A DNA stretch of 64,000 bases from a bacterium (GTDB taxonomy: Bacteria > Myxococcota > UBA727 > JAUIJE01), in contig JAUIJE010000021.1 in NCBI GenBank assembly GCA_030431455.1, forward strand, positions 1 through 64,000. The letters run 5' to 3'. Both the position numbers and the translations under genes were made by a program. Position 1 is the stretch's first letter. Each line of letters opens with the position of its first letter. The notes under the pieces were generated by a model. The model saw only the letters and a list, made by a program, of their open reading frames with translations. It was not told the origin of the DNA and did no database searches. This document shows positions 1 to 64,000 of this stretch, piece by piece.

Positions 1-1
1 C

Positions 2-634
2 CCGGCCCCGGCGCCCCCCGCCCCCCCGGCCCCCGCCCCGCCGCCGGCCCCCGCCCCGGTCGTGCCCGCGCGGCCGTCCGGCCCGCCGCCGGAGGCGGTG
101 CCCGAAGACCCCCGGACTTGGCCGGTGTCGTTTCACGTCGGGGTCACGCCGGGCCTGTCGGTGCGGCCGTTCGGCGGTCTCACCCTCGTCGCCCCCACGC
201 TGGGCGCCCGCGTGCTCGTCGGGGGCAACCAAGGCTGGCTCGCGCACCTCGGCGCGGGGGTGTCGTTCGACGGGGACGTGCAATTCCGCACCCCGGACAC
301 GCGCACCTTCCGCACCATCGGCACCCGGCTGCGTCTCGCGGTCGAGGGCTACGCGCTTCGGCTGCACGCCCTCGGCGTGACCTTGGCCCTCGGCGCGGCC
401 GTCGAGGGCGGCGTGTACGCAGGTCAGCTCGTCGTCGACGACGGCGTGACCGAGCCCGCGATGACGTGGTTGCTCGGCCCCACCCTGCGCGCCGGCCCCG
501 TCGTCGGGGTGAGCGCGGGGCCGGGGTTGATCACCCTGTACCTGCCCGTCGAGGGAACCTGGGATGTGACCGGGCCCGGCGTCACCGCGCCGCTTGTCGC
601 CACGTTGTCGCTCGGCTACAGACTCGAGCTATGA
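2..634 (+). CDS. Outer-membrane beta-barrel-like protein, 5' end outside window
   Basis: The reading frame is open from the left edge of the window, so the start lies outside. The first about 20 visible residues are almost only Pro and Ala, a linker typical of periplasm-spanning proteins. The remaining 180 residues alternate small and hydrophobic residues with Gly turns and end in an aromatic-rich strand (LGYRLEL), which suggests a small beta-barrel or beta-sandwich at the outer membrane. The stop overlaps the next start (ATGA at 631-634), so it is co-translated with bamD. I do not recognise a named family; the barrel assignment is inferred from composition only. Confidence 0.6.
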   Translation, partial: PAPAPPAPPAPAPPPAPAPVVPARPSGPPPEAVPEDPRTWPVSFHVGVTPGLSVRPFGGLTLVAPTLGARVLVGGNQGWLAHLGAGVSFDGDVQFRTPDTRTFRTIGTRLRLAVEGYALRLHALGVTLALGAAVEGGVYAGQLVVDDGVTEPAMTWLLGPTLRAGPVVGVSAGPGLITLYLPVEGTWDVTGPGVTAPLVATLSLGYRLEL

Positions 635-1569
635 ACGCGCGCGTCCTCCTGCTCGTCCTCGTCGCCGCGCCGATGGGGGCTTCGGGCTGTAAAGGCTTCG
701 ACACCAACCTGCAGGACACGCAGGTCGACTACCTCGCCACCGCCCGGCAGAACTTCGAAAAGGGCCAAGCGGCGATGGAGGACGAGAGCTTCAACGAGGC
801 GATCAAGTTCTTCGAGTACGTCAAGAACAAGTTCCCCTATTCACGATATGCCGTGCTCGCCGACCTCGCCATCGCCGATTCCCACTTCCTGCAAGAGGAG
901 TGGCTCGAGTCCGCGGATGCGTACCGGCTGTTTGTGCGGTTCCACCCGCGGCACGAGAAGATCGCTTACGCGACCTTTCGCATCGCGCTCTCGTACTACA
1001 ACGAGACCCACGCCGAGTTCCTCGAGGACTGGAGCATCCCCTACGCCCAGGATGTCTTCGACGCGCTATCCCCTTTTCCCCCCGACGAGGAGCGCGACCA
1101 GACCGCGGTCAAAGACGCGATCAAAGCCTTTGACGAATACCTCGAGCGCTTCCCGGACGACGAGAACGTGCCCACCGCCAAGGCCTTGCGCATCGAGGCC
1201 CGCTCCGGTCTCGCGGCCCACGATCTCTACGCGGCCGACTTCTACGAAAAGCGCAACAAGTACCGGGGCGCGATGTGGCGCTACCTGCGCGTGGCCGACG
1301 AGTACAGCGACACGCCGTTGGCCGCGGCCGCGCTGCTCTCCGCCGGGGCCATCGCCGAGGAGGAGCTCACCGAGCTCGGGCTCGCGAAAAAGCTGTACCG
1401 GCGCATCCTCGTCGAGCACCAGGACGCCCCCCAGGTGACGACCGCGACCACCCGCCTGACCGCCCTCGACCAGAAGATCGAGCGGCAAAAACGCGACGGG
1501 ACGTTCCAGCAAGAGCTGGTCGAGCCCTGGGATCCCCGCGGCCCCGGCCCCTGGAAACCGCTGCGGTAG
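631..1569 (+). CDS. bamD: BamD-like outer membrane assembly lipoprotein
   Basis: Lipoprotein of the BAM complex that helps insert beta-barrel proteins into the outer membrane. The start at 631 overlaps the previous stop and gives a signal peptide ending in a lipobox with the acylated Cys at residue 20 (GASGCKGF). The 312 residues form TPR-like helical repeats; the segment KFFEYVKNKFPYSRYAVLA and the motif RFHPRHEKI are characteristic of BamD/YfiO. At 312 residues it is longer than the roughly 245-residue E. coli protein, with a central insert around EEFLEDW-type acidic residues and a charged C-terminus. A longer upstream frame exists but would bypass the signal peptide and is rejected. Family assignment is firm; the exact symbol follows from homology only. 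Confidence 0.85.
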   Translation: MNARVLLLVLVAAPMGASGCKGFDTNLQDTQVDYLATARQNFEKGQAAMEDESFNEAIKFFEYVKNKFPYSRYAVLADLAIADSHFLQEEWLESADAYRLFVRFHPRHEKIAYATFRIALSYYNETHAEFLEDWSIPYAQDVFDALSPFPPDEERDQTAVKDAIKAFDEYLERFPDDENVPTAKALRIEARSGLAAHDLYAADFYEKRNKYRGAMWRYLRVADEYSDTPLAAAALLSAGAIAEEELTELGLAKKLYRRILVEHQDAPQVTTATTRLTALDQKIERQKRDGTFQQELVEPWDPRGPGPWKPLR

Positions 1570-1658
1570 GCGGCGCATTTTGCCCCACCGACGACCGGGG
1601 GAGAGCTGGTCGTCGAGCTGTTTTCGACCCCGGTGCCGCGATGCGCTAGGCTTCCAGC

Positions 1659-3815
1659 ATGGCCCGCGGGCTCTTGTTCTTGTGTGTGGCATCGATGGGG
1701 ATGTGGCTTTCGGGTTGCCCAGGGGGCGAGCGCGAGTGCCAAGTCTCCGCCGACTGCGCATTGGATGAAGCCTGCACCGCCAGCGGGGTCTGTGTCGCGC
1801 TCGGCGACGGGCCCGACGGGGGCATCGGCGGCGACGGGGATGGCGACGGAGACGGCGACGGCGACACCGACGGGGGCGTGCTCCTCGACGGGGGCGATGC
1901 GCTGTTGGACCTGACCGTGGCCCCCGAGACGGGCACGGTGGCGCAGGGGGCGGGGCTGGCCGTGACCGCCCAGGCGATGTTCAAAGCCGCGGGCGCGGTG
2001 GACGTCACCGAGGACACGGTGTGGGCCTCGTCCAACCCCGATGTGCTCACCGTGAGCAACGCCGACGGGGCCAAGGGCGCGGTGTTGGCGGTGACCGACA
2101 CCGGCGAGGCCACCATCACCGCCAGCTACGGGGGCCTGAGCGCGAGCGCGGTCTTGACCGCGGCCCCCCCCGCGCTGGTGGACCTCACCGTGACCCCCCC
2201 CGCGGTGGAGATCGTGCTCGGCCAAAATGCCCAGCTGTTCGTCGACGGGCTCTTTTCCAACGGGGTCCACGACGACGTCACCGGCCTGGTCGACTACGCC
2301 AGCCTCAACGCCTCGGTGGCGGTGGTGGACGACGCCGGCCAGATCACCGCGGTGGGCGAAGGCAGCACCAACGTGGTGGTGTCGCTGGGCGAGCTCTCCG
2401 CCTCTGCCAATGTCACTGTCACCGCGGCCACCGTCACCGGGCTCACCATCAACCCCACCAGCGCGACCCTGCTCGCGGGCGAGACCCTCGACATCGTGGT
2501 CATGGCCACCCTCTCGGACACCTCGGTGATCGACTACACCGCGCAGGTGGTGTTCTCCTCGACCAGCCCCGCGGTCGCGGACATGGAAGGGCCCCCCGGC
2601 CGGGTCCGCGCCCTCACCGCCGGCTCCACCAACATCGCCGCCACCGCCATCGGGGTGGCCCCGGTGAGCACGTCGCTGGTGGTGACCCCGCCGGTGGCGG
2701 TGGACGTCTCCACCCGCAACAAACACGTGCTCGCGGTGCGCAGCGACGGGCGGGTGTTCGCCTGGGGACTCAACGAGAACGGCCAGCTCAGCCAGGCCGA
2801 CCTGATGAACCGCGACACCCCCATCGAGGTGTTCGGCCTGCCCCGCATCGTCAAGGTGGCGGCGGGGGGCGTGCACAGCGCGGCCATCGACGAGGCCGGC
2901 CAGGTCTGGACCTGGGGCCGCAACGACCTCGGCCAGCTCGGCCAGGGGGTGGTGGGCCCGGACGTGAAGGTGTCGCCCCAGCGCGTGGTCGGTCTCAGTG
3001 GCATTGGGTACCTGACCAACATCGTCGAGCTCAAGCTCGGCTTTGAGCACTCCTTGGCGTTGTCCGCGGACGGCACCGTCTACTGTTGGGGCAACTCCGC
3101 CTCCGGCCAGTGCGGCACCGGGGGCAGCTTCGCCTACGCCTACCCGGTGGAGGTGCCGGTGGCGGGGCCGATTCAAGATTTCGCCGCCGGGGCGTGGCAC
3201 ACCATGCTCCTGGACAACAACCAGGACGCGTGGTTGATGGGCTGGAACTACTGGGGCCAGGTCGGGACCGAGACCTCCGTCGACAACGGCGACGTCGAGG
3301 AGTACCGCGACCCCTACAACCCCGGACAGACCTGGTCGACGTTGGTCACCGACATCGATGGGGGCTGGGGCCACACCGTGGTCAGCCGCACCACCGGCAG
3401 CATCTACACCGTGGGCTGGAACAACGAAGGCCAGCTCGCCACCGGGGACAAGACCGACTCCTTCCTCGAGAAGCTCAACTTCGGGCTCGACGCTGAAGAG
3501 GTGCACAGCGCGTTCACGGCCACGTTCTACATCAATGACATTGGCGAGGTGTACGCCACCGGGGCCAATGGCTTTGGCACCCTGGGGGTGGGCAACACCA
3601 TGGAGATCCTCGACTTCGTGCAGGTCCACGGGCTCAACAACAGCGGCTTTTTGAGCAACGTGAAGGTCCTGTCCGCGGGCGGAGACAACGTGGTGGTGTT
3701 GACCAACAACAACCGGGTCTTCACCTGGGGGCGCAACGACCACGGGGAGATCGGCGACGGCATCGCCGGGGCCGCGCCCTTCCCGGTGGAGGTGCCTTTC
3801 TTCGCGCCCCAGTGA
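1659..3815 (+). CDS. Lipoprotein with Big-type Ig domains and RCC1 repeats
   Basis: A 718-residue surface or periplasmic lipoprotein. The signal peptide ends MWLSGC (Cys 20), followed by a small Cys-rich motif (CQVSADCALDEACTASGVC) and a Gly-Asp linker (residues about 53-68). Three bacterial Ig-like (Big2-type) domains follow at roughly 85-170, 170-260 and 260-345, each ending in the pattern G-x-(T/S)-x-I/V-x-A. Residues about 350-715 are RCC1 blades with the signature W-G-x-N-x-x-G-Q-L repeated (FAWGLNENGQLS, WTWGRNDLGQLG, YTVGWNNEGQL, FTWGRNDHGEIG), predicting a seven-bladed propeller. Substrate or partner is unknown. Such architectures are frequent in myxobacteria. Confidence 0.85.
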   Translation: MARGLLFLCVASMGMWLSGCPGGERECQVSADCALDEACTASGVCVALGDGPDGGIGGDGDGDGDGDGDTDGGVLLDGGDALLDLTVAPETGTVAQGAGLAVTAQAMFKAAGAVDVTEDTVWASSNPDVLTVSNADGAKGAVLAVTDTGEATITASYGGLSASAVLTAAPPALVDLTVTPPAVEIVLGQNAQLFVDGLFSNGVHDDVTGLVDYASLNASVAVVDDAGQITAVGEGSTNVVVSLGELSASANVTVTAATVTGLTINPTSATLLAGETLDIVVMATLSDTSVIDYTAQVVFSSTSPAVADMEGPPGRVRALTAGSTNIAATAIGVAPVSTSLVVTPPVAVDVSTRNKHVLAVRSDGRVFAWGLNENGQLSQADLMNRDTPIEVFGLPRIVKVAAGGVHSAAIDEAGQVWTWGRNDLGQLGQGVVGPDVKVSPQRVVGLSGIGYLTNIVELKLGFEHSLALSADGTVYCWGNSASGQCGTGGSFAYAYPVEVPVAGPIQDFAAGAWHTMLLDNNQDAWLMGWNYWGQVGTETSVDNGDVEEYRDPYNPGQTWSTLVTDIDGGWGHTVVSRTTGSIYTVGWNNEGQLATGDKTDSFLEKLNFGLDAEEVHSAFTATFYINDIGEVYATGANGFGTLGVGNTMEILDFVQVHGLNNSGFLSNVKVLSAGGDNVVVLTNNNRVFTWGRNDHGEIGDGIAGAAPFPVEVPFFAPQ

Positions 3816-3834
3816 CCGGCCCGCGGCCGCGCGG

Positions 3835-4830
3835 TCAGCTCTCGAGCTTCTTGCCGTTCATGTAAAATTCGATGCGACCGGATTCGGTCTTTTCGGTGAG
3901 CAGCCCGCCCTTCTCGACGGTGTTGATCAACAGCCGCACCGGCTTGTCCTCGGTGACGTCGAAGAACGTCGCGTCGGACAGCTCCACCCGGTAGATGCGG
4001 CCCGCGCTCGCGACTTTGTAGACGAGCTTGACCTCGAGGCTGTGGACCCCGGTGGTGAGCACGTCGTCGAGAATCACCAGCTGGGTCTGGGGATCGACGG
4101 TGGGCAGGGCCTTGTCTTGCTTGTCGCGCAACGGCTTGCCGTCGATGAGATAGGTGGCGCTCACGGGGTAGAACTCTTTGTCCAGCCGATTCTGGTGGAT
4201 GATCTTGGCCGCGCCTTTTTGCAGCCGGGTCTCCTCGAGCAGCTCGCGCTCGAGCTCTTTTTCGATCGAGGCCGCGTCGTAGGTGGGGGGGGCCTTGGTG
4301 ACCTTGGGCTTGACCACCTCGCCGACCTTGAGCTCGTCGGGGCTGCGGGTGGCGCCGAGGTCGGCGTCGCGCCGGAGGATCACCGTGCGCTCGGTGCGCA
4401 CCTTGCAGCGGGAGCGCCGAATGCGCCGGCTCTTGTCCTGCACCTGCTTGACCGTGATGACGTCGCCCTCGACGGTGATGGTGTGCGTGGAGGTCTCGGT
4501 CCACTGCACCACCCGGGCGGAGTCACACTTGACCTCCCACACCGTGGGCCCACTGCGGGGGGTGCCCGCGACCTTCAGCGAGGGGTTGTCGCCCATGCAC
4601 AGGTCCGATCCCACCCGCAGCTTCTGGCCCCCGTCGATCCAGAACTTCGTGCCCTGCTCGTAGTGTTTCAGCCGGACCACCGCGCGCTTGTCCAAGGTGT
4701 CGGCCGCGGGCTTGTCCCCGCACAGGCCTTCCCACACCGGGAAGCGCACATCGGCGGAGTCGTGCGTCACCGTGTAGGTCCCGGTGGGCGGCAACGCGGT
4801 GAGCGCGGACAGGACAACCATTGCGAGCAT
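3835..4830 (-). CDS. Exported protein of unknown function
   Basis: A 331-residue protein. I place the start at 4830 because a purine-rich AGAGG lies about 8 bases upstream and the resulting N-terminus (MLAMVVLSALTALPPTG) is a good signal peptide; a longer frame to 4902 would put this hydrophobic stretch internally. The mature part has an N-terminal beta-rich lipocalin-like section containing several Cys (LCGDK, SDLCMGD, KCDSAR) and a C-terminal half rich in Glu/Lys (EKELERELLEETRLQKGAAK). No catalytic motif is recognised. It faces the RCC1 gene tail to tail with only 19 bases between, so the two are not co-transcribed. Confidence 0.65.
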   Translation of the reverse strand: MLAMVVLSALTALPPTGTYTVTHDSADVRFPVWEGLCGDKPAADTLDKRAVVRLKHYEQGTKFWIDGGQKLRVGSDLCMGDNPSLKVAGTPRSGPTVWEVKCDSARVVQWTETSTHTITVEGDVITVKQVQDKSRRIRRSRCKVRTERTVILRRDADLGATRSPDELKVGEVVKPKVTKAPPTYDAASIEKELERELLEETRLQKGAAKIIHQNRLDKEFYPVSATYLIDGKPLRDKQDKALPTVDPQTQLVILDDVLTTGVHSLEVKLVYKVASAGRIYRVELSDATFFDVTEDKPVRLLINTVEKGGLLTEKTESGRIEFYMNGKKLES

Positions 4831-4943
4831 CGGCAACACCTCTGGGCTCTGTATACAAAACTCGGGACCGGCGTTCGAGTCCCATCGGCACGTGTCGCAC
4901 ATCGACGAACCCCGGCCGGGGGATGTTCACGACGGGCGGGCCT

Positions 4944-5486
4944 TCACAATGTGGTTGGATCGCTGGGGGGGGCCCAGCCGGCGGTGGCGGCGTAGATCTC
5001 GGCGTCGAACACCCCGCGCGGCGTGCGGTGGTTGGCCACCAAACACCCCTCGTGGCGGTAGCCAGCCCGCTCGAACGCCCGGCGGCAGGGCACGTTGTCG
5101 GGGTCGATGTCGGCGAACACCCGGCAGGCCCCGAGCGCGGACAGGCCGTGGGCGGTGGCGCGCACGATCGCCCGGCGGGCCAGGCCCCGGCCCTGGGCCG
5201 CGGGCACGACCTGGACCCCGATTTCGTAGACCCCGTCGCGCTGGGACACGAGGGTGACGCGGCCGCACACGGCGCCGTGCTCGACGACGGCCCACTGGGG
5301 GGACGCTTTGTCCTCGGCCCACCCGCGCAGCAGCGCCGCGGTGGCGGCGACATCGGCGCAGGCCGGGCGCAACATGTAGATCAGCTGGGCCTCGTCGCCG
5401 AAGGTCGCGTGCAGGGCGGGGGCGTCCGCGTCGGGGTCGATGGGCCGCAGGGTGAGCGCGCCGTGGCGCAGGGTGGTCTCAGCCAT
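4944..5486 (-). CDS. GNAT family N-acetyltransferase
   Basis: A 180-residue acetyl-CoA dependent N-acetyltransferase of the RimJ/RimL type. The acetyl-CoA pyrophosphate-binding loop is visible as VVPAAQGRGLARRA (Q-x-x-G-x-G/A), followed by the typical D-x-x-N-x-x-(C)-R-x-x-x-E-R-x-G-Y motif (DIDPDNVPCRRAFERAGYRH). The start MAETT at 5486 overlaps the end of the upstream ligase gene by 8 bases, so the two genes form an operon; an upstream extension read inside the ligase is rejected. Substrate is unknown; the family covers ribosomal proteins, amino acids and antibiotics. Confidence 0.85.
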   Translation of the reverse strand: MAETTLRHGALTLRPIDPDADAPALHATFGDEAQLIYMLRPACADVAATAALLRGWAEDKASPQWAVVEHGAVCGRVTLVSQRDGVYEIGVQVVPAAQGRGLARRAIVRATAHGLSALGACRVFADIDPDNVPCRRAFERAGYRHEGCLVANHRTPRGVFDAEIYAATAGWAPPSDPTTL

Positions 5487-6960
5487 CGTGGTCCTCGAAG
5501 AGTTTTTGCACCGCGGGCTTTTGCACTTTGCCCATCGCGTTGCGGGGCAGCGCGTCGACCACGCGCACGACCTTGGGCACCTTGGCCGGGGCCAGGGTCT
5601 CTTTGGCGAAGGGGGGCAACCGCTCCCGCAATGTCTCTGCATCGCCCCTGTCGGCGGCGACCACCGCGGCGGCCACGATCTGGCCCCACTGGGCATCGGG
5701 CAGGCCCACCACCGCGCACTCGCTCACCTCGGGGTGGCCGAGGAGCACAGCTTCGATCTCGAGGGCCGAGATCTTCTCGCCCCCCGACTTGATGATGTCC
5801 ACCGAGGTGCGCCCGAGGATGCGGTACCGCCCGGCTTCGCGCGCGGCCACGTCCCCGGTGACGAACCACCCGTCGTCGGTGAACGCGGCCGCGGTCGCGG
5901 CTTCGTTTTCGAAGTAGCCGCTGAACACCCCCGGGCCGTGCACCTCGATGCTGCCTTCCCCGTCCCCCTCGACGAGCGCGCCGTCCGGGCCGCGCAGGCG
6001 CACGTCCATCCAGGGCAAGGGCACGCCCACCTCGCCGCGCCGGCGCGGGCCGTCGTAGGGGTTGGCCAGGGCCATGCCGATCTCGGTCATGCCGTACCGC
6101 TCGAGCACCGGCTGCCCGGTGACCGCGAGCAACCGGTCGAACATCGGCCCGTCGAGGGCGGCCGAGCCCGAGACCCACAGCCGCAGCTTCTGGGCCCCGG
6201 CGGAAAAGCGCGCCTGCTCGTCGGGGGTGGCCTTGTCGTGGTGGGCCAAGAGCCGGTGATAGATGGTGGGCACGGCCATGATCAAGGTGACCTCACCGTC
6301 GGCGATGCCCGCGTAGACCGCCGCGGGGTCGAACTTCTCGCGCAGGTGCACCCGGGCCCCGGCGTAGAGCGCGCAGGCGAGGATGTTGATGAGACCGTGC
6401 ACGTGGTGCAACGGCAAGAACGCGTACACCGCGTCCTGCGCGGACCAATGCCATTGCTCGGTCAAGCCTTGGATGTGGGTGGCGAGCTGGCCCGCGGACA
6501 GGGGCACACCTTTGGGCCGGCTGGTGGTGCCCGAGGTGTAGAGCATGAGCGCGGTCTGCGCGTCGGTCCACGCGGCGGGGGCGGCGGGGGCGCCGGACCG
6601 GGCGGCGACGTCGACCAGGGGCACCTCCCGGGGCGCGGCCACCGCGTCGAGCACCGGGCGCAGGCGCTCGTGCACCACCGCGCAGGCGGGCCGGGCGTGG
6701 CGCAGGACGTGGTCCCACTCCGCCGGGGGGTGGCCCGGGTGCAGCGGGACCGCGGTCGCGCCCTTCATCCAGATCGCGAGCAGGCCGACGACCGCGTCGG
6801 GCCCGGGGGGCGCAAGCAGCACCGCCCGGTCCCGGGCTTGGAGCGGCAACGTGGCCGAGAGCCGGGCCGCCTCGTCGAGCAAGGCGGGGTATGCGGTGGG
6901 CGCCGGCGAAGCCAGGGCCAGACCTTGGTGGCGGGCCAATCGGTCGAGGAAAAAGTCCAT
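5479..6960 (-). CDS. AMP-forming acyl-CoA synthetase, malonyl-CoA ligase-like
   Basis: A 493-residue ANL-superfamily adenylating enzyme that activates a carboxylic acid with ATP and CoA. Motifs: phosphate loop YTSGTTSRPKG (about residues 145-155), YGMTEIGMALANPYDG, TGD in the A7 region, GRTSVDIIKSGGEK, and the catalytic Lys near the C-terminus (NAMGKVQK). The wording around YGMTEIG and PYDG plus GVPLPWMDVRL most resembles malonate-CoA ligases (MatB/ACSF3) rather than long-chain acyl-CoA synthetases, but specificity cannot be fixed by eye. The ATG at 6960 is preferred over an upstream TTG (6996). It overlaps the downstream acetyltransferase gene by 8 bases. Confidence 0.85.
   Translation of the reverse strand: MDFFLDRLARHQGLALASPAPTAYPALLDEAARLSATLPLQARDRAVLLAPPGPDAVVGLLAIWMKGATAVPLHPGHPPAEWDHVLRHARPACAVVHERLRPVLDAVAAPREVPLVDVAARSGAPAAPAAWTDAQTALMLYTSGTTSRPKGVPLSAGQLATHIQGLTEQWHWSAQDAVYAFLPLHHVHGLINILACALYAGARVHLREKFDPAAVYAGIADGEVTLIMAVPTIYHRLLAHHDKATPDEQARFSAGAQKLRLWVSGSAALDGPMFDRLLAVTGQPVLERYGMTEIGMALANPYDGPRRRGEVGVPLPWMDVRLRGPDGALVEGDGEGSIEVHGPGVFSGYFENEAATAAAFTDDGWFVTGDVAAREAGRYRILGRTSVDIIKSGGEKISALEIEAVLLGHPEVSECAVVGLPDAQWGQIVAAAVVAADRGDAETLRERLPPFAKETLAPAKVPKVVRVVDALPRNAMGKVQKPAVQKLFEDHDG
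5629..5641 (+). repeat. Dispersed 13-bp motif CAATG-N4-TGCA (first exact copy)
   Basis: One of at least 13 exact copies found by eye. Forward copies start at 5629, 12422, 17341, 32175, 32898 and 50721; reverse copies (TGCA-N4-CATTG) start at 19730, 21527, 28241, 34166, 36212, 38940 and 62002. One-mismatch or near copies include 2408, 7703, 14215, 15429, 18655, 19083, 23115, 25232, 41833 and 47666. All lie inside coding sequence of unrelated genes and hold a constant codon register (GCA-x-x-TTG or AAT-x-x-GCA). The four spacer bases vary. Function unknown; a dispersed DNA-level signal such as an uptake-type sequence is one possibility. Confidence 0.6.
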
Positions 6961-7021
6961 GGCCAGCAGGGTGGGGGCAGGCCCGCCCGGGGTCAACCCA
7001 CGTCGGCCGGTCAGGGCCCGG

Positions 7022-10000
7022 TCAGCTCACCTTGGGCACGACCTGGAGGGCTTTTTTGCGCTGCCGGCGCTCGTAGCCGGCGCGGAGGCCGGGCGAGGTC
7101 AACACGTGTTCGGCCTCGCGGGCCACCTCACAGATTTCGACCAGGTCCTTTTTCACTTCGACAAATGCAGGATCGGCGAAGTGACCGGGATCGAACCGGG
7201 CCAAGATCTGCTCCGCCGCGCGCCGGACCTCGAAGGTGGTGGCCTCGGCGGGGATGCCCAAAAACTCGAAGTAGTCCCCCTCGCGGGCGAGCCGGCGTTT
7301 TTCACCGATGCGGGCCTTGTCGATGGACACGTCGCGGTCGTGTTGCACCGCGCGGTCCATGGGGTCTTTGGCCAGGCCGCGGGCTTTGACGTACAGCGCG
7401 CCCGCGGAGAGCAAAATCAACGCCGCGCGCAGCACCACCGGGACGGGGGCGCCCACCGCGAGGATGATGTCCTCCAGGGGGCGGGTGCCGTCAAAAAACG
7501 CCACCGTCTCGAGCTCGCGGGGCCCGAGGGGGGGCAGGCGCAGGGCGCGCTGGTCGGGGCCCACGATGGTGGCGGGCCCGCCCAGCACCCGCCAGAGCCG
7601 TTCCTCGTCGAACTTGCGGCGCACCCCGTCGGCGAGCACGGCGTCGAAGCCGTGCTCGAGGCGCACCCGGTCCGCGGCGTGGGCGCGCTCGGGCTCGTAG
7701 TGGAATGTCCCTGCATCCCACTCGAGCAGGCTGAGCACTTGTTCGGTGAGGATGCCGCGCACCGCGGTGAACAGCTCTTGGGTCTTGAGGGTGCCGTCCT
7801 CGACCAGGCGCGCGCACAGGCGGCGGGCGCTCTCGAGGGGGCCGCTCTTGAGCTCGGCGTGGACCCGGGCGGCGATGAGCCCGCCCCGCAACAGGGCGTT
7901 TTCGGGACGGTCGGCGGCGAGGGCCGAGGCGAACGCCACCGGCTCGCCCTGCTCGAGGTACAGCTCCCGGCTGCGCCCGTCCTCGTGGCGGATGGTGATG
8001 CGGCCGGTCACGGCCAAGAAGTGGGCCGACCACAGCAGAGCCACGATTTCGCCATCGCGGAAGTGACCCGCGGCGGGCTCGAGGGGCAGGACGCGGTCGG
8101 GGTCGGGGGGCACCAACGCGGTGGACCCGCTGGGGTCGAACGCGAACTGCCCGATGAGCTTGGCCGCTTCCGAGTCTTTCCACGGTTGTTGCCCGATGGC
8201 CTCCCCGTCGGGGATGTCCGCCCCCGCGGGCACCACCGCGCCGAACTGTCCCATGCGAAACGACAGCCGGGCCCGGGCCAGGGCTTCGCGCTCCTCGACC
8301 TCCTTGACCTTGCCCTCGAGTTCGCGGCGGACCTCGGCCTCGGCGCGTTGGCGGGCCTCGACCTCGAGACTTTGCAGGCGCTCCTCGTAGGCGGCCCGCT
8401 CGCGCTCCTCGGCTTCGCGCCGGGCCCGCTCGACCAGGGTCTCGGTCTCGACGGTGAGCCGCTCCTGCTGGCGGGCGAGCTCGAGCCCGAGCTGCTCCTC
8501 TGCGCGCAGTGACATTTGTTCGCGCACCAGGTCCATCGAACGCTCCAGGCGCTCTTTGGCCGCGGTCTGCTCGTCGAGGCGCACCCGGTCGAGGAGGGCC
8601 GCGCGCTCTTTGAGCAGGGCCGACTCCTGCTCGGCCAGGCGGTCCTGGGCCGCCTGCATCAACTCCGCGCGGGTGTTGGCCAGCCGCTCTTCGTAGGCGG
8701 CGCTGACCCGGGCCTCGGCCTCGCGCTGGACCTGCTCGGCGAGGGCGGCGCGGGCTTTGACCTCTTGTTCGCGCTCGTGCTCGAGGGCCTGCTCCACCGC
8801 TTGGCCCATCCGGGTCTGGTGCTCGTCGGCCAAGCGCGCCTGCAGTTCGTGCAGCGCCCGCTGCGTGCGTTGCTCGGCCTCGTCGGTGAGGCGCTGTTCG
8901 AGGGCGAGGAGCGCGTCGGCGCGTTCGCGTTCGTGCGCGGTGCGTTCTTGTTCGAGCCGGGCTTGGGCATCGGCGTCGGACGCGGCTTTGACGTCGGCCA
9001 CGTCGCGGGCCAGCCGCTCGTCGAACTCCCCGCGCAGGGCCGCCTCGAGGGCGAGGCGGTCGCGCTCGGCCCGCTCTTCGAACTCGTGCATCGCCTGCTG
9101 CACCCGGGTCTCGACCTCGGCCCGGCCCCGGGCCCGCTCCTCGGAGAGCTTGGACTCGAGCAGACCGCGCGCCTCCTCTTCGGCCTCGGCGCGTACCCCC
9201 TCGGAAACGCGCGAACGCTCCTGCACAAACTGGTCTTGCAACGCCTGGCGCCGGGTGTCGAAATCGGCCTCGAGCTCGTCGCGCAGGTTGCGCTCGAGGG
9301 CCTCGAGCTCGCGGCGCAGACGCTCCTCGGCGTCGCGGGCGAGGCGCGATTCGAGCTCTTGCCGCGACCGTTCGGACGAGGCCCGCTCCTCTTTGACCGC
9401 GGCCGCGAGGCGCTCTTGCAGACGCGCCTCGGCCTCGACCTTGGTCTTGCCCACCTCCCGGCGCAGCTCGAGGTCGAACTCCTCGCGCATCTGCTCCCGG
9501 GCGCGCTCCCACAGCGCGGCCTCGCGTTCGATGCGCTCGGCCTCCCACTTCTCGGCCTGCACCCGCAAGGCGCGCTCGACCTCTTCTTCGACCCGGGCCC
9601 GGGCCTCTTCGCTGCGCAGGGCGCGAATGGGGATCGAGTCGGTCTTGGCCTCGGCCGTGACCTGGGGCGCGTCCTCGTCGGAGATCGGCGCTTGGCTCTC
9701 GTCGGTGGCGACCTGCAGGCGCTGGGTCGCGACCCGGCTGCGCACCGCCTCCTGGATCTCGGCCACCGCGGAATCGAGCAGGTGGTCGAGGGGCTCTTCG
9801 TCGCTGTCCGGCACCGGGGCGGCGGCTTTGGCCGGCACCGGGGCCGACGGCCCGCTCGAGAACACCCCCGAGTCGTCTTGCTCCTCGACGGAATCGTCGT
9901 CGTCGGCGTCCACGATGTCGTCCACCGGGACGCTCTGCGCCACCGCGGCCGGGACCGGATCGGCGGCCAGGACCTCCTCGGCCTCGGCCTCGGCCTCGTC

Positions 10001-11389
10001 GTCATCGTCGGCGGCGGCGTCCACGATGTCGTCCACCGGGGCGCCCTCGGCCACCGAGGCCTCCTCGGACGGGAACTGCTCGGTGGATTCGTCGTCGGCG
10101 CTGGCCTCGGCCACGAACGCGTCGTCGTCGAGGTCGGGCACCGGCGAGGACGGAATGTCGTCGTCGTCGAACCCGGCCTCCACCGACGCGCCCTCCGGGC
10201 CCTCCTCCGCGCTGTCGTCGTCGACGTCGGCGATGGCGTCCAGCACCGCGGGGGGGGGCCGGAAGTCGGGGTAGGACGCGGTGACCCGGTCCCGCTCGTC
10301 GAGGGGCGCGTCGTCGAGGGGGGGCGATGAGAGGGCCTCTTCGTCCTCTTCCGACGACGACGTGGTCTCCCCCCCGGGGCTGGTCTCGGGCAAGGGGGCC
10401 AAGCCGCCCCGGTGGGCCTCCTCGACGAACGCCTGCACCGCCTCGTCGTCGGCCTCTTGCGAACGCTCCTCGTCGGCGACCAGGGCTTGGATGCCCACCG
10501 CGGTGCTCTCCCCTTCGTCCTCGATGGGGGCGTCGTCGAACAGCGCGTCCTCGACGAGCTGGGGCCCTTGCCCCTCCTCGAACACCGGGCCGCCCTCCAG
10601 GGTCGCCTCCACCGGCGCGGGCCGGGGCGCGACCTGGGTCATGTTGACATCTGTGGTATCGTCGAAGTCATCCTTGACCCGGCGCAGGGCCCGCAGGCGT
10701 TCGATCTTGCGCATGCGATCGGGGCCCACCGCGTCGGGCTCCGGCGCCGGGGCCTTCTTGTCCGCGAACGCGGTGGTCTCTTCCTCGTCGGAGTCGTCGT
10801 CCGCCCAGGCCGACTGGGCCGGCGCGGGCGCGGCTTCGGTCGAGGGGGGATCTTCGGTCCACGGCTCGCCCTCGCCTGACAACGAGGCCACCTCCTCGGC
10901 CGACGGGGGCTGGACCAGCACATCGCTGGTGCCGGTGCGTTCGCTCTCCACCGACAACATGCCCGCGGCCGCGTCCTCGACGAGCTGGATGCTCTCGGGC
11001 ACCGGCGACAAGGACACCCCCGCGGCCTGCTCCACCGCCTGGGTCACGTCCTTGGCCAGGCAGGGGAGGATAAAAAAGCCCGCCGCGCCGATGGCGTCGG
11101 CGGTCATCGCGTCCGCCACCGGCTCGTTGCCGGTGCCGAGGAAAAAGGTGGGCAAGGTCGCGGCCTGCTCGATCAACCGGTCCAGCTGTTCACAATACGG
11201 GGCGACGCCCCCGCCCTCCGCGACCTGGTCCACGATCAGCGCCACCGCCTCGTACTCTTGCTGGCGGGCCACCGCCTCGGGCAGGCCCCGGGCGAACACC
11301 GCGGTGGCTCCGGCAAAGGTCAAGGCCACGCTGATGCCCTCCTCGAGGGCAGCGCGTTCGGTCATGATGAGGATGGCGGGGCTAGCCAT
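7022..11389 (-). CDS. Pseudo-receiver / coiled-coil / DUF4388 / J-like regulator
   Basis: A 1455-residue cytoplasmic protein. Residues 1-about 125 look like a receiver fold (ILIMTERAALEEGISVAL, later GAAGFFILPCLAKDVTQAVE) but without the usual conserved acidic pocket and phospho-Asp, so probably a pseudo-receiver. Residues about 150-580 are an acidic, Ala/Asp/Glu/Ser-rich linker. Residues about 585-1060 are a continuous heptad-rich coiled coil full of Arg/Glu/Ala. Around 1105-1230 is a DUF4388 (PATAN-type) domain, and around 1370-1445 a DnaJ-like segment (DYFEFLGIPAEATTFEVRRA). Overall layout recalls myxobacterial AglZ/FrzS (receiver plus coiled coil) but with extra C-terminal modules. The start lies 12 bases after the priA stop, suggesting co-transcription. 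Role in polarity or signalling is inference. Confidence 0.8.
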   Translation of the reverse strand: MASPAILIMTERAALEEGISVALTFAGATAVFARGLPEAVARQQEYEAVALIVDQVAEGGGVAPYCEQLDRLIEQAATLPTFFLGTGNEPVADAMTADAIGAAGFFILPCLAKDVTQAVEQAAGVSLSPVPESIQLVEDAAAGMLSVESERTGTSDVLVQPPSAEEVASLSGEGEPWTEDPPSTEAAPAPAQSAWADDDSDEEETTAFADKKAPAPEPDAVGPDRMRKIERLRALRRVKDDFDDTTDVNMTQVAPRPAPVEATLEGGPVFEEGQGPQLVEDALFDDAPIEDEGESTAVGIQALVADEERSQEADDEAVQAFVEEAHRGGLAPLPETSPGGETTSSSEEDEEALSSPPLDDAPLDERDRVTASYPDFRPPPAVLDAIADVDDDSAEEGPEGASVEAGFDDDDIPSSPVPDLDDDAFVAEASADDESTEQFPSEEASVAEGAPVDDIVDAAADDDDEAEAEAEEVLAADPVPAAVAQSVPVDDIVDADDDDSVEEQDDSGVFSSGPSAPVPAKAAAPVPDSDEEPLDHLLDSAVAEIQEAVRSRVATQRLQVATDESQAPISDEDAPQVTAEAKTDSIPIRALRSEEARARVEEEVERALRVQAEKWEAERIEREAALWERAREQMREEFDLELRREVGKTKVEAEARLQERLAAAVKEERASSERSRQELESRLARDAEERLRRELEALERNLRDELEADFDTRRQALQDQFVQERSRVSEGVRAEAEEEARGLLESKLSEERARGRAEVETRVQQAMHEFEERAERDRLALEAALRGEFDERLARDVADVKAASDADAQARLEQERTAHERERADALLALEQRLTDEAEQRTQRALHELQARLADEHQTRMGQAVEQALEHEREQEVKARAALAEQVQREAEARVSAAYEERLANTRAELMQAAQDRLAEQESALLKERAALLDRVRLDEQTAAKERLERSMDLVREQMSLRAEEQLGLELARQQERLTVETETLVERARREAEERERAAYEERLQSLEVEARQRAEAEVRRELEGKVKEVEEREALARARLSFRMGQFGAVVPAGADIPDGEAIGQQPWKDSEAAKLIGQFAFDPSGSTALVPPDPDRVLPLEPAAGHFRDGEIVALLWSAHFLAVTGRITIRHEDGRSRELYLEQGEPVAFASALAADRPENALLRGGLIAARVHAELKSGPLESARRLCARLVEDGTLKTQELFTAVRGILTEQVLSLLEWDAGTFHYEPERAHAADRVRLEHGFDAVLADGVRRKFDEERLWRVLGGPATIVGPDQRALRLPPLGPRELETVAFFDGTRPLEDIILAVGAPVPVVLRAALILLSAGALYVKARGLAKDPMDRAVQHDRDVSIDKARIGEKRRLAREGDYFEFLGIPAEATTFEVRRAAEQILARFDPGHFADPAFVEVKKDLVEICEVAREAEHVLTSPGLRAGYERRQRKKALQVVPKVS

Positions 11390-11401
11390 AAAGCCGAATT
11401 T

Positions 11402-13864
11402 TCATAGCACGCTGGTTGGATCGACGTCCAAAACCAGGCGGGCGCCTGCTCGTCGGAGATCGGCCTGAAACCCGGTGTCGTCCATGAGCGCCGAAAGGAT
11501 CCCATGGCGGACAGATGCCGCCGCGGTGCGCAAGTAGAGGTGCACACGGTACATGCCGCGCAACCGCTCCAGGGGCGCGGCCGCGGGGCCGAGCAAGTCC
11601 CAGCGGCTCTGGGGCTCGAGCCGGGCCGCGGCGGTGCTCAGCCGGCGGCCCACCGCGTCGGCCCAGGCGAACGCGACCGCTTCGTCCTCGGCCGAGATCC
11701 GGAGCAGGGCGATGCGGGACGCGGGGGGGAAAAATGTCGCCTCCCGCTCGAGCAGTTCTTGGGCGATGAAGCCGTCGGTGTCGTGATCCACCGCGCATTG
11801 GATCGCGATGTGCCCGGGCTGAAAGGTCTGGATCAACACCTGCCCCGGCTCGGTGCCCCGGCCGGCGCGGCCCGCGACCTGGGTGAGCAACGCGAAGGTG
11901 CGCTCGCTGGCGCGGAAGTCGGGCATGGACAGGGCCACGTCGGCGAGCACGACCCCGACCAGGGAGATGCCCGGGAAGTCGTGGCCTTTGGCCACCATCT
12001 GCGTGCCGATGAGAATGTCGACCTCACGCTGCTGCACCCGCTGCAGCACCTCGCGCATCTGCCGGGTGCTCTTGACCGTGTCCCGGTCCATGCGCGCGAC
12101 CCGGGCCCCGGGGAAATGTGACTGGACCTCAGACTCGACGCGTTCGGTGCCGAGGCCGAGCGGCACCATCTGCGAGCGGCACACCGGACAGGAAAAGCCC
12201 AGCCGCTCTTGGTGGCCGCACTGGTGACAGAGCAGCACCTTCTTGTGCTGGTGCATGGTGAGCGTGACCGAACATTGGGGGCAGTGGCCGATGTGCCCAC
12301 ACATCTCGCAGAACACCACCGTGGCGTAGCCCCGCCGGTTGACGAACAACAGCGCCTGCTCCCCCTGCTCGAGGGTCCGGGCCACCGCCTTTTTGAGCGG
12401 GTCGGACAACACCACCCCTGGCAATGTATCTGCAGCGCGGTCCTGGGCCTTGAGGGTGCGGTCCTGTTTGCGTTTGCGCAGGTCGATCAGGGTCACGCTC
12501 GGCAACCCGCCCCCGGTGGCGCGGTGGGGCAACCGCAGGGCGGTGACCTTGCCCCGGCGGACGTTCTCGCGGGTCTCGAGCGACGGGGTGGCCGAGCCGA
12601 GCACACACAGCGCCCCCTCTTGGGCCGCCCGCCACAGGGCCACGTCGCGGCCGTGGTAACGCGGGCTCTCGTCCTGCTTGAGGCTCCCGTCGTGCTCTTC
12701 GTCGACGACGATGAGCCCGAGGTCGGGCACGGGGGCAAACAGGGCAGAGCGGGCCCCGAGGGCGACCCGGCACGTGCCCTGGCGCAGACGGGTCAGGGCG
12801 TCCCGTCGCTCGGCCACCGACAGCGACGAGTGCAGCAGCGCGATGTCCCCCTCGGTGGCGGCGTGCACCCGGGCGAACAGCTGCGGGGTGAGCGAGATCT
12901 CGGGCACCACAAAGAGCGCGCCTTTGCCCCGGGCAAGCACGTCGAGCAGGACCTGGAGATAGACCTCGGTCTTGCCCGACCCGGTGACCCCCTCGAGCAA
13001 AAACGCCCCCCGGGCCGCGGACAGGATCGCGGCCTTGGCCCGGCGTTGCGCGTCGTTGAGGGTCTTGGGCCGGGCCGGGTCGAGCCCTCCCCGCCGGGAC
13101 CGCGGCCCTTTGGCTTCGCTCACGATGCGCAACCGGCCCAGCTTCTCGAGGCGCGCGAGCTTGCCCCGCGGGGATTTGAACGCGAGCTTGAGGTCGGCCA
13201 CGTACAGCGTGCCCGGGGCCGCACGCAAAAACGCATCCAGAGCGATGAGGGCGTGGGCACGCCCGTCGATGGGCTCGCCTCCCTCGAGGACCTCGACCCG
13301 TTCGTCGGCGCGGGCCTTGGGGGGCGCGGCCTTTTGGGACTCGAACATGTAGCCGTCGTCGAGCAACCGTTGGATGCGGGCCAAGGGCACGCCGCCTTTG
13401 CGCAGCTGCGAGATGGTCTTGCGCTCGCCGGGGGCGAAGCGCATCAACAGCTCGTGCTCGGACTTGGTCAGCCCCATGCCGGTGCCGAACACCTGGGCCC
13501 GGCTGCCCTTTTCGCTCAGGGTGAGGATGCGCTTGACCTTGCGCCCGGTGTCCGGCGGCAGGCACAACCGGATGACCTGCCCGAGGGGGGCGAAGTAATA
13601 GTCGGCGACAAACTGTGACAAGGCGATCTGGCCCTCGGTGAGCACCGGCTCGTCGTCGAGGACCTCCTCGAGCAGGCGCACCCGGTCCGCGGCGAAGGCG
13701 GCCGCGGCCTCGAGGATGACCCCGATGAGTCGTTGGCGGCCGACCACCACGTGGACCCGGCAACCGGGGCGGGCGGTGGCCGCGAGCCGGTCGGGGACGG
13801 CGTAGGTGAGCACGCTTTCGCCGTGGGCGACGGGGACCGCCACCTTCACGTACAGGCGGCTCAC
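11402..13864 (-). CDS. priA: Primosomal protein N' (PriA) replication restart helicase
   Basis: An 820-residue 3'-5' DNA helicase that reloads the replisome at stalled forks. Seen: the N-terminal 3'BD domain (VAVPVAHGESVLTYAVP), Walker A GVTGSGKTEVY near residue 291, DEEH Walker B near 384, two CxxC pairs of the zinc-binding insert from about residue 517 (CEMCGH, CPQC, CHQCGH, CPVC) and motif VI QVAGRAGRG near 660. The GTG start at 13864 is chosen because it overlaps the upstream kinase stop (GTGA) and gives the canonical N-terminus; the longer frame to 13954 reads inside the kinase. Second gene of a leftward run kinase-priA-DUF4388 protein. Confidence 0.93.
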   Translation of the reverse strand: MSRLYVKVAVPVAHGESVLTYAVPDRLAATARPGCRVHVVVGRQRLIGVILEAAAAFAADRVRLLEEVLDDEPVLTEGQIALSQFVADYYFAPLGQVIRLCLPPDTGRKVKRILTLSEKGSRAQVFGTGMGLTKSEHELLMRFAPGERKTISQLRKGGVPLARIQRLLDDGYMFESQKAAPPKARADERVEVLEGGEPIDGRAHALIALDAFLRAAPGTLYVADLKLAFKSPRGKLARLEKLGRLRIVSEAKGPRSRRGGLDPARPKTLNDAQRRAKAAILSAARGAFLLEGVTGSGKTEVYLQVLLDVLARGKGALFVVPEISLTPQLFARVHAATEGDIALLHSSLSVAERRDALTRLRQGTCRVALGARSALFAPVPDLGLIVVDEEHDGSLKQDESPRYHGRDVALWRAAQEGALCVLGSATPSLETRENVRRGKVTALRLPHRATGGGLPSVTLIDLRKRKQDRTLKAQDRAADTLPGVVLSDPLKKAVARTLEQGEQALLFVNRRGYATVVFCEMCGHIGHCPQCSVTLTMHQHKKVLLCHQCGHQERLGFSCPVCRSQMVPLGLGTERVESEVQSHFPGARVARMDRDTVKSTRQMREVLQRVQQREVDILIGTQMVAKGHDFPGISLVGVVLADVALSMPDFRASERTFALLTQVAGRAGRGTEPGQVLIQTFQPGHIAIQCAVDHDTDGFIAQELLEREATFFPPASRIALLRISAEDEAVAFAWADAVGRRLSTAAARLEPQSRWDLLGPAAAPLERLRGMYRVHLYLRTAAASVRHGILSALMDDTGFQADLRRAGARLVLDVDPTSVL

Positions 13865-16800
13865 GACGATGACCACCGCTCGTGCACGAACCGGGCGATG
13901 ATCAACGTGACGTCGACGTAGGGACCGGTGCCCGGCTTCTGCTCGGCCAGCCACGCGTCGAGCTCGCCCACCGCCGCGCGTTCGCCGCGGTCGAACCGCG
14001 AGGCCCAGCTCACCAGCCGGGTCACCGACCGCAGGTAGTCGCCGAACACCTTGACCTCGCGGAACGACCCCAGCGCCCGGTCCGCGGCGTGCAGGTCGCG
14101 GGCCGCGCGTTCGGTCATGCCCTGCTCGACCCCGAGCAAGGCGCGCCCGAGCCGGACCATGGCCAGCTCCCGGCCTTTGCGCACGTTGGCCAGGGCCGCG
14201 AGGGCCTCGTCATACAATGTCTCTGCTTGGTCGAGGCGGCGCAGCACGTGGTGGCACAGGGCGAGGTAGTACATGTCCACCCCCTCGAGCACCCGGTCCC
14301 CCACCGCCCGGTGGATGTCCACCGCCTCTTGCAGCTGGGCCAAGCCCCCCTCGAACTCGAGCAACACCATGCGGGTGGCCCCGAGGTTGCCGAGCACCAG
14401 CCCCTCCCCCGCGCGGTCCCCGAGGGCGCGCACCAAGGTCAGGGCTTGTTCGAAATGGGGCCGGGCGGACCGGGCGTGGCCCGACAGCACCAACGCGATG
14501 CCGATGTTGACCAGCAACCGGTACTCGAGGTCGACGTCGCCCTGGTACCGCACCAATGCCAACGCATCCTGCATGCGCTCGAGGGCCCCCGCGAAGTCGC
14601 CCGAGGTCATGATCAGCAACGACCGCTCGAGCTCGATGCGCCCGGTGAGATCGTCGAACCCTTCCCGGGCGCAGATCTCCGCCGCCTGCTCGAACAGGTC
14701 GCGCACCTGCTCGGGGTTGGCGTTGCGGTGCTCGAGCCGCGACCACGAGCCCAGGATCTGCACCCGCAGCCGGTGCTGCTGCCCGATGAGCGCCTCTTTG
14801 ACCGCCCGGGCGAAGGTGTCGGACGCATCTTGGGTGCGGCCCCGGGCGGCCAGCGCCCGGCCCAAGTGGTACCGCACCTCGGCGCTGTCGACGGGACCTT
14901 TGGCCCAGGCGAGGGCTTTTTCCAGCAGGGGGATCGCTTGGCTGGCGGGACCGGTGAGTTGGTAGAGCTCGGCCAGGCACAACACCGCGCGGCGGGCCAG
15001 GGCGGTGTCGACCCCGGCCATGTTCTCCGCCGCGGACAGGAGGTTGTTGCGCTCGACGCTGACCTCGGCCACCGCGTGCGCCCCGCTCAGTCCTCGACGA
15101 GAGTGCAGCAGCTCCTCGGTGCGGGTGACCACGTAGCGGGCGTGCCGCCGGGTCACCGCCGCGAGGTCGGCGGTGGCCGCGGCCTTCTTCGCGGCGAACA
15201 TTTTGATGGGTCTGTACATGTCGAAACGAATGTCAGACTCGTCTTCGTCGACGTACAGCAAGGACTTGTCCCGCAGGCCCTGGACCACGTCCAGCACGTA
15301 AGGGGCGCCCGGGACCGCGGACAAGTCCAGCACCGCCTCGGCGGCTTCGAGGCTGAAGCCCCCGCGGAACACCGCGCACTGGGCGAAGGCGGTGCGCTCG
15401 GCCGCGGTGAGGAGGTTCCACGACCATTCAATGGCACTGGACAATGTGGCTTGACGGCCCCCCTTGCGGTGGTCGCCGAGGAAGTCGAGCCGCTCCTCCA
15501 GCCGGGCGCAGATGTCCCGGGGGCTCATCAGCCGGGTGCGGGCCGCGGCCAGCTCCACCGCCAGGGGCATCGCGTCGAGCAAGATCGCCACCCGGCGAAT
15601 CGCCGCCCGGTCCGCGGCCCCGGGGTAGGCCCGATCCGCCCGGGCCAAGAACAGCTCCACCGCGTCGTCCACGTCGAGCGGACCGAGGTCGATGACCGTC
15701 TCCTGGTGCACCGCGAGGGGTTCGCGCGAGGTCGCGAGCAACCGGATGTCGGGATTTTTGTGGGCCAGGGTGCGCACCAGCTCCGCGGCCGGACCCGGGG
15801 CCTGCTCGAGGTTGTCGAGGATGAGCAACATCGGCCCGCGGTGGGCCAACGCCTCGCTCAACGCGTCGACGGTGGTGTCCGGTCCCAGGGCGTGGCCCAC
15901 CCCCACGTCGTGGGCGATGGCCTGCACCATCATCGGCAGGTCGGTACACTCGGCCAACCCACAAAACCACACCCCCCCGGGCAGCGCCTCGGCCCCGACC
16001 AACCGACGCGCGACCTCCTTGGCCACCACCGTCTTGCCCGTGCCCCCGGGGCCCACGATGGTGGTGATGCCCCCGCGGCGGGACAGCGCCTTGTGGAGCC
16101 GGTCGAGCACCTCGCGCCGGCCGTAGAGCGGCCCGGTGTCTTCGATGTTGGTCGACGAGGAAGCGCTGATGCTGACCTTGTCCCCGAAGGTCCGGCCCTT
16201 GAGGGACTGGGGCAGCACCCGCAACAAGCGCATGTCCTGCAGCTGGCGATCGACGCTGCTCACAAATGCCCCCGGCAGCGCGGCCGCGGCCCCGGCCAAG
16301 GGGGCCTCGACGAGGATCTCGCCGGGGTGGGCCAGCTCATCGAGGCGCTCGGCCTCGTCGAGCACCTCCCCCACATACCCGTGCCGGCCGGTGAGGGCGT
16401 CGAGCCGGCGCTCGGCCTTGCCGAAGGCCACCCCCATCGACAGCCGCAGCCCCGCGAACAACAGCCCCCCGTCGAGGTCGCGCTCGTGGGCGGCGAAGGG
16501 CAGGTCGGCGAGCTCGTCGGGGAACGGGGCGGTGAGCAAATCCTTCTGCACCTCCAGACACCAGCGCACCGCGGCCTCGGCGGACGGAAACGCGAAGCGG
16601 TACTGCGGCGCCTGGTGGCCAAACGCGTAGCCCTCGTGCGCGGCCAGCCGCAACGACAGCACCTCCTCGACGACGTCGAAGGCTTGCCGGGCGAGACCGG
16701 GGGCCTCGGCCTTGAGCCGGCGCCCGTCTTTGGCCGTGGTCACCACCAGCGCGACCTCGCCCTGGGGGGCCACGCTCTCGCCGGGGGTGAGGATGCGCCG

Positions 16801-17724
16801 GTGCTCGAGACTGGACCGATCGGTCTCGGTGTTGTCGTACACGTCGTCCTCGAACATCTCGAGCGGGGGCCGGGGGGCGCGGCGCTGCTGCAACAACCCG
16901 AGCACGTCGGACGCGGTCTGGGGCCGGCGACCGGGGTCTTTTTCGAGCAGGCCGAGCACCAGCCCGTCGAGGTGGGCGGGCAAGGACCGGGTGGAGATTT
17001 GACTCGGCCGCGGCGGCGGGTCCTGCAGGTGCTGCAGCAACAGCATGGGGGTGTTGCGCGCCTCGAAGGGAGGACGCCCGGTGAGCATCTCGAACAGGAT
17101 CACCCCGAGGGCGTACAGGTCGCTGCGGGGATCGTTGCGCACCCCTTCGATCACCTCGGGGCTGATGTACCGCGGGGTGCCGATGAGGATGCCGGTCTGG
17201 GTCACGGTCTGGTCGTCGTCCCCGTCGAGGATCTTGGACAGACCAAAGTCGAGCAGGCGCACGTCGAGGTCGCCCCCCGCGAGCATGATGTTGCCCGGCT
17301 TGAGGTCGCCGTGCACCACTTTGTGTTCGTGGGCCGCGGCCAATGCCGCTGCAACCTGTTCGGTGATGGTCACCGCGTGCTCCGGGTCGAGCCGGGTCTG
17401 GGCCATGCGCCGCGACAGGGTGTCCCCCCCGATGAGCTCGAGCACCAAATACGGACACGGCCCCGCGGGCAGGTCCGCCTCGCCACAATCGAACACGGTG
17501 ATGATGTGGGGGTGCACCAGCCGGGTGGTCACCGCGATCTCCCGCAAGAACCGCGCGCGGGCGGTGTCGCTGTCCCGCCCCGGCCGCACGAGCTTCACCG
17601 CCACCTTGCGGCGCAGCCGCTCGTCGAGGGCCTCGTACACCAAGCCCATGCCCCCGCCCCCGAGGCGCTTGAGCACCCGGTAACGATCGGAAAACAGAGC
17701 CCCCACCAAGTCGTCGGTCGACAC
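13861..17724 (-). CDS. Ser/Thr kinase fused to cyclase-like, NB-ARC ATPase and TPR domains
   Basis: A 1287-residue signalling protein. Residues about 15-280 are a Hanks-type kinase: Gly loop LGGGGMGLVYEA, VAVKLV lysine, catalytic loop HGDLKPGN (near 138, Gly replaces the usual Arg before Asp), DFG near 159 and the APE-equivalent SPE. Residues about 320-520 resemble a degenerate class III nucleotide cyclase domain. Residues about 540-860 are an AP-ATPase/NB-ARC module: Walker A VGPGGTGKT near 553, Walker B LLILDNLEQ, sensor LATSREPL, then a winged helix. From about 870 to the end are TPR-like repeats. GTG start at 17724 is supported by GGAGG 11 bases upstream. No transmembrane segment is seen. 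The stop overlaps priA. Confidence 0.88.
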   Translation of the reverse strand: MSTDDLVGALFSDRYRVLKRLGGGGMGLVYEALDERLRRKVAVKLVRPGRDSDTARARFLREIAVTTRLVHPHIITVFDCGEADLPAGPCPYLVLELIGGDTLSRRMAQTRLDPEHAVTITEQVAAALAAAHEHKVVHGDLKPGNIMLAGGDLDVRLLDFGLSKILDGDDDQTVTQTGILIGTPRYISPEVIEGVRNDPRSDLYALGVILFEMLTGRPPFEARNTPMLLLQHLQDPPPRPSQISTRSLPAHLDGLVLGLLEKDPGRRPQTASDVLGLLQQRRAPRPPLEMFEDDVYDNTETDRSSLEHRRILTPGESVAPQGEVALVVTTAKDGRRLKAEAPGLARQAFDVVEEVLSLRLAAHEGYAFGHQAPQYRFAFPSAEAAVRWCLEVQKDLLTAPFPDELADLPFAAHERDLDGGLLFAGLRLSMGVAFGKAERRLDALTGRHGYVGEVLDEAERLDELAHPGEILVEAPLAGAAAALPGAFVSSVDRQLQDMRLLRVLPQSLKGRTFGDKVSISASSSTNIEDTGPLYGRREVLDRLHKALSRRGGITTIVGPGGTGKTVVAKEVARRLVGAEALPGGVWFCGLAECTDLPMMVQAIAHDVGVGHALGPDTTVDALSEALAHRGPMLLILDNLEQAPGPAAELVRTLAHKNPDIRLLATSREPLAVHQETVIDLGPLDVDDAVELFLARADRAYPGAADRAAIRRVAILLDAMPLAVELAAARTRLMSPRDICARLEERLDFLGDHRKGGRQATLSSAIEWSWNLLTAAERTAFAQCAVFRGGFSLEAAEAVLDLSAVPGAPYVLDVVQGLRDKSLLYVDEDESDIRFDMYRPIKMFAAKKAAATADLAAVTRRHARYVVTRTEELLHSRRGLSGAHAVAEVSVERNNLLSAAENMAGVDTALARRAVLCLAELYQLTGPASQAIPLLEKALAWAKGPVDSAEVRYHLGRALAARGRTQDASDTFARAVKEALIGQQHRLRVQILGSWSRLEHRNANPEQVRDLFEQAAEICAREGFDDLTGRIELERSLLIMTSGDFAGALERMQDALALVRYQGDVDLEYRLLVNIGIALVLSGHARSARPHFEQALTLVRALGDRAGEGLVLGNLGATRMVLLEFEGGLAQLQEAVDIHRAVGDRVLEGVDMYYLALCHHVLRRLDQAETLYDEALAALANVRKGRELAMVRLGRALLGVEQGMTERAARDLHAADRALGSFREVKVFGDYLRSVTRLVSWASRFDRGERAAVGELDAWLAEQKPGTGPYVDVTLIIARFVHERWSSS

Positions 17725-17749
17725 CGCGCGGTTTGCCTCCTTCGGTGGG

Positions 17750-17777
17750 TTGTCTTACACCACCGATGGCCCACAAT
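17750..17777 (+). promoter_or_regulatory. Possible sigma70-type promoter for the 17841-20339 operon
   Basis: In the 116-base divergent gap, TTGTCT (17750-17755) and CACAAT (17772-17777) are separated by 16 bases; each matches its consensus hexamer at four of six positions. The assignment is tentative, but it is the most AT-rich part of the gap and points toward the hypothetical-ftsX-envC genes. Confidence 0.25.
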
Positions 17778-17840
17778 ACTGCTACGCTTTGGCCCCCTTC
17801 GCACCTGTATCGCGCCGGGGCTCGAGGGAAAGGCTCGCCG

Positions 17841-18305
17841 ATGACGTCACCGTTGACCCCGCCCGAAGACCTCAACGACACCCCCGCGCTGCAGGCCTGG
17901 GCCGACCGGCTGGTGGCGCACTTCCAAAAGATCGAACGCCCCCGCGGGGTGGAGGCGGCGCGCACCATCCAGACCGCCATCGCCGAGGAAAAGGGGGGGC
18001 CGGCGGTGGAAAAGGCGGTGGGCGAAGCCAGCATCGTCATTCTCCAAGAGAACCTCCGCGACTCGGCGGAGGCCTACCGCGACCTCATCGTCCCGGTGAA
18101 GAAGGAGCGCGACAAGCACCCCACCGGGTCGGTGTCGCACGAGAAATTGAGCAAAGCCATCGACGTGTACGGCACGGTGCAGAGGCTGTTCACCGAGGCC
18201 GCCGACGCCCTCGAGGAGGGTGGCGAAAGCGGGCACGAGAAGATGAGCGTGGCGGTCAAAGAAGCCCAGGATCAGCTCGCCGCCCTCGAGCTCGACAAAG
18301 GCTGA
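17841..18305 (+). CDS. Small helical protein of unknown function
   Basis: A 154-residue soluble, probably all-helical protein with many Glu, Lys and Ala residues and no signal peptide or membrane segment. The ATG at 17841 is chosen over upstream starts because a GAGGGAAAGG ribosome-binding tract lies just before it. Segments such as ARTIQTAIAEEKGGPAVEKA and SHEKLSKAIDVYGTVQRL suggest amphipathic helices. It precedes ftsX by 13 bases, the place where ftsE usually stands, but it has no Walker motifs and is not an ABC ATPase. Function unknown; operon position hints at a link with cell envelope division proteins. Confidence 0.7.
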   Translation: MTSPLTPPEDLNDTPALQAWADRLVAHFQKIERPRGVEAARTIQTAIAEEKGGPAVEKAVGEASIVILQENLRDSAEAYRDLIVPVKKERDKHPTGSVSHEKLSKAIDVYGTVQRLFTEAADALEEGGESGHEKMSVAVKEAQDQLAALELDKG

Positions 18306-18318
18306 GACGGGGCCGGCG

Positions 18319-19197
18319 ATGATGCGCACCCTCTCGGTGATGTACCGCCACGCCCTGCGCACGGTGCGCGCAGCGGGCATGCCTTTTTTTGTGTCGGTGT
18401 TGATGTGCGCGATGGGGCTGTTCGGCCTCGCGGTGTTCGCGACGTTTATGCTCAACGTCGACCGGCTCACCGGATCGGTGAGCGAACGCATCCGCGCGGT
18501 GTGTTTTCTCGACGTCAAAGGCCTGGCCGAGGCCGAAGAGGTCGAGGCCCGCGTGGCCGCGCTCGACGGGGTCAAACACACGGTGCTGGTCACCCCCGAG
18601 CAGGCCCTGGAGAAGGTCGCCGCCAGCCTCGGCGAGGATGGCCAAGCCGCGCGCGACAGCGGCATTGTCATGCCCTTCATCGTCGAGGCCACCCCCGCCC
18701 CGGGGGCGGTGGGCGACGGGTGGCTCGGCCGGTTGCGCGAGGTGCCGGGGGTCGACGAGGTCATGCACCCGAGCGCGGACATCGAGCGGGTGGACGCGTT
18801 TTTGGATCTGGTGCACGGCAGCGGGCTGTTCTTGGCCGTGCTGATGGGCCTGGTGGTGCTGGTGGTGGTGAGCAACGCGGTGCGCTTGACGCTGTTTTCG
18901 CGACGAGAAGAGATCGCGATCATGAAGTTGGTGGGCGCCACCGACGGGTTTGTGCGGGGGCCGTTCTTGTTCGAAGGGTTTTTGCAGGGGGTGCTCGGCG
19001 GCCTGGTCGCGCTGTCGCTTCTGTACCTGACCCAGGAGGTGTGGTCCCAGGTGTTCGCCACCGCGCTGGCCGGGACGCTCGGTGCAGCGACATTTGATTC
19101 CCTCCCGGTGTCGTCCGCCCTGTGGCTGGTGCTCGGCGGCGGCCTGCTCGGGCTGTGCGGCGGGGCCATCTCCATCGGCCGGTTCTTGCGGGTGTGA
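18319..19197 (+). CDS. ftsX: FtsX-like cell division permease
   Basis: A 292-residue membrane protein of the FtsX family: a first membrane helix (residues about 22-46), an extracytoplasmic domain (about 50-165) with the pattern VCFLDVKGLAEAEEVEARVAA and typical VTPEQALEKV, then three C-terminal membrane helices with the conserved SRREEIAIMKLVGATDGFVRGPF-type loop at about 195-215. In model bacteria FtsEX transmits ATP-driven conformational change to periplasmic amidase activators. Here no ftsE is adjacent; instead the next gene, 2 bases downstream, encodes an EnvC-like protein, matching the known FtsX-EnvC partnership. Confidence 0.9.
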   Translation: MMRTLSVMYRHALRTVRAAGMPFFVSVLMCAMGLFGLAVFATFMLNVDRLTGSVSERIRAVCFLDVKGLAEAEEVEARVAALDGVKHTVLVTPEQALEKVAASLGEDGQAARDSGIVMPFIVEATPAPGAVGDGWLGRLREVPGVDEVMHPSADIERVDAFLDLVHGSGLFLAVLMGLVVLVVVSNAVRLTLFSRREEIAIMKLVGATDGFVRGPFLFEGFLQGVLGGLVALSLLYLTQEVWSQVFATALAGTLGAATFDSLPVSSALWLVLGGGLLGLCGGAISIGRFLRV

Positions 19198-19199
19198 CC

Positions 19200-20339
19200 A
19201 TGCGCGGCCTGCTCATCGGCCTTTCTCTTTGTGTGCTCGCCGCCACCGGGCGCGCGGCCACCGACGATGTGAGCGACCACCGCCGCACCCTGGCCAATCT
19301 GCAGGCGGAGCTCGTCGAGCACCGGGCCGCGCTCAAGGATCTGTCCAACCAAGAGCGCTCGATCCTGCTCACCATCCGGTCGCTGGACCGGGCCCTGTCC
19401 AAGTTCGAAGCCGAGGGGCGACAGGCCGAGCGCACCGTCGAACAGCTCCGCCAAAAACGCGAGCGGCTCACCGCGGAGGTCGCGGTCCTGACCCAGACCC
19501 TGGACGGGGCCCGGGCCCGCCTGTCTCGACGGTGGCGCACCATCTACGCCGAGGGCCAAGGGGGCGCGGTCCGGCACCTGCTCTCGTCCCACTCCTTCGA
19601 AGACTATGCCTACCGCTACCGGTACCTCGCGGCCCGGGCCCAGATCGATCGCGCCCTGCTCGCCCAGGTCGAAACCGTGCGCACCGACAAGGCCGCCCGG
19701 GAGCAGGCCCTGCGCGAAGCCGAGCAGAATGCAGATGCATTGCGCAACGCCCTGGTCGAACAGGGCCGCATCGTCGAGCTCGTGCGCGCCGAGCGCAAAG
19801 ACGCGGTGGCCCAGATCGAACAACAAAAGGCCCTCGGGGTCCGGGCGGTGACCGAAAACGTGGCCCTGCAAAAGGAAGTGCAACGCGAGCTGGTGTCGCT
19901 GTTGCGCAAAGCCCCGCCCCGCCGCCGGCCGCCCCAGGGGGTGCTCAAGGCCGGGCTGCGCCGGCCGCTGTCGGGGGCGATCTTCCGCGACTTCGGCACG
20001 GTCAAAGACAAGGTCACCGGGGCCAAGGTCACGTCCAATGGCATTCACATCCGCGCGGCCCTGGGCACCAAGGTCCTGTCCCCCGGCGACGGAACCGTGG
20101 TCTACACCGGGTGGCTGCGCGGCTTTGGCCAAATGGTGATCATCGACCTCGGCGAGCACACCCACGTGCTGCTCGGGCACCTGTCGCGCAGCGTGGTCAA
20201 GCGCGGCGACCTCGTGGCCCGGGGCCAAGTGGTCGGCTACTCCGGCGACACCGAGAGCATGGACGGTCCCCAGCTCTATCTCGAACTGCGCCGCAAGAGC
20301 CGGCCGATCAATCCCGCTCGGTATCTGCGCTCGTCGTGA
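19200..20339 (+). CDS. EnvC-like murein hydrolase activator (degenerate LytM domain)
   Basis: A 379-residue exported protein: signal peptide (MRGLLIGLSLCVLAATGRA), long coiled coil (about residues 25-230), then a C-terminal LytM/M23 domain (about 265-375). The catalytic residues of active M23 peptidases are missing: the first site reads NGIHIRAALG instead of H-x-x-x-D, the H-x-H reads LLGH, and HFE reads YLE. This is the pattern of EnvC, which activates amidases rather than cleaving peptidoglycan. Start at 19200 sits 2 bases after the ftsX stop. The last 32 bases overlap the convergent gene at 20308. Confidence 0.88.
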   Translation: MRGLLIGLSLCVLAATGRAATDDVSDHRRTLANLQAELVEHRAALKDLSNQERSILLTIRSLDRALSKFEAEGRQAERTVEQLRQKRERLTAEVAVLTQTLDGARARLSRRWRTIYAEGQGGAVRHLLSSHSFEDYAYRYRYLAARAQIDRALLAQVETVRTDKAAREQALREAEQNADALRNALVEQGRIVELVRAERKDAVAQIEQQKALGVRAVTENVALQKEVQRELVSLLRKAPPRRRPPQGVLKAGLRRPLSGAIFRDFGTVKDKVTGAKVTSNGIHIRAALGTKVLSPGDGTVVYTGWLRGFGQMVIIDLGEHTHVLLGHLSRSVVKRGDLVARGQVVGYSGDTESMDGPQLYLELRRKSRPINPARYLRSS

Positions 20340-20985
20340 CCGCCACCGCGGCGGGGGCGGCCTCGGCCGTCGCGGGGCCGGGCGCGGACGGCGCGGGCAA
20401 CACCCCTTGCGCGGCCTTGGCCACCTCGAGGGCGGACGCGCCGTGGGAAGAGCGCTCCCGGGCCAGGGCGATGGCCGCGGCCACCTTCTCGGGGTGGGCC
20501 GAAGAGATGAGCACTTTTTTGACCTTGCCCTTGTCGTCGCGCCAATGGATGCGCACCCCGCGGCCCTTGTCCCCAATGAGATTGTATGCGGTGGTCCCGT
20601 CGAAGCCTTTGCGGATGCCGTAGCCCCCGTATTCGGTCCACTTGTAGTCCACCGCCTCGGCCTTGGTGATCGACGCCACCGGGATCTTGGGACCGAACAG
20701 CCCGTACTGAATGTGCACCTGCGCCTCGGACACCACCACCCGCAGCGTCGAGAAAATCGCCCAGGCCACGAAGAACAACGGCAACGCGAACCAGGGGCCG
20801 AACCCCGCCAGCGGGTCGACGAAGGGCAAGCCCAGCGCGATCAACACCGGCAACATGAACAACAAATGAAAGAACCAAGGGACGTGCATCTTGTCCCGCA
20901 ACAAGACATCGCCGTCGCCGGCCATGTACTTGCTTTCGTAGTCGTCCGCGTCGGTGTCCCGGTTTGGCGGTTCGGGGTCGGTCAC
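20308..20985 (-). CDS. Membrane protein with PH-like domain, unknown function
   Basis: A 225-residue protein with two closely spaced membrane helices (about residues 38-80: HLLFMLPVLIALGLPF and FALPLFFVAWAIFS) followed by a beta-rich, bacterial-PH-like segment (VVSEAQVHIQYGLFGPKIPVASI) and an Ala/Pro-rich tail. The start is a GTG at 20985, with only weak Shine-Dalgarno; ATG at 20925 is an alternative. Its 3' end overlaps the envC-like gene by 32 bases on the opposite strand, and its start is only 17 bases from the divergent gene at 21003. Function unknown. Confidence 0.7.
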   Translation of the reverse strand: MTDPEPPNRDTDADDYESKYMAGDGDVLLRDKMHVPWFFHLLFMLPVLIALGLPFVDPLAGFGPWFALPLFFVAWAIFSTLRVVVSEAQVHIQYGLFGPKIPVASITKAEAVDYKWTEYGGYGIRKGFDGTTAYNLIGDKGRGVRIHWRDDKGKVKKVLISSAHPEKVAAAIALARERSSHGASALEVAKAAQGVLPAPSAPGPATAEAAPAAVAVTTSADTERD

Positions 20986-21002
20986 GATGCTACGTTATCC
21001 CG

Positions 21003-21317
21003 ATGTCCGTCCGCGTGTACGATTTGGTGGAGACCGTCCTGCAGGGGCGGGCGCGGTTTTCGCGCAACCGGCACTTTGACGCCCACCAGGACGAAGACTT
21101 CGCACGGGCGGTGCGCATCGCCCGCCACCTCGAGACCATCATCGGTGAGCTCACCCTCGCCGGGGTCACCCCCGAGGCCCGGCGCGACGGCGACGAGGTC
21201 GTGCTGCGCTACGAGGTGCCCGAGCCGCGCGGGCCCTATTGGCGCCAAGCCCGCTTTTCCGATCGCGAGTGGTCGTTGCTGGTGCGCTACGCGCCGGCCC
21301 CGCTCGAGGCGGGCTGA
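21003..21317 (+). CDS. Conserved-looking small protein, unknown function
   Basis: A 104-residue soluble protein beginning MSVRVYDLVE at 21003; the in-frame extension to 20964 would run into the divergent gene and lacks support. It is rich in Arg, Glu and His, has no Cys, signal peptide or membrane segment, and ends close to the convergent PEGA gene (20-base gap). The codon usage is like its neighbours, which supports it as real. No family recognised. Confidence 0.6.
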   Translation: MSVRVYDLVETVLQGRARFSRNRHFDAHQDEDFARAVRIARHLETIIGELTLAGVTPEARRDGDEVVLRYEVPEPRGPYWRQARFSDREWSLLVRYAPAPLEAG

Positions 21318-21337
21318 CGGGGCGTTCGCCACGTCGT

Positions 21338-22492
21338 CTACTCCGCTTCGGGTCGCGCCTCGGGGTCGATGGTGAGCAGGTACGTCCCCCACCCGGCCCC
21401 CACCCCCGCCACCACCAACCCGACGGTGACGGCCGCGGCCGAGACCCACAGCGCATACTGACCCGCGTTGTTCCACCAGGTCTGGCCCCATGTGGCCTGG
21501 GCGTACGCGGCCTGGGCGTCGACGGGTGCATCGACATTGTCCTCGGGGATCTGGGCCAGCTGCGCCACCGCATTTTGGTACACAAGATACGGCACCACCG
21601 CGAGAGCGCCCGCCGCCACCCCGGTCGCGGCCACCGCCGCGCTCGCCCCCACCAGGGCCCAAGGCACGCTCAACTCGACGAGGCCGGGCCCCGTCTTGAC
21701 CTCGCTGTCGGGATCGACCTCGAGCACCACCCGGGCCTGCTGCGACTGGCACTGCAGCAGGCGCAACTCTTGGACGTGGGGCACGTGGCCGGCGCGGGTC
21801 ACCCGGAGGTGGTGTTGCTCGCCGCTCAATCCTTCGAGCCTTCCGTCGTCGTCGCGCACCCCGTCGATCCACACCGCGGCGTCGGCGGGCTCGACCGTGA
21901 TCGACACCGCACACAATGACGTTGCGTCCTTCAACAAAGACGTGACCCCCGCCCGCAGCGGGGGGATCTGGGCCTGGCGGGCCGCGGGCAACCGCACGCG
22001 CACCCGCGCCACCTCTTTGCCCGCCCCCACGTCGACGAGGATGGTCTCGACCCCGACCCCATCGAGCTCGCCGGTGGCGGTGCCGATGAGCACGTACTGC
22101 ACGTCGCTGAGCTGGCCGAGCTCCACCGCGCATTGGGTCTGCTGGGCGTCGCAATCGAGCCCGAGGCTTTGGGCCGATTCGTACAGCTCGATCGTGGTCT
22201 GTTCGGCCTGGACCCGGTGGCCCCCGGACAGCTCCACCGCCTTGCGCACAATGGCATTGATGCGGCCCACGTCGTTGATCGCGAGCTGGTTCACCGAGAA
22301 CGGAAGCACCGCCATGGTCGGCCGGGTGTCAGGGGGCGACGCCGGCGCGTCGACCCCGGCGGGGGCGGCGGGGGGGGAATCCTGGTCCCGGGCGTCGTCG
22401 CCGGGCCGTGCTTGGGCCCCCGCCGACGACGAGGACAGCAGCACGGCCAACGCCCAGGTCGCGCACGTCGAGGGGGACACCGCTTGGTTCAT
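21338..22492 (-). CDS. PEGA-domain exported membrane protein
   Basis: A 384-residue protein with a signal peptide (MNQAVSPSTCATWALAVLLS), a Pro/Ala linker, an N-terminal domain of the type MAVLPFSVNQLAIND...LIGTATGELDGVGVE found in many delta-proteobacterial envelope proteins, a PEGA-like beta domain at about 200-250 (VSITVEPADAAVWIDG) and two membrane helices near 275-300 and 350-375. PEGA domains usually accompany surface or kinase signalling proteins; this gene is divergent from a Ser/Thr kinase (70-base shared upstream region). The ATG at 22492 gives the signal peptide; the longer frame reads into the kinase gene. Confidence 0.75.
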   Translation of the reverse strand: MNQAVSPSTCATWALAVLLSSSSAGAQARPGDDARDQDSPPAAPAGVDAPASPPDTRPTMAVLPFSVNQLAINDVGRINAIVRKAVELSGGHRVQAEQTTIELYESAQSLGLDCDAQQTQCAVELGQLSDVQYVLIGTATGELDGVGVETILVDVGAGKEVARVRVRLPAARQAQIPPLRAGVTSLLKDATSLCAVSITVEPADAAVWIDGVRDDDGRLEGLSGEQHHLRVTRAGHVPHVQELRLLQCQSQQARVVLEVDPDSEVKTGPGLVELSVPWALVGASAAVAATGVAAGALAVVPYLVYQNAVAQLAQIPEDNVDAPVDAQAAYAQATWGQTWWNNAGQYALWVSAAAVTVGLVVAGVGAGWGTYLLTIDPEARPEAE

Positions 22493-22562
22493 GATCTGAA
22501 CTGTACCAGCGCCGGCCCCGCCCCGTGCCCGGGCCAGACCCGTGTTATGTTTTGAGCCGCCC

Positions 22563-24317
22563 ATGGGATCCTTCGACGCCGCCTTCCCCCGGCCCTTTGG
22601 TGAGTACCTCCTGCTGCAGTCCTTTGGACGCGGGGGCATGGGGGAGGTGTTCTTGGCCCGGCGCGACCACCTGGGCGTGACCCAGCTGTCGGTGATCAAG
22701 ACCTTGCGGCGCGAGCTCGCCGACGACGCCGAGTACATGGGGCGTTTTCGCGACGAGACCCGGGTCGCGGTCCAGCTCCGCCACGCCAACATCTGTCAGA
22801 CTTTTGACGCCGGCTCCATCGACGAGACCCCCTTCATCGAACTCGAGTTCATCTCCGGGGTCACCCTCAAGTCCTACCTGGCGCAACTCGAGCGGGAAAA
22901 GCTCCCCCTCAACCCCTCGCTGGCGGTGCACATCGGGTGCGAGCTGCTCGAGGCGCTCGCCTACGCCCACCGGCACGAAGACCCACTCACCGGCCAGGCG
23001 CTGCACATCGTGCACCGGGATGTGTCCCCCCACAACCTGATGCTCAGCTACGAAGGCGAGGTCAAGCTCATCGACTTCGGACTCGCCCAAAGCAGCCACA
23101 AAGAAGAGAACACCGCCAGTGACATTGTGCTGGGCAAGGTCGCGTACATGGCCCCCGAGCAAGCCCGGGGCGACGAGGTCACCGGCGCCGCCGACCAGTA
23201 CGCGGCCGCGGTCCTCATCAGCGAGATGTTGACCGGCCTGCGCTTTTTTGAGCAGCGCTCCAACCAACAGATCTGGAACATGGTCATGGACGGGTCGCAC
23301 CGCCCGCGCCGGTTTGCCGAGCTGCCCGAGGCGGTGCAGGAGGTGCTCGACCGGGCGCTCTCCTCGCAGCCGTCGGTGCGGTTTGAATCCTGCGACGCGT
23401 TCCTCGACGCCTTTCGCGACGCCGCCGCCACCGTCTACCCCATCGCCTCGACCAGCGAGCTGCGCCGTTCGCTCCGGGGTTTGTTCGCGGCCCAAATGGC
23501 CAAGCAGCGCGCGCTGCTCATCCAACAAGCCAAAGAGACCTCCGACGCCGTCGAGGCCGCGCCGGGGCCGACCATGCCCGAGCACTCCACCGCGCAGCGC
23601 ACCCCCGTCCACGTCGTCGACGAGCTGTCCGGCAACACCCCGTCGCCGGCCTCTCGCACCGCGCCCCGCGCGTCGCCCCGGGCCAGCGCCGCGATCCAAG
23701 CCGCGCTGCGCCCCGACGACAGCGTGGTGCAAAAGGCGTTGCCGCGGTCACGCCTGGGCCCGCGCCTGGCCGCCGCGGCCGCGGTCTGCGCCGTGGTCGG
23801 GCTCGCCTTCTGGCTCGGGCAACACAAGACCCCGGCGCCCGAAGCCCCGGCCCCGGTCGTCACCGCCCCGGTCGCGGGTCCGCCCGAAGACCCCGGGGCC
23901 TCACCCCCCGCGCCGCCGCCGCCCGCGCCCGCCGACGAAGCGCCCCCCACCGACGACCCGCCGGCCCCGGCCCCCGCGGCGCCGGCCAAACCAAAACGCC
24001 TGGCCGCGGCCAAACGCGCCGCGCCCGAACCCGCCGCCCCCGAGCCCGAGCCCGAGCCCGCGCCGGCCCCGGCCGCCCCCGCCCCGGTCGACCCCGCCCC
24101 CGCCCCGGTGCGGGCCCCGGTCAAGGCCGCCGCCGCCCCCGTCGAGGTCGCGCCGCCCCCGATGCCGATCTCCGAAGCGGTCAAAATTGTGAAGAGCTGT
24201 TCGCTCGGGGGCGCCAAGACGGTGCAGCGTCTGATCCAGCGCATCCCCACCGGGAGCTTGACCAAAGAGCAAGGCCGCTTGGTGACGTTTTGGGCGCGAA
24301 AGTGCCAAGCGCGCTGA
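22563..24317 (+). CDS. Membrane-anchored Ser/Thr protein kinase
   Basis: A 584-residue Hanks-type kinase. Gly loop FGRGGMGEVFLA (about residues 20-31), VIKTL with the ATP Lys, catalytic loop HRDVSPHN (about 151-158) and IDFGLA (about 169), then APE (MAPEQARG). The HRDVSPxN wording is the usual form in myxobacteria. A single membrane helix at about 402-419 (AAAAAVCAVVGLAFWLG) is followed by about 110 residues of Pro/Ala/Glu-rich linker and a small C-terminal domain with two Cys (KSCSLGG, ARKCQAR), likely outside the membrane as a sensor. ATG at 22563 is preferred over a TTG upstream. Confidence 0.9.
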   Translation: MGSFDAAFPRPFGEYLLLQSFGRGGMGEVFLARRDHLGVTQLSVIKTLRRELADDAEYMGRFRDETRVAVQLRHANICQTFDAGSIDETPFIELEFISGVTLKSYLAQLEREKLPLNPSLAVHIGCELLEALAYAHRHEDPLTGQALHIVHRDVSPHNLMLSYEGEVKLIDFGLAQSSHKEENTASDIVLGKVAYMAPEQARGDEVTGAADQYAAAVLISEMLTGLRFFEQRSNQQIWNMVMDGSHRPRRFAELPEAVQEVLDRALSSQPSVRFESCDAFLDAFRDAAATVYPIASTSELRRSLRGLFAAQMAKQRALLIQQAKETSDAVEAAPGPTMPEHSTAQRTPVHVVDELSGNTPSPASRTAPRASPRASAAIQAALRPDDSVVQKALPRSRLGPRLAAAAAVCAVVGLAFWLGQHKTPAPEAPAPVVTAPVAGPPEDPGASPPAPPPPAPADEAPPTDDPPAPAPAAPAKPKRLAAAKRAAPEPAAPEPEPEPAPAPAAPAPVDPAPAPVRAPVKAAAAPVEVAPPPMPISEAVKIVKSCSLGGAKTVQRLIQRIPTGSLTKEQGRLVTFWARKCQAR

Positions 24318-24324
24318 GCGCGAC

Positions 24325-27177
24325 TCACCCGCCGGGGCACAGGGCGGCGCAGTCATCGACCGCATCCCCGGTCTCATCCACACAGCTGCCCACCGCGCAC
24401 AGCCGCCCCCCGGTCTGATCGACAAAACCCGGCGCGAGCACGACCTCGTCGAACACCACCGACACCCCGTCGTCCACCGTCACGGTGGTGGCCAAATGTG
24501 CCTGTAGGCCCGTGCACCCCGATCGAAACCGCACCTCGGCCGGACCCACCGCCTCCACCGCGTCCACCCCGCTCACGCGCACCGACTGGGTCGGCGAAGA
24601 CCACCCCCCGACGTCGCCGGTCAGTCGAAGCCGCGACAAGGGCGGGTCGAACTGCGCGTCGATGTCCCCCCCGATGGTGTAGGTCATGCCCGGCGCGGGC
24701 GTGACCGGGCCGGGGGCAAAGTTGCCCCCCACCACCAAGACGCTGGCCGGGTCTTGGTCGATCTGCAGGGGTCCGCTGATGTTGTTGGTGTTGAAGTTGC
24801 CGTCCACCACCAGCCGGTGGGGCCCCAATGTCACGTGGCCTTCGCCGAGGATGTTCCCGTCGAGCACGAAGTTGCCGGTGGTGTGGAGGTTGGCCCGCAG
24901 GCTCATCCCGGTCTCCGCCTGCACGGTGCGAAAGCCGCCCGACAGCACCGCCGAGCCGGTCTCCAAGACCACATCGTGGCCCATCGCGGCCGAGACATGG
25001 GCCGCGGAGAAGACGCGCAACGACCCGCCCAAAAACCCGGTGAGCTGCACCCCGGGCTCCACCCACACATGGTCCACCGAGGCGGTCCAGCTCACGGTCA
25101 AGTCATGCGCCACCACCGCGTCGTCGCTGAGGTCGGGCGAGCCCGGCTCGTTCCACGCGCTGGCGCTGGTCCAGCTCGTGCCGTCCCCCGACGTGGTGTA
25201 GGTGAGCGCGGGGGCGCGAAACAAATATACGCAATGTGACTGTACGCCCGCGGGCCCCTCGACGTCGACCAAGGCCGCGGCCCGGCCGCTCGCGGCCACG
25301 CGTTCGACCTCGTACGCGGCACCGCCGGTGAACACGATCTGACCGCCCCCGGGCCCCATCACCGGGTAGGTGCCGGGCACCACCGCCAAGCCGGGGTCGA
25401 GCTCTACCTCCCCCGCGCACAGGCCCGCGCCCCAGCCGGTGGCCACGCTGTTGCGCACAAACGGCGAGGGACCGTTTTGGTGACAAGCGGTCTCGTCCAA
25501 GACCGCCGCGTCGACAACACCCGCGTCGAGACCACCCGCGTCGGGAACGCTCACATCGGGAACGCTGGCGTCGAGACCACCCGCGTCGAGAACGCTGGCG
25601 TCGACACCACCCGCGTCGGGTACGCTCGCGTCGGGACCGCTCGCGTCGACAATCCCGGCGTCGGGGAGCGCCGCGTCCACGGCCGGGGGCGGTTCGGTGA
25701 TCCCCGCGTCGAGCCCGCCGTCGTCGAGGCACACGATGTAAGCGGGCACGGGGGTGAAGGGCGAGACCTCGCAGCGGTTGGCCACCACCGTGCCGGTCGG
25801 TCCGGCCGCGGCCCGGGCGCTGGACCGGACGCGCAACGTGCCGAGCACGCGGGTGGTGGTGCCCGGCACCGGCGCCAGCGTGCCGCCGAGGTCGAGGTCG
25901 CCGTGGACGTCGGTGGACGTGAACACGCGCACCTGGGCGCCGGGCTCGACGATGGCGTGGTGGAGGTAGGCCCCGGTGGCGGCGGGCACGCGCACTTCGA
26001 TGTCGCGGTCCCGGTCGACAAAACAGAACACGATGCCCGCGGGGGGCGCGAGGTGTTCGGCCGCGAGACCGGTGCCCACCAACACCCGGCCGGCCGCGCC
26101 GACGATGTTGCCCAACAGGGACAAGCGGCCCTGCACCACCAGCGTCGGGGGCGCGAACAGGGGCTCTTGTTCGTCGGGCAAGAAGTGCACGTCGACCCGG
26201 GCCTGGTCTTGCACAAAGTCGCCTGCCACCTCCAGGGTCGTGCCCTGAACGACGTCGAGCGCGCCCGCTTCGTGGCGCAGGTCCGCAGAGACATGGACGG
26301 GGCTGACCACCCGCGCGTCCCGCTGCACGCGCAAGCTGTGCACCGCCCCCGCGATGTCCACCGCGGGGCCGGCGGGCCCGAGCTCGACTTGGCCCAAGAC
26401 CCGGCCCGAGGCGAACATGGTGTCGCCGTGCACCGTGACCCGGGACAGCGACGGGGTGACCTCGGGGGTGGTGAACAGCCGGCCCACCGCGGCCTGGGCG
26501 TTGCCCGCGAGCGGGCGGTCCGCGACCGGCACGAGCACGTCGATGTCCGCGTCGGGCACGCGGCCCGCGGGGTCCCAGTTCGCGCCGGTGTCGAAGTCTT
26601 CGCTGGCGGCCCCGGTCCAGGTCGAAAAGAGCGCGTCATCGGTCACGCCCACCACCACCACCAAGAGGTTGAAGCCCACGGTGTGCACCCCGTCGCTCAC
26701 CTCGACGCGGAACGGGTCTTTGCGCACCCCGTCGACCCCGGCGCCGGCCTCGTACCGGTAGCGGGCCCCGTCGAGGCCGAGCAGTCCGACCAGGCCCGCG
26801 GGGTCACTGACCAAGGCGAACGTCAGCGCGTCGCGGTCGGGATCGGTGACCAACAGCGCCCCTTCGGCCACGTCCCCGCTGCGCACCACCACCACGTTGG
26901 TGCCGATGACCGGCGGGCGGTTTTCGGGGTCGGGCAGCGGGCGCGCGCCGGGCACGCACACCCGGGGCACGCCGGCGGGCGCGTCGTTCACGCAATAATG
27001 GGCACGAAGCGCGTCGGCGCAGTCGCGATCGGTCTCGCAGGGCCGGCCGGTGACGGGCTCGTCGAGCCCGCAGGCGCACAGCGCCCCCACAAGGGCAAAA
27101 GCGGACCACCGGGCGGGGGACAAAAAGGCCACGAACACATCAACGTAGGGGGGCCGCGGCGGGACACAAAAGCCCAC
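24325..27177 (-). CDS. Giant surface lipoprotein, paralogue A
   Basis: A 950-residue protein. The N-terminus ends ALCACGLDEP, a lipobox-like site, followed by a Cys-containing motif (GRPCETDRDCADALRAHYC). Residues about 70-480 share a beta-rich architecture with the neighbouring 27233 gene, including the autotransporter-like motif FSTWTGAASEDFDTGANW. A linker of V-D-A-S / P-D-A-G units covers about 495-562. The C-terminal half repeats the motif (TSWTSASAWNEPGSPDLSDDAVV) and is a predicted beta-helix. The start codon is uncertain: GTG at 27177 has AGGGG close upstream; GTG at 27138 gives a neater signal peptide. Function unknown; adhesin or surface layer role is inferred. Confidence 0.75.
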   Translation of the reverse strand: MGFCVPPRPPYVDVFVAFLSPARWSAFALVGALCACGLDEPVTGRPCETDRDCADALRAHYCVNDAPAGVPRVCVPGARPLPDPENRPPVIGTNVVVVRSGDVAEGALLVTDPDRDALTFALVSDPAGLVGLLGLDGARYRYEAGAGVDGVRKDPFRVEVSDGVHTVGFNLLVVVVGVTDDALFSTWTGAASEDFDTGANWDPAGRVPDADIDVLVPVADRPLAGNAQAAVGRLFTTPEVTPSLSRVTVHGDTMFASGRVLGQVELGPAGPAVDIAGAVHSLRVQRDARVVSPVHVSADLRHEAGALDVVQGTTLEVAGDFVQDQARVDVHFLPDEQEPLFAPPTLVVQGRLSLLGNIVGAAGRVLVGTGLAAEHLAPPAGIVFCFVDRDRDIEVRVPAATGAYLHHAIVEPGAQVRVFTSTDVHGDLDLGGTLAPVPGTTTRVLGTLRVRSSARAAAGPTGTVVANRCEVSPFTPVPAYIVCLDDGGLDAGITEPPPAVDAALPDAGIVDASGPDASVPDAGGVDASVLDAGGLDASVPDVSVPDAGGLDAGVVDAAVLDETACHQNGPSPFVRNSVATGWGAGLCAGEVELDPGLAVVPGTYPVMGPGGGQIVFTGGAAYEVERVAASGRAAALVDVEGPAGVQSHCVYLFRAPALTYTTSGDGTSWTSASAWNEPGSPDLSDDAVVAHDLTVSWTASVDHVWVEPGVQLTGFLGGSLRVFSAAHVSAAMGHDVVLETGSAVLSGGFRTVQAETGMSLRANLHTTGNFVLDGNILGEGHVTLGPHRLVVDGNFNTNNISGPLQIDQDPASVLVVGGNFAPGPVTPAPGMTYTIGGDIDAQFDPPLSRLRLTGDVGGWSSPTQSVRVSGVDAVEAVGPAEVRFRSGCTGLQAHLATTVTVDDGVSVVFDEVVLAPGFVDQTGGRLCAVGSCVDETGDAVDDCAALCPGG
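25500..25680 (-). repeat. Tandem D-A-G/S codon repeat in surface lipoprotein A
   Basis: Short in-frame repeat units coding VDAS, PDAG and LDAG alternate over about 180 bases, forming a flexible low-complexity linker between the N- and C-terminal domains of the lipoprotein. The DNA units (about 15-30 bases) are similar enough to permit slippage or recombination with the related array at 28341. Confidence 0.75.
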
Positions 27178-27232
27178 ACGCCCCTGTGTGTGGTTTCGAC
27201 ACAGCTAAGCCGCGATCCGAACCGCGCGCGGC

Positions 27233-30025
27233 TCAGCGCACTTCGTCCGCGCCGAGGTCGGGCGCGGGGCCGAAGGGCCGGATGTCCCCGTCGAGGTCGA
27301 CCAGCGTGGGGTTGGCGCTGGCCGCGTCGACGCACGGCGAGGTCGGCGCGAGGTGATAATCGGGCGCGACCAAGCCACAGTTGAGCATCAGGTTGTCGGG
27401 CCACGCTTCGTCGATGGTGTTGCCCACCGGGGCGCAGGTCGCGCCCACCGCGCTGAGGCCCCCGTTGCCCCAAATGATGTTCGCTTCGAGGACCGCGCCG
27501 TCCCCGTTCGAGCTGCAGCGGACGCCGCTCGGGTTGGAGCCGTTGCTTTGGTTGCCCATCACGGTGTTGAACGCGAACCGGCCGCCCTGGGCCTCAATTC
27601 TGACCCCGGCGCGGTCGCCATTGCCTGTGCCGTTCTCGGAAATGACATTGCTTTCCACCACGTACCCGTCACAGGCCAAGACGAGGCCAAATCCACCCGC
27701 TCCGACGACAGTGCTTCCGGTCAAGGTCAAACCCGCGCCCGACTCGCACACCACCCCGTCCTCCGACACGGGTCCCACCTGCACATGAGACACCGTCGCG
27801 GTCCCGCTCTTGATCCGCATCCCCTTCCCTTGGGAACTGATGATTGTCAGGCCCGAGATGGTCACGTCAGCATCCTCGATCACCACCGCGCTATCCCCCG
27901 CGCCCCCCACCAGGGTCGCTCCCGGTGCGCCGACGATGCTCACGTCCTTGGTTTTGAGGAGCAGGTCATCGAAGTAGAATCCGGCGTCGACGAACACCAC
28001 GCCGCCCGGCGGAACCGCCGCGTAAGCGTCGCTGACGCCGGGCACATCGCCAGGCACCCGCACCAGGTCCCCGTGGACCGCGCACACGCTGGGCCGTGCG
28101 CCCACACACTCGTGGGTCGCCGCCTCCACCGCGCAGCCCGGGTCACAGCCGTCGCCGCCCACGGGGTTGCCGTCGTCGCAGCCTTCGCCCGGCTGCAAAA
28201 AGCCGTCGCCGCACACCGGCCAGGTGCAGTCGTTGCGGCATGCATTGCCATTGGAGGTGTCGCCGTCGTCACACTGCTCGTCCCCCTCGACGAGGCCATC
28301 GCCACACACCGCGGCCACGCCCCCGTCGGGGGCGGCGACGTCCGCCCCCCCCGCGTCGAGACCCGCATCGGGCCCCGCGTCGAGACCCGCGTCCACCCCC
28401 GCGTCAAGACCCGCATCGGGCCCCCCCGCGTCGAGCCCGGCGTCCATGCCTGCGTCGAGGCCCGCGTCCGGCCCCCCCGCGTCGAGGCCGGCGTCGAGCC
28501 CGGCGTCGAGGCCCGCGTCCGGCCCCCCCGCGTCGGGGCCGTGCGCATCGGGGAGCCCCGCGTCGGGGTCTTCGTCCCCCCCGCTGTCGCGCCAGGCTCC
28601 GGCGTCGAGCACATCGTCGCCATCGAGGCAGGTGATGTGCGCGGGGAGCGGGGTGAACGGGGAGATCACACAGACATTGGCCACCACCTGGCCTTGTTCA
28701 CCTTCCGGCACCTCGACGGTGGGGAACACGATGAGCGCACCGATCACCCGGGTCACCGTGCCCGGCGCGGCCCCGAGCGCCCCGCGCAGCTCCACCGTGC
28801 CCCGCATGTCACTGTTTTTGACAAAGCGGACCCGGGCCCCGGCCTCGATCACGGTGGCGCGCAAATAGGCCCCTGCCGAAGCCGGCACGTCGACGTCGCG
28901 GGTGCCTTCCCCGGGGGTGAACACCACGGTGGTGCCCGGCCCCGGGGCCAACCCCGGCGCGGTCACATCGCCGCCCAACAGCAATCGCCCGGGGGTCGAG
29001 CCGCGCACCGTGCCCACCAAGGTCATCGCCCCGCCCACCACCAGCGTCGGGGGGGCCAGCGCGTCCTCGTCGGGCACGAACACCACATCGCCCGCCCCCG
29101 CCAGTTGCACCAAATCGCCGCTCACCGACAGCGCCGCCCCCGCCGCCACCCGCAGGCTGCCGCCTTGGTGCACGAGGTCACCGTCCACCGCCACCGCGCT
29201 CACCACCTCGGTCCGCCGCTTCACCGTCACCGCCGAGAACTGCCCCGCCCATTCCACCGGCGGCCCGTCCGCCGCGAACGTCACCGGCCCGAGCACTTTG
29301 CCCGCCGCCACCGCGGCGTCACCGAACACGCTGAGCCCGTCGGGGGCTGGGTTGTGTCCCGGGGTCACAAACAGCCGCTGCACCTGCCCCATGCCACTGG
29401 ACAGCGCGCTGCCGCCTCCCTCGTCGGTGAGCAGCACATCGATGGCCGCGTCCGGCACCCGGTCGGCGGGCAACCAGTTGGCCGCTTCGTCAAAGCGCCC
29501 GTCCACCGCGCCGGTCCAGGTCGAAAAGGTCGCGCCGTCGGTCATCCCGATCACCACCACCAGCAGGTTGAACGCCACCGTGGCCGCGCCGTCGGACACC
29601 TCGATGCGGAACGGGTCGCGCACCACCCCGTCGACGTCCGCCCCCGCCTCGTAGCGCACGACGTCACCGTCGAGCACGAGCAGCCCGAACAGGCCTTCGG
29701 GCGCTGAGCGCAACGCAAACGTGAGCGGGTCATCGTCCGGATCGGTGACCGCGAGGCGGGCTTCGTGGCTTGTCCCACTTTTCACCACCACCACGTTGGT
29801 GCCGATGACCGGGGCGCGGTTGTCCAATGCCGGGACCGGTCGTTCGCCGGGCACACAGACGTGGGGAATGCCCTCGGGCGCGTCGTTCACGCAATAGTGC
29901 GTGCGCCCACCACCAGCGCAATCGTCGTCATCGTCACAAGGACGTCCGGTCAAGGGCTCGTCGAGGCTGCACCCCGGCGGACACAACCCACCCACCAGCA
30001 GCCCCAACCACAGCCAGATGCGCAT
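27233..30025 (-). CDS. Giant surface lipoprotein, paralogue B, with DUF4215 and beta-helix
   Basis: A 930-residue lipoprotein. ATG at 30025 yields MRIWLWLGLLVGGLCPPGC, with the likely lipidated Cys at 15 or 19. Residues 20-about 480 parallel paralogue A (GRPCDDDDDC, HYCVNDAPEGIPHVC, VIGTNVVVVKSG, FSTWTGAVDG). A P-D-A-G/L-D-A-G linker spans about 488-565. Next come two DUF4215-type cysteine repeats (CGDGLVEGDEQCDDGD and CGDGFLQPGEGCDDGN, about 570-640) and a right-handed beta-helix (about 700-900) ending in the choice-of-anchor-type tail DLGADEVR. Surface attachment or polysaccharide binding is plausible, but the ligand is unknown. 55 bases separate it from paralogue A downstream, so they may be co-transcribed. 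Confidence 0.85.
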   Translation of the reverse strand: MRIWLWLGLLVGGLCPPGCSLDEPLTGRPCDDDDDCAGGGRTHYCVNDAPEGIPHVCVPGERPVPALDNRAPVIGTNVVVVKSGTSHEARLAVTDPDDDPLTFALRSAPEGLFGLLVLDGDVVRYEAGADVDGVVRDPFRIEVSDGAATVAFNLLVVVIGMTDGATFSTWTGAVDGRFDEAANWLPADRVPDAAIDVLLTDEGGGSALSSGMGQVQRLFVTPGHNPAPDGLSVFGDAAVAAGKVLGPVTFAADGPPVEWAGQFSAVTVKRRTEVVSAVAVDGDLVHQGGSLRVAAGAALSVSGDLVQLAGAGDVVFVPDEDALAPPTLVVGGAMTLVGTVRGSTPGRLLLGGDVTAPGLAPGPGTTVVFTPGEGTRDVDVPASAGAYLRATVIEAGARVRFVKNSDMRGTVELRGALGAAPGTVTRVIGALIVFPTVEVPEGEQGQVVANVCVISPFTPLPAHITCLDGDDVLDAGAWRDSGGDEDPDAGLPDAHGPDAGGPDAGLDAGLDAGLDAGGPDAGLDAGMDAGLDAGGPDAGLDAGVDAGLDAGPDAGLDAGGADVAAPDGGVAAVCGDGLVEGDEQCDDGDTSNGNACRNDCTWPVCGDGFLQPGEGCDDGNPVGGDGCDPGCAVEAATHECVGARPSVCAVHGDLVRVPGDVPGVSDAYAAVPPGGVVFVDAGFYFDDLLLKTKDVSIVGAPGATLVGGAGDSAVVIEDADVTISGLTIISSQGKGMRIKSGTATVSHVQVGPVSEDGVVCESGAGLTLTGSTVVGAGGFGLVLACDGYVVESNVISENGTGNGDRAGVRIEAQGGRFAFNTVMGNQSNGSNPSGVRCSSNGDGAVLEANIIWGNGGLSAVGATCAPVGNTIDEAWPDNLMLNCGLVAPDYHLAPTSPCVDAASANPTLVDLDGDIRPFGPAPDLGADEVR
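28341..28545 (-). repeat. Tandem (G)PDAG/LDAG repeat in surface lipoprotein B
   Basis: About 205 bases of 6- to 12-base units coding LDAG, PDAG and GGPDAG. Several units are identical at DNA level, so copy number may vary between strains. Confidence 0.8.
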
Positions 30026-30170
30026 CGTGTTCACAATCGCACCGGCCGCCCCCGCGCGGCAAACCGCGCGCCGACCTGATCGGAGATCGCACATTTTTTG
30101 GGCCCGGCCCCAGATCGGCCGGCGGGGTGGCCCGTTTGTACCCCCGACCGACGAACCCACGGAGTCCACG

Positions 30171-31541
30171 ATGCTCAAACGCAGCCTTCCTTACATCAGC
30201 CTCGGCGCCCTCGGCCTGTGCGGCCTGCTCACCTTCCAACCCGCCGCCTTTGGCCTCGCCAAAAGCGCGCCGCAGATCTCCGACGCGGGCAGCGTGAGCG
30301 TCGAAGCCCAGCTCGAGCGCACCAAGCTGCTCGCGGGCGAGCGCGGCGAGACCTTCACCCGCATCCGCCTCCGCGGCGCCGACGCGCCCGCCCAAGAAAA
30401 ACGTCTCCCGGTGGCGCTCACCCTGATCATCGACACGTCGGGGTCGATGCGCGGCGAGAAGATCGTCAGCGCCCGCGAGTCCGCCGCCGCCGCCATCGAG
30501 CAGCTGCAAAACGGCGACCGCTTCACCGTGATCACCTTTTCCAACGGGGCTGAGGTGCTCGTGCCCCCCACCCGCATCGACGACGACAACCTCGCCGCCG
30601 CCCTCGCCAAGGTGCGCGGCCTGTCCGCCACCGGCGGCACCGACATGGTCGCGGGCCTGTCCACCGGCGGCGCGATGGCGCAAAAGATGGCCAGCACCGG
30701 CGGCACCAGCCAGAACAACCGCGTGATGCTCCTGTCCGACGGCCAGCCCAACACCGAGGCCGGCCTCGACGCGGCGATCCAGACCATGTCCCGGGCCGGC
30801 ATCCTCACCACCACCCTCGGCATCGGCGCCGACTACAACGAAGACCTCATGGCCCGCCTCGCGGACAAAGGCCTCGGCAACTACTACTTCGTGCAGTTCG
30901 CCCACCAGATGCCGAAGATCTTCGAGACCGAGGTCGCGGCCCTGGCCACTGTCGTCGGCAAAGAAGCGGTGGTGACCATCGCGCTGCAAAACGGGGTGCA
31001 GGTCGAAGAGGTCTACGGCTTCCCCTTCTCGCGGGGCAAAGACGTGGTCGCGATCAACGTCGGCGATGTCTATGCCAAGCGCAACATTGACATCCTCGCG
31101 CGCCTGTCGGTGCCCGCGCACAGCGGCGAGAAGGACCTTGTCGACGTCAAGGTGACCTACCACGACGCGCTCGACAACCAGGCCAAGCGGGTCAACGAGC
31201 GGCTCGCGGTGGTGTTCACCCGGGACGAGGCCGCGGTCACCGCGTCTTTGGTCCCCGACGTGGCCAACAAGACCCAAAAAATCAAGACCGCCCTCGCCAT
31301 GGAGCGCGCCACCTCCGCCTACGCCGCGGGCAAAAAAGACGCCGCGCGCAAGATCATCGAAGAACAAAAAGCCGACAACAGCGCGTTTGGTTCGATGGCC
31401 GGGGGCAGCTTTGCCTACGACCAGGGCATGCTCAACGGCGACCTCGACGCGATGGCCGACGAGGCCGAAGCGCCCGCCGCCGACTACCGCGTGCTCGAGA
31501 AAAAGAGCAAAGCCAAGGCCCGCACCATGCGGCGGCACTGA
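30171..31541 (+). CDS. Exported von Willebrand factor A domain protein
   Basis: A 456-residue protein with an N-terminal signal or anchor helix (YISLGALGLCGLLTFQPAAFG) and a VWA domain at about 80-260. The MIDAS metal site DTSGSM starts at Asp 88, with the later Thr (GGTDMVAG) and Asp (LLSDGQPNT) in place. A beta-rich C-terminal domain and a Lys/Arg-rich end (KAKARTMRRH) follow. VWA proteins bind proteins through a divalent metal; many delta-proteobacterial members are envelope proteins. GGAG 9 bases upstream supports the ATG at 30171. A strong intrinsic terminator follows, so it is a monocistronic unit or the last gene of one. Confidence 0.85.
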   Translation: MLKRSLPYISLGALGLCGLLTFQPAAFGLAKSAPQISDAGSVSVEAQLERTKLLAGERGETFTRIRLRGADAPAQEKRLPVALTLIIDTSGSMRGEKIVSARESAAAAIEQLQNGDRFTVITFSNGAEVLVPPTRIDDDNLAAALAKVRGLSATGGTDMVAGLSTGGAMAQKMASTGGTSQNNRVMLLSDGQPNTEAGLDAAIQTMSRAGILTTTLGIGADYNEDLMARLADKGLGNYYFVQFAHQMPKIFETEVAALATVVGKEAVVTIALQNGVQVEEVYGFPFSRGKDVVAINVGDVYAKRNIDILARLSVPAHSGEKDLVDVKVTYHDALDNQAKRVNERLAVVFTRDEAAVTASLVPDVANKTQKIKTALAMERATSAYAAGKKDAARKIIEEQKADNSAFGSMAGGSFAYDQGMLNGDLDAMADEAEAPAADYRVLEKKSKAKARTMRRH

Positions 31542-31571
31542 GACGACATCTGACAAGTTGGTTCGTGAGCG

Positions 31572-31599
31572 GCGCGCCCGAGAGGGCGCGTCTTTTTTT
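31572..31599 (+). terminator. Rho-independent terminator after the VWA gene
   Basis: Perfect 7-bp stem CGCGCCC / GGGCGCG (31573-31579 with 31584-31590), GAGA tetraloop, followed by TCTTTTTTTG. It lies about 30 bases after the stop. Confidence 0.9.
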
Positions 31600-31695
31600 G
31601 GGGGCGGGGCGCGCGACGGTGTGGGCTGAATGGATACAGCGTCCCGCGGTTTGGCTGCGCTGGGCCGCGCGTGCGAAGATGCCAAGGTGAGATCG

Positions 31696-33597
<1,902 letters not shown>

Positions 33598-33626
33598 CCT
33601 CGGTTTGGGCGGGGTATGCTCGGCCC

Positions 33627-34385
33627 GTGCTCGTGTCCCTCCTGGTGTTGACATTGTCTGCCCCCCCGTCGCTCGCCGACGAGGGGACCGCGCGCGTGGA
33701 CCCAGTGGTCGCGCCGGCCGGCGAAGACGTCTCCCCGGCCGGGACGGTGGCGGCCACCCTGACCGCCGACCGCCGGCTCACGTTGCGGCCCGGCCCCGCC
33801 GAGCCGCCCCCTTCGGCGTGTTTCAAAGACCACCTCTGCCTCAGCCGGCTCGCCGACGAGCACGGTGCCCGGCTGGTGTTCTTTGGGGTCCAGCCCAAAG
33901 AACAGGACCTGTTGCTCATCGGGGCCTACGACGTGCGCCGGGGCAAGCTGCTCAGCCGCCCGGTGCCCAAACAGAACCTCGCCGCGGTCCAGGCCGGCAC
34001 CGAGCTGTTGGTGGGCGACATCCTCGGGACCAACGAAAACCTCCCCGCAGTGTTCGTGGGGGTGCAACAAAAACAGGAGGTCGCCGGCGCCCTCGACGTG
34101 ACCATTCCCTGGGTGCTGTACGGCGCCGCCCTCGTGGCCGGCGGGGGCGCGGTCGCGGGGCTTGGTGCACTCACATTGGTGGGGGTGAGCGTGTACCGCA
34201 GCCAACAAGCCGCCGCCCTGCCCGACGGGGCCGGCGATGAGCTCGAGCGCGAAGCGGCCATCTACGCCCTGGCCGCGCTGATGACCACGCTGTTCGCCGG
34301 GGGGCTGTTCCTGTTTTCGGTGATGGGCGCGACCTACTACGCGTTCGACGCCCTCGGCTGGGCCGAGGTGCGCCCCATCGAGTGA
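33627..34385 (+). CDS. Exported protein with two membrane helices, unknown function
   Basis: A 252-residue protein starting with GTG at 33627 (or 33633), giving the signal peptide VSLLVLTLSAPPSLADEG. The middle section (CFKDHLCLSRLADEHGARLVFFGVQ) resembles the sensory part of the PEGA-type protein at 21338. Two membrane helices lie at about 155-180 and 215-240 (AALVAGGGAVAGLGALTLVG; LAALMTTLFAGGLFLFSVMG). It follows the DUF2341 gene by 29 bases and may share its transcript. Function unknown. Confidence 0.65.
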   Translation: MLVSLLVLTLSAPPSLADEGTARVDPVVAPAGEDVSPAGTVAATLTADRRLTLRPGPAEPPPSACFKDHLCLSRLADEHGARLVFFGVQPKEQDLLLIGAYDVRRGKLLSRPVPKQNLAAVQAGTELLVGDILGTNENLPAVFVGVQQKQEVAGALDVTIPWVLYGAALVAGGGAVAGLGALTLVGVSVYRSQQAAALPDGAGDELEREAAIYALAALMTTLFAGGLFLFSVMGATYYAFDALGWAEVRPIE

Positions 34386-34390
34386 GCCCG

Positions 34391-34936
34391 CTACTCGACG
34401 AAGCACGCCCCGCGGTAGTGCTTGAGCTCCTCGATGGACTGGCGAATGTCCTCGAGGGCGGTGTGCGATGACTTTTTGGGCGGCGCGTCTTTTTTGCCGT
34501 CCCACCACGCGTTGGCCAGCACCTTGATCGTGGACACGTCGATCATGCGGTAGTGCAGGTACTTCTCGACCAGCGGCATGTACCGAATCAAGAACCGCCG
34601 GTCTTGCCAAATGGTATTGCCCGCGAGGATGCCCTGGCGATAGGGCACGTGGTCGGTGAGCATGGACAGGATGCTCTGCTCGGCCTCGTCGAGGGACACG
34701 TCGGAGGCGCGCACCCGCTCGAGCAGCCCGTTTTCGGTGTGCATCTTTTTCACCACCGGGGCCATGGTCGCGAGGGAGGCCTCGGGCTGCCAGATGACAA
34801 TGTCACGGGACGCGAGCTCGTTGAGGGAGGTGTCGGTGATGATCACCGCGGCTTGGATGATGGTGCAGGTCTGATCGTCGAGACCGGTCATCTCGAGGTC
34901 CATCCACACCCAACGCGCGTTGTTGTTGTTGCCCAT
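34391..34936 (-). CDS. orn: Oligoribonuclease
   Basis: A 181-residue 3'-5' exonuclease that degrades 2-5 nt RNA and linear dinucleotides such as pGpG. DEDDh motifs are visible: WMDLEMTGLD (Asp 13, Glu 15), ILAGNTIWQDRRFL, YRMIDVSTIK and the terminal HTALEDI (His and Asp). Length matches the family (about 180). Start is a clear ATG at 34936. It ends 5 bases from the convergent gene at 33627. Confidence 0.95.
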   Translation of the reverse strand: MGNNNNARWVWMDLEMTGLDDQTCTIIQAAVIITDTSLNELASRDIVIWQPEASLATMAPVVKKMHTENGLLERVRASDVSLDEAEQSILSMLTDHVPYRQGILAGNTIWQDRRFLIRYMPLVEKYLHYRMIDVSTIKVLANAWWDGKKDAPPKKSSHTALEDIRQSIEELKHYRGACFVE

Positions 34937-35001
34937 GGCCGGGACCTTACGACATGCGCCCGGCCGAAAGGCAAGTCATCTCCCCGCCCCGCCGCGCCCG
35001 C

Positions 35002-35706
35002 TCACCGCCACGTCGCGGGGGACAGCAGCCCTTGCTGTCGCGCGTACAAAAACAAGCTGCGCCCCACCAACACCCGGCCCAGCGGACCGCCCGCGATCAG
35101 GGCGAGGATGATGCGGGCCAAGAGCTGAATCGGCATCGGGCGCAGGGTCGCAAACGGCGCCCCCAGCGGGGTGTCGGACAGGCCGTTCATGAACGCCTGG
35201 GTGTTGCTGAGCTTGGGCCGCTCGTCGAAGGCCGCGTCCCCCGCGAGCACGCTGGGGCGCAAGATCGTGTAAGGCAGGCCCGAGCCGGTGACCAGCCCTT
35301 CGGTCTTCTTTTTCCAGGCCAGGTACGACCCGAGCCCGAGGCCCGCCCCCACCGACGACAGCAGGACAAAGTGCCCGACGTGTTTGCGCCGGGCCGCGTC
35401 GACGAGGGCCCGGGTGGTGTCGAAGTCCACCGCCTCGTAGTCGCCGGTCTCCGCGAACCGGTGGCGCATGGTGCCGATGAGCTGCACCACCGCGTCCTGG
35501 CCCTCGACCGCGGCCTCGAGGGCGACCGGGTCTTTGACGTCGAGCTCGACGACGCGCGCGTCGGGGCCGAGCTTGGTGCGTTGGGCCGACCCGGGCCGCA
35601 CCTGCAAGGTCAGGTCGATGTGGTGCTCGCGGGGGTCCTGGGCGGCCAAGGCCCGGCCGGTGAAGCCGCTGGCCCCGGCGATGAAGGCGGTCGCGCGTCG
35701 TTCCAT
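35002..35706 (-). CDS. NAD(P)-binding atypical SDR protein
   Basis: A 234-residue Rossmann-fold protein with the nucleotide motif AGASGFTGRALAA (GxSGxxG type, residues about 10-22), AVVQLIGTMRHRF, LLSSVGAG and the YLAWKKKTEGLV region replacing Y-x-x-x-K. This is the pattern of atypical SDRs such as the HTATIP2/NmrA-like group. Substrate unknown. Transcribed away from the siroheme gene at 35745; the 38-base gap holds both starts. Confidence 0.8.
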   Translation of the reverse strand: MERRATAFIAGASGFTGRALAAQDPREHHIDLTLQVRPGSAQRTKLGPDARVVELDVKDPVALEAAVEGQDAVVQLIGTMRHRFAETGDYEAVDFDTTRALVDAARRKHVGHFVLLSSVGAGLGLGSYLAWKKKTEGLVTGSGLPYTILRPSVLAGDAAFDERPKLSNTQAFMNGLSDTPLGAPFATLRPMPIQLLARIILALIAGGPLGRVLVGRSLFLYARQQGLLSPATWR

Positions 35707-35744
35707 GGCCCGCTATACCGTCTTGGCCGTTCCCGCGAGAAGAC

Positions 35745-36734
35745 ATGTCCGACCCGCACGAGCTGTACCCGTTGTTCCTCAAGCTCGCCGGCGAGAAGGC
35801 CCTGGTGGTCGGCGGCGGGCCCATCGCGGCGCAAAAGGCCGGCGGCCTGGTGCGCGCGGGGGCCGAGGTCACCCTCGTGGCCGAACAGGTCAGCGAGGCG
35901 GCCCGGGTGCTTGTCGACGACGCGCGCATCTTTGAGCGGTCGTTCGCCCCCGCCGACGCCGCCGGCGCCCGGGTCGTGATCGCGGCCAGCGACAACGTCG
36001 AGGTCAACCGCGCGGTCTACGACGCGGCCAAGGCCCACGGCGCGCTGGTCAACGTCGTCGACGTGCCCGAGCTTTGCGATTTTTACGCCGGGGCCCAAGT
36101 CCGGCGCGGCCCGCTGCGGGTGGTGATCGGCACCCAAGGGGCCGCCCCCGCCTTGGCCCGGGCGCTCAAGGTCGCGATCGAAAAATGGCTGCCCCCCGAG
36201 GTCGGCCAGCTTGCAGAGACATTGGAAAGCTGGCGCCCCGACTTGCTCCGCCAGGTGCCCGACTACCGGGCCCGGGCCGATGGGCTCAAGGCCGCTCTCG
36301 TCGACGTGGTCGAGCGGGTCCGGGCCGAGGGGCCGAGCGCCCTGCTCGCCGACGTGCAAGCGCGGCTCGGCCTGACCCAGGACGCGGTGGTGCCCGAGCC
36401 AGACCCGGACACCCCCGGGCCGAGCGAGAGCTTCCGCATCGACATGCTGCACGCCCAGTTCGACGACGACCGGCTGCTCGCGGGGCGGTGCCGCGGGCCG
36501 TTCGGGGTGGGGGACATCGACATCGACGGCCTGGCCAAGGCCGAGCAGGAGCTCATCTTGCGCGCCCTGCGCGCGGCCGCGGGCGAAGCCGCGCGGGGAA
36601 GCGTGCTGTTGGTGCGCAGCGGTCGCGCGTTTTTGGTCACCAACGACGCGGGCGAAGGCCGGGCTCAAATCCAGGACGGGCCCAGCCTGGACGAGGCGCT
36701 CGAACCCTACCTGTACCCCCTGCTCAAACTCTGA
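35745..36734 (+). CDS. Siroheme-synthase N-domain (precorrin-2 dehydrogenase) with extra C-domain
   Basis: A 329-residue enzyme. Residues 1-about 200 match the Met8p/CysG N-terminal module, which oxidises precorrin-2 to sirohydrochlorin with NAD+: VVGGGPIAAQKAGGLVRAGA nucleotide site, VIAASDNVEVNRAVYDAA, VNVVDVPELCDFYAGAQVRR, and GAAPALARALKVAIEKWLP. Residues about 220-329 form an added domain of unknown fold. It supplies the step after the SUMT encoded at 48349, giving siroheme for the sulfite reductase at 46704, though the genes are 11 kb apart. A strong hairpin lies 15 bases after the stop. Confidence 0.85.
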   Translation: MSDPHELYPLFLKLAGEKALVVGGGPIAAQKAGGLVRAGAEVTLVAEQVSEAARVLVDDARIFERSFAPADAAGARVVIAASDNVEVNRAVYDAAKAHGALVNVVDVPELCDFYAGAQVRRGPLRVVIGTQGAAPALARALKVAIEKWLPPEVGQLAETLESWRPDLLRQVPDYRARADGLKAALVDVVERVRAEGPSALLADVQARLGLTQDAVVPEPDPDTPGPSESFRIDMLHAQFDDDRLLAGRCRGPFGVGDIDIDGLAKAEQELILRALRAAAGEAARGSVLLVRSGRAFLVTNDAGEGRAQIQDGPSLDEALEPYLYPLLKL

Positions 36735-36748
36735 CCCACGGGTACTGC

Positions 36749-36784
36749 TTGACCATCGACGACGCGCTGGTCGTCGAGGGTCAA
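36749..36784. other. Strong inverted repeat after the siroheme gene
   Basis: TTGACC-A-TCGACGAC pairs with GTCGTCGA-G-GGTCAA across a six-base loop: 14 base pairs plus one A-G mismatch. There is no U tract, so it is not a classic intrinsic terminator on either strand; it may protect the 3' end of the mRNA or act with Rho. Confidence 0.6.
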
Positions 36785-36878
36785 ACCCGGACGGCCCACG
36801 ACAAGATCACGCACAAGAACCGCCAAAAACCCGAGCGGAGGGATAAGCTTCTCGTCTCCCCTTCCCCTGGAGGTGCGC

Positions 36879-37277
36879 ATGAAGCCGCATTCCCTCACCC
36901 TCGAACAACCCGGCGAAGGCTGCCCCGTGCTCCACATCGCGCTCGGCGCCGCCCTCACCCCCGACAACCTCGGGCCCCTGCTCGACGAAGTCACCGCCCG
37001 CGCCGCCGCTTTCGAGGGCCGGCCGTTCGCGATGATGATGGACACCCGGCAGGTCACCTCCGCCGACCAAGCCGCCCTCGACAAGCTGCAGGCCCTGGAG
37101 ATGGAGCTGGCGGGCAAAGGGGTCGAGCGCATCGCCCACGTCGTGCGCGCCCCCGAGATGGCGGCCCAGCTGCAAAAGACCTACGACGAGCTCGGCTACC
37201 CCGACCTCTACGGCACCTTCACCGACCCGGTTCCCGCGCGCACCTTCCTCGCCGGCACCCCCGCGGGAGACGACTGA
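36879..37277 (+). CDS. Small STAS-like protein, unknown function
   Basis: A 132-residue soluble protein. ATG at 36879 has a perfect GGAGG six bases upstream; a GTG two codons earlier is rejected. The alternating pattern (FAMMMDTRQVTSADQAALDKLQALEMELAGKG followed by RIAHVVRAPEMAAQLQ) resembles STAS/SpoIIAA-like folds, but no phosphorylatable Ser/Thr site is clear. It ends one base before the phospholipase-D gene, so the two are probably translated together. Confidence 0.65.
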   Translation: MKPHSLTLEQPGEGCPVLHIALGAALTPDNLGPLLDEVTARAAAFEGRPFAMMMDTRQVTSADQAALDKLQALEMELAGKGVERIAHVVRAPEMAAQLQKTYDELGYPDLYGTFTDPVPARTFLAGTPAGDD

Positions 37278-37278
37278 C

Positions 37279-38709
37279 ATGAAACTGCAACGCCCCCAGA
37301 CGAGCATCCGCTCCAACGAGATCAAACAACCCGCCGCCCCCGAGGTCAAAAATGACCCCAAGCTGGTGCCGGCCGAGACCAAGAAGACCAAGCCCGCGGT
37401 CACCGATGAGATGACCCAGGGCCAAGGCGCCGCCGACGTGCCGTCGGCCGCGATGAGCGGGGTGAAGGCCTCGACCCCGTTGCACGGCGCGTTCCTCGAC
37501 TTCGACCCCACCGACGCGGCGGTGGATCGGGTGATGGAGCTGTTCCAAAAAGGGTCGGTGTCCGAGGCCGACCTCGTCAACGTGCACAAGGCCACCAGCA
37601 CCAACGACATCAACCTGCTCGTCGACGGCCCCGCCGCGTTCGAACAGATCTTTGAGTCGGTGGCCAACGCCCAAGAGTCGATCAACATCAGCTACTACAT
37701 CTTCGCCGACGACGAGACCGGCCAGAAGTTTGCCCAGCTCCTCGCCGACGCGGTGGAGCGCGGGGTCGAGGTCAACATGACCGTCGACGGCATCGGCTCG
37801 GTGCAGATGCCCGGCAGCCCCCAGCGCAAGATCATCAACCAGCTGGCCGACGCGGGGGTCAACATCCTCCGCAACCACCTGTTCGATCTCACCCGCGACG
37901 GCGGTCAGATCCTCAACCACCCCGACCACCGCAAGTTGGTGATCGTCGACGGCAAAGAGGCCTTCACCGGCGGCATGAACGTCGCCAACCACTACATGGA
38001 CGAGTACCACGACCTGATGATCAAGGTCGCGGGCCCGGCGGTGCGGCAAATCCAGGCCGAGTTCCTCACCGGGTTCATGCACCTCGGGGGCAAGATCGAC
38101 AACCACGCCAAGACCGAAGAGGAGCTTCGCGCGCGGTTCTTCCCCAAAGCCCCCACCGGCGACAAGGCCGCGGGCAGCACCAAGGCCCGGGTCATCCAGT
38201 CCATCCCCGGGGAGCACGCGCAGATCTTCGACACCTATCTCGAGATGATCGCGTCGGCGAAAAAAGAGATCCTCATCGAGAACCCCTACTGCACCAACCC
38301 CGAGATCCAAGACGCGCTCATCGACGCGGCCAACCGCGGGGTGGACGTGAAGGTGGTGTTGCCGGGCGAGAGCGACCACGGCTTTTCGCACCTCGCGGCC
38401 AAGTCGAAGTACCCGAAGATGCTCGAGGCCGGCGTCGAGATCTATGAATACCCGGGCTTCAACCACGGCAAGGCGATGGTGGTCGACGGCGAGCGCGCCA
38501 CCATCGGCAGCTCCAACCTCGACGATGTCGCCCTCCGGCACATCTACGAGCTCAACGTCGTCATCGACGACAAAGACGTGGCCCAGGACATGAAAAAGCG
38601 CATCTTCGACATCGACATCCCCAAGTCGAAGCCGATGAAGGCCGAAGAGATCACCACCCTCGAGCGGTTGAGCGGCGCCTTCTTCAACCTCTTCCATGAC
38701 ATTATTTGA
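37279..38709 (+). CDS. Phospholipase D / cardiolipin synthase family protein
   Basis: A 476-residue enzyme with two HKD motifs: HRKLVIVDGKEAFTGGMN (around 219-238) and HGKAMVVDGERATIGSSN (around 395-412), each followed by the conserved Gly-Gly or Gly-Ser and Asn. A Pro/Lys-rich N-terminus of about 60 residues precedes the first catalytic domain, and no membrane helix is seen, unlike classic cardiolipin synthases. It could be a cytosolic or secreted phosphatidyltransferase or phospholipase. It follows the STAS-like gene by one base and is followed by a strong bidirectional terminator. Confidence 0.87.
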   Translation: MKLQRPQTSIRSNEIKQPAAPEVKNDPKLVPAETKKTKPAVTDEMTQGQGAADVPSAAMSGVKASTPLHGAFLDFDPTDAAVDRVMELFQKGSVSEADLVNVHKATSTNDINLLVDGPAAFEQIFESVANAQESINISYYIFADDETGQKFAQLLADAVERGVEVNMTVDGIGSVQMPGSPQRKIINQLADAGVNILRNHLFDLTRDGGQILNHPDHRKLVIVDGKEAFTGGMNVANHYMDEYHDLMIKVAGPAVRQIQAEFLTGFMHLGGKIDNHAKTEEELRARFFPKAPTGDKAAGSTKARVIQSIPGEHAQIFDTYLEMIASAKKEILIENPYCTNPEIQDALIDAANRGVDVKVVLPGESDHGFSHLAAKSKYPKMLEAGVEIYEYPGFNHGKAMVVDGERATIGSSNLDDVALRHIYELNVVIDDKDVAQDMKKRIFDIDIPKSKPMKAEEITTLERLSGAFFNLFHDII

Positions 38710-38724
38710 GCCTCTGACGGCAAC

Positions 38725-38758
38725 AAAAAAAAGGCCCGCGCGATGCGGGCCTTTTTTT
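38725..38758. terminator. Bidirectional intrinsic terminator
   Basis: Stem GGCCCGC / GCGGGCC (38733-38739 with 38745-38751), five-base loop, A8 on the left and T7 on the right. It ends both the phospholipase-D transcript (+) and the leftward methyltransferase transcript (-), whose stops flank it. Confidence 0.92.
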
Positions 38759-38804
38759 GTGGAGAGCGTCCGATGCCGGCGCCTCCTCGTCGAGCACGAG
38801 CGGG

Positions 38805-39833
38805 TCAGGACGGCTTTTTGAAGCGAAGGGTCATGCGGTCGCTTTCGCCGATGGCCTCGTACTTGGCGCGGTCCGTGTCGCCCAGACGCAGCACCGGCGG
38901 CAAGGTCCACACCCCGTCCTTGTAGTCCTTGGTGTCCGCTGCATTGGCATTGATTTCCGACGTCTCCTCGAGCTCGAAGCCGGCGGCGGTGACTTTTTTG
39001 ATCAACCAGTCCTGGGCCAGGTATCCACTGTCCGCGGTGTCCTCGCCCTGGGTGCCTTCCTTCGCCCGGTGCTGCACCACCCCGAAGGTGCCCCCCGGCT
39101 TGAGCACATCGAACACCGACGCCACGTAGGCGTCGAAATTGCCCCCCCGCTGCCAGTTGTGCATCTCGCGGATCGCGACCACGAGGTCGGCCGAGCCCGG
39201 CGGGCCGATCTGGAGCGGGCCGTCCTGCAGCACGAAGGTCTTGGCGTTGCCGTACAGCTCGGGTTGCCGCTGCAGCAGCGCTTGTTGGCGCGCGGCGTAG
39301 ACCGAGCGCATCGAGGCCGGGTCGGTGGCGGGATCGAAGGTGCCGATCACCAGCTGCCCTTTTTGCGCCACCACCGGGGCGATGATCTCCGTGTACCAAC
39401 CGCCGCCGGCCCCCATCTCCACCACCGTGCTCTCCGGGGTCAGCCCGAAGAACATCAAGGTCTCGGTGGGGTGGCGGAAACCGTCCCGGGCCCGGTGCTC
39501 GTCTTTGCGGTGGGCGCCCGCCACCGCGGCCGCGATCGCGGCCTCGGCGCTGTCGTGCTCGGCCTCGACCAACGTCTTCATCGCCGCGCGCACCTCGGGC
39601 GTCATCAACGCGTCGGCGGCGGCGAACTCGGCGGGCAACGCCTCGCGCGCGAGCTCCACCCGCGACTTCGCGGGGGCCTCCTCGGCGGGGGCCGCGTCGG
39701 CGGCGGCGGCTTCGTCGGTGGGAGGCGGGTCATCGATCTCGGCCGCATCGTTGCTGCTGCACGCGACCGCCGCGCCGAGCAGCGAGACGGCCACGCCGGT
39801 GACCAAAGGACGAACAAAGACAGAACGGGTCAT
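38805..39833 (-). CDS. Predicted exported methyltransferase-like lipoprotein
   Basis: A 342-residue protein with signal peptide and lipobox (LLGAAVAC, Cys 25), then an acidic Ala-rich spacer, then a class I methyltransferase fold: motif I VVEMGAGGGWYTEI, GTFDPA, ADLVVAIREMHNW and GGTFGVVQH. SAM is cytosolic, so an exported methyltransferase is unusual; related exported proteins with this MGAGGGWYT motif are found across proteobacteria and their true activity is unclear to me. ATG at 39833 has GGAG five bases upstream; the GTG two codons earlier is rejected. Confidence 0.8.
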   Translation of the reverse strand: MTRSVFVRPLVTGVAVSLLGAAVACSSNDAAEIDDPPPTDEAAAADAAPAEEAPAKSRVELAREALPAEFAAADALMTPEVRAAMKTLVEAEHDSAEAAIAAAVAGAHRKDEHRARDGFRHPTETLMFFGLTPESTVVEMGAGGGWYTEIIAPVVAQKGQLVIGTFDPATDPASMRSVYAARQQALLQRQPELYGNAKTFVLQDGPLQIGPPGSADLVVAIREMHNWQRGGNFDAYVASVFDVLKPGGTFGVVQHRAKEGTQGEDTADSGYLAQDWLIKKVTAAGFELEETSEINANAADTKDYKDGVWTLPPVLRLGDTDRAKYEAIGESDRMTLRFKKPS

Positions 39834-40034
39834 ACACACTCCAAGGAAAACGATGGCGTCAACAAACCACAGGTGACGGCGGCGAACACAACCGTCAAGC
39901 CGGGGCCGACCTTCCCACCGGGGTGTTTTTTCGGAAAATGTGTGCAGGCCAGGGCGCCCCTCAAGAACAAAGAGGCCGTGCGCCCGCCAGGGCCACGACG
40001 AGCGCCCGAGCGGGCGGGCGTCTCGTCGGCGGAC

Positions 40035-41240
40035 CTAGGGCGCCAGGCGCCCCAGCGTGGGGAGCACGTCCTGCAACAAGAACGCGACGTGTTGTTCTTG
40101 CCAGTCCGCTTGGTTCACGCTGCCGACCAAGACCGCGTCGTGCGCGGGCACGTAGTAGGCCCAGGCCCCGGTCGCCCCCGAGTGGCCGACCATGTCCGGC
40201 AAAAAGCCGAGGCCAAACACCACGCCCCCGGGTCGGATGTGCCAGGTGCACAGGCTGACGTCGATGCCGCGGTGCATCGCGTTCTCTGTGCGCGGGGCCG
40301 CGAAGTCCTCAAATGACACCGGATCGCCATCGACCAGCGCGCGCACCAGGGTCACCAGGTCGGCCAATGTCGTGTACAGCCCACCCCCGGCCTGGTCCGC
40401 GCTCATCGACGGGCGCGCGGTCACCCGCACCCCGCCCACCCAGGCGTCGGCGGGGGCCACCGCGCCCGCGGGCGCAGGCTCGAACGCGTGGTACCAAGTC
40501 TGGTCCATGCCGTACCGGTCGATCACCCGCTCCCGCACCACCTCGAAAAAGGCCCGGCCGGTGACCGCCTCGAGGACCATGCCGAGCAGGTCGTAGTTGG
40601 TGTCGGCGTACATAAAACGTTCGCCGGGGCCGCCCACCGGGGCGAAGTGCGCGCGGGTGTAGTCGAGCATGTCCGCCCGGGTCCAGGTCCGGTCCGGCTC
40701 GTCCACCAACAACGCAAAGACATTGGGCGCGCCGTCCGCGCTCGGTCCCGAGAAGTAGTCGGGCAACCCCGAGCGGTGGCCGAGCAGCATCGCCACCGTG
40801 ATGTGCGAAAGCGCGGCGTCGCCGCCCACCACCGGCAGGCCCGCGACCTGGTCCGGCGGCACCCAGCGGGTGAGGCCGTCGTCGAGCGAGAGCGCGCCCT
40901 CCTTGACCAGCCCCATCACCGCGGTGGCGACCAAGAGCTTGCCGATGCTGGCGGACAAAAACGGGGTCTGGGCGGTCATCTTGCGCCCGCTCTCGTCCGC
41001 GACCCCCGCGGCCCAATGTCCCTGGACCCCCAGCCCAGGGGCGTCCACCGCCATCGCCGCCCCGTGCACGGCCTCATCATCCGCCACCGCGTCGCGCAAC
41101 GCCGATTCCCAGGCCCCGGCCGCTTCGGGGGCGGTGAGGTGGCCACACCCCGCGCCCAGGAGCACAACCAACCCCGCGCCCAGGGCCTTGTCCTGGACAA
41201 AACCCGCGACGGACCGAATGTGAGTATTACTTACTTTCAT
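40035..41240 (-). CDS. Beta-lactamase class C-like serine hydrolase lipoprotein
   Basis: A 401-residue exported hydrolase of the penicillin-binding-protein-like/esterase EstB group. Signal peptide with a lipobox (VVLLGAGC, Cys 32), catalytic S-x-x-K at Ser 98-Lys 101 (SASIGK), Tyr-x-Asn equivalent in YADTNYD, and HSGATG replacing the KTG triad. Such proteins may be esterases, peptidases or beta-lactamase relatives; activity on antibiotics cannot be inferred. The start codon overlaps a 30-bp palindrome, and the divergent neighbour is a TetR regulator 50 bases away, so repression by that regulator is likely. Confidence 0.85.
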   Translation of the reverse strand: MKVSNTHIRSVAGFVQDKALGAGLVVLLGAGCGHLTAPEAAGAWESALRDAVADDEAVHGAAMAVDAPGLGVQGHWAAGVADESGRKMTAQTPFLSASIGKLLVATAVMGLVKEGALSLDDGLTRWVPPDQVAGLPVVGGDAALSHITVAMLLGHRSGLPDYFSGPSADGAPNVFALLVDEPDRTWTRADMLDYTRAHFAPVGGPGERFMYADTNYDLLGMVLEAVTGRAFFEVVRERVIDRYGMDQTWYHAFEPAPAGAVAPADAWVGGVRVTARPSMSADQAGGGLYTTLADLVTLVRALVDGDPVSFEDFAAPRTENAMHRGIDVSLCTWHIRPGGVVFGLGFLPDMVGHSGATGAWAYYVPAHDAVLVGSVNQADWQEQHVAFLLQDVLPTLGRLAP

Positions 41241-41252
41241 GTAAGTGACACT
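41223..41252. promoter_or_regulatory. 30-bp imperfect palindrome, likely TetR operator
   Basis: Two 12-base arms (41223-41234 and 41241-41252) around TTTCAT; ten of twelve positions pair, with the inner ACTTAC / GTAAGT perfect. It covers the start codon (41238-41240) of the serine hydrolase gene and lies 38 bases before the TetR start, so one bound dimer could block both genes. Confidence 0.75.
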
Positions 41253-41290
41253 AAGATTGATCCGCGACCCGGTCAAGGGTACACCCCGGC

Positions 41291-41893
41291 ATGGCCACAA
41301 AACGCGCCTACCACCACGGCGAGCTGCGCCGGGCCCTGCTCGACGAAGCCCGCCGGGTCATCGCCCAAGACGGGATTGAAGCGGTCAAGACCAACCACCT
41401 GGCCGCGGCCCTCGGCGTGTCCAGCGCCGCGCCCTTCCGCCATTTCGCGAGCCGGGACGCGTTGCTCGTGGCCCTCGCCGAAGAGGGCGCGGCCCATCTC
41501 ATCGAGACCATGAACGCCGCCGCCGCCGGCCACGAAGACCCGCTGGAGGCCCACCGGGCCCGCGGGGTGGCCTATGTGCGGTTCGCGGTCGAGCAGCCCG
41601 CGTATTTTCGCCTCCTCAGCCGGCGCGACATTGTGGGCCAATCCACCCAAATTCAGGACTTGGCCGCGCAAAACCTCGCATTGATGGAGCAGGTCCTCGG
41701 CGCGGCGCAAAAGGGCGCGGCCAGCCCCGCGGTGGCACGCCGTTCGGCCGGGGTGCTCGCGGCCCAGGCCCTGACTTACGGTCTCGCGCGCATGATCACC
41801 GATGGCCTGCTGGGCGAAATCACCCCCTCACAGGCAGAGACATTGGCCCATGAGCTCACCGAGGTGCTCGGTCCCGGTCTGGCCGGGGATTGA
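41291..41893 (+). CDS. TetR/AcrR family transcriptional regulator
   Basis: A 200-residue repressor. The N-terminal helix-turn-helix is visible at about residues 10-55 (AYHHGELRRALLDEARRVIA ... LAAALGVSSAAPFRHFASRDALL), with the HHG start and PFRHF recognition helix typical of regulators with the TetR WHG-type C-terminal domain. The C-terminal ligand domain contains YFRLLSRRD. Divergent from the serine hydrolase gene with the palindrome between; it is also 118 bases upstream of the desaturase, in the same direction. The inducer is unknown. Confidence 0.9.
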   Translation: MATKRAYHHGELRRALLDEARRVIAQDGIEAVKTNHLAAALGVSSAAPFRHFASRDALLVALAEEGAAHLIETMNAAAAGHEDPLEAHRARGVAYVRFAVEQPAYFRLLSRRDIVGQSTQIQDLAAQNLALMEQVLGAAQKGAASPAVARRSAGVLAAQALTYGLARMITDGLLGEITPSQAETLAHELTEVLGPGLAGD

Positions 41894-42011
41894 ACAGGTT
41901 TTTGTGGCTCGTTTTCCGACGACATTTTGTGACCGGGCGATGACAAGTTCGGTGTTACGGTGACTCATCGCGATCAGGGGTGGTTGCGTTCCAAACAAAG
42001 AAAGCAAGCCC

Positions 42012-43094
42012 ATGACTGACGTCGCATCCGCCTCCCCGGCGAAGAATCTCCCCGACCATACAGATTGGCAAAAGAAGGTCGCGCCGTTTCGTCGGCCGGA
42101 CTGGCGCCGCAGCGTGTTTCAGTTGGTCACGACCTGGAGCGCTCTCGCGGCTACGTTCGCGCTCGCATTGTATGGACTCGAGCACAGCGTCTGGTTGACC
42201 GTGCTCGCCGACCTGATGCTCGCCGGGACCATCGTGCGGTTGTTTGTGCTGCAGCATGATTGTGGCCACGGCTCGTTCTTCGCCTCGCGCCGGGTCAACT
42301 TCTGGGTCGGCACGCTGTCGAGCGTGGTGTTGTTTACGCCCTATGCCGCGTGGGCCCGCGACCACGCGATTCACCACGCCACCACCGGTGACCTCGAGCG
42401 GCGCGGCACCGGTGACATCACGGTATGGACGGTGGCCGAATACCAAAAGGCCACGCCCCTGGCGCGTTTCGGCTACCGGATGATGCGGTCGGCGTTCGTG
42501 ATGTTGGTGTTCGGCCCCCTCGCGGTGTTTGTGGTCGGGCACCGTGTACCTGGCTTCTTCGCCAAGGGCCTCGACCGGCGCGAACAAATCGCGGTGCACT
42601 TCACCACCGTTGCGTCGCTTTCCATGTTTGCGGCCATCATCTACTTTTTCGGCTGGCAGGCGGCGCTGTTCGTGCACGTGCCCGCGTCTCTTATCGCCGC
42701 CGCGGGTGGCATTTTTCTCTTCTACGCCCAACACCAAATTCCCGAGCCCTATTGGGCGCGCCGCCCCGAATGGGACTTCGCCACCGCGTGTCTCGAGGGC
42801 AGCAGCCACCTGAAGCTCGGCCCGGTGTTGCGCTGGTTCACCGGCGACATCGGCATCCATCACCTGCACCACCTCGCCCCCCTCATCCCCAACTACCGCT
42901 TGGCCGACTGCCTCGAAGCCAACCCCCAGCTGTCCGCCCGAACTGTGTATAGCCTGCGCGATGCGTTCGCGAGCTTGCGCCTCAAGCTGTACGACGAAAA
43001 ACACGGCCGGATGGTCTCCTTCGCCGAGCTCCCCCGCGTCGACGTCCCCGCCGAGGACGCCCCCCCCGCCGCCGCGGGCACCGCCACCACCTGA
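42012..43094 (+). CDS. Membrane fatty acid desaturase
   Basis: A 360-residue non-haem di-iron desaturase/hydroxylase. Three histidine boxes are visible: HDCGHGSFF (about 83-91), HAIHHATTGD (about 118-127) and GIHHLHHL (about 281-288), with four to five hydrophobic helices between (for example VLADLMLAGTIVRLFVLQ and FVMLVFGPLAVFVVG). Substrate and double-bond position cannot be told; the spacing fits acyl-lipid delta-12/omega-3 type enzymes. GC content drops slightly in this gene relative to neighbours, which may indicate acquisition. It sits 118 bases after the TetR gene and may be part of its regulon. Confidence 0.92.
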   Translation: MTDVASASPAKNLPDHTDWQKKVAPFRRPDWRRSVFQLVTTWSALAATFALALYGLEHSVWLTVLADLMLAGTIVRLFVLQHDCGHGSFFASRRVNFWVGTLSSVVLFTPYAAWARDHAIHHATTGDLERRGTGDITVWTVAEYQKATPLARFGYRMMRSAFVMLVFGPLAVFVVGHRVPGFFAKGLDRREQIAVHFTTVASLSMFAAIIYFFGWQAALFVHVPASLIAAAGGIFLFYAQHQIPEPYWARRPEWDFATACLEGSSHLKLGPVLRWFTGDIGIHHLHHLAPLIPNYRLADCLEANPQLSARTVYSLRDAFASLRLKLYDEKHGRMVSFAELPRVDVPAEDAPPAAAGTATT

Positions 43095-43102
43095 CCGCAG
43101 CA

Positions 43103-43136
43103 CAAAAAAGCCCCCCGTCCGCGAGGACGGAGGGCC
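43103..43136 (-). terminator. Intrinsic terminator of the YD-repeat lipoprotein gene
   Basis: Stem CCGTCC-GCGA-GGACGG extended by GCCC/GGGC, followed on the minus strand by six T residues (A6 at 43104-43109 on the plus strand). It also lies just past the desaturase stop. Confidence 0.85.
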
Positions 43137-43194
43137 GAAGGCGTCCCGTGGACCGGGCGCGGCGTGACGTCACACCGATCGACGTGTCGTTGTG

Positions 43195-44199
43195 CTACCC
43201 GTCGATGCGGAGGTCTTCCGCGGTGGGCACCGAGAGCACCGTGAGCTCGGCCTCGATGCGGCCATTGGGCGCGCCAGCGAGGTCAAAGAAGCGGCTCGCG
43301 GGCACATCGGGGGTGAACACCAGGCCGGACATCGGACCTTCCGCATAGGTGTAGGTGGTCACGTACTCTGCGGCCGGATGCAAGGTCGTCACCTTCGAGA
43401 CCAATCCATCTTCATTGTATTCAACGGTGGTGGTCACATCGTCGTCCGACACCGCTTCGATCAAGCGGCCGACATCGTCGTAGCGGTACGCGATGCTGGT
43501 GGTGCGGCTGTCGTCTTCGCCCGAGCGGGTGGTCTCGATGCTGGCGATGAGGTTGCTGTCGTCGTAGACGATGTCCCGCGCCAACGACTCCTCGGTCTCG
43601 GTCTCAAAGATCCAGAAGCCGGCCTCGGTGAGGGCCGAGCCCTCGACGTGGTCGACGAGCACGTCCTCGTTGTAGTCGTAGTCGAAACCAAGCTCGTAGG
43701 TCACGGTGTCGATGTCCACGTTGGCGTCGTAGCTCGACACAATGTCAGTGGTCTCGTAGCCGAAGTCCAGCTCTACGATCTTGCCTTCGCCCAAACTGTC
43801 CCCCTCGACGTGGGTGAGGCGACCGTCCGCGTCATAGGTGTAGACCAGGGCGATGCTCTCGCCCCCGCGGAACTCCGCCACCGCTTGTTGGATGTCCCCA
43901 TCGGTGCAGTCGAAGCTCACCCGGCGCAGGTCCTCGCCGTCGACCGTGGTGTCGAGGTTGGACACGCAGCCTTCCTCGTCGTACCCGACGTCGGTGGTCA
44001 CGGTCTGGGTGCCATCGTCGGTGGTCACCACCAGTTCACTTTGCACCAGTCGTGCGCGGGCGCGGTCGTCGACGTTGGGGAAGGCATCGGTGGGCGGGGG
44101 CACCGCTTCGCAGCCGAACAGTCCTAGGGCTAACGCGCCCCCAGCAAACAGGCTCGTGCGTTGGGTGAAGGCGGTCATGGGATCATTCCAGAATGTCAT
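43195..44199 (-). CDS. YD-repeat (Rhs-like) lipoprotein
   Basis: A 334-residue lipoprotein. ATG at 44199 has an ideal AAGGAG six bases upstream; the signal peptide ends LALGLFGC. The mature protein consists of about ten YD-type repeats: YTYDADGRLTHVEGD, YRYDDVGRLIEAVSDD, YNEDGLVSKVT and degenerate versions, plus two Cys (EEGCVSN, SFDCTDG). YD repeats of Rhs and teneurin proteins form beta shells; this is a short version without any toxin domain. Partner unknown. An intrinsic terminator follows. Confidence 0.82.
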   Translation of the reverse strand: MTFWNDPMTAFTQRTSLFAGGALALGLFGCEAVPPPTDAFPNVDDRARARLVQSELVVTTDDGTQTVTTDVGYDEEGCVSNLDTTVDGEDLRRVSFDCTDGDIQQAVAEFRGGESIALVYTYDADGRLTHVEGDSLGEGKIVELDFGYETTDIVSSYDANVDIDTVTYELGFDYDYNEDVLVDHVEGSALTEAGFWIFETETEESLARDIVYDDSNLIASIETTRSGEDDSRTTSIAYRYDDVGRLIEAVSDDDVTTTVEYNEDGLVSKVTTLHPAAEYVTTYTYAEGPMSGLVFTPDVPASRFFDLAGAPNGRIEAELTVLSVPTAEDLRIDG

Positions 44200-44356
44200 T
44201 GTTTCTCCTTTCGAATGGCGCGTGCGTGGCGCCTTCGTCGCGGGGTAAGAGTCCAACCTTCGTGCCAAGTGCGCGGCCCCCGGAGCGGCGGGGTGGCGCG
44301 CGCCCGCGGGGGCCGGTGGGACGTCAGATGATCCCGGGTGTTGCGTCTTGTCCCGG

Positions 44357-45262
44357 TCAGGCCGCGGCGCGTCCCCCGGGGTCCCGGTCCTCGTCGCGGG
44401 GCGGGTCGTGGTGCACGGTGTGCAGGACGCGTTGGGGAAAGGGAATCTCCACCCCGTGCCGGTCGAAGGCGGCTTTGACCCGGCGGCGCAGCTGTCGCTC
44501 GGCTTCCCAACGGGAAAGCTGGGCGGGGTCGGTGCGCACGATCAGGCGCAGGACGATCTCGGAAGAGCCGAAGTCGATCACCCCCTGGGCCTGGGGTTCG
44601 TCGTCGACAAGGGCGGCGCGGTCCTGCTCTTGGGCCCAGGTCTCGCCCACCTCGCGCATCACCTCCAGCGCGTGGTCGATGTCGGTGTTGTACGCGACCC
44701 CCACCGCCACCGTGGCGCGCACCCATTCGCGGTTGTGGTTGGCCACGGTGACGATTTCGCCGTTGGGGATGTACCACAGGGCCCCGTCGAAATCGCGCAC
44801 CCGGGTGCGGCGCAAGCCGATGGCCTCGACGTAGCCCGCCTTGTCGAGGATCTCGACGTAGTCGCCGACCTCGATGACACCGTCGAAGATGAGGAAAAAG
44901 CCGCTGATCACATCCTTGACCAGGCTCTGGGCGCCAAAGCCGATGGCCAAGCCCAAGATCCCGGCGCCGGCCAGCAATCCACTGACATTGATGCCCATCT
45001 GGCCCATGGCCATGATGACCCCGATGGTGAACACCACAAAGAACACCCCCGACTTGATCAGCGGGCCCAATGTGTCTTTGTTGTGGGCGGGCATCCGCTG
45101 GAAGGTGCCCGCGGCCATCCGCGACAACACCCGGCCCAGCGCATACGACACCAGGACGATGAGCAGACCGAGCCCGACATCGAACACCATGTCGAACAGG
45201 TTCTGCTGGAAAAACGAGTTGAACGCTTCCTCGACGCTGACGTCGGTGCTGTCCGGGGCCAT
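44357..45262 (-). CDS. mscS: MscS-type small-conductance mechanosensitive channel
   Basis: A 301-residue inner membrane channel opening under membrane tension. Three N-terminal helices; the third contains the pore motif (LLAGAGILGLAIGFGAQSLV) followed by KDVISGFFLIFDGVIEVGDYV, the strongest MscS signature. The cytosolic beta and alpha-beta domains extend to residue 270. ATG at 45262 has AAGGAG upstream. No neighbour suggests a specific osmotic operon; the gene follows the GH114 gene in the same direction after 139 bases. Length matches E. coli MscS (286). Confidence 0.93.
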   Translation of the reverse strand: MAPDSTDVSVEEAFNSFFQQNLFDMVFDVGLGLLIVLVSYALGRVLSRMAAGTFQRMPAHNKDTLGPLIKSGVFFVVFTIGVIMAMGQMGINVSGLLAGAGILGLAIGFGAQSLVKDVISGFFLIFDGVIEVGDYVEILDKAGYVEAIGLRRTRVRDFDGALWYIPNGEIVTVANHNREWVRATVAVGVAYNTDIDHALEVMREVGETWAQEQDRAALVDDEPQAQGVIDFGSSEIVLRLIVRTDPAQLSRWEAERQLRRRVKAAFDRHGVEIPFPQRVLHTVHHDPPRDEDRDPGGRAAA

Positions 45263-45401
45263 ACGAACTCCTTGAAGCCGAAATGGGCGTCAAGAGTGCG
45301 AAGGTCGTGCCACACCGCGATCCGCGCGCCAGGCCGCGCCGCGCGTGCGCCCCCGGCGCCATCCTGCCCCGGTGGGGCAGATCGTCACGGTGCGCGCCCG
45401 G

Positions 45402-46232
45402 TCAGCCGTCGCAGGACAGGCGGAAGCTGTCGTCCAAATCGAGGGGCAACACCAGCGTACGGTGCGACAAGGCCCGCGCCGCCGCGCACATCGCGTCCCG
45501 GGCGGCGGAGTCGTCGACGTAGCGGTCGAGGTACTCGGCCCCGAACACCGCTTTGTTTGCGTCGACGAACGGCGCGAGCAGGTCGCACTCGTCAAACTCG
45601 TGGCATTGCTCGTTCACCGCGAAGTCGAAGTCGTCCACCAACTGCTCGATTTGGTCGAGGTCGTTCTTGAGCCCCACCGCCAGGCCGCGGTCGTGGGCCG
45701 CCTCCGCGATGAAGCGGTTGTAGTCCAGTTGGTCGGCCGCGGTGAGCGGGAATCCAGGATCATTGGCGTAGCCGTCCATGTTGTCCGGCTCCACCGCGTC
45801 ACAGCCCTTTTGCGCGGCCACATCGAGGCGGGCCTCCATCAGTTGGCGCACATGCGCGGACCGCGTATCCAACCACTTTTCGTCCGGCCACCCGTCGAGT
45901 TCGTTGCCGTAGTCGGCGGCATCGAACTGGTCGGCGTCGTCCCGGTACGCTTCCCAGCTGCCCCCGGAGAAGTAACAAATCACCAACCGCCCCGCGGCGT
46001 GCAGGGCATCGATGGTGCCCTGGGGGGTCTCGACCATGTCCACATCGTACGCGTCGACGTCGTAGCCGGTGTTGATCGTACCCTGGAGCTGCCACTGCCA
46101 GGTCGTCTGCACCGGCACCGCCGGCCAACCGCCCGGCTCTGGTTCGGGCTCGTCACCCCCCGCGGGACAACCCGCGGCGAGCAGCGGCAGCACCGCGACC
46201 AAGACGCACAGCGAAAGAGGAGGTCGGGTCAT
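45402..46232 (-). CDS. GH114 endo-alpha-1,4-polygalactosaminidase-like lipoprotein
   Basis: A 276-residue lipoprotein (lipobox LLAAGC) with the TM1410/GH114 barrel. Signatures in order: LVICYFSGGSWEAYRDDA, WPDEKWLDTRS, GCDAVEPDNMDGYAND, LTAADQLDYNRFIAEAAHDRG, VGLKNDLDQ and FAVNEQCHEFDEC. These match the family closely. GH114 enzymes cleave galactosamine-containing exopolysaccharides. A short Pro/Glu linker separates the lipid anchor from the domain. The gene is not clearly in an operon; a small hairpin (CTGCCCC-GGT-GGGGCAG, 45364-45380) follows its stop. Confidence 0.88.
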   Translation of the reverse strand: MTRPPLSLCVLVAVLPLLAAGCPAGGDEPEPEPGGWPAVPVQTTWQWQLQGTINTGYDVDAYDVDMVETPQGTIDALHAAGRLVICYFSGGSWEAYRDDADQFDAADYGNELDGWPDEKWLDTRSAHVRQLMEARLDVAAQKGCDAVEPDNMDGYANDPGFPLTAADQLDYNRFIAEAAHDRGLAVGLKNDLDQIEQLVDDFDFAVNEQCHEFDECDLLAPFVDANKAVFGAEYLDRYVDDSAARDAMCAAARALSHRTLVLPLDLDDSFRLSCDG

Positions 46233-46269
46233 GGCCAGACGCTAGCCTGCCCGCGCCCGGTTGTCGCGC

Positions 46270-46707
46270 TCACCCCGCGCGGCCGTGGGTGCGCACCCCG
46301 CGGTAAAAGTGTTCGAACCCTTCGAACGCCAAGAGCGCGTCCTCCAGGTCCGTGCCCTCTCGCAGGCAAAAAGCATCGAAGCCCACCCGGGCCAAATAAT
46401 GCAACTGGTCTTTGCCGAGGTCGCCCACCGCGCGCAGTTCGCCTTTGTAGCCGAGCTCCTCCCGCAGGCGCTTGGCGTGGGTGTAGCCGCGGCCGTCACC
46501 GAACACCGGGAAGTTCACCGCGATGTGCTGGACGCCTTTGAGCTTGCCCCCGAGATCGAGCACGTTGTCGGTGGGCTCGATCAAAAGCTGGGCGCCGCCG
46601 TCCTGCAGAAAGGTCGCGACGTCGACGTACCCGCCCGCGGTCACCGGGGCTTGGTCCTCCACGATGGCGGGGCTATCCATGGTTTTGGCTTGGATCATCT
46701 GGCTCAT
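46270..46707 (-). CDS. DUF934 family protein, sulfite reductase partner
   Basis: A 145-residue soluble protein of the DUF934 family, which regularly sits next to assimilatory sulfite reductase genes and may serve its electron supply or assembly. Motifs VNFPVFGDGRGYTHAKRLRE and DLGKDQLHYLARVGFDAF are characteristic. The ATG at 46707 overlaps the sulfite reductase stop (ATGA), so it is translationally coupled; longer in-frame starts lie within that gene. Last gene of the cys operon. Confidence 0.88.
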   Translation of the reverse strand: MSQMIQAKTMDSPAIVEDQAPVTAGGYVDVATFLQDGGAQLLIEPTDNVLDLGGKLKGVQHIAVNFPVFGDGRGYTHAKRLREELGYKGELRAVGDLGKDQLHYLARVGFDAFCLREGTDLEDALLAFEGFEHFYRGVRTHGRAG

Positions 46708-48356
46708 GACTTCTCCCCGTACACCGCATCGAAGAACGGCTGCTGGCCCAGCCGGCGGAAGGCCTGCAAGAACGGCTCGTCCGGGCCCTTGCGTTTTGCC
46801 AAGTACACATCGCCGATGGTCTCGATGGCGTCGGTGACCTCTTCGCGCGAGAGCGCGGGGCCAAGCCACTTGCCGAGGCTGGCTTCGTCGCCGGCTTCGC
46901 CCCCGAGCATGATTTGATAGGCCTGCACGCCTTTTTTGTCGATGCCGAGGATGCCGATGTGGCCGACGTGGTGGTGCCCGCAGGCGTTCACGCAGCCGGA
47001 CATCTTGAGCTTGACCTCGCCGAGCTGCACCAGCTTGTCACTGTTGGCGAAACGGTCGGTGATGTCCTTCGCGATCGGGATCGAGCTCGCGTTGGCCAGG
47101 CTGCAGAAGTCGAGCCCGGGGCAACAAATCATGTCCGTGATCAGGCCGTGGTTGGCGGTGGCGAGCTCCAGGGCGTCGAGCTTTTCGTAGAGCGCGCGCA
47201 CCTTTTGGGCCTCCACGTCACAGAGCACGAGGTTCTGTTCGTGGGTGGTGCGGATTTCGCCGAACGAAAACTCGTCCGCCAGGTCCGCGAGCTGTTCCAT
47301 CATCGCGTCGGTGATGTCCCCGGGCGGACGCTCGGTGGACTTCAGCGAGACCAGGACCGCGCGGTAGCCGGGCTGTTTGTGTTCGATGATGTTGTGCTTC
47401 AACCACTGGGCGTAGCGGGCATCCCCGTTGGGCCCAGTGACCTCGTCGGGGAGGCCCGATTGGTACGGCGGGTCCTCGAAGAAGGCCGCGTACTTTTCGA
47501 AGTCCGCGTCGGTCAGGGTCAGCGGCCCGCCTTTGATCTTTTCGAACTCCTCCTCGACCCGGGCCTGGAACGCCTCGAGGCCGAGGGTGCGGAGCAGAAT
47601 CTTGATCCGGGCTTTGTACTTGTTCTTGCGGTCGCCTTCGAGGTTGTACACGCGCAAAATCGCGTCAATGTAACTGAGCAGGTGCTCTTTCTCGAGGTGG
47701 CTTCGCACGCACTTGGCGATCACCGGGGTGCGGCCGATGCCCCCGCCGGCCCAGACCTCGTAGGCCAAGCCCCCGTCGGGCCCTTTGATCAGCCGCACGC
47801 CGATGTCGTGAAAACGCATCGCGGTGCGGTCGTCCTGCGCGCCGGTCACGGCGATCTTGAACTTGCGCGGCAGGTAGTTGAACTCGGGGTGGAACGTCGA
47901 CCACTGGCGAATCATCTCGCTGGTGGGCCGCGGGTCGAACAGCTCGTCCTTGGCCACCCCCGCGTACTGGTCCGAGGTGGTGTTGCGCACGCAGTTGCCC
48001 GAGGTCTGGATCGCGTGCATCTCGACCGAGGCGAGGTCTTGCAGCAAGTCCGGCACGTCCTCGAGCTCGGGCCAGTTGTACTGGATGTTTTGCCGGGTGG
48101 TGAAGTGGCCGTAGCCCTTGTCATATTTGCGCGCGATGTGCCCGAGCATGCGCAGCTGGTCGGAGCTGAGCATGCCGTAGGGGATCGCCACCCGCAGCAT
48201 GTAGGCGTGGCGCTGTTTGTAGAGGCCGTTGCGCAGGCGAAGCTGCAAGAACTCGCCGTCGGACAAGGTCCCGGCCTTGTACCGTTTGACCTGGTCGCGG
48301 AACTCGGCGACGCGGCTGTCCACGATGCTCTGGTCGACGGGGTTGTACCTATACAT
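46704..48356 (-). CDS. Assimilatory sulfite (or nitrite) reductase, siroheme type
   Basis: A 550-residue hemoprotein performing six-electron reduction, here most likely sulfite to sulfide given the operon. Siroheme/4Fe-4S ligands: Cys 412 and Cys 418 in CCPGLDFC and Cys 455 and Cys 459 in CVNACGHHH (C-x5-C and C-x3-C). Also typical: GYGHFTTRQNIQYNWPEL and TSGNCVRNTTSD. No NADPH flavoprotein subunit is encoded nearby, so a ferredoxin-type donor is inferred. GGAGG six bases before ATG supports the start, which overlaps the cobA end by 8 bases. Confidence 0.9.
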   Translation of the reverse strand: MYRYNPVDQSIVDSRVAEFRDQVKRYKAGTLSDGEFLQLRLRNGLYKQRHAYMLRVAIPYGMLSSDQLRMLGHIARKYDKGYGHFTTRQNIQYNWPELEDVPDLLQDLASVEMHAIQTSGNCVRNTTSDQYAGVAKDELFDPRPTSEMIRQWSTFHPEFNYLPRKFKIAVTGAQDDRTAMRFHDIGVRLIKGPDGGLAYEVWAGGGIGRTPVIAKCVRSHLEKEHLLSYIDAILRVYNLEGDRKNKYKARIKILLRTLGLEAFQARVEEEFEKIKGGPLTLTDADFEKYAAFFEDPPYQSGLPDEVTGPNGDARYAQWLKHNIIEHKQPGYRAVLVSLKSTERPPGDITDAMMEQLADLADEFSFGEIRTTHEQNLVLCDVEAQKVRALYEKLDALELATANHGLITDMICCPGLDFCSLANASSIPIAKDITDRFANSDKLVQLGEVKLKMSGCVNACGHHHVGHIGILGIDKKGVQAYQIMLGGEAGDEASLGKWLGPALSREEVTDAIETIGDVYLAKRKGPDEPFLQAFRRLGQQPFFDAVYGEKS

Positions 48357-49152
48357 GAATGGCCTCCGGCGCGGCCTCGGCCGCGGCCACAGTGGACAAG
48401 ATGGGGGTCATGGAGTCGGCCAGGCCCACCGCCTGCCCGAGCACGAGCAGCGCGGGGGTGCCGAGACCGGCCGCCTCGACGTCGTCCACGATGTGGGCGA
48501 GCCGGCTGTGCACAATTTTTTCTTCGGGGAGCGTGGCGCTCTGCACCATCGCGCACGGCATCGCGGGGTCGACCCCAGCCGCGAGCAGGCGGTCCTGGAT
48601 GAGACCGAGCTTTTTACGCGCCATCAAGAACACCAGCGTGCCGCCGGCCTCGGCGAGGAGCGACCACTTGTCGGCCAATCCCTCGACGTCAAACGCGCTC
48701 GACGCGGTCACGATGGTCACGTGCTGTGCGATCGCCCGATGGGTCACGGGCACGTGCGCGGCCGCGGGACCGGCCAGCGCCGAGCTGATGCCGGGCACCA
48801 CCTCGTGCGGCACCCGCGCCTCGGTGAGCGCGATGGCCTCTTCCCCCCCGCGCCCGAACACGAAGGGGTCGCCCCCCTTGAGCCGCACCACGTAGTGACC
48901 GGCCCGCGCCTCCTCGATGAGCAGGCGGTTGGTCACCTCCTGGGGCGTGTGCCGGCCGTCGGCGAGCTTGCCCACGTCGAGCACGCGGGCGTCTTCACGA
49001 CAGTGCGCGAGGAGCGCGGGGTTGGCCAGGGCATCGCACAACACCACATCGGCCCGCGCCAGGTGGCGCACCGCCTTCAGGGTGATGAGCTCAGGATCGC
49101 CCGGGCCCGCGCCCACCAGGGCGACAAAACCAACGGGAGGGGTCTTTTCCAC
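48349..49152 (-). CDS. cobA: Uroporphyrinogen-III C-methyltransferase (SUMT)
   Basis: A 267-residue enzyme that makes precorrin-2 from uroporphyrinogen III with two SAM, the entry to siroheme. Motifs: VGAGPGDPELITLKA (N-terminal), RLKGGDPFVFGRGGEE and VPGISSALAGPAAAHVPVTHR. I set the start at GTG 49152: AAGGAG lies six bases before it and the cysK stop ends one base before it; an upstream TTG lies inside cysK. Only the SUMT half of CysG is present; the dehydrogenase part is encoded at 35745. Confidence 0.92.
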   Translation of the reverse strand: MEKTPPVGFVALVGAGPGDPELITLKAVRHLARADVVLCDALANPALLAHCREDARVLDVGKLADGRHTPQEVTNRLLIEEARAGHYVVRLKGGDPFVFGRGGEEAIALTEARVPHEVVPGISSALAGPAAAHVPVTHRAIAQHVTIVTASSAFDVEGLADKWSLLAEAGGTLVFLMARKKLGLIQDRLLAAGVDPAMPCAMVQSATLPEEKIVHSRLAHIVDDVEAAGLGTPALLVLGQAVGLADSMTPILSTVAAAEAAPEAIHV

Positions 49153-49153
49153 G

Positions 49154-50086
49154 TCACGCTCCTTCAGCGTCAAACAACGGCGTAGACAAATACCGTTCGC
49201 CGGTATCGGGCAACACCGTCACGACGTTTTTCCCGGCCCCGAGGCGCTCGGCCACGCGGACCGCCGCGGTCACCGCCGCCCCGCAGGAGATGCCCACGAG
49301 CAGGCCTTCTTGGCGCGCGAGCAGCCGGGCCATCTTCATCGCCGCGTCGCTATCCACCTTTTCGATGGAATCGATCACGGATTTGTCGAGGATGTCGGGG
49401 ATAAAGCCCGCCCCGATGCCCTGAATCTTGTGCGGCCCGGGCGATTGGCCGGACAGCACCGGCGACTCCGCGGGCTCGACGGCCACGATCTCGGCCCCGG
49501 TCTTTTTCTCCTTCAGGACCTGGCCCACGCCGGTGATGGTCCCGCCGGTGCCGACCCCGGCCACGAAGGCATCCAGGGACAGGCCCTGCATGTCCTCGAG
49601 AATCTCCGGCGCGGTGGTCTCGCGGTGGGCTTTGACGTTCGCTTCGTTTTTGAACTGCTGCGGAATGTACGCGCTCTCGGACCGCTCGAGCAGCTCTTGG
49701 GCTTTGTCGATCGCGCCCTTCATGCCGAGGCTCGCGTCGGTGAGCACCAGCTCCGCCCCGAGGTGCCGCAAAATCTTGCGGCGCTCGATGCTCATGGACT
49801 CGGGCATGGTGAGCACGAGCTGGTAGCCCTTGACCGCGCACACCATGGCGAGGCCGATGCCGGTGTTGCCCGAGGTGGGCTCGATGATCACGCTTTTGCC
49901 CGGCGTGATCAGGCCTTCTTCTTCGGCGCGTTCGATCATGAACAGCGCGGGCCGCTCCTTGACGCACCCGAGCGGGTTGAACAGCTCGGGCTTGACCCAC
50001 ACCGTGGCCGCCCCGTCCGGCACCACGCGGTTGAGCTTGACCAAGGGGGTGCGCCCCACCGTCTGGTTGATGTTGTCAAATCTCAT
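49154..50086 (-). CDS. cysK: Cysteine synthase A
   Basis: A 310-residue PLP enzyme making L-cysteine from O-acetylserine and sulfide. The PLP Lys is Lys 43 in GCVKERPA (Glu replaces the usual Asp), substrate loop [12 protein letters not shown], and phosphate loop [17 protein letters not shown] near the end holds the pyridine-binding Ser. Length is normal for CysK. ATG at 50086 follows GGAGGAG and lies within the end of cysN (11-base overlap). Confidence 0.94.
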
Positions 50087-51851
50087 AGAACCACTCCTCC
50101 ACGCCGCGTTTGAGGCGCGGTCCGATGTGTGCGAGCACTTTGTCTGCGGCGTCGGCCAGGCCGGTCTGTTCGGGGTCGACCACCAATGTGTCTGGGCTGT
50201 CCCCCTCGCGGCCCACCCGCACGGGGAAAAACTGCGCCACCCCCGCGAAGCGCGGCACCACCCGTTCGGGCGGGATCGCGATGCACAAAAGCCCGGCCTT
50301 GGCCAGCTGCCGCGCGCAGGCGAGCACCGCGCGGTTGTCCGCGCCTTCGAGCAGGCCGTCGTCGACCATGGCGGTGGCAAAGCCCGCGTCGAACAATTGC
50401 CGTTCCAGGGCCCGGGCGAACTCCAGCCGTGGGCCTTTGCCCGACAGCCACACCACCCCGCCTTGGTGCCCAAAACGGCGCGAACGCTCTTCGCTGCTCA
50501 CCGGCAGGTGACTCGGCGCCGCGGGCGCGTCGGCGGCCACATCGTAGGGCGCATCGTAGATGACCCCGCCCCCGGCCAAGTCGTAGCCGTCGACGACCAC
50601 GAACCGCCCCGAGGGGGCGATGACGTCGGCGGCATCGAACGCGATGGGCTGTTCGGTGACAAACTCCACCTCGGCCACGTCGTTCTTGTTGATCTTGTCC
50701 TTTTGGCTGGTGTGCACTTCCAATGTCGATGCATCAAACACGCGGTCGATGCGCGCGAGCTTGGCCGGGACCTCGGCGGTGCAGAGCTTGATCTTCACCG
50801 GGCGGCCCACGTCGAGGCTCTTTTGCCCCATCCAGAACACCCGGGCCTTGACCCGGTTGCTGGTGGCCGCGCGCTGTTCGCCCTCGGCCTGGGCCGCGAC
50901 GTGACCGCGCTCGACGAAGATCTGTTCGGAGAGCGTGATGCCCACCGACTCGCCCGCCACCGCGGTGGTCTTTTCCGGCGCCGACCACGTCTCGATGGAC
51001 TGGACCGTGCTCTCCTTGCCCCCGGGCAAGAACACCAACTTGTCCCCCACCGAGAGCGACCCCGACTCGATGCGCCCGGCGAGGATGCGCCGGTGATCGA
51101 ACCGGTAAATGTCCTGCACGTAAAACCGCAGCGGGGCCTTTTCGTCCCGGGCCGGGACTTCAAAGTCGTCGAGCACGTCGGTGATGGTGCCGCCGCCGTA
51201 CCACCCGGTGTGGGGCGAGCGCTCGGCCACGTTGTCGCCGTCCCGCGCGCTCACGGGGATGAAGCCGAGCGGGTCCACCCCAATGGTGGAGAGGTACTGG
51301 CGATACTCGCGTTCGATGTTGTCGAACACCGCCTGGTCGTAGCCCACGCGGTCCATCTTGTTCACCACCACGAACACTTGCTTGACCCCGAGCATGGAGA
51401 GCAAGTACCCGTGGCGCCGGCTTTGCTCCTGCACGCCCTCGTCGGCGGCGATGAGCAACAAGGCCGCGTCGGCCTGGGCCGCGCCGGTGATCATGTTCTT
51501 CAAAAACTCTTTGTGACCGGGCGCGTCGATGATCACGTAGCGCCGCTTGTCGGTGGCGAACCAAATCTGCGCGGTGTCGATGGTGATGTTCTGGTCGCGC
51601 TCGGACTTGAACGCGTCCATCAAGAACGCCCACTCAAAGGGCACGCCCCGGCGCTCACAACTTTTTTCGATCGCTTCTTTTTTGCCCTCGGGGAGCGAAC
51701 CGGTGTCGTGAAAAAGCCGGCCCACCAGCGTGGACTTTCCGTGGTCGACGTGACCCACAATGACAATGCGCAGCGGGGCCGCCTCCAACGCCTGGTTGTC
51801 CTCGGGGGTCGCGGGCTGTTGGCTCGATTTTGTTTTTGGTTGCGCGGTCAT
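50076..51851 (-). CDS. cysN: Sulfate adenylyltransferase large subunit with degenerate CysC-like tail
   Basis: A 591-residue GTPase subunit of ATP sulfurylase. G motifs: GHVDHGKST (about 33-41), [12 protein letters not shown]. Domains 2 and 3 run to about residue 440. The final 135 residues resemble an APS kinase ([20 protein letters not shown], then [14 protein letters not shown]), as in CysNC fusions, but the P-loop reads SGKGPRLEF instead of GxxxxGKS/T and the segment is shortened, so it is probably not an active kinase. The ATG at 51851 overlaps the cysD stop by one base. This fits the Fe-S type CysH encoded upstream. Confidence 0.92.
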
Positions 51852-52702
51852 CACATGTACCCCTCGGCGCGCAGCCGTTCGAACGCGTCTTCCGCTTCTT
51901 GGTCCTGGGCCCGGGTCGAGCGCTCGGCGATCTTGGTCCGCTTGAGCTCGACGATGATGTCCTCGGCGGTCTTGGCCGGCGACTCCACCCGCGACGTGCA
52001 CGGTTCGCACCCGAGGGAGCGATACCGACAGCCATCGCCCATGTCGTAATAGACCGGGACCACGGGGATGCCCTCGCGCTCGATGTACTCCCAAATGTTC
52101 ACTTCGGTCCAATGCAGCAGCGGGTGCACACGAATGTGCGTGCCCGGCTCAAAGTCGGTCTTGAACTGGTCCCAGAGCTCGGGAGGCTGGTCTTTGAAGT
52201 CCCATTCAAACGCCTTTCCTCGAGGAGAAAAGTAGCGTTCCTTGGCCCGGGTGCCCTCTTCGTCGCGGCGGATGCCGGCGAACACCGCGTCAAAGCCGTT
52301 CTTGCTGATGATCGCCTGCAGCGCGTCCTTTTTCAGCGCCGAGCAACACTCGACCCGGGTGGCGTTGCCCTCGGGGAACGTCTTTTTGCTGTTGTAGACC
52401 TCCCAGTTGGTCTCGACGATGAGCTCGAAGTTCCACTTTTTGGCGAGCTCATCGCGGAACTTGATCATCTCCGGAATCTTGTACTGGGTGTCGACGTGCA
52501 ACATCGGAAACGGGATGTGCCCAAAGAACGCTTTGCGCACCAGCCACAACATCACGCTCGAGTCTTTGCCGATGGACCACAACATGCCCACCTTGTCGAA
52601 CTTCTTGAACGCCTCGCGGATCACGAACACCGACTGCGCCTCGAGCTTGTCGAGGGCGAGGTCGCGCTCGCGCCGGGATTCAGGGACTTCGTCCAGACTC
52701 AT
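51851..52702 (-). CDS. cysD: Sulfate adenylyltransferase small subunit
   Basis: A 283-residue PP-loop ATP pyrophosphatase that adenylates sulfate with CysN. Signatures: [18 protein letters not shown] (PP-loop), [37 protein letters not shown] and the terminal [16 protein letters not shown] at 52702 has AAGGAA 9 bases upstream and overlaps the cysH stop (ATGA); a longer frame to 52768 lies in cysH and is rejected. Confidence 0.95.
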
Positions 52703-53448
52703 TGTGCACTTCCTTTGCTGCCCGGGTGTAGGCCACACTCTTTTTGATCCGGGCTTTCCCACCACCAACGGCCGGACCGGATGTCGACGAGGTCTTCACG
52801 TCCCTTTTCGTAGCCAGGCACCGGACGCGTGCACGGAGCACACCCAATCGACGGGTAGCCCTCGTCGTGCAACCGGTTGAACGGCACATTGTGCTGTTGC
52901 ACGAAATCCCACAGGTCCTGCTCGCTCCAGCGGGTCAGCGGGTTGACCTTGACCATGCCGTGGCCCTCGTCGTGCTCGAACACCGGCAGCCCGCGACGGG
53001 TCACGCTCTGCGCGGCCCGGAGCCCGGTGATCCACGCCTGTTTGCCCGAAAGCGCCCGGGACAGGGGCTCGACCTTGCGAATGCGGCAACACTCTTTGCG
53101 GTTGTCGACGGAGTCGAAGTACGACTGCGGACCCTTGAGCCGCACAAGCGCCTCGACCACTTCGGTCTTCGGGAAGTAGACATCGAACTCCATCTTGTAC
53201 CGGTGCCGGGCTTGGTCCATCACAATGTATGTGGATTCGGGCAGCCGGCCGGTGTCGAGGGTGAACACCCGGACCTTCAGCCCCGCCTCGGACAACAGGT
53301 GCAGCAGCACCATGTCCTCGACCCCGAAGCTGCAGGCCATGGTCAGCTTGTCGCCAAATGTCTCGTGGGCGAAGGCGAGGATGTCCTGCGCGTCCGCGTC
53401 GGCGAAGCGTTGGTTGAACGATTCGAGGTGGTCGAGATGCGCGCTCAT
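52699..53448 (-). CDS. cysH: Adenylylsulfate (APS) reductase, Fe-S type CysH
   Basis: A 249-residue thiol-dependent reductase converting APS to sulfite. Cys 120-Cys 121 (KECCRIRK) and Cys 203-Cys 206 (GCAPCTRP) are the four ligands of the 4Fe-4S cluster seen in APS reductases and absent from PAPS-specific CysH; catalytic Cys 238 is in KECGLH. Also LDTGRLPE and [13 protein letters not shown] precedes ATG 53448, which overlaps the upstream small membrane gene stop (ATGA). Confidence 0.93.
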
Positions 53449-53759
53449 GCCGCCTCCCCGAGGGGTTTGCGCAGACGACGACCGAGGACGCGGCGCAACC
53501 ACGGCCGGTCATTTCGGTAGTAGAGGACCTGGGCCAAAAACGTGCTGCGGAAGACAATGCCGAGCATGAAGCCCCCGATGAACACCGTTTCGCCGAGGTG
53601 AATCGCGTAGAGGAACGCCAACACCCGGCCGAGCAGATTCAGTCCGGGAAAGAAGGGCGAGATGTCGTCGGCGTGTTTGCGCTGAAACAGCCTCGCGATT
53701 TGCGGGAGGTAGCTCGCCTCGATGGCGACGATGCCCAGTGCTCCGATTGTTGCCCACAT
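53445..53759 (-). CDS. Three-helix PQ-loop / LAB_N-like membrane protein
   Basis: A 104-residue membrane protein, first structural gene of the cys operon. Three hydrophobic segments: WATIGALGIVAIEASYLPQI, NLLGRVLAFLYAIHLG and VFIGGFMLGIVFRSTFLAQVL. The SYLPQIARLF pattern resembles PQ-loop/SemiSWEET proteins and the N-terminal domain of lipid A synthase-like proteins; I cannot separate these. A basic C-terminal tail (RRVLGRRLRK) should be cytosolic. Its stop overlaps the cysH start by 4 bases. A role in uptake or export of a sulfur compound is suggested only by position. Confidence 0.75.
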   Translation of the reverse strand: MWATIGALGIVAIEASYLPQIARLFQRKHADDISPFFPGLNLLGRVLAFLYAIHLGETVFIGGFMLGIVFRSTFLAQVLYYRNDRPWLRRVLGRRLRKPLGEAA

Positions 53760-53771
53760 GTCTGACCCCAC

Positions 53772-53808
53772 ACGAAGGGCCGGCTGCGTCGTCCGCGCCG
53801 GCCTTCGT
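53772..53808 (-). promoter_or_regulatory. Leader hairpin between polycysteine ORF and cys operon
   Basis: The arms ACGAAGGGCCGGC (53772-53784) and GCCGGCCTTCGT (53797-53808) pair over 12 bp with one bulge. No U tract follows, so it is not an intrinsic terminator; it ends 12 bases before the start of the first operon gene, next to its ribosome-binding region. An 8-base element just behind the leader stop (53846-53853) is exactly complementary to its loop (53791-53798). Confidence 0.65.
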
Positions 53809-53852
53809 TCCTTGAGAGATTTGATTTTGTCGAGGAAGAAAGGTTGCGCGGA

Positions 53853-53945
53853 CTAGCCACAACAACAGCAACAACAGGTGTCGCCGCAACACGCCGCCTG
53901 GGCGGTGATCTTGAACTGGGGCTCAAGGGCGCGTTGCATGTTCAT
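53853..53945 (-). CDS. Polycysteine leader peptide upstream of cys operon
   Basis: A 30-codon ORF beginning MNMQRALEPQ and ending CCGDTCCCCCCG: eight Cys, six in a row directly before the final Gly and stop. It lies 93 bases before the first gene of the sulfate-assimilation operon, on the same strand. Run-on Cys codons in a short ORF are the hallmark of cysteine-responsive attenuation, described for polycysteine short ORFs in mycobacteria. No Shine-Dalgarno precedes the ATG; the mRNA may be leaderless. It is too short for normal gene finders. I infer regulation, not an enzymatic role; a small metal-binding peptide is the alternative. Confidence 0.8.
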   Translation of the reverse strand: MNMQRALEPQFKITAQAACCGDTCCCCCCG

Positions 53946-53947
53946 TG

Positions 53948-53976
53948 ACTGTGCGGTTTGGCCCTGGATCTGTCAA
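53948..53976 (-). promoter_or_regulatory. Candidate promoter of the polycysteine ORF and cys operon
   Basis: On the minus strand a perfect -35 TTGACA (53976-53971), 17-base spacer and a weak -10 CACAGT (53953-53948, three of six). Initiation 7-9 bases further would fall at about 53941-53939, where the second in-frame ATG (53939) of the leader lies, consistent with a leaderless transcript. Confidence 0.45.
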
Positions 53977-54156
53977 CGGATTTTTACGCGGTGCGGCACG
54001 TGATGCCTGGAGGCCGCATCGCCCGCGTCACCGAACGCGACGAGGACAACCCCGCGGCCCCGTCCCCGCCTGCGCCATCAGCCAGGCGCGGTTTTTGGCA
54101 CGAGGGCTGCGTTGGTCCCCGCACCCGTTTCCCCAAGAGGGCCAAGGAGAGCCCCC

Positions 54157-54939
54157 GTGACCCATCTGCGCAGCAAAACCCTGACATGTCTGTCCCTGTT
54201 GTTCGTGTTCTGCGCCGTTGGCTGTGACGGTGGGGCCCCCGGCGATGATGAGAACGGCGGCTGGGAAGAGCCGGACGAATACCCCGAGCCCGAGCCTGTT
54301 CCGGAGCCGGAGCCGGAGCCAGACGAGGACCCCCAGCCGCCCCCGCCACCGACGACGTGCGTCCTGGGGCCGATCCCCGACTTGTACTGCGGAAGCGAAT
54401 TCCTCCGTCGGTTTGACCCCGACGAGACCCTCCTGCAGGCGCCCGATGAGCCCGCGTACGCGACTTTTGCGTCCCCACAACACTTCTTGGTGCACGAGGG
54501 GTACGACTTCGGCGTCAACCTGGGCTGGTACCACGGGACGTTGGGGTTCAAACGCACCGACGGCGTCGTGGTGATTCTCGCGATGTGGTTCAGCAGGGCG
54601 CCCGCCGATACCGCCTTGGTCTCGACCAGCCTCGAAGACGACGATGCCGCCCGCGCCGCCGCGGTCGAGCTGCTCGGCGACGACGTCGCGGACCTCGCGG
54701 TCGTGTCCGGGAGCGGCGGGAACGTCAGCTACACCCACGTCGACAATGAATGTGTGCCCTTTGAGCTGGTGGAAGCGACGGCCTTTGTGGCCGTCACCAC
54801 GCCCTGCCCCACCTGCCGCGACGGCGTGCGGTTCGAGGTCGCAGCGCAGATTCCCGGCCCGACCGGCGAAGCTGTCACGTACCGGGCGCGCGGCATCATC
54901 GACAACATCCAACGGCCCTACGGCTGCGAAAACGATTGA
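54157..54939 (+). CDS. Lipoprotein with Pro-Glu linker, unknown function
   Basis: A 260-residue lipoprotein. GTG at 54157 has AAGGAGA upstream and starts a signal peptide ending FVFCAVGC; the frame extends further upstream but without a ribosome-binding site. The linker (EPDEYPEPEPVPEPEPEPD) is followed by a compact domain with six Cys (TTCVLG, DLYCGSE, DNECVPF, PCPTC, YGCEND), which probably form disulfides. No family recognised. Confidence 0.72.
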   Translation: MTHLRSKTLTCLSLLFVFCAVGCDGGAPGDDENGGWEEPDEYPEPEPVPEPEPEPDEDPQPPPPPTTCVLGPIPDLYCGSEFLRRFDPDETLLQAPDEPAYATFASPQHFLVHEGYDFGVNLGWYHGTLGFKRTDGVVVILAMWFSRAPADTALVSTSLEDDDAARAAAVELLGDDVADLAVVSGSGGNVSYTHVDNECVPFELVEATAFVAVTTPCPTCRDGVRFEVAAQIPGPTGEAVTYRARGIIDNIQRPYGCEND

Positions 54940-55100
54940 GCGCGGGATCGCGACATCGTTGGCACCCCGGGTGACACCCATGTCGCGGTCTGGACCCCGC
55001 CCTGCGGCGCGCACCCCGCAGCTGTGCACAGATCACAGGCTGGTATCCGGATTGCAGCGGCCCCGGCGCGTGGACGGGGGTGTTCGCGCCAAGAAAGGCA

Positions 55101-56744
55101 ATGAGTATGAATAGGAATATTTTGACCGCGGGCGTGCTCTGTGCACTCAGCTTGGGCGTGGTGGTTCACACCGGATGCGCCGCGTACGGTGACGGGGGAG
55201 CCGGCGGGGACGGAGACGGAGACGGGGACGGGGACGGAGACGGGGACTTCTATGGCGACGGAGACGGGGACGGAGACGGAGACGGAGACCCCAACAACCC
55301 CCTCGACCCCGGAGACGGAGACGGGGACGGGGATGGGGATGGGGACGGGGACGAGCCGGAGGAGCCGACCCTGGTGGAGAACGATTGGGTCTCCACCGAC
55401 GAAGAGGTGCTCTCCACTTTTTCCGCCGATGTGGACACCGCGAGCTACAGCCTGACCCGGCGCCGGTTGAACGAGGGTGGCTGGCCGGCCCCGACCGAGG
55501 TGCGGGTCGAAGAGTTCGTCAACTACTTCAACTATGACGACCCGCGCCCGGAGGGCGTCGATCCTTTTGCGGTGACGTTGGACGCGGCCCCGTCGATGTT
55601 CGGCGAGGACGTGCACCTGCTGCGCATCGGGGTGCAGGCCGAGCAGATCGCCGAGGAAGACCGCGACCCGGTCAACCTCGTGTTCCTCGTCGACGTGTCC
55701 GGGTCGATGGCCTGGCAAGACAGCAAGCTCCCGCTGGTCAAGTACACCCTCAAGCAACTGCTCAACAAGCTGCAGCCCACCGACACATTGGGCATCGTGG
55801 TCTACGCGGGCGCCGACGGGGTGGTGCTCGAGCCGACCCCGGTGGAGGACAAGAGCGCGATTCTGGACGCCATCGAAAACATGGAGAGCGGCGGCGGCAC
55901 CAACGGCGAAGCGGGCATCCGCCGCGCGTACGAGCTCGCCGCGGACGCCTACCGCGAGGACGGGGTCAACCGCGTGGTGCTCGCCACCGACGGGGACTTC
56001 AACGTCGGGCTCACCGGCGCGCCCCTCGTCGAGCTCATCGAGCAGTACCGCGACACCGGCGTGTTCTTGAGCATCTTTGGCTACGGCAGCGACAACATCT
56101 CGGATGCCCAACTCGAGAACCTCAGCAACGCGGGCAACGGCAACTACGCGTTCATCGACACCCCCAACGAGGCCCTGCGCGTCACCGGCGAGAAGCTGGT
56201 GAGCACCCTGCAAGTGGTGGCCAAAGACGTGAAGCTCCAGGTCGAGTTCAACCCCGCCGCGGTGTCGCGGTTCCGCTTGATCGGATACGAAAACCGCATC
56301 CTCGCCCACGACGACTTTGACAACGACACCGTCGACGCGGGCGACATCGGGGCCGGGCACCATGTCACAGCATTGTACGAGGTCGAGTTCGCCGAGGGCG
56401 CGCTCCACAAGAGCGACGGGCCCGACGCCCCCGCGGCCGAGCTCATCGCCACCGTCCGCGTACGGCACAAAAAGCCCACCGGGGATGAAAGCCAACTGAA
56501 CGAGTTTGCGTTCGACACCGATCTGGTGGCCGAGACCTTTGACGAGGCCAGCGCCAACCTGCGCTGGGCCGCGGCCGCGGCCGAGTTTGCCGAGATTCTG
56601 CGCCGCTCGATGCACAGCGAAGGCGACCGCTTCGACGACGTGGTCGACGTGGCCCAAGGCGCGCTCGGCGAAGGGGGCCCGACCCGCGACGAGTTCGTCT
56701 CGCTGGTCGAGCTCGCCCGCGACCTGGGCGTGCCCGCGCCGTAG
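55101..56744 (+). CDS. YfbK-like VWA lipoprotein
   Basis: A 547-residue lipoprotein (signal peptide ending VVVHTGC) with a (GD)n linker (about 35-85), a VWF_A N-terminal domain (STDEEVLSTFSADVDTASYSLTRRRL, then VEEFVNYFNYD), a VWA domain with MIDAS DVSGSM at Asp 198, and a C-terminal DUF3520 domain. This is the usual YfbK/YfbS layout found across bacteria; the function is not established. Start 55101 has AAAGG just upstream; 55107 is an alternative ATG. Convergent with the acetyltransferase gene. Confidence 0.88.
   Translation: MSMNRNILTAGVLCALSLGVVVHTGCAAYGDGGAGGDGDGDGDGDGDGDFYGDGDGDGDGDGDPNNPLDPGDGDGDGDGDGDGDEPEEPTLVENDWVSTDEEVLSTFSADVDTASYSLTRRRLNEGGWPAPTEVRVEEFVNYFNYDDPRPEGVDPFAVTLDAAPSMFGEDVHLLRIGVQAEQIAEEDRDPVNLVFLVDVSGSMAWQDSKLPLVKYTLKQLLNKLQPTDTLGIVVYAGADGVVLEPTPVEDKSAILDAIENMESGGGTNGEAGIRRAYELAADAYREDGVNRVVLATDGDFNVGLTGAPLVELIEQYRDTGVFLSIFGYGSDNISDAQLENLSNAGNGNYAFIDTPNEALRVTGEKLVSTLQVVAKDVKLQVEFNPAAVSRFRLIGYENRILAHDDFDNDTVDAGDIGAGHHVTALYEVEFAEGALHKSDGPDAPAAELIATVRVRHKKPTGDESQLNEFAFDTDLVAETFDEASANLRWAAAAAEFAEILRRSMHSEGDRFDDVVDVAQGALGEGGPTRDEFVSLVELARDLGVPAP
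55208..55355 (+). repeat. Hexanucleotide (GACGGN)n arrays coding (GD)n
   Basis: Two arrays of six-base Gly-Asp units separated by a short non-repetitive part (NNPLDP). DNA-level similarity to the 31866-31972 array invites slippage or recombination. Confidence 0.85.
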
Positions 56745-56773
56745 AGACCGGCGAGCGCAAACCCACCAGGGGA

Positions 56774-56822
56774 GATCCGCCTGGCTATGCCCTATTGAAC
56801 GAGGGGCCCGGCCAGGCGGATC
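56774..56822. other. 12-bp inverted repeat at a convergent gene end
   Basis: GATCCGCCTGGC (56774-56785) and GCCAGGCGGATC (56811-56822) pair perfectly around a 25-base loop. The repeat spans the stop of the acetyltransferase gene and lies 30 bases after the VWA gene stop; it may form an RNA 3' end on either strand. No U tract. Confidence 0.55.
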
Positions 56823-57295
56823 ACGTCCCAGTCCACGCCGTCTTTGACGTAGGGCGTGCACCCCGGGGGCCTGCCCCCGAAGGTCTCCGCGGCCTGGACC
56901 CAGAAGGTCTTGGCCGCGCGGTTGGTCCGGCGCACGCGCATCTCCCAGCCCCCGGGGAAGGTCTCGAACAGGGCGTGGGCCGCCTGGGTGCCCACCCCCT
57001 GCCGGCGCGCCCCGCGCACGACAAAAAACTCCGCCACGTCCATCACGTCGGGGGCCGCGGTCACCTGCGAGCCCTGGCGCACGAGGGCAAAGCCGGCGAG
57101 CTGGTCGTGCCAGCGAACAAAAAACGCGTGGTGGTCTTGGTCTGTCCACCACCGGTCGCCGAACGACACGTCGAAGCGACCGTCGGGACCGAGCGCGAGG
57201 GGCATGTGGGCGCTGAAGTCGTGGGCGTACAGCTGCACCAGCCGATCGAGGACCGGGGCCTGCGCGCGCGCGATGGGCTGCAGGGTCGCGGCCAT
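56792..57295 (-). CDS. GNAT family N-acetyltransferase
   Basis: A 167-residue acetyltransferase. The acetyl-CoA binding motif is RGARRQGVGTQAAHALFE (R-x-x-G-x-G), preceded by AEFFVVRG and followed by VRRTNRAAKTFWVQAAE, the usual N-x-x-A-x-x-F pattern. The ATG at 57295 shares its A with the stop of the upstream lipoprotein gene, so they are coupled; longer in-frame starts are inside that gene. Substrate unknown. Confidence 0.85.
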   Translation of the reverse strand: MAATLQPIARAQAPVLDRLVQLYAHDFSAHMPLALGPDGRFDVSFGDRWWTDQDHHAFFVRWHDQLAGFALVRQGSQVTAAPDVMDVAEFFVVRGARRQGVGTQAAHALFETFPGGWEMRVRRTNRAAKTFWVQAAETFGGRPPGCTPYVKDGVDWDVIRLAGPLVQ

Positions 57296-59059
57296 CAGCG
57301 CCCGGCGCGGGTCTGGTCGACGACGATCGGACCCGCGGGGAGGGGCGTGCCCGCGTAGCGTTGGTTTTGTGGGAAATGGGCCACGAGCAAGATCACCTCC
57401 CGGCTCCAGGCGAGCTCTTCGTGGCGCTCCACCGCCACCGCCAACGAAATGTACACCGCGGGGGCGTCCAAAAGCTCCTCCGGCCACGCGATGTCGTCCA
57501 GGGTGCGCGGGTAGATCGCCCACATCATCATGCCGTTTTGGTACTGGCTGACCGCGAACTTCCCGAGTTCGTCGATGGCATCGCCCGCGGTCATCGCCCC
57601 GCTATCCACTTTTTGCGCCAGCGACTGCGCGGTCTTGTCCACCAAGGGCATGACCCCGGGCGGCCGCTTGAACTTCCGGCGCGCGGTGGTCAACGACGTG
57701 AACGCCTTTTTGCTGTCCGCTTCGATGGAGTGCCCGTCGAACCGGTCCCAGCCGCCGGCGAGCAGAAAGTGGCGCTCCCCGGCCGTGGTCTCGCCCACCG
57801 CGAGCAGGTCGTATTCGGGGTTCAACAGGGTGAAGCGGCCCTCGGGCCACGCCAGCGCGGTGGCCATGAGGTCGGCGATGTCGTCCTCGCCGTAGGTCGT
57901 GACCCAATCCACCGAGCCGTTCACCACCGGGGCCTCGATGTCCCACCCGGCCAAAAACCCCATCATCACCTTCTCCGCCCGCTCCTTGTCGTCGTCGACC
58001 AAGGCCTTCATGAGGTGGGGGCTGAGCCGGTGGGCCATGTCGCTTTGGCTGGACACCGCCTCCACCTTGCCCACCCCCGCTTTTCCCCGCACCACGTTGA
58101 GGGCGTCCACGAATTGCAGCGCAAACTGGTCGGGGTCTTTGGCCCGCGGCGCGCTGGGCACGTAGTCGGTGCGCTGGTACTTGGTGGGCGCCTGACCGGA
58201 CGGCCGCAGCAAGAGGTTGACCACCCCGTCGCCGATCATGCGGCCCTTTTCAAACCCGCTGACCACCATCCACGCGGTGGCGTCGGTGGCGGTCACCGGA
58301 CAGCTCATCTCGAACTGTGGCAAGCGGACGTCGGGGTTCTTTTCGCAACGGGCGACCCCAAACGGCCCTTGGTTGACCATGCCGCGCACCACCTCGTAGG
58401 GCTTTTGCACCCGCCCCCGGACCACCACCTTGCCGTCGGGCCCCGGGACCGGGGCGAAGGGCTCGATGGTGTCCGCCATGTTGGTGCGCGCCACGATCAC
58501 GGTGAACTTCGCCGCCACCCGCACCGCCGCGACCCCCACCTGGCCCTGCGCGGGGATCGCCCCCTCGAGCATCTGGCGCAGGTCGTCTTGGTACTGGGCC
58601 ACGAGCTTGTCGTCGTCGAGCGCCTCGACGCCGTCGACCCACCACGACGCAAACCCGCCGTGGTTGACCGGGCTGCCGCACGCGCCAAACAAGAAGCGTT
58701 GCATGCGCTGGTCGGGGTAGGTCCCCGTCGTGCCCACCACCTGGGCGATCTGCTCGGCCACACAAGACAGCGCGGCGGTGACCGTGACCTGCCGGCCTTG
58801 CAGCACCGCGGTCGCCAGCGGGGCCAGCGGTCCGCGCACCGGCACCGGCACGTGGCCAATTTGGGCGGGCACGGTGCCCACCAAGTCCCAGTTGTCCGTC
58901 GAGAACCGCTTGTCCTCCTCGACCAGCGCCACCGGGGCGGCGGCGAGAGCGGCGATCTCATCGCGGGGGGGGGAACTGATCGTCCGGGGTGGTGGCGCAA
59001 CCGGCCGCGAGGCCCACGGCAAAGACGGGAAGGAGTGAAAAGACTGAATTGCGTGTCAT
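57295..59059 (-). CDS. Large lipoprotein gene, frame broken at a C9 tract
   Basis: Two frames make one protein. From ATG 59059 a lipoprotein signal reads MTRNSVFSLLPVFAVGLAAGC, then ATTPDDQFPPPR and a stop just behind a run of nine C (58965-58973). The following frame is open for about 560 residues (DEIAALAAAPVALVEEDKRF onward) and lacks its own signal; with eight C the two join exactly. The body is predicted alpha/beta without recognised motif; few Cys (four). Either a sequencing error, a recent mutation or phase variation. Coupled to the downstream acetyltransferase gene. Confidence 0.7.
58965..58973 (-). repeat. Homopolymeric C9 tract (G9 on plus strand) inside a lipoprotein gene
   Basis: Nine identical bases 31 codons after the start codon, exactly where the reading frame breaks. 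One base less would restore the full protein. Location just behind the signal peptide is typical of contingency loci. Confidence 0.8.
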
Positions 59060-59325
59060 GCGATTCCAAATACCCGGGAGGACGCAGAACGAAAATCTCA
59101 GACTCGCTTTTGTGCGTTTTGCGCCAGGGACTGGATGGGCCGGTGGTTTGCGCGTTTTTGTCCCGTTTCAGCCGGTCTTACATCGTTCGTACAGTCCTGT
59201 TTTGACGAACAAAACTATTTGGTCTCATCGGACAGTCGGCGGATAGCGGCCGACATGTTGAGTCTGATTATCATCTTCATGTGGGACGAAGCCGGGGAGG
59301 CGGTGCCCACGAGGGGAGAAAAACG

Positions 59326-59472
59326 ATGGAAAAGCTTTGGAAAACAGCAGGTTACCTGCTGGTTTTGGTGGCCTCGTCCGCGCTCGCGCTGGTCGGGTTG
59401 GCGTCTTGCGATGAGCGCTGGCCCGACCGGCCGCCCGCGGTGGCCCACACCCGGGGAATGCCGCCGGCCTGA
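59326..59472 (+). CDS. Small lipoprotein (48 residues)
   Basis: ATG at 59326 follows GAGGGGAGAAAAACG, a good ribosome-binding site. The product MEKLWKTAGYLLVLVASS... has a lipobox LVGLASC with Cys 28 and a 20-residue mature tail rich in Pro and Arg. Entericidin-like in size, but no sequence family can be claimed. Confidence 0.6.
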   Translation: MEKLWKTAGYLLVLVASSALALVGLASCDERWPDRPPAVAHTRGMPPA

Positions 59473-59531
59473 CCGCGGCGGTTCGCGCCGCCTCATGTCA
59501 CTGCACAAAACCTCACACGAACGGCTTCCTC

Positions 59532-60728
59532 ATGTTCTTTTGCGCCGCGCGCCTGCGCCCCGTGACCACCTGCGCCCTGCTCACGGTGGTGTCCGCCTGT
59601 GTCCCCGGGGTGCCGAGCCCCTCTTCCCCCGAAAGCCCCCGGCCCGACCCGGGCGCCCCCCCCGACATCGACCTGTGCGACCTCGAGGACGAGCGCCCCG
59701 ACATCAAGGCGTTGCTCGATGCCTACCGCGCCGCGTTCGGCGACGAGCCCTGCGACGGGGACGGGCCCGAACCCGACGACGACCTCGAGGACTGCGACAT
59801 CGTGCCCCTCCCGGGGGGCGCCCTGGAGGTGCGGTGCCCGGGCCAGCCGCCGTTTGTCATCCCCGGGGACGACGACGATGGCGCCGAAGAGCCCGAGCCC
59901 GAGCCCGAGGGTGAGCCCGAGCCCGATCCGGCGCCCCCGTCCTGTTTCGCGTTGCCCTACGACGGGCAGATCATCGACTGCTATGCCCTGTTGTCCGCGG
60001 CGCAATACTGCGATTCGGTGTACAGCGAACCATCGTCGCCCAACTACAGCCTCGTCGGCGCCTGCGGACAGTGCAACGCCGTTTTCTATTCGCCCCCCGA
60101 AGGGGTGGATTGTTTCGCCGAGCTCGACTGCATCAACACCCCGGACCTGTGCGGCGGCGAGGTCGAACCCGAGCCCGAACCCGGCGACGCCCCCGCGCTC
60201 TACACCGCGATCCAAACATTGCCCGCGGCCACCATCCCCCTCGACAGCGTCGAGATGGCCGGTCCCCTCGGCGACCGCACCCCCGAAGGCGCGGTGGTGA
60301 CGGGGGCCTACGGGGGCCTGGTGCTCGGGGAGCTCGGCTTCGCCCTGGGACAAAACGACACCCTTGGCTATGCCCAATTGCTCGTGCTCATCGCCCACCC
60401 GCCGCCGGCCGACCCGCTCGCGCCGTTCAACATCGTGCACGTCGACGCCGCCCCCAACGACGCGCTCTGGCTCGCGGTGGACGCGTTCTTGGCCGCCCAC
60501 CCGGGCCCCGCCCTCGCGCCCACCGCCGCCACCGCGCTCAGCCGGGCGGCGATCTGGGATCAGGGCTTTGTCGAGGTGCCGTTCGAACACCTGGTCATCC
60601 ACGTCGCGCCCCTGGTCGCCGATGACTACGCCAGCGTGACCTACGAACTCGCCTACGTGGCGTGGTCGAGCGCCTGGCCCGGCCAGCCCCAGCACGGCAA
60701 GCTCCGGATGACGGTGGCCCTGGACTGA
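59532..60728 (+). CDS. Lipoprotein with Cys-motif domain, unknown function
   Basis: A 398-residue lipoprotein (signal MFFCAARLRPVTTCALLTVV, lipobox VSAC). After acidic Pro-Glu linkers comes a cysteine domain at about 138-200 (SCFALPYDGQIIDCYALLSA ... GACGQCNAVFYSPPEGVDC) that is clearly related to the C-terminal domain of the next gene. A C-terminal domain of about 170 residues (ALYTAIQTLPAATIPLDSVE onward, ending LRMTVALD) is beta-rich and unrecognised. It follows the 48-residue lipoprotein by 59 bases. Confidence 0.7.
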   Translation: MFFCAARLRPVTTCALLTVVSACVPGVPSPSSPESPRPDPGAPPDIDLCDLEDERPDIKALLDAYRAAFGDEPCDGDGPEPDDDLEDCDIVPLPGGALEVRCPGQPPFVIPGDDDDGAEEPEPEPEGEPEPDPAPPSCFALPYDGQIIDCYALLSAAQYCDSVYSEPSSPNYSLVGACGQCNAVFYSPPEGVDCFAELDCINTPDLCGGEVEPEPEPGDAPALYTAIQTLPAATIPLDSVEMAGPLGDRTPEGAVVTGAYGGLVLGELGFALGQNDTLGYAQLLVLIAHPPPADPLAPFNIVHVDAAPNDALWLAVDAFLAAHPGPALAPTAATALSRAAIWDQGFVEVPFEHLVIHVAPLVADDYASVTYELAYVAWSSAWPGQPQHGKLRMTVALD

Positions 60729-60788
60729 CAAGACCCAGACCGGGCCGCGGGGGCAGCGCAACCGCGCCCGGCCGGGTATCATCGAGCC

Positions 60789-61319
60789 ATGAGGGCGCGC
60801 CGCCTCCTGCTTGTCTTCGCCGTGGCCGGGGCCGTGGCCGCGCAGGCCGGGTGCGAACAATCGAGCCCGGCGCGGTTTCGGCTCTGTGCGCTGCTGATCA
60901 AGCCCGACCAGCCCCTCGACGACGTCGTCAAGAAGCAGGAGGAGCTGCGCCGCGCGGGCCTGTGCCCGACCCACGGCGACGGCCCGGGGCCGGAGCCCAC
61001 GCCCCTGCCCCCCGAGCCCGAGCCGCTTCCGCCCCCGCCGCCCCCCGAGCCCGAGCCCGTGGCCGAGCCCGAGCCCGTGCCCGAGCCCGAACCCGACGTC
61101 GCCCCGCCCACCGACGGCGGCGTGCCCACCGACTGCACCGAGGTCGTCACCGACGCGGGCTTTGTCGTCGACTGCGACGTGGCCCTGTCCGCGGAGAACT
61201 GGTGCGCCACCGTCTACCCCGACGGGCCGGACCCGGCGTTCGACACGCTCATCGCCTGCGGCGGCTGCGACGAGCGCTACTACGAGCTGCCGTCCGACGA
61301 GCTCGAGTGCCTGCAATAG
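60789..61319 (+). CDS. Small lipoprotein with Pro-Glu linker and Cys domain
   Basis: A 176-residue lipoprotein: signal MRARRLLLVFAVAGAVAAQ with lipobox AQAGC, a short charged helix region, a long PEPEP linker (about 60-105), and a C-terminal domain of about 65 residues with six Cys (DCTEVV, VDCDVALSAENWCATVYP, ACGGCDERYYELPSDELEC). The same Cys spacing is found in the middle of the upstream gene product, so this is a shared, perhaps repeat-mobile, domain. Function unknown. Confidence 0.7.
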   Translation: MRARRLLLVFAVAGAVAAQAGCEQSSPARFRLCALLIKPDQPLDDVVKKQEELRRAGLCPTHGDGPGPEPTPLPPEPEPLPPPPPPEPEPVAEPEPVPEPEPDVAPPTDGGVPTDCTEVVTDAGFVVDCDVALSAENWCATVYPDGPDPAFDTLIACGGCDERYYELPSDELECLQ

Positions 61320-61444
61320 CCCGCGCCCACGGCGCCGGGGCGCGCTGACCAGGCGGTTCTCAACGAATCAGGACGAGACAGCCAAGCCCCCCGGTCCGGT
61401 CGGGGGCCGGGCCCGGCTACGCTTTTTGCTGGGGTCTCTTTTCT

Positions 61445-62965
61445 ATGTCGTTTCGCATCACGTTTGCTGGGGGCCAGCTCACCGTCGAGGACCACGCCGG
61501 GCAGCGGCCCGCGGTCACGATCTCGACCCTCGATCACAGCCTGCTGGTCGAGGGCCCCGACGCGACCACCCAGCTGTACGGCGCCACCCGTGGCGGGCTC
61601 GATGCCCTGCTCCAAGACGTGGGCCGCGCCACCGCGACCACCACCGACGCCACCGACGTGCAGCTGCGCAACGCGGTCCACAACCTCCTGCGCCAAAACG
61701 CCAACCGCTCGGGCAAACGCCGGGCCGCGGTGGACCGCGACGTGTTCCGCCTGCACCCCACGCCGTTGGTGTTCGCGCGGCCGTTTCTCTATTCGCGTTA
61801 CCTCGCCGACGACGCCGAACGGTTCTGGCCCTGCCGGGTGGCGCTGGCCCGCGCGGAGGAAGACCTGCCCGGCCGGCGCGACGTCGAGTTTGAGGCCGCG
61901 CTGGTCGAGACCTTGGCGGGGTGGCGCCGGCTCTACACCCGGGCCGGGGCCAAAAAGAAGGCCATCAACCGGTCGCTGGCGGAGTTCGGCGAGACCGCCT
62001 CTGCAGACGCATTGTGGGGCCTGACCCGCACCGCTCTGCCCCAAAAGGTCCCGAGCAAGCTGCATCTCGAGGTCATCGGGGCCTTGGGCGTGATCTACCC
62101 CGACCCCGCCCACACCTTGCCCATCATCGAGCGCCTGCTCGGCGAGACCCCGCGCGCCCTCGGCGAAGCGGTGGTGGACATCGACGAGCGCCGGCTCGGC
62201 CTGCGGGGGTTGCACCCCGTGCACCGCCTCGCCCACCTCGTGGGCCTTGCCCGCCCCGAAGGCAAGGTGGCGGTCGCGACCTTGGTCAAGCAAGGCCTCG
62301 AAGGCTGGTTCGGCCTGCTCGGTCTCGAAGCCCCCATGGTCAAACCCCCGATCCCCCTGCCCAAGGTCCGCGCCATCCGCTTCATCGACAACCTGGGCGG
62401 CCTCATCCAAGAGGGCGACACCATGCAACATTGTGTCGCCCGCTATCACCTGTTTGGTTTGTCGGGGACCTCGTACTTCTTCCACATCGACGGCCCCGGC
62501 GGGGGCGCCACCGCCGAGGTCACCCACGAGGGGCGCGTGCTCGAGGTGCAAGGCCCACAGAACCGCCGCAACACCACCGTGCCCCGGGCCGTGCGCCACC
62601 TCCGGCGCTGGGCGCGGGGCCTGTGGGTCAACGGCCTCGACAAGACCCAGCCGGTGGCCCCGCCGGGCTTTGTCGCCCCGCGCGGACACCGCGTGCTCCG
62701 CACCTGGGAAGACGCCTACGCGGCCTACGCCGCGGTGTGCCGGGTCCGGCCCGACGACGACGGCGCGCTGTGCATGTGGTTTCGCCGGCAGTGCCAGCTG
62801 GCGCAGTCCGGTCACCGCCAAGCCCTGGTGCAGTCCCGGGGCCTCGATCAGCAACACGAGGTGTGGCTCGTCGACCGCTACGGCCGCCGGCTCGAACACG
62901 CGCTCAAGGCCCCGGTGCCGGGGCGGCTGCTCACAGATTGGATCGAGTGGGACCGGGCGGCCTGA
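61445..62965 (+). CDS. PcfJ-like domain protein
   Basis: A 506-residue soluble protein. Residues about 310-370 carry the PcfJ-type motif LIQEGDTMQHCVARY followed by GTSYFFHIDGPGGGATAEV, seen in plasmid- and phage-linked PcfJ proteins of unknown function. The N-terminal 300 residues and the C-terminal 130 residues are unassigned; a charged segment TLAGWRRLYTRAGAKKKAIN is notable. No mobile-element signature flanks it. The ATG at 61445 is the first in the frame. The role is unknown. Confidence 0.75.
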   Translation: MSFRITFAGGQLTVEDHAGQRPAVTISTLDHSLLVEGPDATTQLYGATRGGLDALLQDVGRATATTTDATDVQLRNAVHNLLRQNANRSGKRRAAVDRDVFRLHPTPLVFARPFLYSRYLADDAERFWPCRVALARAEEDLPGRRDVEFEAALVETLAGWRRLYTRAGAKKKAINRSLAEFGETASADALWGLTRTALPQKVPSKLHLEVIGALGVIYPDPAHTLPIIERLLGETPRALGEAVVDIDERRLGLRGLHPVHRLAHLVGLARPEGKVAVATLVKQGLEGWFGLLGLEAPMVKPPIPLPKVRAIRFIDNLGGLIQEGDTMQHCVARYHLFGLSGTSYFFHIDGPGGGATAEVTHEGRVLEVQGPQNRRNTTVPRAVRHLRRWARGLWVNGLDKTQPVAPPGFVAPRGHRVLRTWEDAYAAYAAVCRVRPDDDGALCMWFRRQCQLAQSGHRQALVQSRGLDQQHEVWLVDRYGRRLEHALKAPVPGRLLTDWIEWDRAA

Positions 62966-62974
62966 GCGCCGCGG

Positions 62975-63487
62975 TCAGCGCAGGGTGCCGTCGATGACGA
63001 AGCTGCCGCGCACGGTGCCGCCCCCGGCGATCTCGGCCACGAAGGTGCCGGAGATGGGGTCGCTCACGGAATCAAAAATCACGGTCCCGCCCACCACGTC
63101 GAAGTACTCGGGGTCGGTGGCGTGCACGATGCGCCGGCCGCCCTCGATGATCTCCACCAGGTCGCCCTGGCTCAGCTCGAGGTAGATGCCGCTGCCCTTG
63201 GCCGCGCCTTCGCCCACCAGGGGCACGGGCACGCCGGGCTCGACGTGGGTCTCGGCGGGGATGACCATCACCACGGTGCGCATGGTCTCGCCGTTGTCCT
63301 CGGCGAACACGATGGTGGCCTCGCCCGAGTGGGCCGCCACCCGCAGCTCGGGGTTGTCGTCCCGGACCTCGAAGGTCTCGCCCAACACATCGCCTTCCAC
63401 CACCGCGGGGGAGCCGCAGCCCACGCCCAGCGCGACCAAGGTGATCGCCGCGAACGAAGCCAAGTGTTTGATTTGAAAGCGAAACAT
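62975..63487 (-). CDS. Small beta-rich lipoprotein, unknown function
   Basis: A 170-residue lipoprotein (signal MFRFQIKHLASFAAITLVAL, lipobox LGVGC) with a beta-sandwich-like body (GEATIVFAEDNGETMRTVVM and ISGTFVAEIAGGGTVRGSFV). ATG at 63487 is chosen; a GTG four codons upstream is possible. A 14-bp palindrome lies 17 bases upstream of the start. No family recognised. Confidence 0.68.
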   Translation of the reverse strand: MFRFQIKHLASFAAITLVALGVGCGSPAVVEGDVLGETFEVRDDNPELRVAAHSGEATIVFAEDNGETMRTVVMVIPAETHVEPGVPVPLVGEGAAKGSGIYLELSQGDLVEIIEGGRRIVHATDPEYFDVVGGTVIFDSVSDPISGTFVAEIAGGGTVRGSFVIDGTLR

Positions 63488-63503
63488 TGCGAAACCCACT
63501 TTG

Positions 63504-63531
63504 TCCTACATGTAGGATGCATGACCTACAT
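63504..63531. promoter_or_regulatory. Palindromic CCTACAT array, likely operator
   Basis: A perfect 14-bp palindrome TCCTACATGTAGGA (63504-63517) plus a third CCTACAT half-site at 63525-63531, so three half-sites in 27 bases. It lies 17-44 bases before the start of the leftward lipoprotein gene, in a position suited for transcriptional control. Confidence 0.55.
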
Positions 63532-63660
63532 CTGACTACTGCGCAGCACAACCCCTAAAATCGTCGTTCTGCGTGTTCTCGCCACTGAAACGGCAGGGAC
63601 GAGGCGGTGGACGGTGCGTCCGGTCACCCCCGGTCCGGGGGTTCGGCTATGGTCCGGCCG

Positions 63661-63849
63661 ATGCGCAGATGGCTGCGGCTTTGGGCATGTTCGGTGGGGC
63701 TCTTGCTCGGCCCCGGCTGCAGCTGCGGCGTGACCCTGGTCATCGAGGACGCCGGAGATCTGCCCACCGACGCCGGGACCGCGGACGCGGGCGCCCTGGA
63801 CGCGGGGGGCGCAGACGCCGGCAGCGTGGACGCCGCGGACGCCGGCTAG
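63661..63849 (+). CDS. Small lipoprotein with D-A-G repeats
   Basis: A 62-residue lipoprotein: signal MRRWLRLWACSVGLLLGPGC with the lipidated Cys at about 20, then VTLVIEDAGD and a short DAG-repeat tail (TADAGALDAGGADAG). It reads like the N-terminal part of the larger DAG-linker proteins and may be a stand-alone or truncated copy. Start could be 63649 instead. Confidence 0.55.
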   Translation: MRRWLRLWACSVGLLLGPGCSCGVTLVIEDAGDLPTDAGTADAGALDAGGADAGSVDAADAG

Positions 63850-63856
63850 ACCAAGC

Positions 63857-64000
63857 TCACCAAGGCGCGGACACGCCGGGCACACGCATCGCTTCGAGCA
63901 CCACCGGGGCACCGGGCACGACGTCCACGTGGTGGTCCAACACCAGCTGACCGGCTTCGGGGTTCACGCCCTCCACCTGGGCGAGCTCTTCGCCGACGCG
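63857..64000 (-). CDS. Partial CDS at the right edge, unknown function
   Basis: The last 47 codons of a leftward gene running off the window: RVGEELAQVEGVNPEAGQLV and later GAPVVLEAMRVPGVSAPW before a TGA at 63859-63857. The frame is open to the window edge with normal codon use. Nothing can be assigned. Confidence 0.6.
   Translation of the reverse strand, partial: RVGEELAQVEGVNPEAGQLVLDHHVDVVPGAPVVLEAMRVPGVSAPW

Follow-up and report, generated by a model that had tools for sequence, protein, structure and literature searches.

Probable cysteine leader peptide upstream of the sulfate-assimilation operon in a Myxococcota genome

The window analysed here, a stretch of 64,000 nt from a Myxococcota genome, carries a short open reading frame (sORF) rich in cysteine codons directly ahead of a set of sulfate-assimilation genes, which raises the question of whether the frame acts as a sensor of cysteine supply. 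Our analysis suggests that it very likely does, as the leader peptide of a ribosome-mediated attenuator that would respond to cysteine. The sORF (53945-53853) has 30 codons and encodes MNMQRALEPQFKITAQAACCGDTCCCCCCG followed by a stop; six of its eight Cys residues are consecutive, and this run ends one codon ahead of the UAG. The first-pass annotation had reported the length, the Cys count and the six-residue run accurately and had given no strand; the frame lies on the minus strand, and translation of the plus strand of 53853-53945 yields nothing of interest. The 93-base distance to the operon that it had noted also stands, since the last base of the sORF stop (53853) and the ATG of the first operon gene (53759) are that far apart on the same strand.

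Across the 7.7-Mb genome, about 10 sites contain at least five tandem TGY triplets, and only at the window site do these triplets read as cysteine in the closing codons of a short ORF that begins with a start codon. Codon choice differs between the leader (6 TGT and 2 TGC) and the operon (9 TGT and 22 TGC; Fisher p = 0.037, small numbers). None of 4227 Rfam families scored above the gathering score in the window, and no NCBIfam family matched the leader peptides. Upstream of the leader, a segment of about 55 nt (window 54076-54023) shows 78% identity to a stretch of another contig (G000:C12:11395-11452, L002).

Downstream of the leader, the genes follow on the same strand in the order PQ-loop-cysH-cysD-cysN-cysK-cysG-cysI-DUF934 (Table 1). 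The earlier description of a complete sulfate-to-cysteine operon is upheld by profile matches that identify cysH, cysD, cysN, cysK, a siroheme-type methylase and sulfite reductase. Since the 7.7-Mb genome has no PF01507 genes other than the cysH and cysD of this operon, the leader precedes the sole sulfate-reduction operon detected. The PQ-loop protein bears weak similarity, below the cut-offs, to SemiSWEET and cystine-transporter models, and on this basis it may be a transporter of a sulfur compound. A related PQ-loop gene stands directly ahead of cysH in one f17 genome (G029, L026 2235-2588). The genome had been taken as Gram-negative and probably myxobacterial, in agreement with 26 matches to MYXO-CTERM tags vs 0 in 14 control genomes.

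Table 1. Features of the leader region and the downstream operon in the 64,000-nt window.
Feature	Coordinates	Strand	Evidence or remark
Probable promoter	53948..53976	-	-35 TTGACA 53976-53971; 17-nt spacer; weak -10 CACAGT 53953-53948
Polycysteine leader sORF	53853..53945	-	30 aa from first ATG; 28 aa if Met3 start
Region 2, 5' half of antiterminator-like hairpin	53832..53853	-	G of UAG stop + UCCGCGCAACCUUUCUUCCUC
Region 3, common to both mutually exclusive hairpins	53791..53813	-	AAGGAACGAAGGCCGGCGCGGAC
3:4 hairpin, site of relatives' terminator	53772..53808	-	ACGAAGGCCGGC/GCCGGCCCUUCGU
Candidate Shine-Dalgarno GGGGU of PQ-loop gene	53765..53769	-	sequence + predicted fold
PQ-loop membrane protein, first gene of operon	53445..53759	-	PF04193 4e-10
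cysH, PAPS/APS reductase	52699..53448	-	PF01507 1e-48
cysD, sulfate adenylyltransferase small subunit	51851..52768	-	PF01507
cysN / cysNC-like, sulfate adenylyltransferase large subunit	50076..52112	-	GTP_EFTU; TIGR02034 above cut-off; ORF as listed, real start lies further downstream
cysK, cysteine synthase A	49154..50104	-	TIGR01139 438.8 bits, above cut-off
Tetrapyrrole (siroheme-type) methylase, cysG-like	48349..49173	-	PF00590 1e-49
Sulfite reductase, cysI/sir	46704..48356	-	PF01077 + PF03460
DUF934 protein, last gene of operon	46270..46704	-	PF06073 1e-30

The recurrence of this arrangement was investigated in relatives whose loci were reached via cysH, in a sample of 90 cysH-positive Myxococcota genomes without close kin of the window genome. 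The first-pass annotation had named a lack of Cys-rich ORFs at this place in close relatives as a refutation of its reading; this refutation fails, as such sORFs do lie ahead of cysH or cysI in 37 of the 90 genomes, belonging to the four families f1, f13, f24 and f30. They comprise all 27 genomes of g51, both of g21, one each of g75, g79, f30 and f1, two of six of g70, and two of four of the f24 genus g63; many cysH-bearing Myxococcota are without the sORF. A third g63 genome (L163, genome G098) has an assembly gap (Ns) at the place of the sORF and an intact terminator. A scan of 378 kb for sORFs of at most 100 aa in which a stretch of 10 residues holds at least 5 Cys yielded 16 within 700 nt upstream of cysH, compared with 5 elsewhere on the same strand and a single one on the other strand; two of the five found elsewhere are leaders of operons that start with sulfite reductase. 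The same scan gave no comparable excess of other residues upstream of cysH. Moreover, about 80 cysH loci in genomes of other phyla yielded no comparable sORF; at a looser threshold one locus outside the phylum, L097, shows a single long Cys-rich frame.

Except for Cys, the peptides differ between families (for example MTHSHTPTAAPFASRCCPSCACCRQPDLGC, MTFRFAQTVPVAAAALRCCCCACAIPWRSGELLERV, MRTVSATSFDHTAACCCCACCCCRPAGRAPGDFA and MSAFASSCCCCCACPVRALAGREPVTSA). Within g51 and g21 the Cys columns are nearly invariant and mostly TGT while the neighbouring residues vary; across families the Cys clusters alone recur and the remaining peptide is not alignable. The main clusters of the relatives end roughly 7-15 codons before the stop, compared with one codon in the window. 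At L217 (oriented 1897-2038, genome G172), 12 consecutive Cys codons consist almost wholly of TGC repeats, a pattern that suggests expansion by slippage.

The promoter region indicates how translation of these sORFs may begin. The -35 TTGACA named in the first-pass annotation is present as part of a probable promoter (Table 1), and, as had also been stated, SD-like (Shine-Dalgarno) sequence is absent ahead of the window sORF. The weak -10 is separated by 2 nt from the first ATG and by 8 nt from that of Met3 (in frame, at 53939), which makes Met3 the likelier, leaderless start. Among the relatives, TTGAC(A/G/T) occurs 37-41 nt ahead of the start codon in nearly all leaders, and the -10 is about 7-13 nt from the start in most, likewise without an SD. 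The exceptions L013, L198 and L157 have a duplicated promoter-like stretch and a greater distance between promoter and start, and no TTGAC was found at the L217 leader. Because the promoters lie so close to most starts, the sORFs look leaderless. The earlier suggestion of a leaderless transcript accords with a promoter-start spacing conserved in four families, and initiation in the window and its relatives would probably be leaderless, with start sites placed from sequence.

In every relative family with an sORF, an intrinsic terminator lies between the sORF nearest the sulfur gene and the start of cysH or sulfite reductase, beginning about 22-32 nt past the sORF stop (17 nt in one call); the f30 terminator, GAAGGCCCGCCCCC-GAAAA-GGAGGCGGGCCTTC-TTGTTTTTT, serves as an example. 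Genomes of g51, g21 and g79 carry two sORFs in tandem, of which the first is in most cases followed by a separate terminator, 30-47 nt beyond the stop (mostly 39-47). Because of this terminator, the Myxococcaceae-like genomes (a label assigned from kinship) appear to place two attenuators in series. The upstream tandem sORFs of L024, L199, L201 and L205 show no terminator above threshold, and the terminator call for the upstream sORF of L021 is doubtful. At three g70 loci (L258, L259 and L260), a terminator-like hairpin is kept before cysH and the Cys codons are lost.

In the relatives with an sORF, pairing is possible between region 2, at the sORF end (e.g. GGCGGGUGCCGAGCA), and region 3 (UGCUCG..GCGGCCCGCC), which consists of the 5' arm of the terminator together with its flank; this modelled pairing is a classical antiterminator in its predicted form. 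To compare ribosome positions, the RNA was cut after region 3 and a ribosome was placed either on the Cys codons or at the stop. The 2:3 pairing was likelier with the ribosome on the Cys codons in 29 of 30 leaders (mean 0.64 vs 0.30), a count that comes from related sequences, also reflects more free upstream RNA and does not constitute an independent test. With the upstream part shuffled, folding energy was better than the shuffle mean in 20 of 20 leaders (z -1.1 to -4.7); the energies alone stand out, since the probability that region 3 is paired falls within the shuffle range for most leaders. In helix B, counted on hand-anchored segments, a compensatory replacement of C-G by U-A occurs at one pair in two lineages, and G-U takes over at two other pairs. 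RNAalifold on a MAFFT alignment missed the antiterminator, owing to a 2-nt displacement of helix B in some sequences. When whole leaders were folded at equilibrium, the complete terminator won nearly everywhere, whatever the ribosome position, and for this reason the switch must be kinetic.

The leader is also found in front of a further gene of the pathway. A covariance model (R1) of the terminator-side leader, which also matched Myxococcaceae-like cysH leaders, revealed in seven g51 genomes (L248-L254) an additional copy, MSLPLTTTGAQCCCCCRVACACCLAGPEHWESA followed by a stop, together with a terminator, directly before a cysteine-synthase-type gene (cysK). Relative to the start of the R1 match, the sORF of these copies begins about 60-100 nt upstream and ends 43 nt downstream, and the downstream gene of L249 belongs to the PALP family. 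A cysteine sensor ahead of a cysteine-forming enzyme is hard to explain otherwise. Weak R1 matches at L255, L256 and L261-L264 were rejected as leaders, being plain terminators or coding sequence.

The window leader shares part of this architecture. As in trp-type attenuators, its ORF holds a run of codons for the end product of the pathway, and mutually exclusive 2:3 and 3:4 hairpins are predicted in the window as in the relatives. The intrinsic terminator before the first gene that marks every relative sORF family is absent from the window, where the 3:4 hairpin has no U-tract (tail GUGUGGGGUC) and the terminator-side model R1 finds no match. The 2:3 hairpin is present in both the minimum free energy (MFE) and centroid structures, with an MFE that beats 198 of 200 shuffles (z -2.93; whole leader z -2.77). 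The modelled probability that region 3 is paired upstream is 0.74 with a ribosome on the Cys codons and 0.39 with one at the stop, where the ribosome is predicted to abolish 2:3 so that the full 3:4 hairpin forms. Once 2:3 has formed, the SD GGGGU can pair with region 4 (GGCCCU) in the predicted fold; folding of the window leader gave SD accessibility without a clean on/off pattern.

Taken together, these elements suggest a trp-type switch, for which we infer the response to cysteine, the direction of switching and the output step in the window. Transcription would start at or a few nt from the sORF start codon, and the first ribosome would load without an SD. When Cys-tRNA is scarce, the ribosome would slow on the Cys codons, leaving region 2 free to pair with region 3 and the operon on; when cysteine is ample, a ribosome at the stop would cover region 2, and 3:4 would form a hairpin that represses expression ahead of the first gene. 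This hairpin is the intrinsic terminator in the relatives, where the output would be premature transcription termination. The window hairpin, lacking a U-tract, might instead act through inefficient or factor-assisted termination, or by controlling ribosome access at the adjacent SD. The trp-type reading is favoured for the window because of its homology of design with the relatives.

One rival explanation is a translational attenuator of the mycobacterial kind, which would give the switch the opposite sign: a stall on the Cys run would mask region 2, 3:4 would form, the SD GGGGU would be freed from region 4, and the PQ-loop gene and the rest of the operon would be translated more. We consider this a serious possibility, albeit one with clearly less than even chances. 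The missing U-tract speaks for it, as do the Cys run adjoining the stop, as in mycobacteria (PMC1262725), the MFE structure, which combines 2:3 with pairing of region 4 and the SD, and the removal of the outer 2:3 helix by a block through the last Cys codon. However, a real terminator occupies that place in every relative family, a stall at the first Cys codons would fall short of region 2, and the modelled SD accessibility varies as noted above. The loss of the U-tract could also mean that a former terminator-type attenuator is now degenerate in the window genome, its peptide translated with little or no regulation, and the g70 loci without Cys codons illustrate that the element can decay. 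This is unlikely, given that the window antiterminator hairpin is still unusually stable and the six-Cys run is intact and TGT-rich.

Cys-rich peptides can bind metals or thiols, and the sORF product could accordingly be a functional thiol- or metal-binding peptide rather than a sensor. Such a role appears highly improbable, for only the Cys clusters recur across families, and it would leave unexplained both the terminator with its antiterminator and the position before cysH, cysI and cysK. A chance origin of the window polycysteine ORF is excluded by simulation, in that none of 100 simulated 64-kb windows with matched dinucleotide composition contained a frame with at least 5 Cys among the 12 codons preceding a stop. 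It might still be argued that a TTG/CTG-rich stretch encoding a Leu run in another frame was misread as Cys, since in that frame the stretch encodes LLLLLLW, part of a 127-aa open frame of a sort common in 69% GC DNA. This is scarcely credible in view of the simulations and of the Cys-rich frames with interrupted C-x-C patterns that recur here in other families.

The trp-type switch proposed here can be set against known systems. Leaderless polycysteine sORFs have been described in mycobacteria (Canestrari et al. 2020, as cited in PMC9094748, PMC9031893 and PMC13236596), and they are described as acting on translation (PMC9031893, PMC13236596). Earlier work had compiled candidate Cys leaders from Mycobacterium, P. 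acnes and B. longum, the mycobacterial ones having no conserved terminator hairpin (PMC1262725). The window leader resembles the mycobacterial sORFs in its contiguous Cys codons near the stop, its place directly upstream of cys genes, a leaderless start (reported there, probable here) and the proposed attenuation by cysteine supply. The two systems differ in that the Myxococcota relatives carry an intrinsic terminator with a competing antiterminator, often twice in tandem, in that the peptides have no evident similarity, and in gene order. The claim of the first-pass annotation that the same logic operates as in mycobacteria therefore holds for the cysteine leader and its probable leaderlessness and gives way to a trp-type scheme for the terminators and antiterminators of the relatives.

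Another near system is the uORFC-8-2 motif upstream of cysS in Rhodobacterales (PMC8632094). This leader uORF of a Gram-negative group likewise combines Cys codons in tandem with an intrinsic terminator, and transcription attenuation by Cys-tRNA supply has been proposed for it (PMC8632094). It has only two such codons, as a rule at positions 14 and 15, and it precedes a tRNA synthetase gene, whereas the window leader precedes the cysH operon of sulfate assimilation. With the trp/his-type attenuators of Proteobacteria, the Myxococcota leaders share sensor codons, overlapping 2:3 and 3:4 hairpins and a stop near region 2. Unlike those attenuators, they would sense Cys from a probably leaderless sORF, with tandem double attenuators in Myxococcaceae-like genomes and a window copy without a U-tract. 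In a full-text literature search that covered largely open-access papers, no such leader was reported from Myxococcota or ahead of the sulfate-assimilation operon of any Gram-negative bacterium.

What was already known is thus cysteine attenuation by polycysteine sORFs in actinobacteria and a proposed two-Cys cysS leader in Rhodobacterales. We tentatively advance, as a possible but doubtful scenario, that Myxococcota evolved leaderless cysteine-leader attenuators of cysH/cysI operons and of cysK independently of actinobacteria, with an output that changes by lineage: most would use canonical and often doubled transcription terminators, and that of the window would lack a terminator and switch at the level of translation. 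Leaderless initiation in a Gram-negative attenuator, if true, would be unusual. Overall, with the sensor coupled to terminators, present as a tandem pair and duplicated ahead of cysK, it becomes testable whether cysteine leaders had a repeated origin and how the output of an attenuator shifts between transcription and translation.
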